This document shows positions 1 to 64,000 of a stretch of 64,000 nucleotides of DNA, in pieces. The first letter of the stretch is position 1. Each line of letters opens with the position of its first letter. The stretch comes from Sinotaia quadrata (lineage: Eukaryota; Mollusca; Gastropoda; Architaenioglossa; Viviparidae), in NCBI GenBank assembly GCA_028829895.1, contig CM054181.1, forward strand, positions 1,925,001 to 1,989,000, in the 5' to 3' direction. A program made the position numbers and the translations under genes. The notes beneath the pieces were generated by a model, which had not been told where the DNA came from, did no database searches, and saw nothing but the letters and a program-made list of their open reading frames with translations.

Positions 1-243
1 CATATTCGAATCAGGATTTCGGGGTGCTGCAGTATACAGCAATTTCATATTTGAACGTGCATTACCATAAACTTGCGATGTAGTTCACAATCTTTGGGCG
101 CAATGGAATTACGATAAACATGTCTGATGAACATGTTTATTTCATCTTTATATATTTACAATAAACATGCGCATGAATTATAAGTATGTTTAATCTTGAA
201 TATTTTACAACAAAAAATGCACATTTGTGAAGTTAACGTGCTC
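1..243. other. AT-rich unique sequence
   Basis: No gene or clear repeat is visible. The motif tttacaataaa first appears near 165 and recurs in the degenerate repeat region further on. Confidence 0.6.
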
Positions 244-560
244 TACAATGTGCACACGTATGTGTAAACTAACATTACAATGTGCACACGTATGTGTAAA
301 CTAACATTACAATGTGCACAAGGTGTGTAAACTAACATTACAATGTGCACTAGGTGTGTAAACTAACATTACAATGTGCACTACGTGTGTAAACTAACAT
401 TACAATGTATACAAGGTGTGTAAACTAACATTACAATGTGCACAAGGTGTGTAAACTAACATTACAATGTGCACAAGGTGTGTAAACTAACATTACAATG
501 TGCACAAGGTGTATAAATTTACATTACAATGTGCACAAAGTGTGTAAGCTAACATTACAA
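244..560. repeat. minisatellite, 31-bp unit, about 10 copies
   Basis: Tandem units of about 31 bp share the core ctaacattacaatgtgcac followed by a variable acgtatgtgt or aaggtgtgt segment. Copies differ by a few substitutions. Confidence 0.95.
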
Positions 561-1035
561 TAGATATGAATATTTATACTGTAATATGCCTTACTATTAT
601 AATTAGATTTTACAATAAATACGCATTTTTACATGTAAATATGCTTTTCATTAAGTAATTAAGTAATCGCATTAACGTGTGAATATGATTTACAATAAAA
701 TACGCATTATTTGCGAAATTGTTTTAACGTGTGTACGTAGAGCAGTGAAATTGTTTTACAATAACCGTGTTTAATTTTGACTGAATGTGGTTTTACAATA
801 AACGTGCTTAATGATGATTGAATGTGATTTACAATAAGCAAATACAATTATACCTGGAAATGCATAGAAATAAACGTTCATAATTATGCTTGAATATGCT
901 TTACAATAAATATTAACATTTATAAGTGAATATATTTTACAATATACATTATTAATTATAAGTGTATATATTTTATAGTAAACATGTACATTTATAAGTG
1001 GATATAATTTATAATGAACGAGCATATATAAGCTA
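561..1035. repeat. degenerate AT-rich repeat region
   Basis: The motif tttacaataaa or a close variant recurs roughly every 50-60 bp, joined by diverged AT-rich spacers. It looks like an old, decayed tandem array. The open minus-strand frame inside it is an artefact of that periodicity. Confidence 0.6.
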
Positions 1036-1694
1036 TGCGTTTTGTATATTTATTAATAGCTGCATGGTTGTACTATATAGTTTGCATCACTATATTCAAT
1101 TAATATTTTATTTTCAAATACATGTGCCATAGTGTTCGAGTGTTTTCCCAGTTTGGGAAGAGGGCGGGAGCAGACATTTTAAAATAAAATATTGAAAGTC
1201 CGAATCAATCACTGACAAATTTTATTCAGTACTTCCCTTCACCCAATTCCTTCATCCAGTTTCCACCACCCACCCACCCCAAATCTAAGAACAATCGAAA
1301 ACAACCCAAAAATACTTCCTTAATTGGGAACCACCACCCCTCCTGTGCGACAGGAAGTGACGCAAAATTTATAACAAAGACGGGTTTCTCTAACTTCAGT
1401 TTTGATTTCGTTTTCACAGCGAGAAGACGTTTTTAAATTGGAAATACCTGCTTGTTATCAGCTGTCAACGTTCAGCCACAAGCTTGTCCTTGTCAGCAAT
1501 GACTCAACAGGAAGTACATACCGGGGTCAGCCTTTAAATATGCTGCTGGGTGCCATGCGTGTCACATATTTGTATTTCGAATTGTGACAAGCATTTCAGT
1601 CACCACCACACCACGCGTTCAGATGATTTCACGTGATGGCCTTGTGGAAAAGTTCCGTGTGTTGTTGACAACCAAAAGGCTAGATTTATTGTAC
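1036..1694. other. unique AT-rich sequence, no gene seen
   Basis: Short overlapping open frames occur on both strands, but none shows recognisable protein features or supporting splice sites. Confidence 0.5.
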
Positions 1695-1783
1695 GGATCA
1701 ACTTGTATCAGTGGCTGCATACGTACATGGAGAGTATATATATATATGTCTGTACGTGTGCAGCCACTGATACAAGTTGACCC
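1695..1783. repeat. 33-bp inverted repeat (stem-loop) abutting an array
   Basis: The left arm (1695-1727) and right arm (1751-1783) are reverse complements at 31 of 33 positions, separated by a 23-nt AT-rich loop. The right arm contains the first copy of the unit that is then repeated in tandem from 1769. Confidence 0.9.
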
Positions 1784-2134
1784 GTGCTAAGGTAAACAGT
1801 AGACTCAAGTACATAAATATTGATACAAGTTGACCCGTGCTAAGGTAAACAGTAGACTCAAGTACATAAAGACTGATACAAGTTGACCCGTGCTAAGGTA
1901 AACAGTAGACTCAAGTACATAAAGACTGATACAAGTTGACCCGTGCTAAGGTAAACAGTAGACTCAAGTACATAAAGACTGATACAAGTTGACCCGTGCT
2001 AAGGTAAACAGTAGACTCAAGTACATAAAGACTGATACAAGTTGACCCGTGCTAAAGTAAAGAGTAGACTCACATAAAGGCTGATACAAGTTGACCCATG
2101 CTAAGGTAAAGAGTAGACTCACATAAAGACTAAT
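1769..2134. repeat. minisatellite, 53-bp unit, 7 copies
   Basis: Unit starts (gatacaagttgaccc) lie at 1769, 1822, 1875, 1928, 1981, 2034 and 2082. The last copies are slightly shortened. The first copy is part of the right arm of the adjacent inverted repeat. Confidence 0.95.
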
Positions 2135-2790
2135 ATAAAGCTGTACTTAATCCAGGTTATGTGAAAGTTTACAATAACCTACCTCTAATAATTCCATTTC
2201 TATTCTCCTTAAACTGCAAGTTGCATTGATTCTATTGCTGAACTGTAATTATATTTTATTATCAGATATATGTTGTGAAAGACTGTAAACAATAGTTATC
2301 TGAGCATGGCTTCGTGGATCCGTCGTAAATCAGTTAGTATATACATGCCTCTGTATGTGTCTGTGTGAATCTGTGAGTGTGTACAGGTTTGTGTGTCGTC
2401 ATCTGAGTTTGTGAGTGTTCTCATGTTTGTGTGAGTGGTCGGGTTGTCTATGGCTGTGTACATGTCTTTATATGTCGTCATGCGAGTCTATAAGTATGTA
2501 CACGTCTTGGTGTGTCACCGTGTGAGTCAGTGAGTATGTAGGGCCTACACCTCTTGGTGTGTCATTATGTGAGTCAGTGAGTGTGTCGATGTCTACACTT
2601 TGCTACTGAAAATCTCAGACCTGTCATGATTCTTGACCTTAATTTCTTGTTTGTTGTGTTATATCTCTATACTAGTCTGTTATACCTCTATTGGAGTGCA
2701 TTATATTATGCCTTTATTGGGGTATATTATACTAGGCCTTTATTGGAGGTTATATATTATCTATATGAGTCTGGTTATGTCTACTTTTTG
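2135..2790. other. GT-rich and AT-rich low-complexity sequence
   Basis: Positions 2340-2590 hold degenerate gtgagt/gtgtgt-rich repeats, and 2640-2780 hold loosely repeated ttatacctctattgg-like segments. No gene is seen. Confidence 0.5.
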
Positions 2791-3655
2791 ATCCAACATT
2801 ATCATGAATCATACGGATGTTATGTATAGCCAGTATTGCTCTATTCTATATGTTGTCACGAATCGTGCTGATGTTATGTATGTCAGTATTGCTTAAGTCT
2901 GTATGTTGTCACGAATCGTGCTGATGTTATGTATAGTCAGTATTGCTCTATTCTATATGTTGTCACGAATCGTGCTGATCTTATGTATAGTCAGTATTGC
3001 TCTATTCTATATGTTGTCACGAATCGTGCTGATCTTATGTATAGCCAGTATTGCTCTATTCTATATGTTGTCACGAATCGTGCTGATCTTATGTATAGCC
3101 AGTATTGCTCTATTTTATATGTTGTCACGAATCATGCTGATGTTATGTATGTCAGTATTGCTTAAGTCTGTATGTTGTCACGAATCATGCTGGTGTTATG
3201 TATAGTCAGTAGTGCTCTATTTTATATGTTGTCACGAATCGTGCTAATGTTATGTATAGTCAGTATTGCTCTATTTTATATGTTGTCACGAATCGTGCTA
3301 ATGTTATGTATAGTCAGTATTGCTCTATTTTTATATGTTGTCACGAATCGTGCTAATGTTATGTATGTCAGTATTGCTTAAGTCTGTATGTTGTCACGAA
3401 TCGTGCTGATGTTATGTATAGTCAGTATTGCTCTATTTTATGTGTTGTCACGAATCGTGCTAGTATTGCTCTATTCTATATGTTGTCACGAATCGTGCTA
3501 ATGTTATGTATAGTCAGTATTGCTTAAGTCTGTATGTTGTCACGAATCATGCTGGTGTTATGTATAGTCAGTATTGATCTAGTCTGTATGTTGTCACGAA
3601 TCATGCTGGTGTTATGTATAGTCAGTATTGCTCTAGTCTGTATGTTGCCATGAAT
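2791..3655. repeat. minisatellite, 54-bp unit, about 15 copies
   Basis: Each unit contains tgttgtcacgaatcgtgct followed by gttatgtatagtcagtattg. Several copies are shortened. Because 54 is a multiple of three, the array reads as repetitive open frames in more than one phase; these are not genes. Confidence 0.95.
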
Positions 3656-4284
3656 CGTTCGCCGACGAAATCAAGACTCCTGCTACCCCATAGACTTTTG
3701 ATTTACTGACTCCAGTGTCCTACAAGACTTTATAAGAGTGACTCTTGGATGTCTTTCAGACTTTCAATTGTTTCTCAATTCCATGGGACGTTACTCAGTT
3801 GCAGTATCTTGTCACATTTTATTGTAGTTGCTTCCTAGCTGGATCTAACGGACTTTGCAAGCTTATCTTGTCAGATTTTATTTTAGGTCCAGTCAGATTT
3901 TACTGTAGTTACATCACGGGTGGGTTTGAAGGACTTTGCAAAATTTAAATCATTTCAGATTCTCTGATTTACTTGAATCTGAAAGATTAAAACTCTTACA
4001 GCCTTGAAAAGGTTTGATTGCATTCAAAGTCCCATTGAAATTCAGTAAGTACGCCATCCATTTAGTATTTGACAGCCATGTAGTAAGTACGCCATTTATT
4101 CTGTACGTTTTCGGAAGAGGGAAGAGGAGGACATTTGTGTATATCTCCTCAGGATAGGAATAGTTGGTAAGGAGGTCAAGATCAAATTGTACCAGCATAT
4201 GCATATTAGTTAAACAAACCGTAGAATCTCATCATTAAAGAACTGAGCATATTAGTGTGTCAAGTGTTTCATCTATGTGATCAA
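3656..4284. other. unique sequence, no gene seen
   Basis: Mixed-composition sequence with partly duplicated segments (cttgtcagattttattt-like) around 3810-3940. No supported coding feature. Confidence 0.45.
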
Positions 4285-4425
4285 AGTTGGAGAGAGGCCA
4301 ATCGTTCTACTTCCTGTAGAGGGGCCAGTTATTGTACTTCCTGGAGAGGGGCCACTCATTGTACTTCCTGGAGAAAGACCGGGCATTGCACTTTTTGGAG
4401 AAAAATCGGACATTGTACCATGAAC
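4285..4425. repeat. degenerate minisatellite, about 30-bp unit, 5 copies
   Basis: Units share cattgtacttcctggaga with increasing divergence along the array. Confidence 0.8.
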
Positions 4426-4464
4426 ACGACTCCCCCATCTCTTCTCCCACCCTACCCCTTACTG

Positions 4465-4706
4465 CTCAGCAACATTATGATAATTATTAATATGCTCAGC
4501 AGCATTATGATAATTATTAATATGCTCAGCAACATTATGATAATTATTAATATGCTCAACAACATTATGATAATTATTAATATGCTCAAAAACATTATGA
4601 TAATTATTAATATGCTCAACAACATTACGATAATTATTAATATGCTCAACAACATTATGATAATTATTAATATGCTCAACAACATTATGATAATTATTAA
4701 TATGCT
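4465..4706. repeat. minisatellite, 30-bp unit, 8 copies
   Basis: Near-identical units contain aacattatgataattattaa. The 10-codon period keeps three phases open on both strands, which explains the repetitive predicted peptides here. Confidence 0.97.
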
Positions 4707-5097
4707 CCTTCCGCAAATTAACTACATAGATAAAGAAGAAAAATCATACGATAGCTAATATTATGACTGACATTGCGGGCGGTGATTAAAAGAGTGAATA
4801 TATTTGAATTACAAATAATAATTCTCACAACAAACTTTAGCATCTATTAATTTTTTTAAATTAAATTGAGGGATGGGGGATAAAGAAACGGGTACAATAA
4901 ACATAGATTTGCAATAGAGAGGGTGTAGAGGAAGTGATAACAATGGGGGGGGGGGTAAGTATTTCCTCAGGCTGTCGAACTGACCCATTGCTCTGGCCAA
5001 CGACATCGGACAGGGAGAAATAAGTTCTCCAAGTTCTTAACTCCCTTGAAATTTGAAGCTCGTTTTCTTAACTCCCCTCTTTCATACGAAGCAGCGA
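4707..5097. other. unique sequence with an 11-G run
   Basis: A G11 homopolymer lies at 4945-4955. No gene is seen. Confidence 0.6.
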
Positions 5098-5432
5098 GCT
5101 CGTTTGTTTTTGTTTTTAAATTTAAAGTTTTAACTAATGAAAACGGTGTTCTAACTTAAATTTAGCTCGTTTGTTTTTGTTTTTAAATTTAAAGTTTTAA
5201 CTAATGAAAACGGTGTTCTAACTTAAATTTAGCTCGTTTGTTTTTGTTTTTAAATTTAAAGTTTTAACTAATGAAAACGGTGTTCTAACTTAAATTTAGC
5301 TCGTTTGTTTTTGTTTTTAAATTTAAAGTTTTAACTAATGAAAACGGTGTTCTAACTTAAATTTAGCTCGTTTGTTTTTGTTTTTAAATTTAAAGTTTTA
5401 ACTAATGAAAACGGTGTTTAAATTTAGCTTAA
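5098..5432. repeat. minisatellite, 67-bp unit, 5 copies
   Basis: Units start gctcgtttgtttttg at 5098, 5165, 5232, 5299 and 5366 and are almost identical. The last copy is truncated. Confidence 0.97.
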
Positions 5433-5523
5433 ATCCGCAGTCTTAAATCTGTAGTTTGGGACGTTAGGAATCACCACACCCCTCCGTAAAGATTATGTCA
5501 AAGATGACTTCCTCCGTACAGTT

Positions 5524-5773
5524 GGTGGAATATTTAAATAGAGAATAATAGACAGACAAAAAACTGGACATTTGGTGGAATTTTTAAATAGAGAATAATA
5601 GACAGACAAAAAACTGGACATTTGGTGGAATATTTAAATAGAGAATAATAGACAGACAAAAAACTGGACATTTGGTGGAATATTTAAATAGAGAATAATA
5701 GACAGACAAAAAACTGGACATTTGGTGGAATATTTAAATAGAGAATAATAGACAGACAAAAAACTGGACATTC
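5524..5773. repeat. minisatellite, 50-bp unit, 5 copies
   Basis: Units start at 5524, 5574, 5624, 5674 and 5724 and contain gagaataatagacagac. One copy carries a ttttt/tattt variant. Confidence 0.97.
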
Positions 5774-5867
5774 TGTGCCTGTGAATAGGACACATTTTAG
5801 AACACACTTTTCTTTCTAAAAACATAATTATTAAACATTTGAAATTGAGTCCCGTAAGTTGCCCCCG

Positions 5868-5882
5868 CCCCCCCCCCCCCCC
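5868..5882. repeat. poly-C tract (C15)
   Basis: Uninterrupted C run, preceded by a shorter C5 run. A homopolymer of this length is prone to length error in assembly. Confidence 0.9.
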
Positions 5883-5958
5883 AACTCCTCCGCTCACTGT
5901 CGATGTATTGACTAAAGATTTAGTTTGGTTCGATTCTTTCCCACTGTGTGCTTTGCTT

Positions 5959-6118
5959 TTACAACACACATTTCATCTCTTTTTACAACACACATTTCAT
6001 CTCTTTTTACAACACACATTTCATCTCTTTTTACAACACACATTTCATCTCTTTTTACAACACACATTTCATCTCTTTTTACAACACACATTTCATCTCT
6101 TTTTACAACACGTGTTGT
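5959..6118. repeat. minisatellite, 24-bp unit, 6-7 copies, ending in a palindrome
   Basis: Units contain acacatttcatctctttt. The array ends at 6105-6118 in a perfect 14-bp palindrome, ACAACACGTGTTGT, formed where the last unit start runs into its own complement. Confidence 0.95.
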
Positions 6119-7513
6119 GTTAATTTCACAGAACTGAACTATGAGTCATAATTTATTTCTGGAACAATGTTTGTAAATTTGCATATATATATATATATTG
6201 CTGCTGCAAATATAATTAGAGTGTTGAGTATTTTAAAATGGTGTTTTATATTTTCACTACGTTTATTTATGTATAATTCAGTGTTTATTTATTTATTTAT
6301 GAATCTTTGCCTTCGTTTATTTTCTTGTTCATTAATAATATAGCAAATTTTCTTTGCTCATTAACAATATAGCAAGTTTTCTTTGTTCATTAACTTCGAC
6401 CAACATTGTTGATAGCGTTGTAAATAAATTCAGCCTCTTTCCGAGTTGGTGATGTCATACTTATGAAAAATATTTTTCTGTGCATATTATTTACTGAAGC
6501 AACCGTCATTTATTCTGGAATTGCATTTCTCACCTCAGAAAGTGGCAGTTATTTTACGGGCAAATAGTTCTCAAGGTTTAGTATATTTTGTCCACCGTCA
6601 AACTATCAATTTTAATAAAATGACAGGGTAGTGTACTTTGAACACACCCTGACAGTTTGAAACTATTTTGAAAAAATCCCCTGAACACTGAAGCCGTCAG
6701 ATGTGAATTGGCGAACTAAATGCTTAGGTCAAGGTCACTGCGACTGCAGTTCGGACATTTAGTGCGGTATGATGACATCCATTCAGATTTTGTTTTCAAA
6801 CATTTTATAATGGAGGGAATTGAGTGTTCTATGTCTTCGAAATTTTTAGAAACCAAAGTCTGCTCGACTGGCATCCTGGTTATTTTAAATTATATTAATT
6901 TCAAGTAGGCATTATGGCATTTCTTCGGCATTATGACATTCTTAAAAGCATTCGTACATATAATATTAATTTCAGTTAGGGTGGGTGGATGTGTGTGTAC
7001 AGTTTTTTAAAGTATAGAAATGTCTTCATTTTTAAGAACTCAGTCTATGCCAGAAACGAATATGTAAGGGTAATTATTCTTGAAAGAAAAGAAAAACTAA
7101 TGACTTTTACAAAGCCTTAATTTCTTTCTTTCCATTTTGTTTTCTGAATTCTGTGCCGATTAAAGTTCGATCGCTTTAATAACACCAGAGCAATTTTTGC
7201 GAGCTAAGACTGATAACTGTTGTGATAGTTTTGCTTTAATTATGTTATAGTTGTCGTTCCTTCTACAATTATTGCAAACGTAATTCGCTCTTTCTGTTTT
7301 CTTTGTACGCCAGTTGAAGAGTAAATGTGAGTTCTAATTATATATAAAAATTATTTATACATTAAGAAGTTTGCCTTATATTTATTAACATGCCTAGGTA
7401 TGTTATAATTGAAGGGTGATGTGGTTTATACTTTTTGCCATTTTTGCCATTTTTGCCCGTTTTTTCTGGAATCGCAACAGACGGAATGATGGCCATTGTT
7501 TTGATAAAAATAT
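6119..7513. other. unique AT-rich sequence, no gene seen
   Basis: Contains a short (AT)n stretch near 6183-6200 and an AGGTCAAGGTCA motif at 6726-6737. The short open frame at 6720-6908 has no recognisable features. Small duplications such as attaacaatatagcaa occur at 6330-6390. Confidence 0.5.
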
Positions 7514-7700
7514 ATTTAGTTGAAGATACCCGTAATGATCATCATGAAGATACCCGCTAAGACTTTATGGTTTCTTGTGTCAAATATAAGAACCTCCAGC
7601 CATCCGTATTGATCATCATGAAGATACCCGCTAAGACTTTATGGTTTCCTGTGTCAGATATGAAAACCTCCATCCACCCTTAATGATCATCATGAAGAGT
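7514..7700. repeat. tandem duplication, about 77-bp unit, 2-3 copies
   Basis: Shared segments gatcatcatgaagatacccg and gactttatggtttc recur with a few substitutions. Confidence 0.85.
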
Positions 7701-7826
7701 ATTGACTCGCAGCCAACAGTTAAGCGAGTACAAATCAATGTTTCTTTCTTACGTAGGTGTCGTACTTCTGAAATGATGACGTCATTCTATTGAACTTCCT
7801 TTCAAATCGAAAACAAAGTATCCTGA

Positions 7827-8030
7827 TCAAAAGTACTAAGACCACATACACAGTCCTACTCAAAAGTACTAAGACCACATACACACAGTCCTACTCAAAA
7901 GTACTAAGACCACATACACACAGTCCTACTCAAAAGTACTAACACCACATACACACAGTCCTACTCAAAAGTACTAAGACCACACACACACACACACACA
8001 CATACACACAGTCCTACTCAAAAGTACTAC
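7827..8030. repeat. minisatellite, about 35-bp unit, 6 copies, with a CA stretch
   Basis: Units contain aaaagtactaagaccacata followed by cacagtcctactc. One unit has an expanded CA dinucleotide run near 7983-8002. Confidence 0.93.
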
Positions 8031-8085
8031 TTCCCTTCTGCAGAATGGCATAGCACAGCTCCTTTAACGGCAGTCTTAAATTCTG

Positions 8086-8248
8086 AAATACCCGAGCCGC
8101 TGACATTCGACACTCTCTCTCTCAGTCATTGACGAGTGCCATCAACCAAAGTTAGTATTCTACATTGTTTATTAATTAATTAATACCCGAGCCACTGACA
8201 CTCGACACTCACTCTCTCTCAGTCACTGACGAGTGCCATCAACTAAAG
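8086..8248. repeat. duplication, about 104-bp unit, 2 copies
   Basis: Both copies contain gacgagtgccatcaac preceded by a TC-rich segment. Confidence 0.85.
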
Positions 8249-10324
8249 CTATTAGCTAATAGCTACACTTAACCTCCGTATCCGTAATAATTACTGTATT
8301 CTGTATGGCCATTTTCTATTGTTACTGAAACTGAAGTGAAACAGTCAGGAAATAAATAGCGTTCGTTTGTCCCTATTTTTTACACGTGACCACTGCCATT
8401 ACCGCTGATTTGCAAATGGCCATAGACATTTATCGCTGGGTTTGTTTTCATTATTTTAACGTAAGTGACGAATGGTGAAAATAGTTATGTTTTATCGCCA
8501 ATCAGAAAAGACTAGCAATATAAGACTGTGACGGATTCTGACCAAATTCTGTGTCACGAACTCCTGACCCATATCTGAGAAATTCGAAATCATATTTGAA
8601 TGAATTCCTTTGTTAGAATCTTTTCCGCCGTACACCAGTATGAGGAAACAACAGAGAGTTCAACCTATGTTATGCAACTTTAGACGATAGTCGAGAAAGT
8701 TCGAATCAACAAGCATACCTCATGATCTAGTCACGTGATGATTCATGCACTTCAATAAATACTCTTGATGCGATAATATACTTCACTCGCACACAGACCG
8801 GTCGGACACACTCACATCTGCTCACGAGCATCTTAGTCGCCGAATATTTTGCTAGTCATAAAGGAACATATGGAACCCGTTGTCTTTATGTAAAGTCTAC
8901 TTAAGAAGGTAACATGTCTACTTCTTACAATATTATTGCATTTTACTATTTGTATTTTTGTATATGAATTTATGTATGTATTTGTGCGAATTATTATAAT
9001 TCTCTTCCGAACACATGTGATTCGATAAGGATGACTAAAAGCCTAAAAGTTCATTGTATATAAATTAACTGTAACCTTTTAACTTTAATTTGTATAAACT
9101 TTAATTCTCTTGTGCCGCAGAACGTCTGTGCATGTTGCGAATTTCTATGTAATTCAAATGACTTTCTTGCGTGTAATTTCATTGTTAAATTGTAAAGCGC
9201 TCATGCTTAATTTGGATTATATTTTATTCTCCTTGTATGAATTCCATTTTTCAATTAAGTAAATGTTTGGAAATTCATACGTTCATGTAATGTTAAAAAT
9301 AACACACATGTGAATTATATTGTATCTTTTATGAATATAAATATATTGTAAAAGACACGATAGTCGAAGATTTAAACTATGCGCATTGTTATCATCACGT
9401 GCTTCGGATTTTGCAAATGTAAACGCAAATCGCTCATAGAAATTAAACACTATTTCAGAGCGGGTTCTTTTCCTTCTTATTTTACGTTTCTACGTATGAT
9501 TGCCACCTTTGTTTCTACGTTGGGTGCGTGTTCCTTTGTTCAACCTTGGTCGGACGATGTTACAAGTACCGTGCCGCCATTGTTGATGATACATCTTTAG
9601 TGACAAGTCGAGAGACGACGAGTTACTGGAACTACTGATATATGACGCAAGCATCACTTGATATGTGGGAGGATCGAACTGACCTTAGACCACACATTTA
9701 TCAAGACTACTGAGACAGATAAGTAACTGATTTGGGCTCTGAATCAACGGAATGTATCGAGCAAAACAATTTCTCGTAACATTAACTTTCAAGGATTAAA
9801 ATAAGCACTTCCAACTTGCCTTAGTTTAGATCTGAAGCTGTGTCTTCGTAATTGATTGTTATTGTTAAATATTAATTATTAAATTCTTTTATTGTTAATA
9901 CCTCTTTCGTAGTGATTTTTATGCATATAGACCTAATCGTGGTTTGGATGGGGGATCGACTGAGCTAAATGTAACATTCTGAATGCATAAAGATTTAAGC
10001 GAGTTTTTAACGGTTTCCAAGCCGGCTATTGTACACAAGTTTGTCTGTTCGTGAATCTGTTTGTCTGCACTACAAAGGCGCATTTTCATATGAGACGAAA
10101 GATAAATTTGAGCAACCAGTCTGTTTAGGGAAGAGGAGAGATTAATTTATCTAATTAAATTAAGATTCTGTAAAATTCCTAAGCAGGGTCTCTAAATAAA
10201 AACTGGACATGTAACAAAGACTAACCCTAACCCTTTTATCATGACCAATCAAAGTTTAAATTAGATAAAAATTAATTGTAGGCCCATTTTTCTAACCAAT
10301 CAAATGTGTTGTTTATTAATGTTT
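8249..10324. other. unique non-repetitive sequence, no supported gene
   Basis: This is one of the longest stretches without minisatellites. It starts an unusual block at 8525 (tgtgacggattctgacc), but I could not find a partner LTR, a matching end or a flanking duplication. A 73-codon open frame at 9379-9600 shows no recognisable domain. Confidence 0.45.
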
Positions 10325-10502
10325 ATTATAAGTACAAACATAATAAAACTAACCCTAACTTTAAGCTTAACCACAACCCAATAGTTACAGAATACAAGCA
10401 TTCAACAATCAAATCATTATAAGTACAAACATAATAAAACTAACCCTAACCCTAACCACAACCCAATAGTTGCAGAATACAAGCATTCAACTATCAAATC
10501 AT
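10325..10502. repeat. duplication, about 89-bp unit, with telomere-like hexamers
   Basis: Two copies contain agtacaaacataataaaac followed by one to three ctaacc/ccctaa hexamers, then cacaacccaatagtt. This is a short interstitial TTAGGG-like motif. Confidence 0.9.
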
Positions 10503-10659
10503 TGCAGGCGAAATCACTCGCCATGCAACAAACAAGAGAAACTACTAGAAACGTCTTGAAGTCAGCAAAGAACCACCACCACCACCACAGCATAATGAAA
10601 ACGACAGAATTGCCATAAACTACCTTGACCTTGTCAACGAATCCATTTTCACTTCGTTC

Positions 10660-10832
10660 TACATTACGAGAGGTGGTAAAGGTAGACGCAGACGTGTTGT
10701 ATGTGGTCACGATGACGCTATTACGAGAGGTGGTAAAGGTAGACGCAGACGTGTTGTATGTGGTCACGTTCTACATTACGAGAGGTGGTAAAGGTAGACG
10801 CAGACGTGTTGTATGTGGTCACGATGACGCCA
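10660..10832. repeat. tandem repeat, about 57-bp unit, 3 copies
   Basis: Units contain gaggtggtaaaggtagacgc followed by gacgtgttgtatgtggtcac. The GC content is higher than in the neighbours. It reads open in two frames, but there is no surrounding gene structure. Confidence 0.93.
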
Positions 10833-11883
10833 TTTCGAGCAAAATACGCACACTCATAAATGACAAAATCATGACTAGAGGTTGACGTCCCAAATAACAG
10901 TAATAAATGAACGCCGCCATAAATAAACACTATAACGCCTTAGAATCTGGCACGTGACCACGAAGAGATATCTGGATGGTAGGGTACTTAACCTTCTTGC
11001 TTCCCTCCGTATTTCAGCAGGAGTATGACGTGGGACAAGATTTGTGGTATAAATAAATTTTAAAAAATAATTTAAAAAAATAAATTTAAAAAATAAATTT
11101 AAAAAATAAAAGATGAAATAAACTACCTCTTACAACAGCAATAAAATTGACTGATATGATTACATAATGCTCAATGGTAATTACTTAAACGGCGGACGAC
11201 AAACATTAATTTTCCTTTCTTTTATTCGACAACACCGCACTTGGCCGAGCAGACGAGGAATGTGAGCAGACGAGAGCGTGTCTTGTGTCTTGACAGACGC
11301 TCTACTGCTCAAGCTGGGTTGACCTTGACACTGGAATTGGATTTTTTTTTCATTTTTAGTCCAGTTAAAATAGAACGCCATAGTCAGCAGTGAATGATCA
11401 CGTGCTTTCAGTTCCCGATCACAGCCATTCAGGTATGTTCGAGGACGTTTTCTTTTATCGAAAAATGTCAAAGCCATCTTGAAATAGTTGTAAAATGTCT
11501 GCTTGTAACGCCGAGATGTGCCCAACGAAATTGTTTCACTCGCATAAATTATGGTAGCGATGTGACACTTGTCTGCTTGACTGAGTGACTATATGTGTTT
11601 TCCGTCAGCTGAAGAGCTTGGTTTTTTAGGTTGAGCACAAAAATAGTATTCAAAACTGGAGTCGAAATTTAAGAATATATATATAATCTCTTTAAAATAG
11701 TTTTTTATAGTTTACATTTTCACTTTTCAAGATTACTTATTTCTTTAAAGACAGTTTTATTTTTATTTCTTGCTTTTACCTGGTTTGCTGATGTTATTTT
11801 TCTTTCTTATTTGCCCTTTGAAATTTCTGTAATTAGTTATTAAGATTTTTAAAATATTAAAATTGCTGATTGCTTCATAATAT
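10833..11883. other. unique sequence, no gene seen
   Basis: Contains an A/T-only stretch at about 11055-11110. The 114-codon minus-strand frame at 11181-11525 has no recognisable motif. Confidence 0.45.
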
Positions 11884-12170
11884 ATGTTATTTCTCCAGTA
11901 AAATACTCCAATCTAATACTGATTCATGAAGTCTCCAAATATCTGTTATTTCTCCAGTAAAATACTCCAATCTAATACTGATTCATGAAGTCTCCAAATA
12001 TCTGTTATTTCTCCAGTAAAATACTCCAATCTAATACTGATTCATGAAGTCTCCATATATCTGTTATTTCTCTAGTAAAATTATCCAATCTAATACTGAT
12101 TCATGAAGTCTCCATATATCTGTTATTTCTCCAGTAAAATACTCCAATCTAATACTGATTCATGAAGTCT
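11884..12170. repeat. minisatellite, 59-bp unit, 5 copies
   Basis: Units contain ttatttctccagtaaaatac followed by actgattcatgaagtctcc, with only a few substitutions between copies. Confidence 0.97.
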
Positions 12171-12684
12171 GCACATATAGGAAAAAATAAAGAAATAAGG
12201 TTTGTTTATTTCGATTTAACACACAAGCAATTATTCAAAGTACATTTCCATAAACAGCTAGCTGTTCACATTCTTAATTCGCTCTTCGCTCAGAATCAAA
12301 TTTTCCTGTGCAGAAGGAAACGCGGTTCAATAGCAAAGGTCAAGGCTTCAAACGTTTTAATACTGTTTTATCAAATAACCTATTTGTCATTTGAAACCAC
12401 AAAAGAAACATCAAATAAACTGCCAGAATTGATATATCACAATCTAAACATTATCATGCATATTAAAGTCATATTAAATATCTTAGTAACGTGCACAATA
12501 AATGACAATGATGACAGTGAAAATGATGCCTTTAGAAAAATTTAACAGTACCTTATCGTCGGCGTTTATGTCTGACCGTTCTTTACTGTCATTTAGAGTT
12601 TACCAAAAAAACAAAAAAAAAAAAAGAGTTCTGAAGTGGAACCACAATCGAGAGTTTTTGTTTGAAGCATAGAGTGTATATTAA
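12171..12684. other. AT-rich sequence, no gene supported
   Basis: A 127-codon open frame begins in the last array unit and runs to 12545. Its composition is what AT-rich DNA yields by chance (many Lys, Asn and Ile), and no domain is evident. Confidence 0.4.
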
Positions 12685-12850
12685 CCAGATATCGAGTGTG
12701 ATAATTCCAAACTAAGTCCAGATATCGAGTGTGATAATTCCAAACTAAGTCCAGATATCGAGTGTGATAATTCCAAACTAAGTCCAGATATCGAGTGTGA
12801 TAATTCCAAACTAAGTCCAGATATCGAGTGTGATAATTCCAAACTAAGTC
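12685..12850. repeat. minisatellite, 33-bp unit, 5 copies
   Basis: Identical or near-identical units begin ccagatatcgagtgtgataa at 12685, 12718, 12751, 12784 and 12817. Confidence 0.97.
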
Positions 12851-13059
12851 AAGCCTGGCAAACTGACAAAAGCGATAAAAGTGCGTTGATTGTTTAAATT
12901 TAAAAAAATTATTGCTGGCTTAATTCAGTCATGATCATTTGTTTCATTCAAAATTCCAGTCAGTTGTTTTGCAGACAAAAGTCGTCTTCTGATAAATTTT
13001 AATTTAGTTTGAAGTAACGACAGGACGCTTGAGAATGTGCTGAGATGTGTGTGAGTAAC

Positions 13060-13700
13060 TACCGGAGGTCAGTGTGCAAGATCTGGTGTTGATTACTGCT
13101 GATGTCAGTGTGCATGATCTGGTGTTGAGTACTTAGTGTGCAAGATCTAGTGTTGACTAATATTGATGTCAGTCTGCAAGATCTCTGTTGACTACTGTTG
13201 ATGTCAGTGTGCAAGATCTGGTATTGACTACTGTTGATCTCAGTGTGCAAGATCTCTGTTGACTACTGTTGATGTCAGTCTGCAAGATCTCTGTTGACTA
13301 CTGTTGATGTCAGTCTGCAAGATCTCTGTTGACTACTGTTGATCTCAGTGTGCAAGATCTGGTGTTGACTACTGTTTATGTAAGTGTGTAAGATCTCTGT
13401 TGACTACTGTAGATGCCAGTTTGCAAGATCTGGTGTTGACTAATATTGATGTCAGTCTGCAAGATCTGGTGTTGACTACTGTTGATGTCAGTCTGCAAGA
13501 TCTGGTGCTGACTACTATTGATGACAGTCTGCAAGATCTGGTGTTGACTACTGTTGATGCCAGTTTGCAAGATCTGGTGCTGACTACTATTGATGTCAGT
13601 CTGCAAGATCTGGTATTGACTACTGTTGATTGATGTAAGTCTGCAAGATCTGGTATTGACTACTGTTGATTGATGTAAGTCTGCAAGATCTAGTGTTGAC
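13060..13700. repeat. minisatellite, 36-bp core unit, about 17 copies
   Basis: Units contain gtctgcaagatctggtgttg and gactactgttgatgtcag, with deletion variants lacking tggtg. Because 36 is a multiple of three, frames stay open as a 12-residue repeat on both strands. Confidence 0.95.
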
Positions 13701-13715
13701 AGGTGTGTGAATAAA

Positions 13716-13880
13716 TACTGGTGCTAACGTGTGAGTGAATACTGGTTTTCAAAGGTCTGAATAAGTACTGGTGCTAACGTGTGAGTGAATACTGGTTTTC
13801 AAAGGTCTGAATAAGTACTGGTGCTAACGTGTGAGTGAATACTGGTTTTCAAAGGTCTGAATAAGTACTGGTTTTCACAG
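13716..13880. repeat. minisatellite, 50-bp unit, 3 copies
   Basis: Units contain gtgctaacgtgtgagtgaat and ggttttcaaaggtctgaata. The array follows the 36-bp array directly but is unrelated to it. Confidence 0.95.
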
Positions 13881-13957
13881 TTGTTAAGACGAGAAATCAT
13901 CGATTATTTTTTGTACTGTTTATGTGGGGTAGTGTACAGTTACTTTATAGTTGTATG

Positions 13958-14292
13958 GGATTGGTACTGCTACTTATAGTTGTATGAGATTGGTACTGCT
14001 ACTTAAAGTTGTATGAGATTGGTACTGCTACTTATAGTTGTATGAGATTGGTACTGCTACTTATAGTTGTATGAGATTGGTACTGCTACTTATAGTTGTA
14101 TGAGATTGGTACTGCTCCTTATAGTTGTATGAGATTGGTACTGCTCCTTATAGTTGTATGAGATTGGTACTGCTCCTTATAGTTGTATGAGATTGGTACT
14201 GCTCCTTATAGTTGTATGAGATTGGTACTGCTACTTAAAGTTGTATGAGATTGGTACTGCTACTTAAAGTTGTATGAGATTGGTACTGCTGC
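13958..14292. repeat. minisatellite, 29-bp unit, about 12 copies
   Basis: Units contain tagttgtatgagattggtac. A tac/tcc variant next to ttatag marks a block of consecutive copies. Confidence 0.97.
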
Positions 14293-14334
14293 ACGAGAGG
14301 ATCCTGTGTTAGGTTTATTATCTAACTTGTCACT

Positions 14335-14505
14335 CTTTAATTTAGGCATCATATGTTCATTAACTGTCTGCATGGTTTACTTCCATCTTTGACAATTAAA
14401 ATATCAGCACAAGTAGTGCCCAAGGTCAGATCACTTTGACATAAATAGCTAATATAGCAATTAAGTTTTAAAATAGGGATAGGCAAATTTATTCCGTCAC
14501 AGTAA
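14335..14505 (+). mobile_element. dispersed repeat family 1, copy F (3' end only)
   Basis: Matches the 3' end of the copy at 19690-20765: shared segments include ttacttccatctttgacaat-like sequence, agtgcccaaggtca and atagggataggcaaattta. Only the terminal ~170 bp are present. Confidence 0.75.
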
Positions 14506-14735
14506 CTTGGTGTATAGCTGTATGGGAGAGTTAGTAACCTATAATTGTATAATTTTGCTTTATAGTTGAGTAGGGAATGGTACTGCTGTTGGTTTGTATA
14601 TTACCTTGCTTATAGTTATATTATGTTGTGGTTATAATGAAATGTGTATACTTGAAATATACCGCTATATATAGATGTAAAAGGAAATAATGTTATCCAC
14701 GGCTGTATGGGTAAGAGCTTCTAATCATTAGTTCT
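14506..14735. other. unique sequence, no gene seen
   Basis: AT-rich spacer between a dispersed-repeat fragment and the next array. Confidence 0.5.
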
Positions 14736-14955
14736 GAAGGTACTGAGGGTTGTTTAAGGAGGTATTAGTACTGAGGGTTGTTTAAGGAGGTATTAGTACT
14801 GAGGGTTGTTTAAGGAGGTATTAGTACTGAGGGTTGTTTAAGGAGGTATTAGTACTGAGGGTTGTTTAAGGAGGTATTAGTGCTGAGGGTTGTTTAAGGA
14901 GGCATTAGTACTGAGGTTGTTTAAGGAGGTATTAGTACTGATGGTTGTTTATAAT
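14736..14955. repeat. minisatellite, 28-bp unit, 8 copies
   Basis: Units contain gtactgagggttgtttaagg followed by aggtatta, nearly identical across copies. Confidence 0.97.
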
Positions 14956-15612
14956 AGGGTTGTTTATTGAAAACACAACCTTTTATCGAAGTTTATTAGC
15001 TTAATACATTGTACTTTGATGTCAAATTTTGTAAGGACGCCCTGCCCTATAGATTACGCAAAACACTGGCTAGTGTGAACTCCCCAATAATCAGAGATAA
15101 AACGGCTAAACTGTAACCACACCAGAATGTTTGGCTAAAATTAAATTTATACGTCTCGCAAAACAACAATATATTTTCTTTAAAAAAAAGCAAAAATAAA
15201 ATCCTTATTACAGTAAAGATGAAAACAAAGCAAAAAAACTAGATTCAACACTGTCTAACAGAATGTCTTTGTTCGTTTTGTAACTTATATTTCTTGAATT
15301 TTTATTCCGCTACATCGTTTTCCGCTTGCGGAAATGTCACACTTGGCAGTCAACCGTGAACCGGAGAACAACGGTCGTTCTTTGTTATAGTGATCCCAAT
15401 ATGTTTGAGGAAACATTTGTACACTCGCTACGCCATGATATGTTTCTTACAATTTCTCTTTCAGTATTCTACCATTCCCACCCACCCCCCACTCCAACCT
15501 CCAACACCAGACTCACTGTGTGGATCTCCTTACTGCAATTATAAGTTTGTAAGTTTATTAGTGAAGTATTTATTTGGTCAATTTGATGAATAATTGATCA
15601 TCTCAAGAAACA
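14956..15612. other. unique sequence, no gene seen
   Basis: Overlapping short open frames at 15326-15593 lack recognisable features. Confidence 0.45.
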
Positions 15613-15935
15613 TGTCGACTATTGTTTAGAGTCCACGTTTTTTTTTTAATACACTCATTAAACAAGGCTATGGAACCTGTCGACTATTGTTTAGAGTCCA
15701 CGTTTTTTTTTTTAATACACTCATTAAACAAGGCTATGGAACCTGTCGACTATTGTTTAGAGTTCACTTTTTTTTTTTAATACACTCATTAAACAAGGCT
15801 ATGGAACCTGTCGACTATTGTTTAGAGTCCACGTTTTTTTTTTAATACACTCATTAAACAAGGCTATGGAACCTGTCGACTATTGTTTAGAGTTCACTTT
15901 TTTTTTTTAATACACTCATTAAACAAGGCTATGGA
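15613..15935. repeat. minisatellite, about 65-bp unit, 5 copies
   Basis: Units contain tgtcgactattgtttagagt, a T8-T10 tract and acactcattaaacaaggct. Copies alternate between a tccacg and a ttcact variant before the T tract. Confidence 0.97.
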
Positions 15936-16587
15936 GCAGAATTTAATTTGAGCCAATCAGAGCTAGTACGTAGATCGGAAGTATGACAAAGTAATCAAAG
16001 AAACATATTTCTTGCTTTGATGACGTCACTGGAGTGCGAAGTATGTGCCTTGTCCAGTCATGACGAAGAACATTGTGAGTAATCAAAGATTTAATCTATC
16101 ATTAGAAACGTCAGTGCACATAAATTTAACTATGAGTTTAAGTAGGGCTAGGTAGTAATTTAGGGTTTGAACTATTATCTATTTTTATTCAGTTGTGGGG
16201 GAGCTAAATAGCTCCAGGACTCTCATTTGTTTAACATTTTTAGAAATAATTTTTTGTTTGGACTATAGCTGTTTTATAGCGGAAATTGCCATTTTGCAAA
16301 CTCTTAATTTATTGCTTTTTACTTACTTCTTTCCTCTACTTATTATTTTCATCATTCATCATTTAGAAAAAAAATTACCCCTATCCCCAGAAAGCATGTT
16401 TTATAACCGAATGGTTTGTGGAATGAATGATTATAGTCACCACACAAAAGAAAACTATAGATTAATAAATAAAATTAATCATATTTCTTTAAAAAATAGT
16501 AACATGTCTTCTATTGGCTTGAAAGGGTGAGTGTGTCGTCTCCCTGTATTGTTGGCATTCACCAATCCACATGCAATCTCGCATACA
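15936..16587. other. AT-rich sequence, no gene supported
   Basis: The 111-codon plus-strand frame at 16195-16530 is hydrophobic and AT-driven, with no conserved motif that I recognise. Confidence 0.45.
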
Positions 16588-16778
16588 AATACGTCATACA
16601 AACAAGTCATACAAACACGTCATACAAACAAGTCATACAAACAAGTCATACAAACAAGTCATACAAACACGTCGTGCAAACAAGTCATACAAACACGTCA
16701 TACAAACAAGTCATACAAACAAGTCATACAAACACGTCATACAAACAAGTCATACAAACACGTCATACAAACACGTCA
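16588..16778. repeat. short-unit minisatellite, 13-bp unit, about 15 copies
   Basis: Units are gtcatacaaacaa or gtcatacaaacac. The c/a variant pattern changes irregularly along the array. All frames are open, giving spurious repetitive peptides. Confidence 0.96.
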
Positions 16779-16870
16779 GCAAATGTAACTCTTGCATGCA
16801 TAATAAAAGAGCCAGACAAACATCCATGATGAATGCTTGTTGTAGACTGTGATGAACAACAAACAGATCT

Positions 16871-16988
16871 TACGTAGTGTTGACAAGCCACTAAGGGAAT
16901 AAAGCTGTGACAGCGGAGACGTGACGTAGTGCTTGACAAGCCACTAAGGACTGAATAAAGTTGTGACTGCGGAGACGTGACGTCGACG
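16871..16988. repeat. duplication, about 58-bp unit, 2 copies
   Basis: Both copies contain ttgacaagccactaag and gcggagacgtgacgt. It lies just upstream of the first coding exon of the vWA gene. Confidence 0.9.
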
Positions 16989-17061
16989 AATTTGGTATGC
17001 TAGAGCGATGTTTCCCCACTGTTTCTTTGTTCATAAACCCCGTCCCTTCATGGGTGGGGTG

Positions 17062-17084
17062 ATATCTATCTATCTATCTATCTA
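17062..17084. repeat. (TATC)n microsatellite
   Basis: About five ctat units, upstream of the vWA gene start codon. Confidence 0.9.
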
Positions 17085-17155
17085 CTATGCATGTGTGCAG
17101 GTACACACTGTAGGCAGCAGCCAGAATGACGTTTTCTCACACGGTCCCTCCACAG

Positions 17156-17237
17156 ATGTTGGTGTTTCTAATCACTTTGACCTTGGCGTATGCTGTGTCC
17201 TTCAACAATGGAGACATGAGACTAATCATCGCAAACA
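17156..17237 (+). CDS. exon 1 of vWA gene: signal peptide
   Basis: ATG at 17156 opens a strongly hydrophobic stretch (MLVFLITLTLAYAVS), a typical secretory signal. The exon ends at an aaca|gtaatg donor in phase 1, which joins exon 2 in frame (the split codon is ATG). The bases just before the ATG (tccctccacag) resemble a splice acceptor, so a 5' untranslated exon may lie upstream and the start codon may sit right at an exon edge. Confidence 0.55.
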
Positions 17238-20200
17238 GTAATGATATACATCACTTCCGGTCCTTCATCCCTTCGGATTTTATGATTTTATAATAGTTTA
17301 CCGTTAGCAAGAAAGCACTTAAATAATGATAGTAGTTTTGATACTGTTAAACATTTAGATTATGATTCGATTAACGAAATAACTTCAACGGAATTTTGAA
17401 ATAATACTTAATTTAACATCATTAATTTCCTCGTCATTGTAAACGAATGAGATTATTACTACAATTTTTATATTAAAAATTCAATTTCTCAGTGCGGTGT
17501 CATTTTATGCACTTGACAAACATCCGTTGGTCAATCTCAGATCGACAACCTAGGGCCACACAGAGACAGGGCAGCCAGGCTTCGCGAGTCATGCCTGCTG
17601 ACTACATGTACTATGCGAGTCGTTTGGGCGACCATCTCCAGACAGCTGAAGGTCGACAAGGAGCGGCGCCCTCTGTCGGAGACCTCGCGGCAGCATCAGA
17701 GAACGCGAGTGCCCATCTCAGCCCAGACGCGTTCGGCAGCATTACGCTGAAGAGACCGGCGGTGCCTGCTTCTGTAGCCCCTTATGCGAATCATACGAAC
17801 GTCCAGAAACAGTCCCCACAACCCGAGCCAGCCCTGTCACCTCTGCCTCCGAGCCAGCTGCTTCAAATTCTATCCAACCTCTTCGTTGCCGGCCTGGAAA
17901 AGCCCGGGGAACTCAAACCTTTAGATGTCAGCGAACCTGCGGGAGGTCCTGTCAAGGTACGCGGCTTGCAAGGGCTGACTGCCCCAGCAGTGCCACAGAC
18001 TCCGAGCACTGCAGACAAAGAAAGGCGGGCGCACTGCACGCCGATCGTGGACGTGGTCTTCGCCCTCGACGACATCGAAACAATATGGATGGCTCGGGAT
18101 GCCATTCGGCATTACGTCACGCACCTGAAGCCTGCTGGGAAGGCGCGCTTCGGAGTAGTGTTGTGCGGGCCACAGCTATCGTTCTATACAGCGCTACACA
18201 CTCACTTTTCAGGTAAGTCGGGCCACAGCTATCGTTCTATACAGCGCTACACACTCACTTTTCAGGTAAGTCGGGCCACAGTTATCGTTCTATACAGCGC
18301 TACACACTCACTTTTCAGGTAAGTCGGGCCACAGCTATCGTTCTATACAGCGCTACACACTCACTTTTCAGGTAAGTCGGGCCACAGTTATCGTTCTATA
18401 CAGCGCTACACACTCACTTTTCAGGTAAGTCGGGCCACAGCTATCGTTCTATACAGCGCTACACACTCACTTTTCAGGTAAGTCGGGCCACAGCTATCGT
18501 TCTATACAGCGCTACACACTCACTTTTCAGGTAAGTCGGGCCACAGCTATCGTTCTATACAGCGCTACACACTCACTTTTCAGGTAAGTCGGGCCACAGT
18601 TATCGTTCTATACAGCGCTGCACACTCACTTTTCAGGTAAGTCGGGCCACAGTTATCGTTCTATACAGCGCTGCACACTCACTTTTCAGGTAAGTCGGGC
18701 CACAGCTATCGTTCTATACAGCGCTACACACTCACTTTTCAGGTAAGTCGGTTTAGTTGTTTCCCTCCCTCCTCCCCCCCCCAAAAAAAAAATACTTCAC
18801 TTACTTAAATTATCGTCATTTCATATTAACCGTAAATAACATACTTGTGTCGTTTTTTACTTTCTTTCTTCTTACATGTATTTTTGTTCCAGGACTTCTG
18901 GCCAGTCTTGAAGACTTGCAGCACGCTAATACAACACTGGACTCCAATCGTGTTCAGATGCCAGACACGCTGGGCTACAGGGGGGACAACAATCCCTATC
19001 CACCCAGCGTTTCCTCCGATTTCAGCCAAATAGAGGCGCGGTGCTTTGAGACAGCCTATTACATGTTTATGTCTCAGGTGAATGTTTTGATCCCAATCCA
19101 TGTTCAGGGGAGCATATTGATCCGAATCCATGTTCAGGGGAACATATTGATCCTAACTGGTGTTCATGAGGGCATATTGATCCTAATTCATATTCAAACG
19201 TTTTATTCTAATCCATAAAACATCAAATCAAATTCTATATTCAGGGGAACGTTCCTATTTTGGTCCATGTAAAGTGGAATTTTATTAAACTAATCCATGT
19301 TCAAGAAAATGTTATCTTAAAGTGTGTTCAGCTAAATGGTTTGGTCTTAGTGCATGTTCAAATAAAAGTCTTTATCACACAATTCATTCTCTTGAAACCG
19401 TTTTAGTCCTAAGGCGTGTTCAGTTAAACATTTTGGTCTTAGTGTACATGTTCAAATAAAGGTTTTTATCACAATTCATTATCTTGCAAACACTTCAGTC
19501 ATGAAGCGTTTTCAGATACACGTTTTGATCCTTGGTCCTTCGTCCTAGAGCATGTGAACATTTTGATTCTATGTTCAAGAAAACTGTTCACTCCTTCTGT
19601 GTGTTTCTGTGTTAATTAAACGTTTTAGTGTTAATGTATGGTAGGTGATTTTAATCTGCGTTCATGAAAACGTTCCAGTCTTAAAGCATTCTAGATGGGT
19701 GTTTTCATGAACGCTACTCAGCACAACACGAGGAATGTTCAAAATAATCTTCGTGAATACTCATGACCAATCTCAAGTCACCATTCCCGTATTGGCTCAC
19801 AGGAATTAACTTAAGCAACACGTTACTGATAAGTTCGATGATAACGCTGAACGCACACACACACCTGATCAGGTAACTCTATCACTTTAGCCTGAAGCGG
19901 ACAAAACAACATCACGCTTTTCTCTGCAAAAGTCAAATTAAGCCAGTGCTAAATTTCAGGCATATTTCATCTCTAAAACTCCTTTCTCTCTTACATACAT
20001 TCTGAAACAATATTCTTAACTCGATACACACAGAATAAGAAACATTATATCGATCAAAATTCATAAGTATAATGTACAGCGTAATTAAATTAGTGAAGAT
20101 AAAGATAATGGTTTAATTACATAAAGCATTCTCCAATTCAAATCATAGATCGATACAAACATATACGAAATATTTCTAAGTCCATTCTTTCTTTATCGGT

Positions 20201-22290
20201 CAGTTAATTTACCACAAGCTAATGATCGCCTTTATGACCAGACTCGAGTTTCCTCAAATTCAAAGTGATTAGAATATAGACTTTTTTCAAATTCAAAGTG
20301 ATTAGAATATAGACTTTTTTCAAATTCAAAGTGATTAGAATATAGACTTTTTTCAAATTCAAAGTGATTAGAATAGAGACTTTTTTCAACAAAATAGCTT
20401 TCAGTCCATTCCCATTGGATGAATTTGTTATGAGCAAGTGTGAGACTATTAGTCAGAAAAACTACTCATCCAGTTGGAACTGGTTTAGATTACATCAGCA
20501 AGTTTTTAACACTTTCTTTACCTCAGTTGTTTACTTCCAACTTTGACATTTAAAATGTCAGCATAAGCAGTGCCCAAGGTCATGTCACTTTAACATTTAA
20601 AATTTATACAACAATTAAGTTTAGAAATAGGGATAGGCAAATTTACTCTACCATACATTGTATTACAAAGACAACATAAAGATCGGGTCACTCTAACATT
20701 TAACAATTTATACAACAATTAAGTTTAGAAATAGGGATTGGCAAATTTACTCTACCCCAGTTTCGATCCTAATGTGTAGTCAAAGGAGCGTTATAGTCTT
20801 GATGTGTGTGTTGAGAGGATTTGTAGATGTGTGTGTTGAGAGGATTTGTAGATGTGTGTGTTGAGAGGATTTGTAGATGTGTGTGTGTTGAGAGGATTTG
20901 TAGATGTGTGTGTTGAGAGGATTTGTAGATGTGTGTGTTGAGAGGATTTGTAGATGTGTGTATACGATGAGGAGTTTGTTGATGTGTGTCTGAGTGGGCA
21001 TTAAAGATGGAGGATTGTTTGTTGATGGATAGTTGTACTGCATGGGTGTTTAGGGGGATTGTTGTAGTTTAATGGGTGTTTAGGGGGATAGTTGTAGTTG
21101 CATGGGTGTTTAGGGGGATTGTTGTAGTTTAATGGGTGTTTAGGGGGATTGTTGTAGTTGCATGGGTGTTTAAGGGGATAGTTGTACTGCATGGGTGTTT
21201 AGGGGAATTGTTGTAGTTGCATGGGTGTTTAGGGGAATTGTTGTAGTTTAATGGGTGTTTAGGGGGATTGCTGTAGATTTGTGGGGGTTGAGAAAGTGAT
21301 TGTGGTGTGTGGGTGTTGATGGGTTGCTGTAGATGAGTGGGTGTTTAGGGGTGGTTGCAGATGTGTAAGAATAATTTTCCAATAAACTCAACAATTTATA
21401 TATTTTTTCCTTTTCCTTTTATTTTATATTGTGCGAACTTTTAATTATTTAAAAATAATAAAAATATAAGTTTAAAACAGATTATTGTTTAGATATATTA
21501 AAGAATGTAAAATGTTTATGTCGCTGGTAATATTCTCACAAGAACATCCATCATTTCAATAGGAATGCAATATAACGTCCTTCGTTGTAAAATAAAATAC
21601 AAACAAATCTGACAATGTTTAAATTGGTAAATGTGTTCTTAAGTCTTTGGTAACAAATCTGACAATGTTTAAATTGGTAAATGTGTTCTTAAGTCTTTGG
21701 TAACAAATCTGACAATGTTTATATTAGTAAACGTGTTCTTAAGTCTTTGGTAACAAATCTGACAATGTTTAAACTGGTAAACGTGTTCTTAAGTCTTTGG
21801 TAACGAATCTGACAATGTTTAAATTGGTAAACGTGTTCTTAAGTCTTTGGTAACGTTCATCAAAATAAATGCTAGTTTGAAACGTCAACATTTACTAATT
21901 TATTTTTTATTTATTATCTTTTGCTACTTTTGTTTCTTTTATAAATCGTACAAAATTGTTCTTATATCATACATTTTGCACTAATTTATTTTAATTTAAA
22001 TTCTTTTGTTTCTTGTATAAATCTTACAAATTGCTATTATATCATACATTTCCCATATTTTAATTTAAATTCTTTTGTTTCCTGTATAAATCTTACAAAT
22101 TGCTATTTACATTTCCCACTAATTTACCATTTTACTATTTCCAGTCATTTCAATTGAGTGGTGCTTATGTTTTACCATATGGTATTGAAATCAATTTATT
22201 GTCACTTATGTTTTACCATATGGTATTGAAATCAATTTATTGTCACTTATATTTTTTCATACAACTTTGCAATAATGAGAATACTGACAC

Positions 22291-22361
<71 letters not shown>

Positions 22362-25300
22362 AAACACCAATGCCTTGTAGCAATATAGGTCTAAAGTTCG
22401 GACATTGAGCCTCATAAAATTAAAATATTGAGCCTCGTAAAATTAGGATATTGAGCCTCATAAAATTTAGATATTGAGCCTCATTAAATTTAGATACTTG
22501 CTTATTATCCAACATTTATGGAGTGCTCATTTCGCATTGTAGATTTAAGATTATTTTATTTTTATACTTTTGTTACGCGATTATTGTATAAGCTAGAAGT
22601 CTACTGAATCAAGAAGTCCGTGAGTGTATCTGCTGGAAGAGTGTTAATGATCTCACTTTTGATTCATCCATCCATCCAGTCAGCCTTCCCAGAAAACAAA
22701 TAAACAAACAAAGCAACCATCTTGCAACTTTAACTTTTGACCAGTAAATAAAGAGTGACTTGATGTCTAGTAGTCTCCTTTAGAGTTACAGGAATTATTT
22801 AAACTGCTCGTGGACAATTACTCCATATGACCTGATGTTTATGCAAGAATTATAATCACTTGCTCTCCCCAAAACATGCATGAAAATAACTTAAAGATCA
22901 AGTTACCTAGCAATAGCATTTGCATGGAACACTCTTGTTGTCAATAGTTAAGGATTTCATGTTCACTACCGGAACCCATTAGTACTGGATAGATGTGTTT
23001 GTGTAATTTGTATATTGTTCAGTTGTACACTCAGGTCATCGTGACATTGACTTTGCTTTCATACGGATGTTGTTTTGTTGTACACCTTACACCTGTTGTT
23101 TTGTTGTATACCTTACACCTGTTGTTTTGTTGTACACTTTACACCTGTTGTTTTGTTGTACACCTTACACCTGTTGTTTTGTTGTACACCTTACACCTGT
23201 TGTTTTGTTGTATACCTTACACCTGCTATTTTGTTGTATACCTTACACCTGTTATTTTGTTCTACACCTTACACCTGTTGTTTTGTTGTACACCTTACAC
23301 TGTTATTTTGTTGTACACCTTACACCTGTTGTTTTGTTGTACACCTTACACCTGTTGTTTTGTTGTACACCTTACACCTGTTTTGTTGTACACCTTACAC
23401 CTGTTGTTTTGTTGTACACCTTACACCTGTTGTTTTATTGTACACCTTACACCTGTTGTTTGCCGACCAAAAGTCCCTTACAACACTCGTATAAGTATAA
23501 GTATACATACATATTGTCTTACTGCTTACAGCGCGATATTATCACCCTCATGTTTCTTTCTGACTACATTGTTACTCGTTCTGTGCAGCTGTAGCATGCC
23601 ATGGTACGCTTTGATCAGTGTGAGAAGTAAACCTTTGCATCTCACAGATGTCTTACTAAACATGTCAAAATATACTTTGATCAGATCGAGAAGAAATGTT
23701 TTGCAGACCAAAGCTGCCTCAGCACCCAATCTGTTGAGACGCACTGAACCATTAATATATATTTTGAGAGGCAAAAGAAGCAATTCCTGACATACCAGAG
23801 CCCAAGATGTCCTGGTGCTCATCGTGTGCAAACTTGGTATCTCAAGACATGCTGTCACCACCCCAAAAATTGTGTCATTGCATATTTCTCAGATGTTTAG
23901 ACTCCAGTAATTACTTTGTTGTATACTCGCTCATTGCAGGCCAGATGTGTCTTAATATAAAATTCCTTGTTGGCCAAAGACGTCTTGACTTATTCCCTGC
24001 ACATCAAAGGAGTCTTGATACTTATTCCTTGTGGGCCAAAGGTGTCTGGATACTTATTCCTTGCAGGCCAAAGGTGTCTTGCCTTATTCCCTGCACATCA
24101 AAGGTGTCTTGATATAATTCCTTGCTGAGCAGATATGTCTTGATACTTATTCCTTGCAGGCCGAAGGTGTCTTGACATTTCCATGCAGGCCAAAGGTGTC
24201 TTGATACTTATTCCTTTCGGGCCAAAGGTTTGATACTTATTCCTTGCGGACCAAAGGTGTCTTGATATTTATTCCTTGCGGGCCAAAAGTGTCTTGATAA
24301 TTATTCCCTCCAGGCCAAAGGTGTCTTGCCTTGATTCCTTGCGAACCAAAGGTGTCTTATACTCCGTGTTGGCCTAAAGTACTAATGCTTATTCCTTGCA
24401 AACCAAATGTGTCTTGATACTCATTCTCTGAAGACCGAAGGTGTCTTGATATAATTCCTTGTCAACCAAATGTGTCTTGATACAATTCCTTGCATTGAAA
24501 GTGTTTTCATCTAATTCCTTGCAGATCGAAATACTCATTTCATACTCGTTGTGAACATGTTTGTTATGTCCAAATTTGTTTTGATCAGTTCCCAAATAGT
24601 TCCTTTCGCCCCAAAGACGTATCGAACTTGTGTGGACTTAATATTTTAAGGTAAGTTTATATGATAGTGATAAATAATTGTTTGCAGCTCAAATATGTTA
24701 ATCAGTTGGTGTTTGTTGCACCAATATTTTCAGCTTTCCAAAATGATCATATACTCATCCAGTCCGAGGCTAATTGTGCAGTTTTGAAATAGTAATACTC
24801 CTTGGGCTAATTGTGCAGTCTTGAAATAGTAAGACTCCTTGGGGTAAATATATTTTTGTGTCTGCACATCCACAGTTGTTAATAAGTCTTTTGGTCTGAT
24901 TAAAAATAATAATTCCAATAATTGTCATTATTTTGAATGTTCATTCTTAGCAAACCAAAGACACTGTTGATCGAATCCTGACAGTGGTTGGAACCAAAGA
25001 ACGCTGGGCACACCAGCTGTACGTGGACGAGGCGCACTATTTGCACTCGCTCAATATCTCCACCCTCGTGGTGGCTGACGGATCTCTGCCACAAGCGACC
25101 TTGGCCTCTCTGCGCAACATGGCGTCGTCAAATTTCAAGTTTCGCGCTGTGACCGACAGCGTTACAGTCTACAGTCTTCCATCTCTCATTGCCCAAGCCA
25201 TATGCTTGCGTAAGTACACATAGCATTGATGACGTCATATATTTACGTAAGTACACATTAATGACGTCAAAGACTTACGTATGATACACTCGTCATTGAT

Positions 25301-27842
25301 TACGACTTGTTTCATATATTTTGGGGCTGACCTGTGTGTTGTTTGAACGCTTCCTAATAGGTATTGAGAGGTCATTCCTGAAGTTATATGCTGACACTAG
25401 TGTTGCTTGAGTTGATTACTTGTTAAACCCTACCTTTTGGTAAATCCTAAGTCTGCAAATGCATGTAAAAGGGGTCGTCTACATGCATTGATATACTGAC
25501 TGGAAAATTGACTGAAGAGTGCTTTCGGAAGGATTGATTTCAAGTTAAATCTGACATAGATAGGGCTACGCCATTTTAATGCACGATAATTAGAAGCAGA
25601 AATCACAGGAGGCCTTTACTGAGGTTTTCTAAATGATAAGAAATGACACATTTGATCCACTCGATATAAGTAGCTTTAATGCTATTTTGCGTAGAAATGG
25701 CCTCGATTATATTTTTACAGAATCAAGTTCCTTATGCAGTGTAATTACGTAATTATCATTTTTACAGAATCAAGTTCCTTATGCAGTGTAATTACATAAT
25801 TATCATTGCTACAGAATCAAGTATTAATAAGTAATTATAATGAGTAGGACGCATTAAGATTGTGCTAACAACTCTATAAAGGCATTAATAATGAGTAGAG
25901 GAACAATTAAGATTGTACTAACAACTCTATAAAGACATTAATAATGAGTAGAGGACGCATTAAGATTGTGCTAACAACTCTATAAAGGCATTAATAATGA
26001 GTAGAGGACGCATTAAGATTGTGCTAACAACTCTATAAAGGCATTAATAATGAGTAGAGGACTCATTGTTTAAGATTGTACTAACAACTCTATAAAGGCA
26101 TTAATGAGTAGAGGACTCATTGTTTAAGATTGTACTGACAACTCTATAAAGGCATTAATAATGAGTAGAGGACTCATTGTTTAAGATTGTACTAACAACT
26201 CTATAAAGGCATTAATAATGAGTAGAGGACTCATTGTTTAAGATTGTACTAACAACTCTATAAAGGCATTAATAATGAGTAGAGGACTCATTGTTTAAGA
26301 TTGTACTAACAACTCTATAAAGGCATTAATAATGAGTAGAGGACTCATTGTTTAAGATTGTACTAACAACTCTATAAAGGCATTAATAATGAGTAGAGGA
26401 CTCATTGTTTAAGATTGTACTAACAACTCTACAAAAGCAACAGACACTTCCTATGTTCTTTTGCCGCTTGATGTATAAAGATTAGTGTGGATTTCTAGCT
26501 AAGAAATGTGTTAATACACTCTCTGTATCCATCCTGGTAAATAATGCGGATGTATAAAGATCAGTGTGGATTTCTAGCTGAGAAATGTGTTAATACACTC
26601 TCTGTATCCATCCTGGTAAATAATGAGGATGTATAAAGATCAGTGTGGATTTCTAGCTGAGAAATTTGTTAATACACTCTCTGTATCCATCCTGGTAAAT
26701 AATGAGGATGTATAAAGATCAGTGTGGATTTCTAGCTGAGAAATTTGTTAATACACTCTCTGTATCCATCCTGGTAAATAATGCGGATGAGAGTGAGTCT
26801 AGAGTCTTGTAGTACATTTTAAAAATACACTCACTGTGTGTACTAAAAGAAAGCAAGAGAGAGTTTACAACTCCGACTTCTGGCTGGCTAACACTTAATG
26901 AAATGCATATAGTATATAGACTACAGATATTTTTTTTTAAATAACATTTTAGCTGCAAAAAGACATGATACGTAAGATAAATGACATAATATTCATGAAA
27001 TTATGAAGAATTCTACATAATTATTTTAATCAATATTTAAACAAAATTCTTAAAGGGACGAGTATATTGTATTTAAAAAAATAATAATTAAATATTTTTG
27101 TACTGTAATAATATCGCATTATTTTCCAGTAATTAAACGTCATTTTATTTTTTTATTTTTTTTTTTTCGGGGGGGGGGGGGGGGGGATAACACTGAATAA
27201 ATTTAACAAAACAAAAAAGAGTAATAATTTACTTACAATTGTCAGGACACGTTTTCAACATTCCTCATGTACATTCACTATAATTATGTGTTCTTTAGTG
27301 GGCCTATATCGTTATAATAAAATGTGTTCTTTAGTGGGCCTATATCGTTATAATAAAATTTGTTCTTTAGTGGGCCTATATCGTTATAATAAAATGTGTT
27401 CTTTAGTGGGCCTATATCATTATAATAAAAGTGTGTTCTTTAGTGGGCCTATAAATTATATTTATAATAAAAGTGTGTTCTTTAGTGGGCCTATAAATTA
27501 TAATAAAAATGTGTTCTTTAGTGGGCCTATAAATTATAATAAAAATGTGTTCTTTAGTGGGTCTATATCGTTATATTAAAAGTAACATCAGCTGTACATT
27601 CACTATAATTATGCGTTATTTAGTGGGCCTATATCGTTATAATAAAAATGTGTTCTTTAGTGGGCCTATATCGTTATAATAAAAGTTACATCAGCTGTAC
27701 ATACCTGTATTAAGTTAAACAAAAAATGTGTTATTTAGTAGGTCTAGATCCGTTATAATAAAAGTCATATCAGCTGTAGATATTTATATTAAATTAAACA
27801 AAATTAATGGTTCAATGTAGGAGCTGGTTTTGTGCGCGTGTC

Positions 27843-27909
<67 letters not shown>

Positions 27910-29863
27910 TAGAGAGAGAGCGTGCGTTTTGTTTGTTTTCCCAGAAGTAAGTACCCATACATGATTTATTTTATTGTGCAGCAAAGTCAGCAGACATCAC
28001 AATGCCAATCCAGCGAGTCCTCACCACTGTTGCACCTGCTCGAGGTATGACACGGTCACGAAAACACTCACGCATGCACCCCTGTGTGTATCTAGTGCAT
28101 AGATCATATTGTCAAACACTAAATTTTCTCTTTCTTATCTTGCAAGTTTCATTCAACCGGTGGCCCGCAGAGAAACAAACACACATGCACGTATATATAC
28201 ACGTACATTTGCAACGCGCTGCAGGCTGACACACATCAGAGACACTTAAAAGACACATTACAGGCTGACACACATCAGAGACACTTAAAAGACACATTAC
28301 AGGCTGACACACATCAGAGACACTTAAAAGACACAAAACAGGCTGACACATCAGAAAAGTGTTTACTGTTTACTGTGTGCACTATATCAAAGTCATTAAA
28401 GAAGCAAAAGCTAAACGAACAAAAATAACACACAGATTCTAGATTAGCTGTCACCAAGAGCAGAGGCTAAAAAATAAAACATCAACAGGTTCAGTATTTT
28501 TTTTTAACTTTGTGTCTTTTTATTTAAAGTCTTGTGCCTTTTGAAACAAAACTACATACTGCCTTTTGAAACAAAACTACATACTTCCTTTTGAAACAAA
28601 ACTACATACTGCCTTTTGAAACAAAACTACATACTTCCTTTTGAAACAAAACTACATACTTCCTTTTGAAACAAAACTACATACTGCCTTTTGAAACAAA
28701 ACTACATACTGCCTTTTGAAACAAAACTACATACTGCCTTTTGAAACAAAACTACATACTGCCTTTTGAAACAAAACTACATACTGCCTTTTGAAACAAA
28801 ACTACATACTGCCTTTTGAAACAAAACTACATACTTCCTTTTGAAACAAAACTACATACTTCCTTTTGAAACAAAACTACATACTGCCTTTTGAAACAAA
28901 ACTACATACTTCTAGACTACTGCGATATAGATATCTTGTTGGCGGTCTAAAATTCAATTGATTTGTATTAATAACGGTCTGGCACGTTCATTAGTGATTA
29001 ATAACGGTCTGGCACGTTAATTGGTGATTAATAACGGTCTGGCACGTTCATTAGTGATTAATAACGGTCTGGCACGTTAATTGGTGATTAATAACGGTCT
29101 GGCACGTTAATTGGTGATTAATAACGGTCTGGCACGTTAATTGGTGATTAATAACGGTCTGGCACGTTAATTGGTGATTAATAACGGTCTGGCACGTTAA
29201 TTGGTGATTAATAACGGTCTGGCACGTTAATTAGTGATTAATAACGGTCTGGCACGGTAATTAGTGATTAATAACGGTCTGGCACGTTAATTAGTGATTA
29301 ACTGAATATAAACATCTCGAGGCTGTTCGCTTCTTCAAAAATTTTAAAAGTAATAATTAATTCACTGGTTGTTTTCAGCTGAACATCTTCCAATATCTCA
29401 ATCTTGATTTCGCGGACGGATTAGGAAAAGTATAGGAAAGTTAATATCGCCCACTCCACTGGAACCCACCCACCCCCGTAAAGAGTTATAAAATGTCAAA
29501 CGGTATCCGGTTGGATTTCGCTCGCTTCTACTCTCTACAAGCCACTCACAGGCTGCTGTCGACTTTCAAATTTTTAAACCGTTCAACAGCAATAAAACTG
29601 GGTTGATTATGATTTTGGTCGTTGTTTTTAATGAAATAAAATAAATCTGAGGGCTTCAATTTTTCTCTGTTGTTTTTAATGAAATAAAATAAATCTGAAG
29701 ACTTCAATTTTTCTCTGTTGCAGTCTTCGCAAGCTGTCGACTACTAAACTCCACGGCACTAGAACGGATGACAAATTTCGGACAAGATTTTGGATTCTTT
29801 TCAGACAGCATTGTGTGCATGCCGGGAACTATCGCCAATCTTAGACTGTGTGCGTGCGTGTGA
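17156..29863 (+). CDS. secreted vWA-domain protein, six-exon gene model
   Basis: I rebuilt this gene from six exons (17156-17237, 17493-18212, 18893-19077, 24951-25209, 27982-28044 and 29724-29863). All introns are GT-AG, all phases match (1,1,0,1,1), and the joined frame is 482 codons plus TGA. Residues 1-17 look like a signal peptide and residues 28-205 are a Pro/Ala/Ser-rich linker. Residues about 210-414 match a von Willebrand factor A domain, opening with VDVVFALDD and closing with FRAVTDSVTVYSLPSLIAQ and a cysteine. The family's metal-binding DxSxS is replaced by D220-x-I-x-T224, so cation-dependent binding is doubtful. An RGD lies at 297-299. The role is presumably extracellular adhesion or matrix, by family only. 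Exon 1 and the exon 6 ending are the least certain parts. Introns 2, 3, 4 and 5 contain minisatellites. Confidence 0.68.
17238..17492 (+). other. intron 1 (255 bp, phase 1)
   Basis: Runs from gtaatg to a tcaatttctcag acceptor. It is AT-rich and contains no minisatellite, unlike the other large introns of this gene. Confidence 0.6.
17493..18212 (+). CDS. exon 2 of vWA gene: linker and start of the vWA domain
   Basis: Residues 28-267. It is clearly more GC-rich than the surrounding introns. The first two thirds are low-complexity Pro/Ala/Ser/Gln sequence without a recognisable fold. The last part enters the vWA domain: the first beta strand is VDVVFALDD (from D214), followed by an amphipathic helix and the second strand FGVVLCG. 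The exon ends ...HTHFS plus one base at cag|gtaagt. The last 47 bases of the exon and the first 6-8 bases of the intron form the unit repeated 11 times downstream. Confidence 0.8.
18166..18751 (+). repeat. array of 11 tandem splice donors, exact 53-bp unit
   Basis: The exon 2/intron 2 junction is repeated in tandem. The exon boundary cag|gtaagtcgg recurs after positions 18212, 18265, 18318, 18371, 18424, 18477, 18530, 18583, 18636, 18689 and 18742, always exactly 53 bp apart. Every copy keeps a perfect CAG|GTAAGT. The only variation I see is a c/t change in ccacagct/ccacagtt and an a/g change in gcgctac/gcgctgc. The first copy is the coding one, because it alone is preceded by exon rather than by gtaagt. 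Reading on from donor 1 reaches a TAA within the third donor (aggtaa, ending 18322). Confidence 0.97.
18213..18892 (+). other. intron 2 (680 bp, phase 1)
   Basis: If the first donor is used, the intron starts gtaagt and ends at ttttgttccag. Most of it is the donor array; the remainder is a pyrimidine-rich stretch leading to the acceptor. Confidence 0.75.
18893..19077 (+). CDS. exon 3 of vWA gene: middle of the vWA domain
   Basis: Residues 268-329, beginning GLLASLEDLQHANTT. Entry is in phase 1 and exit in phase 0. The exon contains the RGD tripeptide at 297-299 (GYRGDNNP) and an N-T-T glycosylation sequon at residue 280. Its donor is tctcag|gtgaat. The junction with exon 2 restores the glycine codon GGA only if the first of the 11 upstream donors is chosen. 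Confidence 0.78.
19046..19700 (+). repeat. degenerate array apparently seeded by the exon 3 donor
   Basis: Units of about 30 bp follow the pattern atgttcaggggaacatattg then atcc. The first recognisable member is the exon 3 donor itself (cag|gtgaatgttttgatcc); in later copies the donor GT has become GG. The first four units are clear, and beyond about 19230 the units are strongly decayed (gttcaaataaa, ttggtcttagtg). Confidence 0.65.
20235..20392. repeat. minisatellite inside a dispersed repeat, 33-bp unit, 4-5 copies
   Basis: Units contain attcaaagtgattagaatat. The same segment is single-copy in the related element at 33875-35765, near 35500. Confidence 0.95.
20566..20762. repeat. duplicated 3' end of dispersed repeat, about 115-bp unit, 2 copies
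   Basis: Both copies contain ttatacaacaattaagttta and end ggcaaatttactctacc. Confidence 0.9.
20808..20962. repeat. minisatellite, 25-bp unit, about 7 copies
   Basis: Units contain gttgagaggatttgtagatg followed by tgtgt. One copy carries an extra gt. Confidence 0.97.
21037..21290. repeat. minisatellite, 29-30-bp unit, about 9 copies
   Basis: Units contain atgggtgtttagggggattg followed by ttgtagtt. The variants catggg and aatggg alternate along much of the array. The last units decay towards 21350. Confidence 0.95.
21600..21853. repeat. minisatellite, 50-bp unit, 5 copies
   Basis: Units contain aatctgacaatgtttaaatt and gtgttcttaagtctttggta with a few substitutions. Confidence 0.97.
21958..22110. 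repeat. duplication, about 70-bp unit, 2 copies
   Basis: Both copies contain taatttaaattcttttgttt and aaatcttacaaattgctatt. Confidence 0.88.
22157..22250. repeat. duplication, 44-bp unit, 2 copies
   Basis: Both copies contain ttatgttttaccatatggta and gaaatcaatttattgtcac. Confidence 0.93.
22292..22359. repeat. (CA)n microsatellite, about 34 units
   Basis: Uninterrupted CA dinucleotide repeat. Confidence 0.97.
22404..22495. repeat. minisatellite, about 23-bp unit, 4 copies
   Basis: Units contain ttgagcctcataaaatta with point variants. Confidence 0.9.
22496..23071. other. intronic unique sequence
   Basis: No exon, repeat or motif that I can support. Confidence 0.5.
23072..23462. repeat. minisatellite, 26-bp unit, about 15 copies
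   Basis: Units contain ttttgttgtacaccttacac followed by ctgttg. Because 26 is not a multiple of three but contains no stop codon in any of the three plus frames, the array produces three overlapping long frames up to 265 codons. None is a gene. Confidence 0.96.
23466..24950 (+). repeat. degenerate array resembling the exon 4 acceptor junction
   Basis: About 25-30 diverged units of about 32 bp follow the pattern ttgatacttattccttgcag then gccaaaggtgtc. The true exon 4 boundary (attcttag|caaaccaaag, then ttgatcgaatcc) aligns with this pattern as if it were the last member: catTCcTtgCAAACCAAA and TTGAT match the unit near 24390-24425. Many units keep a ccttgcag that resembles an acceptor. Confidence 0.6.
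24745..24846. repeat. duplication, about 48-bp unit, 2 copies
   Basis: Both copies contain gctaattgtgcag and ttgaaatagtaa followed by actccttggg. Confidence 0.85.
24951..25209 (+). CDS. exon 4 of vWA gene: C-terminal half of the vWA domain
   Basis: Residues 330-415, beginning QTKDTVDRILTVVG. The pattern is typical of the end of a vWA domain: a hydrophobic strand (RILTVVG), a helix, a second strand (NISTLVVADG), a short helix with LASLRNMAS, then FRAVTDSVTVYSLPSLIAQ and a terminal cysteine at 414. Entry is in phase 0 and exit in phase 1 at cttgc|gtaagt. The exon is GC-rich compared with its introns. Reading through the donor meets TAG at 25220-25222. Confidence 0.85.
25201..25290 (+). repeat. 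exon 4 donor repeated 2-3 times, with CRE palindromes
   Basis: The donor GTAAGTACACA at 25210 is repeated at 25247, and a decayed version (GTATGATACA) is at 25279. The first two are each followed by a perfect TGACGTCA (25230-25237 and 25262-25269). Spacings are 37 and 32 bp. Confidence 0.85.
25702..25815. repeat. duplication, about 51-bp unit, 2-3 copies
   Basis: Copies share tacagaatcaagttccttat and gcagtgtaattac. Confidence 0.88.
25836..26432. repeat. minisatellite, 53/57-bp units, about 11 copies
   Basis: Units contain taacaactctataaaggcat and aataatgagtagagga. Early copies read acgcattaagattgtgc, later ones actcattgtttaagattgtac, so two subtypes are arranged in blocks. Confidence 0.97.
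26468..26790. repeat. minisatellite, 79-bp unit, 4 copies
   Basis: Units contain gtgtggatttctagct and acactctctgtatccatcct, nearly identical. Confidence 0.97.
26791..27283. other. AT-rich intronic sequence with a poly-T/G18 tract
   Basis: T-rich sequence at 27142-27167 is followed by C and an 18-G run at 27169-27186. No exon is seen. Confidence 0.6.
27284..27770. repeat. minisatellite, about 36-bp unit, 8 good copies plus diverged ones
   Basis: Units contain gtgttctttagtgggcctat and atcgttataataaaa. The last third is interrupted by ttacatcagctgtacat-like insertions that themselves repeat. Confidence 0.95.
27845..27908. repeat. (TG)n microsatellite, 32 units
   Basis: Uninterrupted TG repeat about 70 bp upstream of the exon 5 acceptor. 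Confidence 0.97.
27982..28044 (+). CDS. exon 5 of vWA gene (63 bp)
   Basis: Residues 416-436, reading PKSADITMPIQRVLTTVAPA then R. The acceptor is ttattgtgcag| and the donor gctcgag|gtatga, both in phase 1. Two further in-frame AG acceptors lie 9 and 12 bp inside the exon (gtcag|cag|aca), so NAGNAG-type alternative starts are possible. The segment lies after the vWA domain and has no recognised fold. Confidence 0.6.
28222..28350. repeat. minisatellite, 39-bp unit, 3-4 copies
   Basis: Units contain caggctgacacacatcagag followed by acacttaaaagacac. Confidence 0.96.
28536..28912. repeat. minisatellite, 25-bp unit, 15 copies
   Basis: Units contain ccttttgaaacaaaactaca followed by tactg or tactt. 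The final G/T is the only frequent difference and gives a readable variant map along the array. Confidence 0.98.
28966..29302. repeat. minisatellite, 30-bp unit, 11 copies
   Basis: Units contain attaataacggtctggcacg followed by ttaattggtg or ttaattagtg variants. Confidence 0.98.
29621..29720 (+). repeat. duplicated polypyrimidine tract at the exon 6 acceptor, 48-bp unit, 2 copies
   Basis: Both copies contain tgtttttaatgaaataaaat and cttcaatttttctctgttg. Only the second copy is followed by the acceptor cag. Confidence 0.9.
29724..29863 (+). CDS. exon 6 of vWA gene, probable last exon
   Basis: Residues 437-482, reading VFASCRLLNSTALERMTNFG and on to a TGA at 29861-29863. Entry is in phase 1 after ctctgttgcag, matching exon 5. 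It contains an N-S-T sequon and four cysteines. The sequence composition looks coding up to about GTIANLRL. The last few codons (tgtgcgtgcgtg) look like low-complexity DNA, so a missed donor near 29845 and further exons downstream cannot be excluded. Confidence 0.5.
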
Positions 29864-30394
29864 AATTTTATATTTACTCTAATTTTAGTATATTTGAAAA
29901 CAAAATAGAACCCCTGTTAGTAGGGGTAATTGTAAATCTGTCTAGGTTTTTAATTATGTTCACTCATTACTGTTGCACAACCGCCCTTGTGCTGCGCCGT
30001 TGTAAGGGAGAACACAGTGCAAATTGGCGAGTTACTTGAGAATTACTTCCCCTGGATTCGTTGCCATTTGCTAGAACCACTTGTTGTTTAGATTCATTCA
30101 TGCACCCAAAGAAACACTGTCAAATGATTTTATTTATTTTTATTTTTTTTTAGAAAAATTATTTCATTCGTCCTGAATAACTTGATTTCTTATTTTAAAT
30201 TAATGCGGAATTTGCTTTGTTACACGTGTTATCAGTGAGAAACTCTTGTTGTCATTTATTGAATAATGAAGAGATAATTTCAACAACGAAGAGACTTCTA
30301 GTACGTGTGAAATATTAATGTAAATTTTAAAAATAAATTTAAAGCAAAAGAAAAACTACCAATGAATTTTATTATATTCTATCACTAAAGATAT

Positions 30395-30398
<4 letters not shown>
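29864..30398 (+). other. possible 3' untranslated region
   Basis: AT-rich sequence after the proposed stop. The first AATAAA on this strand is at 30332-30337, about 470 bp downstream. No further exon is evident. Confidence 0.4.
30332..30337 (+). terminator. candidate polyadenylation signal AATAAA for the vWA gene
   Basis: First canonical hexamer downstream of the proposed stop codon. Its use is an inference. Confidence 0.3.
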
Positions 30399-30478
<80 letters not shown>

Positions 30479-30480
30479 TC
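30399..30480. repeat. (TC)n microsatellite, about 40 units
   Basis: CT dinucleotide run with one ccc interruption near the end. Confidence 0.96.
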
Positions 30481-30559
30481 GTTTTTTTGAGTCGTTTGCT
30501 TTATTGAATTTTTTATTAAAGTTATTGTGGTAAGTTTGTAAACAAACGTTAAACGTTTA

Positions 30560-31058
30560 ACAAAATTCTCAAAAAGATAATTATACTTTATTACAAAGTT
30601 CTCAAAAAGATAATTATACTTTATTACAAAGTTCTCAAAAAGATAATTATACTTTATTACAAAGTTCACAAAAAGATAATTATACTTTATTACAAAGTTC
30701 TCGAAAAGATAATTATACTTTATTACAAAGTTCACAAAAAGATAATTATACTTTATTACGAAGTTCTCAAAAAGATAATTATACTTTATTACAAAGTTCA
30801 CAAAAAGATAATTATACTTTATTACAAAGTTCACAAAAAGATAATTATACTTTATTACAAAGTTCACAAAAAGATAATTATACTTTATTATAAAGTTCTC
30901 AAAAAGATAATTATACTTTATTACAAAGTTCACAAAAAGATAATTATACTTTATTACAAAGTTCTCAAAAAGATAATTATACTTTATTACAAAGTTCACA
31001 AAAAGATAATTATACTTTATTACAAAGTTCACAAAAAGATAATTATACTTTATTACAA
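30560..31058. repeat. minisatellite, 33-bp unit, 15 copies
   Basis: Units contain aagataattatactttatta and alternate between tctcaaa and tcacaaa versions. On the minus strand the 11-codon period produces a 247-codon open frame that also runs through the TC repeat. It is not a gene. Confidence 0.97.
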
Positions 31059-31059
31059 T

Positions 31060-31470
31060 GTACCACAGTACATCAATGGAGTGCAGTGTATTCATTGCAC
31101 TTATACACACTGTGGTAGATATTTCCATGTCTACCAGAGTACAATGAGTACATCAATGGAGTGCAGTGTATTCATTACACTTATACACACTGCCGTAGAT
31201 ATTTCCATGTCTACCATGGTACATCAATGGAGTGCGGTGTATTCATTACACTTATACACACTGCGGTAGATATTTCCATGTCTACCATGGTCGTAGAAGT
31301 TTATAATCAATAAACCAGGAGATTTCGATAATAGAGACGGAAAGGCTCCTTTGTCCCTGTAAAAAAAAAATATAATCAATGAAGAAATGTTAAGTTTCCA
31401 GTTTTTCCTTTTTAACTCCATTCATTCTTGCAATCAAGCCTCAACTTACTGTTTCCTGCAACAGTATTTT
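31060..31470 (+). mobile_element. dispersed repeat family 2, copy 1
   Basis: Aligns with 62850-63085 through ccatgtctacc, gaagtttataatcaataaac, ccctgtaaaa, a tttcctttttaactcc-like segment and tttcctgcaacagtattttt. No coding capacity is seen and the class is unknown. Confidence 0.7.
31066..31290. repeat. tandem repeat, about 75-85-bp unit, 3 copies, in dispersed repeat family 2
   Basis: Units contain acatcaatggagtgcagtgt and tagatatttccatgtctacc. They are expanded from the 5' part of the family 2 element that continues to about 31450. Confidence 0.92.
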
Positions 31471-31492
31471 TTAGGATGATGCACGAATACAG

Positions 31493-31632
31493 CATAATAA
31501 ATACAACATATAGATTTATGAACTGGTTCACTAGAAACAATGCCAAGTGTTTAGATTACTACATAATAAATACAACATATAGATTTATGAACTGGTTCAC
31601 TAGAAACAATGTCAAGTGTTTAGCTTACTACA
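31493..31632. repeat. duplication, 69-bp unit, 2 copies
   Basis: Both copies contain atttatgaactggttcacta and gaaacaatg followed by aagtgttta. Confidence 0.95.
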
Positions 31633-32689
31633 TATAAGCATCAAGTATTAAATGGGAACTGTTAGTGTTTATAACAGTTGATGGGGGTGGGGAATGGCTC
31701 ACTACTATCCTATTCAATTTGCCTATGTACTCATATCATTGACGTCCTAGGGGGTGGGGGATAGTACCCTTATATTGTTGTCAGTAGCCCATTTTAAATA
31801 CTCTGTCAGTGATATTCTTTCTATTCCTATCAGTTTGCAGACATTTATAATGTTTTCTATGGTTAGTTGCTCACCACGGCTGCACTTAATTATCTAATAT
31901 TTTGTTATTTCACTTTCAAGTCTGAGTTTAGACATTCTTGATCGTTCTCTTCTAGTGTCATTATAGAATATCGGTATTATTTGTTGTCATATCTATCTGG
32001 TTTCTTCGTCCTTTTGCTAGTTTTAAATATTGAATTTCCCAGATTTTGTCAGTTGTTCTTTTTCAAGATGTTGAAGTGTCCTTGTGAATGTTACTATCTG
32101 TAGTACAACACTGAATTGGCGAATCAGTTTGACATTAATTAGTTTCGTAAGGTGGTTATAGTTTAGACTTTAGAGTGATAGATCACATACATTCTGAGGC
32201 TAATGATTTCGCTGACGTCACCATAGTAATGTATTATTAAGAGGTTAATACAGTCTGATGCCAGTGAACTTTATTATACAAGACAGTGGACATACAATAA
32301 AGTGAAGACAATTACAGTATGTTTATAATTAGAACTAGAGTTATTTCCCTTGGACAACTATGTACTATTTTCTTCCCAAGGTCTTTCCAAGTGTATTCTT
32401 TACGGCTGTGCTGTCCAACCCGCGGGCCCCTTTTTAAGTGGCCTGCCAGAGTTCTCACAATATTTTTAAAATTTTCAGTTATGCAAAATCTTGTCATAAA
32501 ACTTAAACATTTTATGGCCAGAATGTGAGTACTAGCCATGTGTCGCAAAATCAGCTACTAGCCCTACATCTATTGCGATAGCATTACTACTATATATAGA
32601 CACATTATTACTATATATATTTATTTATTCCAGAAACATAACTACTATATATATTGCAAAAACTTGACTATTAACCATATATATGTATT
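31633..32689. other. unique sequence, no gene supported
   Basis: A segment near 32404-32440 (gctgtccaacccgcgggcc) is more GC-rich and resembles a dispersed-element end, but no boundaries are visible. Confidence 0.4.
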
Positions 32690-32831
32690 TTGTTTTATAG
32701 ATTAGTGGTATTAGCCATATATTTGTGTGTGTGTGTTTGTGTATTTTGTTTTATAGATTAGTGGTATTAGTTATATATATGTATATTGTTTTATAGATTA
32801 GTGGTATTAGCTATATATATATATATAATGT

Positions 32832-32883
<52 letters not shown>

Positions 32884-33030
32884 GTGTGTGTGTGTATTTT
32901 GTTTTATAGATTAGTGGTATTAGCCATATATATGTATTTTGTTTGATAGATTAGTAGTATTAGCCATATATATGATTTTTGTTTTATAGATTAGTGGTAT
33001 TAGCTATATATATGTGGGGGGTTTTGTAGA
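32690..33030. repeat. degenerate minisatellite, about 42-bp unit, with TG and TA microsatellites
   Basis: Units contain tgttttatagattagtggta and ttagccatatatatgta. Some copies carry inserted (TG)n or (TA)n runs. Confidence 0.92.
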
Positions 33031-33099
33031 TCAATGGCATTAAGTTTATTGCCAACTGTGTCATTATGGGCGGTACCAACTATATGGCACACTTCTTTT

Positions 33100-33300
33100 A
33101 CAACCACTAGTCAGAGGTCTATTTCATGTTTCAGTCACGTGTCTGCTCAAATGTCTCGTGTAAGGCAAAAGTCAGAGGTCTATTTCATGTTTCAGTCACG
33201 TGTCTGCTCAAATGTCTCGCAACAGTGTAAGGCAAAAGTCAGAGGTCTATTTCATGTTTCAGTCACGTGTCTGCTCAAATGTCCCGCAACAATGTAAGGC
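33100..33300. repeat. minisatellite, 61-68-bp unit, 3 copies
   Basis: Units contain agtcagaggtctatttcatg and tcacgtgtctgctcaaatgt. Length differs by a small caacagt insertion. Confidence 0.95.
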
Positions 33301-33379
33301 AAGCAAGATATCAGACTAATTAATAATTTTATTGTTTCATTTTTAGATAATCAGAAGTAGCTCCAGAATATATATTTCG

Positions 33380-33530
33380 AAATCTAGCTACTTAATACCA
33401 ACTGGTACAACTTAATCTAGCTACTTAATACCAACTAGAACAACTTAATATAGCTATTTAATACCAAAAAGTACTACTTAATCTAGCTACTTAATACCAA
33501 CTAGTACAACTTAATCTAGCTACTTAAGAT
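33380..33530. repeat. minisatellite, 33-bp unit, about 5 copies
   Basis: Units contain atctagctacttaatacca followed by actagtacaactta. Confidence 0.95.
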
Positions 33531-33874
33531 AGGCACAATATAGACAGTGCAATTTCTAAACAGCAGTAATAGAAATTATTGTAAATACATGTAACAATAC
33601 AGCAATAATTATCAAAGTTAAAAAAAAGGGTTAAGAAAAATTTCAAATGAGAAAAAGGATAGACAAAGCAAGATAAATTTCTAGATATGACTATAAGCAA
33701 AATAGACTGCTTTCTAAGTGTCTATTCTTAATCAATTGTATTTTCTTTATGTTTTTAATTTTGAACAAATTTGTGCACACACCGGGCAGTCTCCACTATA
33801 CGTGTCAACACTCTGGACATCCTTCACTCGTTCTGATTACAATTTATGAATTACTAACACTTAACTAATTCAAG
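33531..33874. other. AT-rich unique sequence
   Basis: No gene or repeat that I can support. Confidence 0.5.
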
Positions 33875-34751
33875 TGGTTGAGTATCTTAGTTTATAGTTA
33901 TTAATAATTTTCACAAAAGACCAACATGTCTCTCACTTGGCGGATTATAAGGGTGTCTTATTTACAGAATAATAAGATAGATGTTTACTGTCACATAATA
34001 ATTCTGTAGGTGAAAACTTCTTACTAAAGAAGTAATTAAAAAAATCCGTCTTTATTCATATTTAACAAGCCCTCCCTCCCCACCTACTATTTACCCCAAC
34101 ATAATGTTTTAATATATGTTCAAGAAAGTTAATAAATTTAACAATAAATGTATTAAATCAACAATCAAATATACAACATAGTAATATAATCAAAATATAT
34201 TTGACATTTATATCACTTCACAATAATTTGTTTGATTAATGCTAGCATAGATATCAACAGTCAAATTAACTTATATAAATCAAGTTCATCATAGAAATGA
34301 GTGGGATTTTACAGAGATAATTAGAGTCAACGTACATAACCTTTACAAGATGGCAGCTGTCGCTGTTGTGTGTTCCAATTACGTGGTTTGTAACACGTTA
34401 CTTTCTTATTTACATACCCCTTCCACATTACAAAATTGTTGCAAAATCTTATTCGGTGATGGTCCAACATACCCCTTCCTGGCATATTACAAAATTGTTC
34501 CAAAATCTTTGATGCGCTTACAAGCACACTGGTGGAGAATCATCCAGAACTTCAGAAACACGTCACGCGAAGAGTTCTGGAATCTTCATGTGCTTTACTC
34601 AGCACACCATGAGGAATGTTCAGAAAAGTTTCACGAATCCTCCAGATCAAACTCAAAACCCAATTTTTGCCTTATTAGCTCTTGAACAGAATTCACAGGA
34701 ATTAACTTACAGCAACACGTTTTCTGATAAGTTTGACGACAACGTTTGATT

Positions 34752-35025
34752 TACACACCAATGTGATCTGGTAGAGTATAGTAGTCACTGTGATCACCAA
34801 TGTGAACTGGTAGAGTACAGTAGTCATTGTGATCACCAATGTGATCTGGTAGAGTACAGTAGTCACTGTGATCACCAATGTGAACTGGTAGAGCACAGTA
34901 GTCACTGTGATCACCAATGTGAACTGGTAGAGTACAGTAGTCATTGTGATCACCAATGTGAACTGGTAGAGTACAGTAGTCACTGTGATCACCAATGTGA
35001 TCTGGTAGAATACAGTAGTCACTGC
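34752..35025. repeat. minisatellite inside a dispersed repeat, 39-bp unit, 7 copies
   Basis: Units contain gtgatcaccaatgtgaactg followed by gtagagtacagtagtca. The corresponding segment is single in the family 1 copy at 47270-47812. Confidence 0.96.
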
Positions 35026-35317
35026 AGTCTGAAGCAGCTAAATGGTTATTTTAAAAATTAAAAAGAATAAAAGGGGGTGGGTGGGTGACATCTCTTTGTT
35101 TCAGGCATATTTCATCTCTAAACTCCTTTCGCTCTTACACACATTCTCAGCTTACAAATCCTGCAACAATTCATTAGGCCGATACACGAGCAGCGTAAGA
35201 AATATAGCATCGATTAAAATTCACAAGTATAATGTACAATGTAATCAAATTAGTGAACATAGAAATAATAGTTCAATTACATAAGCATTCTCCAATTCAA
35301 ATTATAGATCAATAGTA

Positions 35318-35445
35318 AACATGTATAATTCCAATCTTTATCAGTCATTTAACTTACCATTTAACTTACATCAAACATGTACAGAATATTTCTAATTCCA
35401 ATCTTTATCAGTCATTTAACTTACCACTTAACTTACCATAAGCTA
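35318..35445. repeat. duplication within dispersed repeat, about 65-bp unit, 2 copies
   Basis: Both copies contain aattccaatctttatcagtc followed by atttaacttacca. Confidence 0.85.
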
Positions 35446-35967
35446 ATGATCGGATGATAATAAGTTAATGGTATGACATAACTTGAGTTATGTCAAAATC
35501 AAAGTGATTAGAATATAGACTTTCTTCAACAAAGTAACTTTCAGTCCATCCCCATTGGATGAAGTTGTTATGAGCAAGTGTGAGACTATTAACCAGAAAA
35601 AAAATACTCATCGTCTTTGAACTGGTTTGGATTACATCAGCAAGGTCTAGCACATTCTCTTAATGAGTTGTTATTTTAACTCTGGTACTTACAAAACACG
35701 CATTACCTAAAGGTCATGTCATGCTGACATTAAACAAGTAATATAATATTTACTAAAAATGCTCTGTCACAATTTGTTTGCTGTTGTCTGTATTTTCCCA
35801 TTATTTGCTGATTTACACTCAAGCACAAGTCGACACCTTTTATAGATTTGAATTTTCACTGCTTGTTTGCTTTTCTGTGTTACACAACGAAACGGTTATC
35901 TGTATAACCATGACCACAACTACCCTCGCATCTAGAGATCTACAGATAACCACGAAAATGCAGTATA

Positions 35968-36100
35968 TGCCTGCCTATTTCCGACCACGTGTACACCATA
36001 TGCCTGCCTATTTCCGACCACGTGTACACCATATGCCTGCCTATTTCCGACCACTTGTACACCATATGCCTGCTATTTCTGACCACTTGTACACCATATC
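35968..36100. repeat. minisatellite, 33-bp unit, 4 copies
   Basis: Units contain tatgcctgcctatttccgac followed by cacgtgtacacc or cacttgtacacc. Confidence 0.96.
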
Positions 36101-36129
36101 TAACCTACCTAGATGAGACTAGCCATACT

Positions 36130-36900
36130 TTTGCCAATAATTAGTCTCATCTGACCACTAACAGACAATATATGTAGTCTGGTCTGACAACTAACAGACA
36201 ACATAACTAGTTTCATCTGGCAACTAGCAGAGAGTATGTTTGGTTCATCTGACAACTAACAGACAACATAACTAGTTTCATCTGGCAACTAGCAGAGAGT
36301 ATGATTGGTTCATCTGACAACTAGAAGGCACTGTGGCTAGTCTGATCTGACAACTAGCAGTCTGGTTAGTCTCCTCTGACAACTATCAGACAATATGGCT
36401 AGTCTAATCAGACCTCTAGCTGAGGGTATGGCTAGTCTCAACTGACAGTTAGCAGACATTATGGCTAGCCTAATCTGACAGCTAGCAGACAGTATGGATA
36501 GTTTCTTCTGACCACTAGCAGACAGTATGTCTAGTCTCATATGTTGACTAGCAGACAGTAAGGCTAGAGTCATAGGTCCACTGGCAGACAGTATGTCTAG
36601 TCTCTTCTGACCACTAAAAGATGGCTAGTGTCGTCTGACCACTAGTAATAGTATGCGAGTCTTGTTTAACCACTAGCAGATAGTATGGCTAGTCTCATCT
36701 GACTACTAGCAACCAGTATGTCTAGTCTCGTCTCATATCTAGCAGATAGTATGGCTAGTCTCGTCTGACCCACTAGCAGAAGTATGGCTAGTCTCGCCTG
36801 ACATCTAGCAGATAATATGGCTACTCTTGTCTGACATATAGCGGACAGTATCGATAGTCTCGTCTGACCACTAGCGGACAGTATGGCTAGTCTATTGTAC
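36130..36900. repeat. degenerate minisatellite, about 40-bp unit, about 20 copies
   Basis: Units follow ctagcagacagtatggctag then tctcatctgacca, with many substitutions and length changes. This is older than most arrays in the window. Confidence 0.85.
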
Positions 36901-37167
36901 TCCATATATGACCATTCATTCATCATATGTTACCTATCAATGGCCCCGTGTCTATCTAACATTCACCATATGTTACTTATCAATGGCCCCGTGTCTAACA
37001 TTCGTCGCTTGTACATATTTGATCTCACTTGACTTTGTGCATCCTTTGACCTATGTTCCTAAACTTTGACCTTTCGCATGCCATATGACTGTCTGCCTCT
37101 GGCCACTTGTAGGTCTATACGATATGTCCGTCTGTTTCGTGTCTTCTTGAAGATACGCCTGATTACT
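36901..37167. other. unique sequence with a short duplication
   Basis: A short block (tatgttacctatcaatggcc) is repeated near 36925 and 36970. No gene is seen. Confidence 0.5.
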
Positions 37168-37410
37168 AGTACAAAATACCACAATCTACCACTAACCACG
37201 TAGAACATACGTCTATCTCTATCTATTTGTACAAAATACCACAATCTACCACTAACCACGTAGAACATACGTCTATCTATTTGTACAAAATACCACAATC
37301 TACCACTAACCACGTAGAACATACGTCTATCTCTATCTATTTGTACAAAATACCACAATCTACCACTAACCACGTAGAACATATGTCTATCTCTATCTAC
37401 TTGTACTCCC
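37168..37410. repeat. minisatellite, 54/60-bp units, 4-5 copies
   Basis: Units contain gtacaaaataccacaatcta and ccactaaccacgtagaacat. One copy lacks a ctctat hexamer, giving the two lengths. Confidence 0.96.
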
Positions 37411-39334
37411 TAAAATTATGCTACACATGATCTAATGCACTTTGTTTAATTTCTTGACCAATCCATACACGTTCCAGCACAAGACCGTTTAGTGAGTATA
37501 CGCTTGTCTATTGTCTGTCATTACAGTGCTCTATATATCTGTCTACTGTCTGCTCTCTACGCCTGTCTATAGTATATATTTGACCAAGAGTTGCTTGGAA
37601 TGCCCTCAAGACAGTTACACCTTATCCACGCAAACAACAATATCGTTAGGGGTAGGGGCGATAACAGTTTTACATCATCACTGGAGCTTGCGTTGATAAT
37701 TTCCTCATCAGACGTTCTCTGATCTGGAGTGCCCCAGTGGAACCCCACAGCCCCACACTTGTGTTCGAGGTGGAGGGCAGGAGGGCTGTCGGAAGGTCGC
37801 ACCTGTTTGGCGCACACCCTCAACCGTCCTTCCTTGGTCGATGAACTATATCGCATACAGTTAGCCTATTTATACTTCATATGCCTTTCTAATTGTAAAC
37901 ACAATCCTCTGAAGACTGTCTGCACACAACCAGATTAATATTACCGTCTGGGCTTGCTGATAGGCGTTTCCTGAAGTCCGTTGTGTCTGAGTACATGCAC
38001 GTCAATTGTCTAGACCTCTCAACAATTCACAAAAAACGTTCCTGTTCGTCTGCGTGTATTTGACCGCTAACATCTGTTCACCTGTCCTGTCACTGATAAT
38101 AAATTCATTTTCCAGGCCAAAGACATGTATCAAATCAATGGCTGGAAATAAAAATTGAAAAATAAATAAAACATTATTTTATTGCGGTCCTACTGAAGGT
38201 ATATTAAATGGCATGAAAACAAACAAAAATCTCTAAGTTCAGAGATTTCGATGACAGATAAGTAAACCACGCCTCTCCGCAGTTATTTTTGGATTCGATG
38301 ATTGCTCATTACAAGCAAAGAAGAAACAACCACGTGACTGACGAATTTGATTTCTAAATTAAGATTCTACTCGCGACAGCCGCACGCTTCCTGCAGAGTA
38401 GGTGATTTCCCATGCGAAACTGGTTCCTGCTTTTGACGTGAATCGTTCTGGCCAATAAGACAAAGCAGCACGGCACACGCCGGCGACCTGTACCTACTTT
38501 TGTGCTCAGCAAGCTGTCATTGCCCAATGACGGAAATGACGACCCGAGTCAAAACTGGTTTGCACGGAGACTGGCCATCGTGTCAGAATGCAATGACCTA
38601 GCAGTCAGTAGCCATTGTGCACTAAAGGAGAGTGGTGTCTGCCCCCTTCCCCAAAGGGAGTAATTCTTGGTCAGACGTCTTTGCAAGCCGGCCTGACCCG
38701 GACATTAACTTGTTTTTTTTTTGCTTTTGATGGGATTTTGTAATCGTTGTCCTCTTGCTTGCAGGATACGTACGCCCACGCTAACGTCACGTGATCACTG
38801 TTTTCACCACGTTTACCGATTTACGCAAATGAGGGGAACACAAATAGCAAGCAGTTTGAAATGGATCGGAAGTTGTTTGTGTTGTCTGTTTTGTCTATTC
38901 AGAGTTCGTTTACTGGGGAAAAAATCTAAACTGGTAACAGATGTGGGGTTTTGTAAAATAAAAATAACAAAATACAAAACGATAGATTAATGTCAAAATT
39001 AGAAATGTAGCCACTTACAATTCAAATGTAGTCTTTCAGCCTGCAAAGGAAAGGGACATAATTCTATTGCCTAATGATATGCATTAACTGTAGAGCTATG
39101 AATTTATTTCCCGAGGCCCCTTCAAGGTGCATAGCTCTTATCGAAGATACTTACGTTTTGTTTCCTTAAATAAACCCAAAGTAATTACGATTCTTGCTCA
39201 ATCGAACACTCAACGAATAAGAAAGTATTCTCTTTGAAAATATCATCCTTTGATGTTTAAGCCATTTTACATCTTCAGGAATACAACTACACGTGATCCA
39301 GGACACAGAGCTTATCTGCACAGGTAGAGAGTTA
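37411..39334. other. unique sequence; two GC-richer blocks without a supported gene
   Basis: This is the longest non-repetitive stretch outside the retrotransposon. A GC-richer block at 37600-37860 holds a 99-codon minus-strand frame (37557-37856) with a plausible non-repetitive composition. A second GC-richer block at 38340-38700 contains CCAAT and a CpG-containing segment. Neither has splice sites or domains that I can tie to a gene. Confidence 0.4.
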
Positions 39335-39645
39335 ACCATACAATTCACATGGTAGAGTGTGAAACCATACAATTCACATGGTAGAGTTTGAAACCATACA
39401 ATTCACATGGTAGAGTTTGAAACCATACAATTCACATGGTAGAGTTTGAAACCATACAATTCACATGGTAGAGTGTGGAACCATACAATTCACATGGTAG
39501 AGTTTGAAACCATACAATTCACATGGTAGAGTTTGAAACCATACAATTCACATGGTAGAGTGTGGAACCATACAATTCACATGGTAGAGTGTGGAACCAT
39601 ACAATTCACATGGTAGAGTGTGGAACCATACAATTCACATGGTTG
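39335..39645. repeat. minisatellite, 29-bp unit, about 11 copies
   Basis: Units contain accatacaattcacatggta followed by gagtttgaa or gagtgtgga. Confidence 0.98.
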
Positions 39646-39681
39646 TGAAATTTTCGTGCCAGCGATTCATTATTTTTCAAA

Positions 39682-39835
39682 ATGTAGATGTCAGCTTTTG
39701 ATTCCTTGTTTAAGATGTAGATGTCAAGTTATGATTCCTTGTTTAAGATGTAGATGTCAGCTTTTGATTCCTTGTTTAAGATTTAGATGCCAAGTTTTGA
39801 TTCCTTGTTTAAAATGTGTCAAGTTTTGATTCCTA
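39682..39835. repeat. minisatellite, about 33-bp unit, 5 copies
   Basis: Units contain tgtagatgtcagcttttgat followed by tccttgtttaaga. Confidence 0.93.
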
Positions 39836-40204
39836 ACCGGAAGAGTGGACAGCAGTGTCCCAGAATCACTCGATGTTCAATGGCTGGGGAGTAGAGCGCT
39901 TCCAGCTTATGCTGATTTCATGCCTGAGTATGTTGGAGTGGGTAGAGTGAAGCGGGGGTGTTGGGGTGGAGTTTGATTTAGAGACTGTACTTAAATGAGT
40001 CTGTCTGAAGGTCTACTCGCGGAACCAATCTGTTGAATGCTATTTCTTACAGATCTCTACACTTGTAGTAGAGGGTACGAAAAGAAGGGTCTCTAGCCTT
40101 CCCGGGTCTCTAAGATCTTCACAGATGATACACTCCCTCCACCCTATATACTCCTCTATCTTTGATACACTCCTTCCATCCTAGATACTCCTCTTAAAAA
40201 TCAA
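39836..40204. other. unique sequence, no gene seen
   Basis: Small duplications (gatacactcc, ctagatactcctc) occur near 40128-40195. Confidence 0.5.
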
Positions 40205-40350
40205 TCATGAATGCAGCCAAGTGTCTTTTTGTGTCTGTCTTGATAGAAAGAGCGTGTCTTGAAATAAATCTTGAATGCAGCTATGTGTCTTTTATATGAC
40301 TGTCTTGATTGAAGGGTGTCTTGAATTCACTTTTGAATGCAGTTGTGTCT
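40205..40350. repeat. degenerate tandem repeat, about 62-bp unit, 3 copies
   Basis: Units contain ttgaatgcag, tgtgtcttttt and tgtcttgaa-like segments. Confidence 0.8.
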
Positions 40351-40390
40351 TTTTGACTGCACATCACTTAAGAATATGGCCATTGCAGGC

Positions 40391-40511
40391 AGACATATAT
40401 AAAGTTCAAACCCATGCACATCGTAAGATTCAGTTTTTTATGAAAAAGGTGTCTGATGAAGAGCGCAAGTTTGTAGAAGGAGTGAGATCGGGCAAATGTG
40501 ACATACTATGA
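40391..40511 (+). other. possible isolated exon-like open frame
   Basis: After ggccattgcag a frame reads ADIYKVQTHAHRKIQFFMKK and on to a stop at about 40511. Unlike most frames here its composition looks coding, but the pyrimidine tract is weak, no partner exon is found and I recognise no domain. Chance remains likely. Confidence 0.2.
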
Positions 40512-40811
40512 TCGGTAGTGGACAACGTAAAGTAGAAATGGGTTGTTTGATTAATCGATGATACATTGTATGTGTGCTTAACTCGGTCGGCGTCTTCTGC
40601 TTGCGCGGCATCAAGATCCAACCGGAATGCCAAATTAGTGTTTCACTAGGACTATCAGGATGCATTAGCATAGTCTTGACGGCTGCCAATCATTTTAAAT
40701 AAACCATTTTTCGGTAGTGGTGGATGCTTCTCTGGAAGATTATGAATCGGGACCATCGGAAAGTTCGGCTGCAGTAACCATTTCTTTCTGACGATTCGAT
40801 TACAATTATTG

Positions 40812-41160
40812 TGTGACTTTTATATGACGTCATTATTTTGTGACTTCTACATGCCTTCATTATTTTGTGACTTCTACATGCCTTCATTATTTTGTGACTT
40901 CTATATGCCTTCATTATTGTGTGACTTCTATATGCCTTCATTATTGTGTGACTTCTATATGCCTTCATTATTTTGTGACTTTTATATGCCTTCATTATTG
41001 TGTGACTTCTATATGCCTTCATTATTGTGTGACTTTTATATGTCTTCATTATTTTGTGACTTCTATATGCCTTCATTATTGTGTGACTTTTATATGCCTT
41101 CATTATTGTGTGACTTTTATATGCCTTCATTATTGTGTGATATCTATATGACGTCATTAT
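40812..41160. repeat. minisatellite, 27-bp unit, 13 copies
   Basis: Units contain tgacttctatatgccttcat followed by tattgtg or tattttg. Because 27 is a multiple of three, repetitive frames are open on both strands. Confidence 0.97.
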
Positions 41161-41544
41161 TGTTGTTTTCTTTAACTCGGTTCCTACTTATGTCATTCGA
41201 CAAAGGGGGGGAGGGGGGACGTAATATGAATTGAGGTCAAGAATGAGAGTGACAAGCTATTATTGATAGTGTTCAAGTTTCATCTATCTTGAGAATGGAT
41301 TTGATTAAAATTTTGCTTTATCTTGAAAGCAAATTTTCTTCTAATTTTTGGGTTATCCGGAGAGCTGGTTTTGTTAAAATTTATGTTTAATCCGTGTATT
41401 TCCGTGTTTATGTTTAATCCGTGTATTTCCGTTCAAATTTTATTTATTCTGAAAGCTGATTTTGTTTAGTTTGGTTTATCCCGATAGAAAATATCTAAGA
41501 TGATTGATGTGATTGCTTTAACTAAAATGAAGGCGCACGCAGTC
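41161..41544. other. unique sequence with a short duplication
   Basis: A G-rich segment lies at 41203-41219 and a 26-bp duplication (ttatgtttaatccgtgtatt) at 41379-41430. No gene is seen. Confidence 0.5.
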
Positions 41545-41860
41545 GCACACGTGTAGTTTTGTTACACGTACGTCAGTGTTCTATGAAATGTGTCAGTGAT
41601 TCATTAGCACACGTGTAGTTTTGTTACACGTACCTCAGTGTTCTATGAAATGAGTTAGTGATTCATTAGCACACGTGTAGTTTTGTTACACGTACCTCAG
41701 TGTTCTATGAAATGAGTTAGTGATTAATTAGCACACGTGTAGTTTTGTTACACGTACGTCAGTGTTCTATGAAATGAGTTAGTGATTCACGTGTAGTTTT
41801 GTTACACGTACGTCAGTGGTCTATGAAATGAGTTAGTGATTCACTAGCTCACATGACACT
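41545..41860. repeat. minisatellite, 62-bp unit, 5 copies, each with an E-box palindrome
   Basis: Units contain cacacgtgtagttttgttac, then acgtacgtcagtgttctatg. Every unit has CACGTG, and most have ACGTACGT. One unit is shortened. Confidence 0.96.
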
Positions 41861-42235
41861 TCAGCATTTGTAAATATGTACATCATGCATGCCTTTCTTG
41901 TAAAGTAAATCAATTTGATTCTTTGTGTTGTTGCTGGAATATTTATTTGATAACAAAGAAAACCTCAAGGGAACACATTTTAGGAGCTGTGTTTGTGTGA
42001 GATCCTATTTATCGATAAGCTATATTTGTAAATCTTTCATGTAATTAAACCCACTCTTGTTGATATATTAACCAACAGTCGTATGATATAATTGTATTGT
42101 ACTTTTTCCGTTTAGAGTTATTCTTTTAGTGAAGGAAGGAAGGAGGAAATGTTGTATTACGTAACCTACATTTCACAAAGTAGGTCACACAGACATTTCG
42201 CAATTCCATCAATGTCTGTTTCTATCTGTGGGTGT
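41861..42235. other. AT-rich unique sequence
   Basis: No gene is seen. A ggaagga repeat lies at about 42133-42146. Confidence 0.5.
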
Positions 42236-43745
42236 AGGGGAGTAAATTTGCACTCCCCATTTCTAAACTTAATAATTATATATTTGTTACAATGTTAACG
42301 TGACCTGACCTTGGGCACTTCTTGTGATGAAATTTTTGTCCGAGTTGGAGTAAACAACTCAGATGGAGATATGCTAGAACTTGCTGGTGCAATCAAAACC
42401 AGTTCCAACTAGATGAGTAGTGGTTTTTTTTACTAATACTCTCACACTTGTTCATACAACCTCAACCAATGGGAATAGACCAAAAGTTCCTTTGTTGAAG
42501 AAAGTTTTATGTTCTAATCATTTGATTTTGACATAACTCAAGTCCCGTCATAAAAGCGATTGTTAACTTATGGTAAGTTATCTGACTGATAGGGAAAGAA
42601 TGGACTTCGAACATGTTTGCTATTGATCTATGATTTGAATTAGTGAATGTTTATGTAATTAAACCATTATTTCCATGTTCACTAATTTGATTATGTTGTA
42701 CATTATACTTGTGAATTTTGACTGATGCATTATTTCTTATACTGCGTGTGTATTGGGTTAACGGGATTGTTGCAGGATTTGTAAGTTGAGAATGATTGTA
42801 AGGGAGAAAGAAGTTTAAAGGTGAAATATTCCTGGAATTAGCAGAAGGAATGCACCCTTTAGTGTGTAAATCCACCATTGTCATAAACATATCAGTAAAC
42901 GTGTTGCTGTAAGATGATTACTATGAATTCTCTTCAAGAGCCAATACGGATAAAACTGAGGCTTTAGTTTGGTCTGAAGAGTTCACAAAGATTATATTTT
43001 GAACATACCTCGTGATGTGTTGAGTAGTGTATATAAAAATTCTAGATCATTCCTCGTGATGTGTTGAGTAGTGTATATAAAAAGTCTAGATCATTCCTTA
43101 CCAACGCGAAAGCGGCGGAAGCCGGAAGCGCCCCCTACACTCCATCCATCCTGATGAGATTATTAGTGCACACGAATTTCTGGACGATTCACCATGGTGT
43201 ACATTGAGAGCGCACCGAAGATTCTGGAACAACTGTGTAATGTGCCTGGATTGGGTACATGGAATCATCATCTAAATAAGAAAATAAGTGACTTGTTGCT
43301 ACTTGCATGATTATGAACACGTGCCAGTGACAGCTACCATCTTTGAAAAGGTTATTTACATTGACTAGAATTATCTCCACTTTCATTATATATATATTAG
43401 GATAAACTCGTTAATCAAACATTGTTGTAAACAATGTAAATGTCAACCCTCCTTTGATTATATTCAATTGTTTTATATTTGCTTGTTGATTTAATACATT
43501 TATTGTAAAATTTATTGACCTTCTTACACATATTGATAACCATATTTTGGAGAGATAGTGGGTGGATGGGGACTCGCTAAATATAGATTAAAAGATGGAT
43601 TTATCTTCTCCTTTGGTAAGAAGATTTCCACCTACGTTGTGTAAGAGAGAAAACGTTACAGCACCCGTATATCCGCCAAATGAGAGAGGCGGGTGGTGTC
43701 TTCTCGAGAATTACTAATAACATAAATTAAGATTCACATCATTTG
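42236..43745 (-). mobile_element. dispersed repeat family 1, copy C (near full length, minus strand)
   Basis: The reverse complement aligns in order with the 5' part of 62040-62610 and 33875-35765, the middle of 47270-47812 and the 3' part of 19690-20765. About 1.5 kb without large internal expansions makes it the best guide to the family length. A 45-bp internal segment (cctcgtgatgtgttgagtag) is duplicated at 43007-43096. No coding capacity is seen. Confidence 0.78.
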
Positions 43746-44180
43746 TAATTAGTTATGGGTGATTAAATAATAATCATAATTATGACCAATAACTAGTGTG
43801 GCGTTTGTGTCACCTTGGGTGTATCCTATTTTTTATTTTTAAAATAGAAATAAAGACAAAGAACTCTTCTTTTTTTTTTCTTTTTTTTTTGTAACATTCA
43901 GTCGAATGTCACTCGTTTGCTTGTCTATAATATCAGTCTGAATATTCATTCACAAGCTGTAAATTCAACAACTATTTTTTTTTTCTTTACTATATATTCA
44001 TAAACAGGGTTTCCTCAAATAACTGTAAGAATTAACACAGACTGCACTATAATTGTCATGACAACCGACAGTCAAATTCGGGAGGAAAAACGTAATAGCT
44101 TAAGGTTAGTTTTCTCCAGCTGACATTTCAGTCACGAAGGCTGTCATTTTTCTTTAATTTTGTGTAAGTACTATCATACG

Positions 44181-44188
<8 letters not shown>
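43746..44188. other. unique AT-rich sequence
   Basis: T-rich homopolymer tracts near 43867-43892. No gene is seen. Confidence 0.5.
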
Positions 44189-44256
<68 letters not shown>

Positions 44257-44268
44257 CACACACACACT
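44189..44268. repeat. (CA)n microsatellite
   Basis: About 40 CA units with one cg interruption. Confidence 0.96.
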
Positions 44269-44376
44269 CTAATACCAGGCATATAAACTGTAGTTGAACA
44301 CATCACTTAATCACACACACTTCACATATACATTCGCACCCATGCCAACACACATGAACATACACATAAGTAAATG

Positions 44377-44378
<2 letters not shown>

Positions 44379-44421
<43 letters not shown>
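44379..44421. repeat. (CA)n microsatellite
   Basis: About 20 CA units, 110 bp after the previous CA run. Confidence 0.96.
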
Positions 44422-44425
<4 letters not shown>

Positions 44426-45261
44426 TTATGCGTAAATGCACAAATATTTGAGTCAGAAAGATAAAGTGTGGAGAAAAATAAAAACCCTTTTAACATATCA
44501 TAAACGTACGTGGACTTTTTAAATCCCTTTCTCCCAAAATGAAATTATGACAACATACTTTTTATTTTTTTAAAATTGATATTTTCTTTAAAATTTTTAT
44601 CTCGCTAAGAACACCGAATGCAATTCCAGATCTAAATCTAGTTATGACATTTCCAGATCTAAATCTAGTTATGCACGGTTTTTTTTTTCTTTTGGTCCGC
44701 TTGACAATTAGGATCACTGCGTCTGCAGACGGACGGCAAGTTAAAAATAAACACCTGACGGCAAGTTAAAAATAAACACCTGTATTTTCTAGGCTTCTCG
44801 CGATATTTTGTTCATGTTTGAGACCTGATGCGTTCAAGGCCATTTAGGATGTAGTTTTGGTTTTATTGTTGGGTTTTTTAAAATCTCGGTTGCATTTGCT
44901 GCTGTTGGTTTTGTTTTGTTTCTTACTTTTGCTGTTGTAGGCTAGCTGTTGTAGGCTTTTGTCTTTTATTGTTGTTTTCATTTCTCTGATTTTCTAGCTG
45001 TTGTAGGCTGTTGTCTTTAAATTGTTGTTTTCATTTCTCTTATTCTTCTAGCTTGTATGTTTTAATGGTTATTTTTTGACCTAAGAGAAAATCGCGTGTT
45101 TGTACGATTACCCACACACCACACACCCCGAATGTTGAGAATACATACAGAAGCCATAAATATCTGTAAAAATATTTTGAATATGACCTTGCCATGACAT
45201 GAAAAAAGAGATAATTTACCATTTTAAAAAATATTCTTCCTTACTGGCACATACACGAACA
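44422..45261. other. AT-rich sequence with short duplications
   Basis: Small direct duplications include atttccagatctaaatctag (44622-44668), gacggcaagttaaaaataaa (44730-44776) and ctagctgttgtaggct (44941-45010). No gene is seen. Confidence 0.6.
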
Positions 45262-45500
45262 GAAAACTCATTTGAAAGATACATATAATGTAAACCAAAA
45301 GTAAAACGTAAAATTCATTTGAAAGAGATGTAAACCAAAAGTAAAACGTAAAATTAATTTGAAAGAGATGTAAACCAAAAGTAAAACGTAAAATTCATTT
45401 GAAAGAGATTTTTATGCGAAACCAAAAGTAACAGAAATTCCATTGAAGCAGATGTTTACGCTAAACCAAAAGTAAAATAGACGATTCGTTTGAAAAAGAT
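45262..45500. repeat. minisatellite, about 39-bp unit, 4-5 copies
   Basis: Units contain catttgaaagagatgtaaac followed by caaaagtaaaacgtaaaatt. Later copies are diverged. Confidence 0.9.
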
Positions 45501-45529
45501 CTTTACAGTACTACAAAAGACTCGTTTGA

Positions 45530-45812
45530 AACAGCCTACCAGAATGAAAGAAAAAGAAATAAACCAGAATGAAAGAAAAAGAAACAAGCCTACCAGAATG
45601 AAAGAAAAAGAAATAAGACTACCAGAATGAAAGAAAAAGAAACAAGCCTACCAGAATGAAAGAAAAAGAAATAAACCAGAATGAAAGAAAAAGAAACAAG
45701 CCTACCAGAATGAAAGAAAAAGAAACAAGCCTACCAGAATAAAAGAAAATGAAATAAGACTACCAGAATGAAAGAAAAAGAAACAAGCCTACCAGAATAA
45801 AAGAAAAAAAAA
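45530..45812. repeat. minisatellite, 29-bp unit with shortened variants, about 10 copies
   Basis: Units contain accagaatgaaagaaaaaga followed by aacaagcct, aataagact or aataa. Confidence 0.95.
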
Positions 45813-46156
45813 GAAACGCTACTTATGACTAGAGAAAGTATTTACCAATGAAGGCAAAATGTATAATTTCCTTTTTAAATAAATGATTTATTTAAATGTG
45901 TTCTGTGGGACATTTGAAACAGACGACATTTTGTGAAAATGATCTGCTCCACGAAACCAATTAAATATTTTAGTTCTGGAAATAAGTATCAACCATATGA
46001 AACAAGCTACTGAAGCGGATTCTAATTATAACAATACCTAAGCGCGTGTGGCACAATCCTAACAGCTTGTTAGGCTGACTGAGAGCCGGAAGTCGTCTTA
46101 AAATCCGTCGTGTACGATCAATACATTTCAAACCTCATAAAACGCCATTACTTCCA
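45813..46156. other. unique sequence, no gene seen
   Basis: AT-rich spacer with no motif that I can support. Confidence 0.5.

Positions 46157-46200
<44 letters not shown>
46157..46200. repeat. (CA)n microsatellite, 22 units
   Basis: Uninterrupted CA repeat. Confidence 0.97.
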
Positions 46201-46202
<2 letters not shown>

Positions 46203-46849
46203 CAGCTATCGAATTTGAAAGAGAAATTATAACACAATTTATTTCAAGAAACTTGAAAAAGAAAAAACGTTTTCTTCTCCTTGGTATTTTATTTTTTTAT
46301 TATTTTTTTTTTGTCGGTTCAAAGAAAACACACTACGCAATAATTAGATCTGCTTAGTATGAAGGGTGGGGCAGATGTCTGAGACCCAGATCAGATACAA
46401 ACACACACACGTGCACAAAATGGCAGCAAGACAAGAAAAGCAACAGTAAACTTAGAACAACCAAGGAATTCAGAAATTAATCTGTACCATGTAGGTATAG
46501 AAACAGCGTTATTAAACTCTCTTTTAAAAAAAATTCTAAAAGTTAATCTCGCACCAGCCAATTGTAAACAGAGATATGAGAACTATCTCAAAACCCGAAA
46601 GGTAATCTCGCACCAGCTGGGCAAAGCAACAGATATACACAACCATCTCAAAAACTGATGCAATTACCCTCTTATTTAGGAAATAAAAAATAGATAATGT
46701 ACATTGACAAACCAGCAATAAATCTAGCAACAACTAGGAAAATCAACCTTAATTTGTATCATCTACGAAAACCAAATGAGATCCAATACTAAGACTACAA
46801 CAACAAATGTAGATTTCGTACAACTGTATAGTTAATAACACTTCGGCAA
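46201..46849. other. AT-rich sequence with one 60-bp duplication
   Basis: Segments containing gttaatctcgcaccagcc and ggtaatctcgcaccagct (about 46540 and 46600) are diverged copies. No gene is seen. Confidence 0.55.
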
Positions 46850-47262
46850 CCAAAAGTAGATCTAGTATGCATTAGTCAAATAAATACAGATCTAGTATTA
46901 CTTAGCTAAATAAATGTAGATCTAGCAACAATTAGTCAAATAAAAGCAGATCTAATATTACTTAGCTAAATAAATGTTGATCTGTATTACTTAGCTAAAT
47001 AAATGTAGATCTAGCAATAATTAGTCAAATAAAAGCATATCTAGTATTACTTAGCTAAATAAATGTAGATCTAGTATTACTCAGCTAAATAAATGTAGAT
47101 CTAGTATTACTTAGCTAAATAATTGTAGATCTAATATTACTTAGCTAAATAAATGTAGATTTAATAATTCTCAGCTAAATAAATGTAGATCTAGTATTAC
47201 TTAGCTAAATAAATATAGATCTAGTATTACTTAGCTAAATAAATGTAGATCTAGCAATACTT
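46850..47262. repeat. minisatellite, about 30-bp unit, about 13 copies
   Basis: Units contain aaatgtagatctagtattac followed by ttagctaaat. A variant block reads gcaacaattagtcaaat. Confidence 0.95.
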
Positions 47263-47269
47263 ATATAGT

Positions 47270-47812
47270 CAATGTACATGCAGCTGTCATTAAAACGTGT
47301 TCACAATGCACAAATCACTTTCTTATTTGATGACAGTCAACATAACCCTTCTAGGCAATTACAGAACTGTTCCAGAATTTCTGATGCGCTCACAAACCAC
47401 CGTGTCTAGAACTTCATTTGCCCTATCAAGCACATCATGAGGAATGTTCCAGAACTTTGGAGTGCTCTACTCAACACATCATGAGGAATGTTCCAGAACT
47501 TTGGAGTGCTCTACTCAACACACCACGAGGAATGTTCAAAATAATCTTTGTGAATTCTCCAGACCAAACTCAAGCCTCAATTTTTGTGTATTGGCTCTCA
47601 AACACAATTCACAGGAATCACCTTACAGCAACACGTTTACTGTTAAGTTCGATGACAACACTGGATGCAGATACCAATGTGATCCGGTAGAGTACAGTAG
47701 TCACTGCAGTCTGAAGTAGATAAAAGGTTACAAAAAACAAAAGATGCAAAAGTCAAATTAAGACAGCGCTAAATTTCAGGCATGTCTCATCTATAAACTC
47801 CTTTCTACCTTA
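47270..47812 (+). mobile_element. dispersed repeat family 1, copy D (middle part)
   Basis: Shares acagaactgttccagaa-like sequence, cacatcatgaggaatgttcc, cagcaacacgtttactg and tttcaggcatgtctcatc with the other copies. A segment of about 47 bp (catcatgaggaatgttccag) is present 2-3 times at 47428-47530. The copy ends where the next array begins. Confidence 0.78.
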
Positions 47813-48345
47813 CACACATTCCACACCCTGCACTTTCCCACACACTGCATTTTTCCACACCCTGTATCTTTCAACATCATTTTCCTTTCCACACACTGTA
47901 CCTTTCCATATCCTGTACATTTACAATCCCCATAACATTCCACAAACTGCACTTTTCCACATCCTGTATCTTTCCACACACTGTACCATACACTGTTCCT
48001 TTCCACACACTGTACCTTTCTACACACTTTACCTTTCCACGCACATACTGTACCTTTCCACATCCTGTACCTTTCCACGCACACAGTGTACCTTTCCACA
48101 CACACACTGTACTTTTCCACATCCTGTACCTTTCCACGCACACACTGTAGTTTTCACATCCTGTATCTTTCCACGCACACTGTAGTTTTCCACATCCTGT
48201 ATCTTTCCACGCACACTGTAGTTTTCCACATCCTGTATCTTTCCACGCACACTGTAGTTTTCCAAATCCTGTATCTTTCCACGCACACACTGTAGTTTTC
48301 CACATCCTGTATCTTTCCACACAAAGCACTTTTCCACAAATAGCA
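47812..48345. repeat. minisatellite, 30-38-bp units, about 17 copies
   Basis: Units contain ccacatcctgtatctttcca followed by cgcacactgtagttt-like sequence. The array begins precisely where family 1 similarity (cttacacacatt) ends. Confidence 0.93.
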
Positions 48346-48717
48346 CCTTCCAAGCCTTCGGACTATGTGAAGACGTTTGCCAGTGCACTAACAAAGGGAG
48401 AGAAATTCGCGAAATTCAAGCTGATTGTAACACGTCCGCTAATAATTATACTGGCATTTCTTTTTAATGACTCCCAGGTCAATTTCCTCCCTTTCTTGTG
48501 AAGTTCTTGTAGCTGACGTTCTATCTGATACCTAGCTGCTCAGTTATTAGGTATTGTCTTGGCGACGGTTGATGAAGTTTGTCTCTGACGTCAACATTAT
48601 TAACTTGGAGAAATTTCAAATTGAAGTAGATAAATAAACTTGAATAGTTTGAAGTTTTGAAGTTTTGTAATTAAATATTTAAACGTACAGACACATGCAC
48701 ACATACACATATCTATC
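48346..48717. other. unique sequence, no gene seen
   Basis: No open frame or motif that I can support. Confidence 0.5.
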
Positions 48718-48765
48718 GTCCGTCCGTCCATCCATCCATCCATCCATCCTCTATCTATCTATCTT
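48718..48765. repeat. (CCAT)n / (CTAT)n microsatellite
   Basis: Tetranucleotide runs ccgt, then ccat (about 5 units), then ctat (about 4 units). Confidence 0.95.
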
Positions 48766-48767
48766 AC

Positions 48768-49735
48768 GCATTAAGACGTCATTATAAATCACACACATTA
48801 AGATGTCACTGTAGATTGTATGCATGAAGACGTTACTGTAGATCACACGCATTAAGACGTTATTGTATATCACACGAATTAAGACGTCATTGTAGACCAC
48901 ACGCATTAAAACGTCATTGTAGATCGTACGCATTAAGAGGTCATTGTAGATCACACGCATTAAGACATCATTGTAGATCAGATTGATTAAGTTGTCACTG
49001 TAGATCACACGCATTTAAGACGTCAATGTAGATTGTTTGCATTAAGACGTCATTGTAGATCACACGCATTAGGACGTTATTGTAGATCGCACGAATTAAG
49101 ACGTCATTGTAGATCACACGCATTAAGACGTTATTGTTTAGGACGTTATTGTAGATCGCACGCATTAAGACGTCATTGTAGATTATAGCATTATGACGTC
49201 ATTGAAGATCAGATTTATTAAGACGTCACTGTAGATCACACGTATTATGACGTCATTGTAGATCACACGATTAAGACGTTATTGTAGATCATATTTATTA
49301 AGACGTCACTGTAGATCGTACTCTTTAAGAGGTCATTGTAGATCGTACTCTTTAAGACGTCACTGTAGAGTGTAGATCGTACTCTTTAAGACGTCACTGT
49401 AGATCGTACTCTTTAAGACGTCACTGTAGATCGTATTCTTTAAGACGTCACTGTAGATCGTACTCTTTAAGCTGTCACTGTAGAGTGTAGATCGTACTCT
49501 TTAAGACGTCACTGTAGATCGTACTCTTTAAGACGTCACTGTAGATCGTACTCTTTAGGACGTCACTGTAGATCGTACTCTTTAAGACGTCACTGTAGAT
49601 CGTATTCTTTAAGACGTCACTGTAGATCGTACTCTTTAAGATGTCACTGTAGAGTGTAGATCGTACTCTTTAAGACGTCACTGTAGATCGTACTCTTTAA
49701 AACGTCACTGTAGATCGTACTCTTTAAGATGCTAT
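48768..49735. repeat. minisatellite, 27-bp unit, about 34 copies, with repeated CRE-like sites
   Basis: Units follow gcattaagacgtcattgtag then atcacac, changing midway to actctttaagacgtcactgt then agatcgt. Most units contain GACGTC. At 49194-49201 and 49248-49255 the sequence is the full TGACGTCA palindrome. Two subtypes occupy separate halves of the array. Confidence 0.95.
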
Positions 49736-49771
49736 TCAAGACTGCACACTTCGTTCCTCCTAGATCGCAAG

Positions 49772-50072
49772 CGTTACTACATTATACCCATATTATGGCA
49801 CATTAAATTTAAGCGTTATTACATTATACCCATATTATGGCACATTAAATTTAAGCGTTATTACATTGTACCCATATTATGGCACATTAAATTTAAGCGT
49901 TATTACATTATACCCATATTATTATGGCACATTAAATGTAAGCGTTATTACATTGTACCCATATTATGGCACCTTAAATTTAAGCGTTATGATATTATAC
50001 TCATATTATGGCACATTAAATTTAAGCGTTATGATATTATACTCATATTATGGCACATTAAATTTAAGCTGT
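49772..50072. repeat. minisatellite, 42-bp unit, 7 copies
   Basis: Units contain cccatattatggcacattaa and atttaagcgttattacatta. The last two copies have a gatattatact variant. Confidence 0.97.
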
Positions 50073-50819
50073 TTTCCTAAATCACATATATTAAGTTTTA
50101 AAATGTCATTCTAAGATCGCATATATTTAGTCTAACAATTCATTTCTACGTCGTATACTTAAAACGTTATGTCATTTCTCGATGCACAGTGTGTGACGTG
50201 TCATTCCTACACAGCATCCACCAAGCGAGATGTTTTAACTGAATGACATGCATAAGCGAAATTTTTAGTGCATGACAACTGTTTATGTGGGTAAAATAAC
50301 TGCTTCAGACACACAAGAACGTACACAATAATCTTCTGTCAACTCATTAGTAACAGTAGTAGTATTGTCATCTTTTGTTATTTCTGCGCTCTCGTTATTA
50401 TTGTTGTTTATTTAACAGGTTGGGAAAATAGTGCGAGGTTGAGTGGGGAAACAGAAGCTAAGAATGTTAATGAAGTCAGTGATAATTCTAGTTAGTGTCG
50501 AGATAAGATTACTTCGCAGTGTTGGGTACGCATGTCAGGGTGACAGTTGAATCGTTGCCAGGCGAGGAAAGGATTCAGGATTCGAGACCCGTGTCTCGGA
50601 TCCAGGTTTAGGTCACAGGCAGTCCCAGTTCAAACGGGACTCATACCACAACCTTCAACGTCTCATATAACTGACGAGTTATCGAACCTAAAGCGATGTA
50701 CGAACTGACACAAATTTTTAAAGTGAAATCTAATAAACATATTTTAATATAAAAAGCACTACAATTGTAAATATTATCTGCCTTATTGATTTTGGCTCTG
50801 TGAAATGAAAATATTCTTG
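50073..50819. other. unique flank of the retrotransposon with two hairpins
   Basis: No gene is seen. Two stem-loops lie at about 50577-50602 (ggattcgagac pairing with gtctcggatcc) and 50621-50641 (agtccc pairing with gggact). A ggattcgagaccc segment resembles a Pol III B box, but no A box or SINE boundary is clear. Confidence 0.5.
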
Positions 50820-50824
50820 TCCCC
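50820..50824 (+). repeat. target site duplication, left copy (TCCCC)
   Basis: Five bases directly before the 5' LTR. They are identical to the five bases after the 3' LTR. Confidence 0.92.
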
Positions 50825-51223
50825 TGTCACAGGAAATGAGGGACCGAAATTATATTTTATTTCATTTTAAAAAAAAAAACGCTAACAAAACTAATTGAAG
50901 TAATCCGAGTTTCGTTATTTTTCGTATTTAGCATGTAACTTCCAGTAACGGTCACCTAAGATCTCTTTAGTAGACAGACGTTCGTGACGCAGTGTGTGTT
51001 AATATATCATATTGAATATATGTATTAGTTTATGAAGAATATGTATATTAAATAAATTGGGACAACTGCGCAATACCGTCACATGTTGTTGACGAGTGAA
51101 ATGGCCAGTGCGCATTAGAATTGACCACAGAAAAGCGTGCATCACGATTACCACTATATATCCAAGGCAAAAATCATGTCACAGGACATAGCTTCTGGAA
51201 GTTTTGGAGACCTTCAGTAAAGC

Positions 51224-51230
51224 TATATAA
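51224..51230 (+). promoter_or_regulatory. TATA-like box in the 5' LTR
   Basis: TATATAA followed by gaggcg. Transcription would be expected to begin about 25-30 bp downstream, near 51255. The same site lies in the 3' LTR at 58124-58130. Confidence 0.55.
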
Positions 51231-52189
51231 GAGGCGAAATGAAGACTTTTATTCTGAATGTTGAAAACGTCGATTCGTCTGAAGCCAGTCTAACTTCACG
51301 TATGAATTATCTCATGTACAGAGATTTCATAAAGGAAAGCTGCAATAATCTCTTTCCATCCGTTTTCCATCCGTCTGATGCCATATATTGAGTAACGAGG
51401 CAAAATTACTCAGTATAATTGTTGGCAAAGTGGAAAGTTCACTGTCCAAAGAAAACCCGATGCATGCGACGCTGGTTGTATGCAGCTAACGACACGAGGG
51501 ACCAACTTGTTCTTCCCCCTGTCTGAGTTCGTTTTGGCAGTCTATCCCGCGAATTGAGAGGCTAGCACCGTGATCGTCTCACAGACAATCCGGAGTTCTA
51601 CACTCAATGTAATGCGACGACACATCCCACTGGACGACTCTACCCGATAATGCTAAACGTCGTTGGGGGGTCCGTTTCCACGACAACCGGTACAACGATA
51701 ATTATCGAGGCTGACAACAGTCAGCTAAATTTCAGATTTCTCCCCAGTGATAATCTGAAAGTGGTGCCTAGATTCTGCAGAATCTTCACCTGTAATGCGA
51801 CGCCTCCATTGCGTCGATCTTCACTTTGAAGTGCCGCTTATAAGTGACGTGTGAGATTACGTCATCTCCTTGGAACTCTGACATTAATAGTGAGTAATAA
51901 TTAGCACGGCTAACGCGCACATACTTAACCCTAGGACTCAAGAAAATGAACACTATTATATCGTTTGCAAAATAAGAACTCTAATGTTAAAAGTAATGCT
52001 TATTTTACATGTGAACTGTTGTTAAAGCGGCCCCATTTGCCGCATAAGAATTGTGTAATTAACCTTTATTTTATATTTTGAATTTCATCATTTTCATCTC
52101 CCCTTATTTCCCACAGAGTGTATGACATTGGAAAGTTGAATGAATGATTAATCACTGTGCGAAAGAGTAGTGCCCCTTTTAAATCGGGA

Positions 52190-52195
52190 AATAAA
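52190..52195 (+). terminator. polyadenylation signals in the LTR
   Basis: AATAAA occurs at 52190-52195, 52338-52343 and 52364-52369 of the 5' LTR and at the matching positions (+6900) of the 3' LTR, where they would end the genomic transcript. Which one is used cannot be told from sequence. Confidence 0.5.
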
Positions 52196-52560
52196 TAACC
52201 TGATTTAAACATCTTTCAACTCTCTTGTTATTCATAGTTTTTGAGAGGGACGAAAGAATTTGTACTATTGTTTTGCACCGTTCGTCTGTTCGTCCATTTA
52301 TTCACATTTATGATACACACTCACAACACACACCGCCAATAAAACGTTCCTTGGCATGACATTAATAAAGTGGGCCCCACCCAAACATCAATGGAGTATG
52401 TCATGTGTGTCTATGTAACAACTTGACGCGACGTAGTACTGGCATACGTCACCGGACTTTTCTTGGAGGTGCACCGGAGCAGGCCAAAATTAGACTTCAC
52501 CCCTTGCATCTCTAACTTCAGCTCGAGGTCGGCTTGTAACGAGCCGCCCGTTTTGTGACA

Positions 52561-53026
52561 TTCTGGTGACCACTGACCGTGATCTGACAAGGTAAATTGT
52601 GTTGTTGTAAGAAAGTGTCATCTCTTTCCTGCTTTTCTATCTCATCACCATTATGCATTGTTTATTGCATGTTAGGGCTTGCTATTGAGACTTAGGTGAA
52701 CTGGATTTTGATAAGACTTATTATTATTGTGTTGAAATAAGTTTTATAATCTTTACGCTATTATCGTTAACGCGTACCGACTCGTGTTTAGACGTACATA
52801 GATCGATATTTTGTACGCTACATTAGCAACTGTTGTTTTGCTAATTTTGCTAACTTTGCAAATTTCCGATTAGGATTTCTTTTACTCGTGTTTGTAATAA
52901 TCCTAATCACGTGGTGGCTGGTGTTCATACACACACCATTGCACCACTTGTGACCTACAGAGGTCAAAATCCCGCGAATATTCTAAGTCACTTTATCCAT
53001 ACTCGTGATAACTAGCAATTTTTAAA
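52561..53026 (+). other. retrotransposon leader with candidate primer-binding site and intron
   Basis: Three bases after the LTR a TGG-starting sequence (tggtgaccactgaccgtg, 52564-52581) is positioned as a primer-binding site; I could not assign the tRNA. A donor-like caag|gtaaat at 52591/52592 and an acceptor-like gacctacag at 52960 would define a 369-bp leader intron, but this is inference. The frame starts at an AAAATGG context at 53027. Confidence 0.55.
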
Positions 53027-56000
53027 ATGGCCGAGCTAGTAAACATAAAGAAAGAACTCATGGCTATGGGCAGAGAATTCGGGTATGAGAAAGCCGAGTT
53101 AAAGAAATACGTGGATGAGGAGATAGCTAAATGGTATGTTGCGAAAGAAAATGAGGCGAAAGAGGCGAGAGAGTTAGAGGATAAGAAAAATGAGCTAGAA
53201 GAAAAGAGACAGGTAGCTAAGGATTTAGAGATGCAAACTTTGAGAGAGTTAGAGGAAAAAAGATCGAAAGAGGCGAGAGAGTTAGAGGAAAAAAGATCGA
53301 AAGAGGCGAGAGAGTTAGAGGAAAAAAGATCGAAAGAGGCGAGAGAGCTAGAGGAAAAAAGATCGAAAGAGGCTATAGAGCTAGAAGATAAGAGACAGTT
53401 AGCTAAACAGCTAGAGATGCAAAACCTGAGAGAGCTAGAGGAAAAAAGAGCGAAAGAGGCGAGAGATTTTAAAGAGAAAGAAATCCAAGATATGAGAGAA
53501 ATAGAGTTATTAAAGATTCAGTCAGCTAGGGATTTAGAAGATAAAAGGCAGGAAGTAGAAGAGAAAAAGCTTAAGTTAAAAGCTAGAGCACATCAGGAAC
53601 AGCTTGAATTAGCTAAGCAAGAGGTAACAGCTAGAGAGAAGTTGTTAGATGGGACTGCTAAGCAACAGGCCGAATTAAATAAACCCCGTACACGGCTAGC
53701 TTTCTTTAACCCTGAAGTCGAGACGATTGACGAGTTTTTGACACGCTTTGACAGTTTCATTGCCAACTTTAATTACACTGACATTGAAAAGAAACAACAA
53801 CTAGGTCAAATACTTCAAGGTGAAAGCTCGCGCGCATTTACTGATCTAACGCGCGATCCCGCTATTACTTATGCAGATCTCAAAACGGGTTTGATGCGTA
53901 CTTTTCAATGTACAGCAGAAGGCTTTAGAAAAATGTTTAGGAGGGCCATACCCAAAGCAAATGACACCATGCAAGCCTTCGGTACCCGGTTACGCCATTA
54001 TCTTGATAGATGGATTGATTTGACAGATATCCAGAAGACATATGAGGGCCTATTTGATTTGATATTAAGAGATCAATTTCTCCATATTGCTCCGCCTGCA
54101 ATGACGACATATTTGCAGCGAAATCCCCCGACTAACTTCTGTGATATGTTGAAGTTAGCAGACACGTATAATGATTACCCTGATCCGGTAATTACGAGGA
54201 GTGCGCCACGCCCTCCTCTTACAAATCGGCAGAAGTATACACCGAAATCGAACCGACCAATGACGAAATCGGAAAAACCCGAACCGGTACAGCGGACATA
54301 TACTAAGTCACAAGACGTACGACGTCACACCCGTGACTCCCCACCAATGACATGTTACACTTGCAAAGGGAAGGGGCATAGTTCTCAGAACTGTCCCAGT
54401 CCACGTGATGTAAAGGTATGCACTGAAACAGGTGCAACTCTAAAGACCCAACAGGCTACAGTAAACGGACAAAAAGTCAAAATACTGGTCGATACAGGCG
54501 CGTCCATAAGCTGCATAAATGCTAAACTTGTACGCCCTGAACAGTATCTAAGAGGTAGTGTCCGCATTCGATGTGTTATGGGACACCTTAGTACATGTCC
54601 AAGAGCCACTGTACATGTTACGTCACCCGTATTTTCCGGTACAGTCACCGCCGCAGTGATAAGAGACATGCAGTTCGGATTCATACTATCGCCCGGTCAG
54701 TGTGACGCACACACTGATGGCATCTATCCTGTTCTCCCCGTAACCACTAGAGCACAACGGGAACGTAGTAAACAAGGACCCCCAGCTCTAAAGATAGTCG
54801 AGAACACATTTCCGCAGTTGACCACAAGTCAACTCAGTCACCTGCAGCAGGAGGACAAAAGTTTGTCCTCAATGCTAAAGCTGGCACGGAAAAACACTAC
54901 TACGTCCAGCAAGTGCGCAACAATGACGTATTTCCTGAAGGACGGACTAGCGTTTCGGCGCACCGACTTTAAGGAAAATGATACTAGAAGCACCACGTGT
55001 TTATTTACCCCTACACCACTCAGACAGCTGATTCTTAGCTTTGCACACGACTCAATCATGTCCGGACATCAGGGCGCACGTCGCACTGAACAACGGATTC
55101 GCGAGGACTTTTTTTGGCCAGGCCTGAGTAGGGATGTTCGCTCGTACGTTCGTACATGTACGCAGTGTCAACAACATATCGACCGAGGGCGTGTCAGTCG
55201 AGTTCCCCTCGAGATAGTACCAACAGTAGAGGAACCATTCCTAAAAGTCGCAGTAGACATTATTGGCCCAATCATTTCCGCGGCCGAAGGAGGATATCGC
55301 TATATCCTAACAATCGTGGATTTTGCAACACGATATCCAGAAGCAGTCGCATTAAAGGGCATCACAGCAATAGAAGTCGCAGACGCTTTAATAGACGTAT
55401 TTTCTCGCACGGGCGTTCCCCGAGAGATATTGAGTGACCAGGGCACTCAATTCACCTCAGCAATGATGGCTGAAACAATGCGTCTACTGGCGTGTAAACA
55501 GTTGTTCTCATCACCATATCACGCTCAGTCTAATGGTGCCGTTGAACGTTTCAACGGTACGATAAAGAAAATGTTAATTAAAATGGCCTCGGAACAACCC
55601 GACCAGTGGCCACGTTTTCTAGCACCATTACTCTTCGCGTATCGCGAACTCCCACAAGAGAGTACGGGCTACTCACCGTTCCAACTACTATACGGCAGGC
55701 AACCTCGTGGTCCCCTTAAACTAATAAAAGAAACATGGGTCAAGGGAGACACTGTGACCGATGGTAAAGATGTTCACACGTACGTAGCCGAACTACGTCA
55801 ACGTCTGACCGAGACATGTCACTTAGCACAGGAAAACATTCGCGAAAAACAACCCCGATACAAGCGAAATTTTGACCGTACGGCTGTGGAACGTGACCTC
55901 GAACCAGGTCAGCTCGTGTTACTCTTGCGGCCCACGCATAACAACCGCATGCAAATGCACTGGCGTGGACCCTACCGCGTTATTAAGCGTGTGAAGCAGA

Positions 56001-57595
56001 ACGATTATAGCATACAGATAGGAAATAAGCAGAAAATCTATCACATAAATATGCTCAAGCGTTACTATGAACGCAGCGACGAACAGATACAAAACGTGAA
56101 TGTCGCACTGATACAATTGGAAGACTCCAATTTCAGAACAGACATGATGTCCGCCGAAACCACGCCTAACCCCGCAGTTACAGTCGATCAAGTCGATATT
56201 GACTCGAACTTAACTGTCGAACAGCGCGACGCAATGTCAGAACTCTTACACAGACATGCGCGCATATTCACCGACCAACCGGGCCACTCAGATTTGGTTG
56301 AACACCGCATCAAACTTTTAAGTGACAAACCGATACGCTTAAAACAGTACCCACAGAAATATGAGAGCACAAAGTACATAGCAGAACAGGTGCGTGAAAT
56401 GCAAGAACAGGGCGTGATTGAACAGTCAATCTCCCCATATTCATCACCGGTCGTCTTAGTTAAAAAGAAAGACGGTACGCTTCGTTTTTGTGTGGACTAC
56501 AGACAGTTAAATGAGATAACTGAATTCGATGCGGAACCTATTCCAAATCAGGACGAATTATTCGCAAAACTAACTAAGGCACATTACTTTTCGAAGTTTG
56601 ACATGTGCAAAGGGTACTGGCAACTGTCAGTTGCTATTGACGACAGACCAAAAACAGCCTTTCCAACCCCGTTAGGCTTATTTCAGTTTTGCCGACTACC
56701 GTTCGGACTAGCGAACGCACCCGCAACATTTGCGCGCTTCATGCGAAAATTACCGTTAGAGAGCGTTGACGCATTGAATTTCTTTGATGACATTCTGGTA
56801 GCAACAGGAACATGGGACCAACATTTATCTTCAGTGGGTGGTCTACTTGACATTCTCGAGCGCCATAAATTGACCGTGAAACCCACCAAAGTACGCGCGG
56901 GCTTTCGGGAGATTGAGTTTCTTGGCCATATCATAAGTGACGGACAAATAGGCCCAAATCTAGACTTGACTGCAGCCATTCGTGACATGACCTTACCGAC
57001 TACAAAGAAACAGGTCAGGGCAGTTTTGGGGCTAGTGGGGTACTACCGAAAATTTGTCCCAAACTTCAGTACGCTTCTTAAACCACTGACGGACTTAACT
57101 GGAAACAAACAACCCACGAAAATACGATGGACGGCAGAGTGTAGCACCGCCCTCGAAAAAGTGAAGGACATCTTGACCAGTAAACCCGTCCTACAGTTAC
57201 CAGACTTTGACAAAAGATTTATTGTCAGGACCGACGCATCAGACGAAGGCCTCGGTGCCATACTTCTCCAAGAGACAGATGACGAATACCTACCGGTAGC
57301 ATACGCTTCTAAGAAACTGTTAGATCGTGAGACACGGTATTCTACGATTGAAAAAGAGTGCTTAGCAATCGTATGGGCACTCAAGAAATTTAGTGCTTAT
57401 CTGTACTCTAAACCATTCATCCTGCAGTGCGATCATAAGCCGCTGACATATCTGCGCACTAGCATGTATGATAACGCTAGGCTAACTAGATGGACACTCC
57501 TGCTACAGGAGTATAGCTTCGTTGTCGAACACATCGCGGGCCGAGAAAATTCGGGTGCCGATGCATTATCCCGGCATGCCATAACCGCGATATAA
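53027..57595 (+). CDS. Gag-Pol polyprotein of Gmr1-like retrotransposon (1522 aa)
   Basis: A single intact frame. Residues 20-215 are a highly charged coiled coil including four exact 11-residue repeats (73-116). Residues 220-400 are the Gag capsid, with a SCAN-like stretch at about 298-381. A CCHC zinc knuckle follows (C443, C446, H451, C456), then an aspartic protease with DTGA at 489-492. Integrase comes next: zinc site H674, H681, C711, C714; catalytic D744, D804, E840 (35 residues between the last two); GPY motif at 981-983. Reverse transcriptase follows, with D1192 and FFDD at 1252-1255, then RNase H (D1403, E1444, D1469, D1512). Start at 53027: A at -3 and G at +4. All catalytic residues are present, with no stop or frameshift. 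There is no chromodomain and no envelope. Gag and Pol are fused in frame, so no frameshift site is needed. Confidence 0.96.
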   Translation: MAELVNIKKELMAMGREFGYEKAELKKYVDEEIAKWYVAKENEAKEARELEDKKNELEEKRQVAKDLEMQTLRELEEKRSKEARELEEKRSKEARELEEKRSKEARELEEKRSKEAIELEDKRQLAKQLEMQNLRELEEKRAKEARDFKEKEIQDMREIELLKIQSARDLEDKRQEVEEKKLKLKARAHQEQLELAKQEVTAREKLLDGTAKQQAELNKPRTRLAFFNPEVETIDEFLTRFDSFIANFNYTDIEKKQQLGQILQGESSRAFTDLTRDPAITYADLKTGLMRTFQCTAEGFRKMFRRAIPKANDTMQAFGTRLRHYLDRWIDLTDIQKTYEGLFDLILRDQFLHIAPPAMTTYLQRNPPTNFCDMLKLADTYNDYPDPVITRSAPRPPLTNRQKYTPKSNRPMTKSEKPEPVQRTYTKSQDVRRHTRDSPPMTCYTCKGKGHSSQNCPSPRDVKVCTETGATLKTQQATVNGQKVKILVDTGASISCINAKLVRPEQYLRGSVRIRCVMGHLSTCPRATVHVTSPVFSGTVTAAVIRDMQFGFILSPGQCDAHTDGIYPVLPVTTRAQRERSKQGPPALKIVENTFPQLTTSQLSHLQQEDKSLSSMLKLARKNTTTSSKCATMTYFLKDGLAFRRTDFKENDTRSTTCLFTPTPLRQLILSFAHDSIMSGHQGARRTEQRIREDFFWPGLSRDVRSYVRTCTQCQQHIDRGRVSRVPLEIVPTVEEPFLKVAVDIIGPIISAAEGGYRYILTIVDFATRYPEAVALKGITAIEVADALIDVFSRTGVPREILSDQGTQFTSAMMAETMRLLACKQLFSSPYHAQSNGAVERFNGTIKKMLIKMASEQPDQWPRFLAPLLFAYRELPQESTGYSPFQLLYGRQPRGPLKLIKETWVKGDTVTDGKDVHTYVAELRQRLTETCHLAQENIREKQPRYKRNFDRTAVERDLEPGQLVLLLRPTHNNRMQMHWRGPYRVIKRVKQNDYSIQIGNKQKIYHINMLKRYYERSDEQIQNVNVALIQLEDSNFRTDMMSAETTPNPAVTVDQVDIDSNLTVEQRDAMSELLHRHARIFTDQPGHSDLVEHRIKLLSDKPIRLKQYPQKYESTKYIAEQVREMQEQGVIEQSISPYSSPVVLVKKKDGTLRFCVDYRQLNEITEFDAEPIPNQDELFAKLTKAHYFSKFDMCKGYWQLSVAIDDRPKTAFPTPLGLFQFCRLPFGLANAPATFARFMRKLPLESVDALNFFDDILVATGTWDQHLSSVGGLLDILERHKLTVKPTKVRAGFREIEFLGHIISDGQIGPNLDLTAAIRDMTLPTTKKQVRAVLGLVGYYRKFVPNFSTLLKPLTDLTGNKQPTKIRWTAECSTALEKVKDILTSKPVLQLPDFDKRFIVRTDASDEGLGAILLQETDDEYLPVAYASKKLLDRETRYSTIEKECLAIVWALKKFSAYLYSKPFILQCDHKPLTYLRTSMYDNARLTRWTLLLQEYSFVVEHIAGRENSGADALSRHAITAI
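53243..53374 (+). repeat. 33-bp coding repeat in gag, 4 copies
   Basis: Encodes RELEEKRSKEA four times (residues 73-116), followed by a diverged fifth copy. The repeats are almost identical at the DNA level, so the expansion is recent. It keeps the coiled-coil frame. Confidence 0.95.
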
Positions 57596-57606
57596 ACAAG
57601 AGAGAG

Positions 57607-57651
57607 GATAGTCTCTCCACAGATGCGCATATAATTCCTGTGGGGACTATC
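57607..57651 (+). other. hairpin downstream of gag-pol
   Basis: GATAGTC (57607-57613) pairs with GACTATC (57645-57651), and CCACAG (57617-57622) pairs with CTGTGG (57638-57643). The loop has 15 nt, with a small asymmetric internal loop. The role is unknown. Confidence 0.75.
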
Positions 57652-57657
57652 GTGTGA

Positions 57658-57663
57658 AATAAA
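57658..57663 (+). terminator. AATAAA between the stop codon and the 3' LTR
   Basis: A canonical hexamer just after the hairpin and before the polypurine tract. If used it would cut the transcript before the LTR, so the element may suppress it or use it for a subgenomic RNA. Confidence 0.35.
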
Positions 57664-57713
57664 ATTATTTTTGTTCCTATTTGATTTCCACTCTGTGAGC
57701 TCCAATCAATTTT

Positions 57714-57723
57714 AAGAAGGGGG
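57714..57723 (+). other. polypurine tract
   Basis: AAGAAGGGGG lies one base before the 3' LTR start, where plus-strand priming would occur. Confidence 0.88.
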
Positions 57724-57724
57724 T

Positions 57725-59460
57725 TGTCACAGGAAATGAGGGACCGAAATTATATTTTATTTCATTTTAAAAAAAAAAACGCTAACAAAACTAATTGAAG
57801 TAATCCGAGTTTCGTTATTTTTCGTATTTAGCATGTAACTTCCAGTAACGGTCACCTAAGATCTCTTTAGTAGACAGACGTTCGTGACGCAGTGTGTGTT
57901 AATATATCATATTGAATATATGTATTAGTTTATGAAGAATATGTATATTAAATAAATTGGGACAACTGCGCAATACCGTCACATGTTGTTGACGAGTGAA
58001 ATGGCCAGTGCGCATTAGAATTGACCACAGAAAAGCGTGCATCACGATTACCACTATATATCCAAGGCAAAAATCATGTCACAGGACATAGCTTCTGGAA
58101 GTTTTGGAGACCTTCAGTAAAGCTATATAAGAGGCGAAATGAAGACTTTTATTCTGAATGTTGAAAACGTCGATTCGTCTGAAGCCAGTCTAACTTCACG
58201 TATGAATTATCTCATGTACAGAGATTTCATAAAGGAAAGCTGCAATAATCTCTTTCCATCCGTTTTCCATCTGTCTGATGCCATATATTGAGTAACGAGG
58301 CAAAATTACTCAGTATAATTGTTGGCAAAGTGGAAAGTTCACTGTCCAAAGAAAACCCGATGCATGCGACGCTGGTTGTATGCAGCTAACGACACGAGGG
58401 ACCAACTTGTTCTTCCCCCTGTCTGAGTTCGTTTTGGCAGTCTATCCCGCGAATTGAGAGGCTAGCACCGTGATCGTCTCACAGACAATCCGGAGTTCTA
58501 CACTCAATGTAATGCGACGACACATCCCACTGGACGACTCTACCCGATAATGCTAAACGTCGTTGGGGGGTCCGTTTCCACGACAACCGGTACAACGATA
58601 ATTATCGAGGCTGACAACAGTCAGCTAAATTTCAGATTTCTCCCCAGTGATAATCTGAAAGTGGTGCCTAGATTCTGCAGAATCTTCACCTGTAATGCGA
58701 CGCCTCCATTGCGTCGATCTTCACTTTGAAGTGCCGCTTATAAGTGACGTGTGAGATTACGTCATCTCCTTGGAACTCTGACATTAATAGTGAGTAATAA
58801 TTAGCACGGCTAACGCGCACATACTTAACCCTAGGACTCAAGAAAATGAACACTATTATATCGTTTGCAAAATAAGAACTCTAATGTTAAAAGTAATGCT
58901 TATTTTACATGTGAACTGTTGTTAAAGCGGCCCCATTTGCCGCATAAGAATTGTGTAATTAACCTTTATTTTATATTTTGAATTTCATCATTTTCATCTC
59001 CCCTTATTTCCCACAGAGTGTATGACATTGGAAAGTTGAATGAATGATTAATCACTGTGCGAAAGAGTAGTGCCCCTTTTAAATCGGGAAATAAATAACC
59101 TGATTTAAACATCTTTCAACTCTCTTGTTATTCATAGTTTTTGAGAGGGACGAAAGAATTTGTACTATTGTTTTGCACCGTTCGTCTGTTCGTCCATTTA
59201 TTCACATTTATGATACACACTCACAACACACACCGCCAATAAAACGTTCCTTGGCATGACATTAATAAAGTGGGCCCCACCCAAACATCAATGGAGTATG
59301 TCATGTGTGTCTATGTAACAACTTGACGCGACGTAGTACTGGCATACGTCACCGGGCTTTTCTTGGAGGTGCACCGGAGCAGGCCAAAATTAGACTTCAC
59401 CCCTTGCATCTCTAACTTCAGCTCGAGGTCGGCTTGTAACGAGCCGCCCGTTTTGTGACA
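57725..59460 (+). repeat. 3' LTR (1736 bp)
   Basis: Identical to the 5' LTR apart from two transitions, at an exact offset of 6900 bp. It starts TGTCACA and ends TGTGACA. Confidence 0.97.
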
Positions 59461-59465
59461 TCCCC
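59461..59465 (+). repeat. target site duplication, right copy (TCCCC)
   Basis: Matches 50820-50824. The uninterrupted target site would have read ttcttgTCCCCcacc. Confidence 0.92.
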
Positions 59466-59545
59466 CACCAAAGATATCATTTATATTAAATGCACGTCTG
59501 CGTGCACAGCAAATTTTTTTTTTTAATGGGTCGTGCGTCAGGTTT

Positions 59546-59921
59546 TGTAGTGCGAACTTAGCAATCTTAGTAAGACAATAATAACAGTCGTTTGTAGTGC
59601 GAACTTAGCAATCTTACTAAGACAATAATAACAGTCGTTTGTAGTGCGAACTTAGCAATCTTAGTAAGACAATAATAACAGTCGTTTGTAGTGCGAACTT
59701 AGCAATCTTAGTAAGACAATAATAACAGTCGTTTGTAGTGCGAACTTAGCAATCTTAGTAAGACAATAATAACAGTCGTTTTAGTGCGAACTTAGCAATC
59801 TTAGTAAGACAATAATAACAGTCGTTTGTAGTGCGAACTTAGCAATCTTAGTAAGACAATAATAACAGTCGTTTGTAGTGCGAACTTAGCAATCTTAGTA
59901 AGACAATAATAACAGTCGTTC
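59546..59921. repeat. minisatellite, 47-bp unit, 8 copies
   Basis: Units contain gtagtgcgaacttagcaatc and aagacaataataacagtcgt, nearly identical. One copy lacks gt at its start. Confidence 0.98.
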
Positions 59922-59927
59922 AAGAGT

Positions 59928-60056
59928 TTCACAGGAAATATTCCAGTACATTATCATAATTCCTTATGACTTCCGTAATCTAAAACCACACACAGGAAAT
60001 ATTCCAGTACATTATCATAATTCCTTATGACTCCCGTAATCTAAAACCACATACAG
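59928..60056. repeat. duplication, 62-bp unit, 2 copies
   Basis: Both copies contain aggaaatattccagtacatt and cgtaatctaaaaccaca. Confidence 0.95.
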
Positions 60057-60183
60057 GAACTATTGTCTCTCCAAGGATAACTTTAAGCGCATTTTAGAGC
60101 AAATCTTACATTTATAGTTATACAGTGGTGGCTTAAAAATTAAAAAACAAAAGATATCTTCGCTTTTTTACGCTTCACTGTTT

Positions 60184-61160
60184 TAGCCTTAACTATCTGT
60201 CTGGTTTCAGCTCCAAGTATCTGTCTGGTTCTACCCTTAACTATATGTCTGGTTTCAGCTCCAAGTATCTGTCTGGTTCTAGCCTTAACCATCTGTCTGG
60301 TTTCAGCTCCAAGTATCTGTCTGGTTTTAGCTTTATCTATATGTCTGGTTTCAGCTCCAAGTGTCTGTCTGGTTTTAGCCAACTATCTGTCTGGTTTCAG
60401 CTCCAAGTATCTGTCTGGTTTTAGCTTTAACTATATGTCTGGTTTCAGCTCCAAGTATCTGTCTGGTTTTAGCCTTAACTATATGTCTGGTTTCAGCTCC
60501 AAGTACCTGTCTGGTTCTAGCCTTAGTATATGTCTGTTTTCAGCTCCAAGTGTAGGTCTGGTTTTAGCCTTAACTATATGTCTGTTTTCAGCTCCAAGTA
60601 CCTGTCTAGTTTTAGCCTTAACTATATGTCTGGTTTCAGCTCCTAATACCTGTCTGAATCTAGCTTTAAATATCCTTCTGGTTTCAGCTCAGAGTACCTG
60701 TCTGGTTTTAGCATTGTCTGGTTTCAGCTCCAAATACGTGTCAGGTTTTAACTATCTGTCTGGTTTCAGCTCCAACTACCTGTCTGATTTAAGATTTAAC
60801 TATCAGTTTGGTTCCAGCTCCATCTACCTGTCTGATTTAAGATTTAACTATCAGTTTGGTTTCAGCCCCAACTGCCAGTCTGGTTTTAATCTTAAAAAAA
60901 AGTCAGGTTTCAGCTCCAACTACCTGTCTGGTTTAAGTCTTAACTAACTGTCTGGTTTCAGCTCAAACTACTTGTCTGGTTTCAGTTGAAACTACATGTC
61001 TGGTTTTAAACTTAACAATCTGTCTTGTTTCAGTTGAAACCACATGTCTGGTTTTAAACGTAACAATCTGTCTTGTTTCAGTTGAAACCACATGTCTGGT
61101 TTTAAACGTAAAATTTGTCTTGTTTCAGTTGAAACCACATGTCTGGTTTTAAACGTAACA
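60184..61160. repeat. composite minisatellite, about 46-48-bp unit, about 20 copies
   Basis: Each unit is made of two related halves, gtctggtttcagctccaagt and gtctggttttagccttaact, so an older unit of about 24 bp was doubled and then amplified. Units decay towards the right, where cttgtttcagttgaaaccac dominates. Confidence 0.93.
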
Positions 61161-61208
61161 AAATTCGAAAACTTTCATCAGTTCAACAAAGTAACAATAA
61201 TCGTGCAT

Positions 61209-61525
61209 CACAGATTCTATCCATTAAAAATGTCTTCAGTACAATGAGTTGACACTATGTTTGACAGATTCTATCCATTAAAAATGTCTTCAGTACAATG
61301 AGTTGACACTATGTTTGACAGATTCTATCCATTAAAAATGTCTTCAGTACAATGAGTTGACACTATGTTTGACAGATTCTATCCATTAAAAATGTCTTCA
61401 GTACAATGAGTTGACACTATGTTTGACAGATTCTATCCATTAAAAATGTCTTCAGTACAATGAGTTGACACTATGTTTGACAGATTCTATCCATTAAAAA
61501 TGTCTTCAGTACAATGAGTTGACAG
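61209..61525. repeat. minisatellite, 54-bp unit, 6 copies
   Basis: Units contain acagattctatccattaaaa and tcttcagtacaatgagttga, almost without variation. Confidence 0.98.
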
Positions 61526-62039
61526 AAGACTACACCAGTGACGACACGTTTTGGTGAAAACGTCCTCCATTAACGTCAGAGTAGTGCGTTACTATGGCGC
61601 CCACCCCCTTGGCTGTTCTGTACAATCTACATGGGACACTCCGGCCCATATGAAAACAGCCAGACGCGTAATTTATTGCAAATTAAATGCATACTCTCAG
61701 CTGTTGTCCACCCTTCACTTTTTTCTTGTTTTTTTTTTCTCTTCATCTGCACGTAAATGTTTAGACTAGTATAATCAACTACGTAGATGAGAATAATATA
61801 GTTATCGATCTGAAATCTCCAGAGTGAAAATATACTGCCCACATTTGAGAGTTAACAGCTGGTGGAGGCGCACTTGGGTTGCGTGCTCAGCAGAAAATGT
61901 TTGAGGTGGGATTTTTCCCCTCCCGACAGCACTCATGCCTTTGCGAACGGAAACTATAAATGCGCATGCTCGTAATTATGTATGTATATGCCACACTTTT
62001 TAATGGTTATGATTATTATTTAATCATTAATCATTACAA
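61526..62039. other. unique sequence, no gene supported
   Basis: Short open frames on both strands (61551-61842) overlap and lack motifs. Confidence 0.45.
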
Positions 62040-62610
62040 GGGATGAGAATCTTAATTTATGTTATTAATAATTCTCCAAAAGATACCACTCATCTCTCTC
62101 ACTTGGCGGATATGCGGGCGCTGTAAATATTTTCTCTCTTCCACAACATTAAAGACAAACATTTATCGTCACATAATATTTCTGTATGCGGATAACTTCT
62201 TACCAAAGGAGAAGAAAAATCCGTCTTTTAATCTATATTTACTGAGCCCCAATCCACACACTTTCTCCTCCAACATATGGTATCAATATGTGTAAGAAGG
62301 TCAATACATTTTAAAATAAATTTATTAAATCAAAAATAAAATATACATATAACAAATACAATGAAAAATATTAATTGACATCAATATTTTCATGAAACGA
62401 TGTTAGAATAAATTCAATATCTATACAGTCTTATATCCTAACAAAAATTCAGCAGATAAGTCTCAATATAAATCGCAGGATCATTCTTATCAGAGATCAG
62501 AAATGAGTAATGAGATTATAATGGTAATAGCATGTACATAACATTGTCCAGACAATTGCCGCAATAGTATTTTGTAACAGTCACAAGTTCATTTTCAAAA
62601 ATGTACTGTC
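62040..62610 (+). mobile_element. dispersed repeat family 1, copy E (5' part)
   Basis: Aligns with the 5' third of copies B and C through gaatcttaatttatgttatt, tctctcacttggcggatat, ataacttcttaccaaaggag and aaatttattaaatcaa. Similarity stops near 62610. Confidence 0.75.
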
Positions 62611-62659
62611 AGTTCCACATGTTTCTCTTGTATGTTTTAGAACACTGATGAGCCACTAA

Positions 62660-62785
62660 TCTCTCAAGGCTAATCTGGCACTCCTTCACCATATTAATTC
62701 CCTCAAGGCTAATCTGGCACTCCTTCACCATATTAATTCCCTCAAGGCTAATCTGGCACTCCTTCATCGTATTAGTTCCATCAAG
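62660..62785. repeat. minisatellite, 39-bp unit, 3 copies
   Basis: Units contain ctcaaggctaatctggcact and ccttcaccatattaattc. Confidence 0.95.
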
Positions 62786-62849
62786 CAAAACAATGTAGCA
62801 ATTTCCAGTAATTTCCTTGTACCAGGAATTCCACGTTGTAGTAGAGCAT

Positions 62850-63085
62850 AATTTGCCATAGTGCAGTGTATCTTTACACCTACCCACTGTTGGTAAATAA
62901 TTATAATTCTCATGTCTACCTTGATCATGGAGGTTTATAAATCAGTAAACCAGAAGATTCCGGTAAAAAACTAAAAGGCTGCTTCTTCCCTGTAAAATAT
63001 AATCTGGGAACAAATGCTAAGTTTAAAGTTTATTCATCTCTAACTTCATTCTTTCTTACAGTTTCTTGTAACAGTATTTATTTAT
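62850..63085 (+). mobile_element. dispersed repeat family 2, copy 2
   Basis: Aligns with 31060-31470 through tcatgtctacc, gaggtttataaatcagtaaa, ccctgtaaaatataat and tttcttgtaacagtattt. It is single-copy here where the other element carries a three-fold internal repeat. Confidence 0.68.
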
Positions 63086-63305
63086 TTATATTTGTATATA
63101 GATATGTTAATATATATATTTGTATGTAGATATGTATAAATATATTTGTATGTAATGTATATTTGTAGATATGTATAAATATATGTGTATGTAATGTATA
63201 TTTGTATGTAGATATGTATAAATATATTTGTATGCAATGTATATTTGTAGATATGTATAAATATATTTGTAGATATGTATAAATATATTTGTATGTATGT
63301 ATGCA
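63083..63305. repeat. AT-rich minisatellite, 19-28-bp units, about 10 copies
   Basis: Units are built from tatttgtatgtagatatgta and taaata blocks of varying length. Confidence 0.92.
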
Positions 63306-63697
63306 TAACTATGCATCTATTATTGATTTATAAACAGCCCTTGTACAATATTGATTGAACTGTCGTTTTCTAGCCATTGTGCACACATACGGACAAATGC
63401 TCACACACGCAGACACATGCACACACTAATATACAAATACATGCAAACACACATTTACTTACAGACACGCGTATAAGACCACACTAGTCCCTAGCCATCA
63501 TGTGCCTCTCTAGAGTTTCCGTCATACTGAACCACATGGCTGGGGGGTGGGCGCGGTGGGGTGGGGTGGCCTGTAAAGATAACGTCGAAAACGACATGTG
63601 CACATCATTTCCCTTGACCTCCATGTCCCTCCCGTCTCCTCATCGTCAGACAGACACGCGCTCCTGAGGTCACGTGGTGCACATATGCCGAATTCAA
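63306..63697. other. unique sequence, no gene seen
   Basis: CA-rich at 63385-63460, and a G-rich segment (ggggtggg-type) at 63540-63570. No gene is supported. Confidence 0.5.
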
Positions 63698-64000
63698 CAG
63701 TATAGCGAGATGAGTACTATGTTGTGTCGAAATCAGAAGACTTTAAGACAAGCAGTACAGGTGTAGCGAGATGAGTACTATGTTGTGTCGAAATCAGGAG
63801 ACTTTAAGACAAGCAGTACAGTGGAAAGGTGAGATTATCAATCCGTTATGTCGAAATCAGGAGACTTTAAGACAAGCAGTACAGGTGAGATTATCAATCC
63901 GTTATGTCGGAATCAGGAGACTTTAAGACAAGCAATACAGGTGAGATTATCAATCTGTTATGTCGAAATCAGGAGACTTTAAGACAAGCAATACAGTGGG
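63698..64000. repeat. minisatellite running off the window edge, 56-66-bp units, at least 5 copies
   Basis: Units contain gtcgaaatcaggagacttta and agacaagcagtacag. Later copies join as cag|gtgagattatcaatc. The array is cut by the end of the window. Confidence 0.93.

Follow-up and report, generated by a model that had tools for sequence, protein, structure and literature searches.

Eleven tandem copies of a splice donor at an inferred exon-intron boundary of Sinotaia quadrata

How can a gene be expressed when the splice donor of one of its exons stands in a row with ten identical copies of itself? This question is raised by a locus of the viviparid gastropod Sinotaia quadrata that we analyzed within a stretch of 64,000 nucleotides of contig CM054181.1 (referred to as the window throughout). 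The array of donors, the reading frame that runs into it, and the loss of this frame with any donor later than the first are direct observations on this DNA.

The 53-bp array and its host gene

Within the 64-kb window, a 53-bp unit is repeated 11 times head-to-tail on the forward strand at positions 18167 to 18749; TRF calls the same minisatellite at 18166-18751, with 11.1 copies and a 98% match. Each unit is composed of 46 exonic and 7 intronic bases and ends in CTCACTTTTCAG/GTAAGTC (the slash denotes the exon-intron border). The word CAGGTAAGT starts at positions 18210 + 53k, with k running from 0 to 10, and is absent from the rest of both strands of the window. This confirms the intact CAG/GTAAGT in 11 of 11 copies that a previous reading of the letters alone (the sequence-only reading) had noted, together with their 53-bp spacing; its coordinates for the donors (18212 + 53k) and for the downstream acceptor (18892) are correct as well. 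As a repeat, the array is with certainty far beyond chance, and it was found at this single place in the 984-Mb assembly (26 contigs; among contigs 1-14, eight measure at least 54 Mb and six at most 520 kb).

Only two sites of the unit vary among the copies, with a C>T change at position 10 and an A>G change at position 30. Relative to copy 1, the former change alone is present in copies 3 and 5 and both changes in copies 9 and 10, and the remaining seven copies, copy 1 among them, are identical to each other; at positions 10/30, copies 1-11 read ca ca ta ca ta ca ca ca tg tg ca. This ordered series of variants argues against an assembly artefact, i.e., fewer copies in the animal than in the assembly, as does the presence of at least 11 copies in 15 of the window's 86 loci with a period of at least 10, this one included, and we regard such an artefact as very improbable. 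Both variants are synonymous in copy 1. Synonymous transitions are possible at 17 of the 53 unit positions, and simple arithmetic gives a chance of about 0.10 that both changes would be synonymous, a weak hint, to be set against the explanation favored below, that the variants passed through the coding copy.

With a score of 12.85 bits, the donor CAG/GTAAGT ranks first on the forward strand of the window, the strand to which this ranking with a donor matrix was confined (runner-up, 12.04 bits). Since only two unit positions vary in the entire array, the intact donors are a mark of the youth of the array and no sign of selection; selection on the donors was accordingly set aside as unsupported. 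An RNA structure that would mask donors 2-11 was also rejected, the array being less structured than its shuffled versions (z of +2.2; all 20 shuffles fold equally well or better).

Copy 1 possesses the exon-side flank, copy 11 possesses the intron-side flank, and CGG is found at both edges of the array, as in microhomology-mediated duplication. In view of these two flanks, the earlier claim that the first copy is the original one does not hold as a demonstrated fact.

The array is embedded in an inferred gene of four exons on the forward strand, in which 425 codons remain open with consistent phases (intron phases of 1, 1, and 0; exon 4 ends in phase 1). The coding part of exon 1 (17126 to 17237) begins with an ATG, has by eye a signal-peptide-like start, and terminates in phase 1 at the donor CA/GTAATG, which scores only 1.17 bits. 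Exon 2 (17493 to 18212) is delineated by the reading frame and ends in phase 1 at donor 1. It is followed by intron 2 (18213 to 18892), whose current length of 680 nt would shrink to 150 nt if a single copy of the unit were counted. Exon 3 (18893 to 19077; entered in phase 1 and left in phase 0 at CAG/GTGAAT) and exon 4 (24951 to 25209; donor TTGC/GTAAGT, phase 1) likewise follow from the reading frame. The GC content of exons 2-4 is 58% (computed from 17495 for exon 2), 51%, and 53%, compared with 37% for the window. With an acceptor matrix, the inferred acceptors score 1.88 (exon 2), 9.05 (exon 3), and 2.29 bits (exon 4). The exon 1 donor and the acceptors of exons 2 and 4 score low, and these three boundaries therefore carry less certainty than donor 1 and the acceptor of exon 3. 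What supports the predicted exon structure is its reading frame, its phases, its base composition, and its splice signals rather than homology. Donor 1 is the most likely end of exon 2, a proposal that gains strength from the open reading frame that runs through exons 1-4 with matching phases.

The gene product is predicted by eye to be secreted. Searches of Pfam returned no family for it up to an E value of 1, and none up to an E value of 10 for the part encoded by exons 2-4; in the PDB, no relative was found beyond one meaningless match at an E value of 2, and Rfam and tRNA searches found nothing. A von Willebrand A-like pattern was a by-eye impression that no search supports. When a 214-amino-acid query from exons 2-4 was run against the 984-Mb genome, all 13 matches were the gene's own exons or copies of the array, and no paralogue was found at an E value of 1 or below, a threshold that distant relatives could escape. 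Only 47 of the 1276 coding nucleotides lie inside an array, all of them in the 53-bp array. The coding sequence hence looks depleted of arrays, which would be expected if exonic arrays are mostly removed and the present one owes its survival to leaving the protein unchanged.

Consequences of later donors

Among the 11 donors, donor 1 alone keeps the four-exon frame open, as the sequence-only reading had maintained; each of donors 2-11 leads to a premature stop (10/10). Its description of the frames proved accurate too. Extension of exon 2 to donor 2 or 3 shifts the frame by +53 or +106 nt and places the stop in exon 3, and extension to any of donors 4-11 terminates the read-through after 313 codons at an in-frame TAA (18320 to 18322, forward strand) that belongs to the third GTAAGT, that of donor 3. 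Three, four, and four stops are present in the three frames of the array, which therefore cannot be coding throughout. With donor 2, the stop lies 44 nt upstream of the junction between exons 3 and 4, and with the other nine later donors at least 166 nt upstream. Animal transcripts in which a stop lies far ahead of a junction are usually degraded. When equal donors compete, those proximal to the intron are often preferred; such a preference would put a cost on the ten donors that follow donor 1 and argues for some form of rescue, a point against the explanation favored below.

The explanation that we favor, and hold with reasonable though by no means full confidence, is that of a neutral minisatellite across the exon 2/intron 2 boundary that is tolerated without having a function of its own, with donor 1 giving rise to the functional mRNA. 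The 53-bp segment, flanked by CGG microhomology, would have been duplicated, presumably via this microhomology, and the duplicate would then have expanded to 11 near-identical copies. Joining of donor 1 to exon 3 would produce the functional mRNA, transcripts from donors 2-11 would be lost, probably by nonsense-mediated decay, and the array would persist because enough correct mRNA is made. Among the options listed in the sequence-only reading, the neutral accident is the one that best fits the load of minisatellites (86 loci in the window and a cover of 15.4% elsewhere).

That reading had also offered a decoy or rate control, in which the additional donors would hold U1 snRNP, divert a fraction of the transcripts to decay, and thereby tune expression. 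The premature stops that follow from 10 of 10 later donors would suit such a function, and donors in the repeat units of human IFI6 are used in real isoforms, as described in the cited part of PMC4526556. However, the array displays no sign of constraint, its two variable positions reflecting youth or homogenisation; it is just one among the 86 loci of the window, and its layout constitutes the sole evidence for this idea, to which we give little credence.

An acceptor-like sequence fused to each donor

At every unit boundary, CTCACTTTTCAG/GTAAGT forms an acceptor-like sequence that directly abuts the donor, a feature that the sequence-only reading had overlooked. This in-array acceptor reaches 7.41 bits with the acceptor matrix (rank 72-82 of the 3552 AGs on the forward strand of the window), a value above those of the exon 2 (1.88) and exon 4 (2.29) acceptors and below that of exon 3 (9.05). 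An acceptor as good was found in 9 of the 306 other AGGT occurrences on both strands, one of which has a donor of at least 8 bits and none a donor of at least 12 bits. As the arithmetic of the layout shows, splicing from donor i to a later in-array acceptor j (j > i) removes whole units without leaving a trace. On paper, 1024 of 1024 ratchet paths that start from donor 1 arrive at the identical exon 2-exon 3 join, and re-splicing after each wrong donor restores this join in 10 of 10 cases. The earlier conclusion that the cell must either choose the first donor or lose the transcript is thereby left without support, since each unit ends in a good acceptor as well.

A second explanation consequently deserves attention, that of a self-erasing array, in which the unit boundary acts both as acceptor and as donor and the units are spliced out singly, in groups, or by re-splicing from donor 1 to the boundary that closes the last copy retained. 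It would share its origin with the neutral minisatellite and account better for the tolerance of the array. Several lines of evidence are consistent with it: an in-array acceptor that surpasses those inferred for exons 2 and 4, the rarity elsewhere in the window of its combination with a strong donor, the logic by which every ratchet path and re-splice gives the right join, and precedents among introns derived from tandem duplications, as found in the cited parts of PMC4974935 and PMC3629103. The unit, however, is devoid of a branch site at a usable distance, its sole match to yTnAy being CTCAC, 8 nt upstream of the AG; since animal branch sites are degenerate, this is a weak negative. Moreover, a competing acceptor-like AG in each unit, TATCGTTCTATACAG, which scores 6.23 bits and lies 21 nt ahead of the boundary, would break the frame and leave a trace if used, and the acceptor of exon 3 is stronger than the in-array one (9.05 versus 7.41 bits). 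An intron of 53 nt, that of a single unit, may furthermore be too short for the animal spliceosome; multiples of 53 nt are not. Taken together, we consider self-erasure a possible but rather unlikely explanation. Its corollary, that the repeat number would alter the length of the intron and never the mRNA, is unlikely as well and is put forward tentatively from the layout of the units.

A minisatellite that supplies multiple splice donor sites was reportedly, to go by the title, the subject of a 1995 study by Turri, Cuin and Porter on IFI6/6-16. In the account of IFI6 given in the cited part of PMC4526556, two of the repeat units further downstream serve as donors and three mRNA species result, and the minisatellite study by Turri, Cuin and Porter (1995) appears in the reference list of PMC2572611, the part of that paper drawn upon here. 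As in this direct precedent, the S. quadrata array is a minisatellite with several splice donors: its units are head-to-tail, fall into the range of 10-100 bp, carry a consensus 5' splice site each, and lie at an inferred exon end. In contrast to IFI6, whose unit of 12 bp would keep the frame in additional copies, the 53-bp unit shifts the frame, every later donor leads to a stop, and each unit possesses a good acceptor.

Intron gain by tandem duplication of AG/GT, with the GT provided by one copy and the AG by the next, is known from ATP2A1 and is described in the cited part of PMC4974935 for the potato RdRp gene; the duplication in the latter crosses an intron-exon boundary, as the present array does. 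For fission yeast (Schizosaccharomyces), the cited part of PMC3629103 presents intron gain from 24-nt repeats with a proto-splice site called AGGC, and states that in vivo splicing of one of the two cases needs more work. The S. quadrata unit likewise holds an AG/GT in an acceptor-like context; as a branch site it offers only the CTCAC at 8 nt from the AG, again a weak negative. Whereas a new intron is reported in those systems, that in the array is only predicted and would be nested inside an old intron. Recursive splicing or dual-specificity sites consist of an acceptor directly followed by a donor and are normally single sites. The present units resemble them in this fusion, with a pyrimidine-AG immediately followed by a strong donor, and differ in that 11 of them stand in tandem and the unit is without a consensus branch site. 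Intronic minisatellites in fish are mentioned in PMC3045353, the cited text of which contains no donor array. The S. quadrata array joins both ideas, the donor minisatellite and the intron from tandem duplication: its unit shifts the frame, it offers 11 donors, and an acceptor-like sequence is fused to each of them. Within the limits of our literature search, we do not claim that such a case has never appeared in print.

Repeat load of the genome and meaning of the array

TRF reported 155 rows for the 64-kb window, which merge into 93 loci that cover 35% of it. Eighty-six of these loci have a period of at least 10; at least 11 copies are present in 15 of them, the 53-bp array included, and a match of at least 98% in 14. 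Another 14 stretches, each of 10 kb and placed at round coordinates on eight contigs (one stretch holds 2616 masked bases), contain 102 loci with a period of at least 10, about one per 1.4 kb of the 140 kb; the combined cover of all TRF loci is 15.4%, with a range of 0.5-43% among the stretches. Exact recurrence of a 30-nt stretch 15-120 nt downstream characterizes 9% of 9086 sampled window positions, and the exon 2 donor is a position of this kind. If positions are assumed to be independent, the chance of such a match at one of the seven inferred junctions is about even. A junction match by an array of 11 copies is less likely than that, because only 15 of the 86 loci have at least 11 copies. 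As a coincidence, the location of the array on a junction is hence a modest surprise.

Searched words, AGGT among them, occur on either strand in the consensus units of 14 of the 86 loci. No enrichment of AG/GT in the units is claimed; a head estimate from base composition expects more than 14 of 86. Five strong-donor words were found in the consensus of none of the 126 arrays in 16 other stretches, two of which flank the window. Near the edge of the window, an array at 63720-63996 contains units with CAG/GTGAGA at 63884 and 63940 and AAG/GTGAGA at 63828, with donor scores of 11.0-11.8 bits; it is a possible second donor-bearing minisatellite. The window also holds a Ty3/gypsy-type element at 51566-58729, with one frame of 1527 codons (53012-57595) that includes a protease and in which an integrase (residues 667-837) precedes reverse transcriptase and RNase H (1150-1501), an order that we take to be that of Gmr1-like elements. 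Two identical 87-amino-acid ORFs, one at 51566 and one at 58466, suggest that the LTRs of this element are young.

Of the inferred donors of the gene, those of exons 2, 3, and 4 have a tandem repeat at or beside them and that of exon 1 has none; no array was found at its three acceptors, the nearest array edge being at least 103 nt away. The proportion of sampled window positions (n = 9086) that match themselves as well as the donor-spanning segment does is 9% for exon 2, 24-32% for exon 3, and 32-50% for exon 4, the latter two values varying with the segment chosen. Seeding of arrays at splice donors as a general rule was rejected, these self-matches not being unusual among window positions. 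At the exon 3 donor, TRF and comparison of the units reveal a 30-bp array (19075 to 19196, forward strand). The donor sequence CAG/GTGAATG agrees with the next 30-bp unit at 24 of 30 positions, a value equaled at none of 38634 places outside arrays, and later copies have CAGGGGA or CATGAGG instead of CAGGTGA and are devoid of the GT. We read the exon 3 donor as a diverged initial copy of this array, which is possibly an older donor array with decayed extra donors; in the 30-nt recurrence comparison, the repetitiveness at this junction is not unusual for the window. The repeat at the exon 4 donor is a short, imperfect one reported by TRF (25210 to 25289, forward strand), in which GTAAGTACACAT of the donor recurs at chance level.

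With its 11 identical and equally spaced donors, the locus constitutes a natural experiment on the choice between equal 5' splice sites, in which any wrong choice can be recognized from its length and frame. Use of the in-array acceptors would make the locus an intermediate of intron birth in multiplied form and would account for the survival of a coding edge amid a repeat cover of 15% in the sampled stretches and 35% in the window. Should the self-erasing explanation be true, units with dual sites would be the kind of repeat able to survive on exon edges, and numerous natural tests of how 5' splice sites compete and how introns are born would be at hand.
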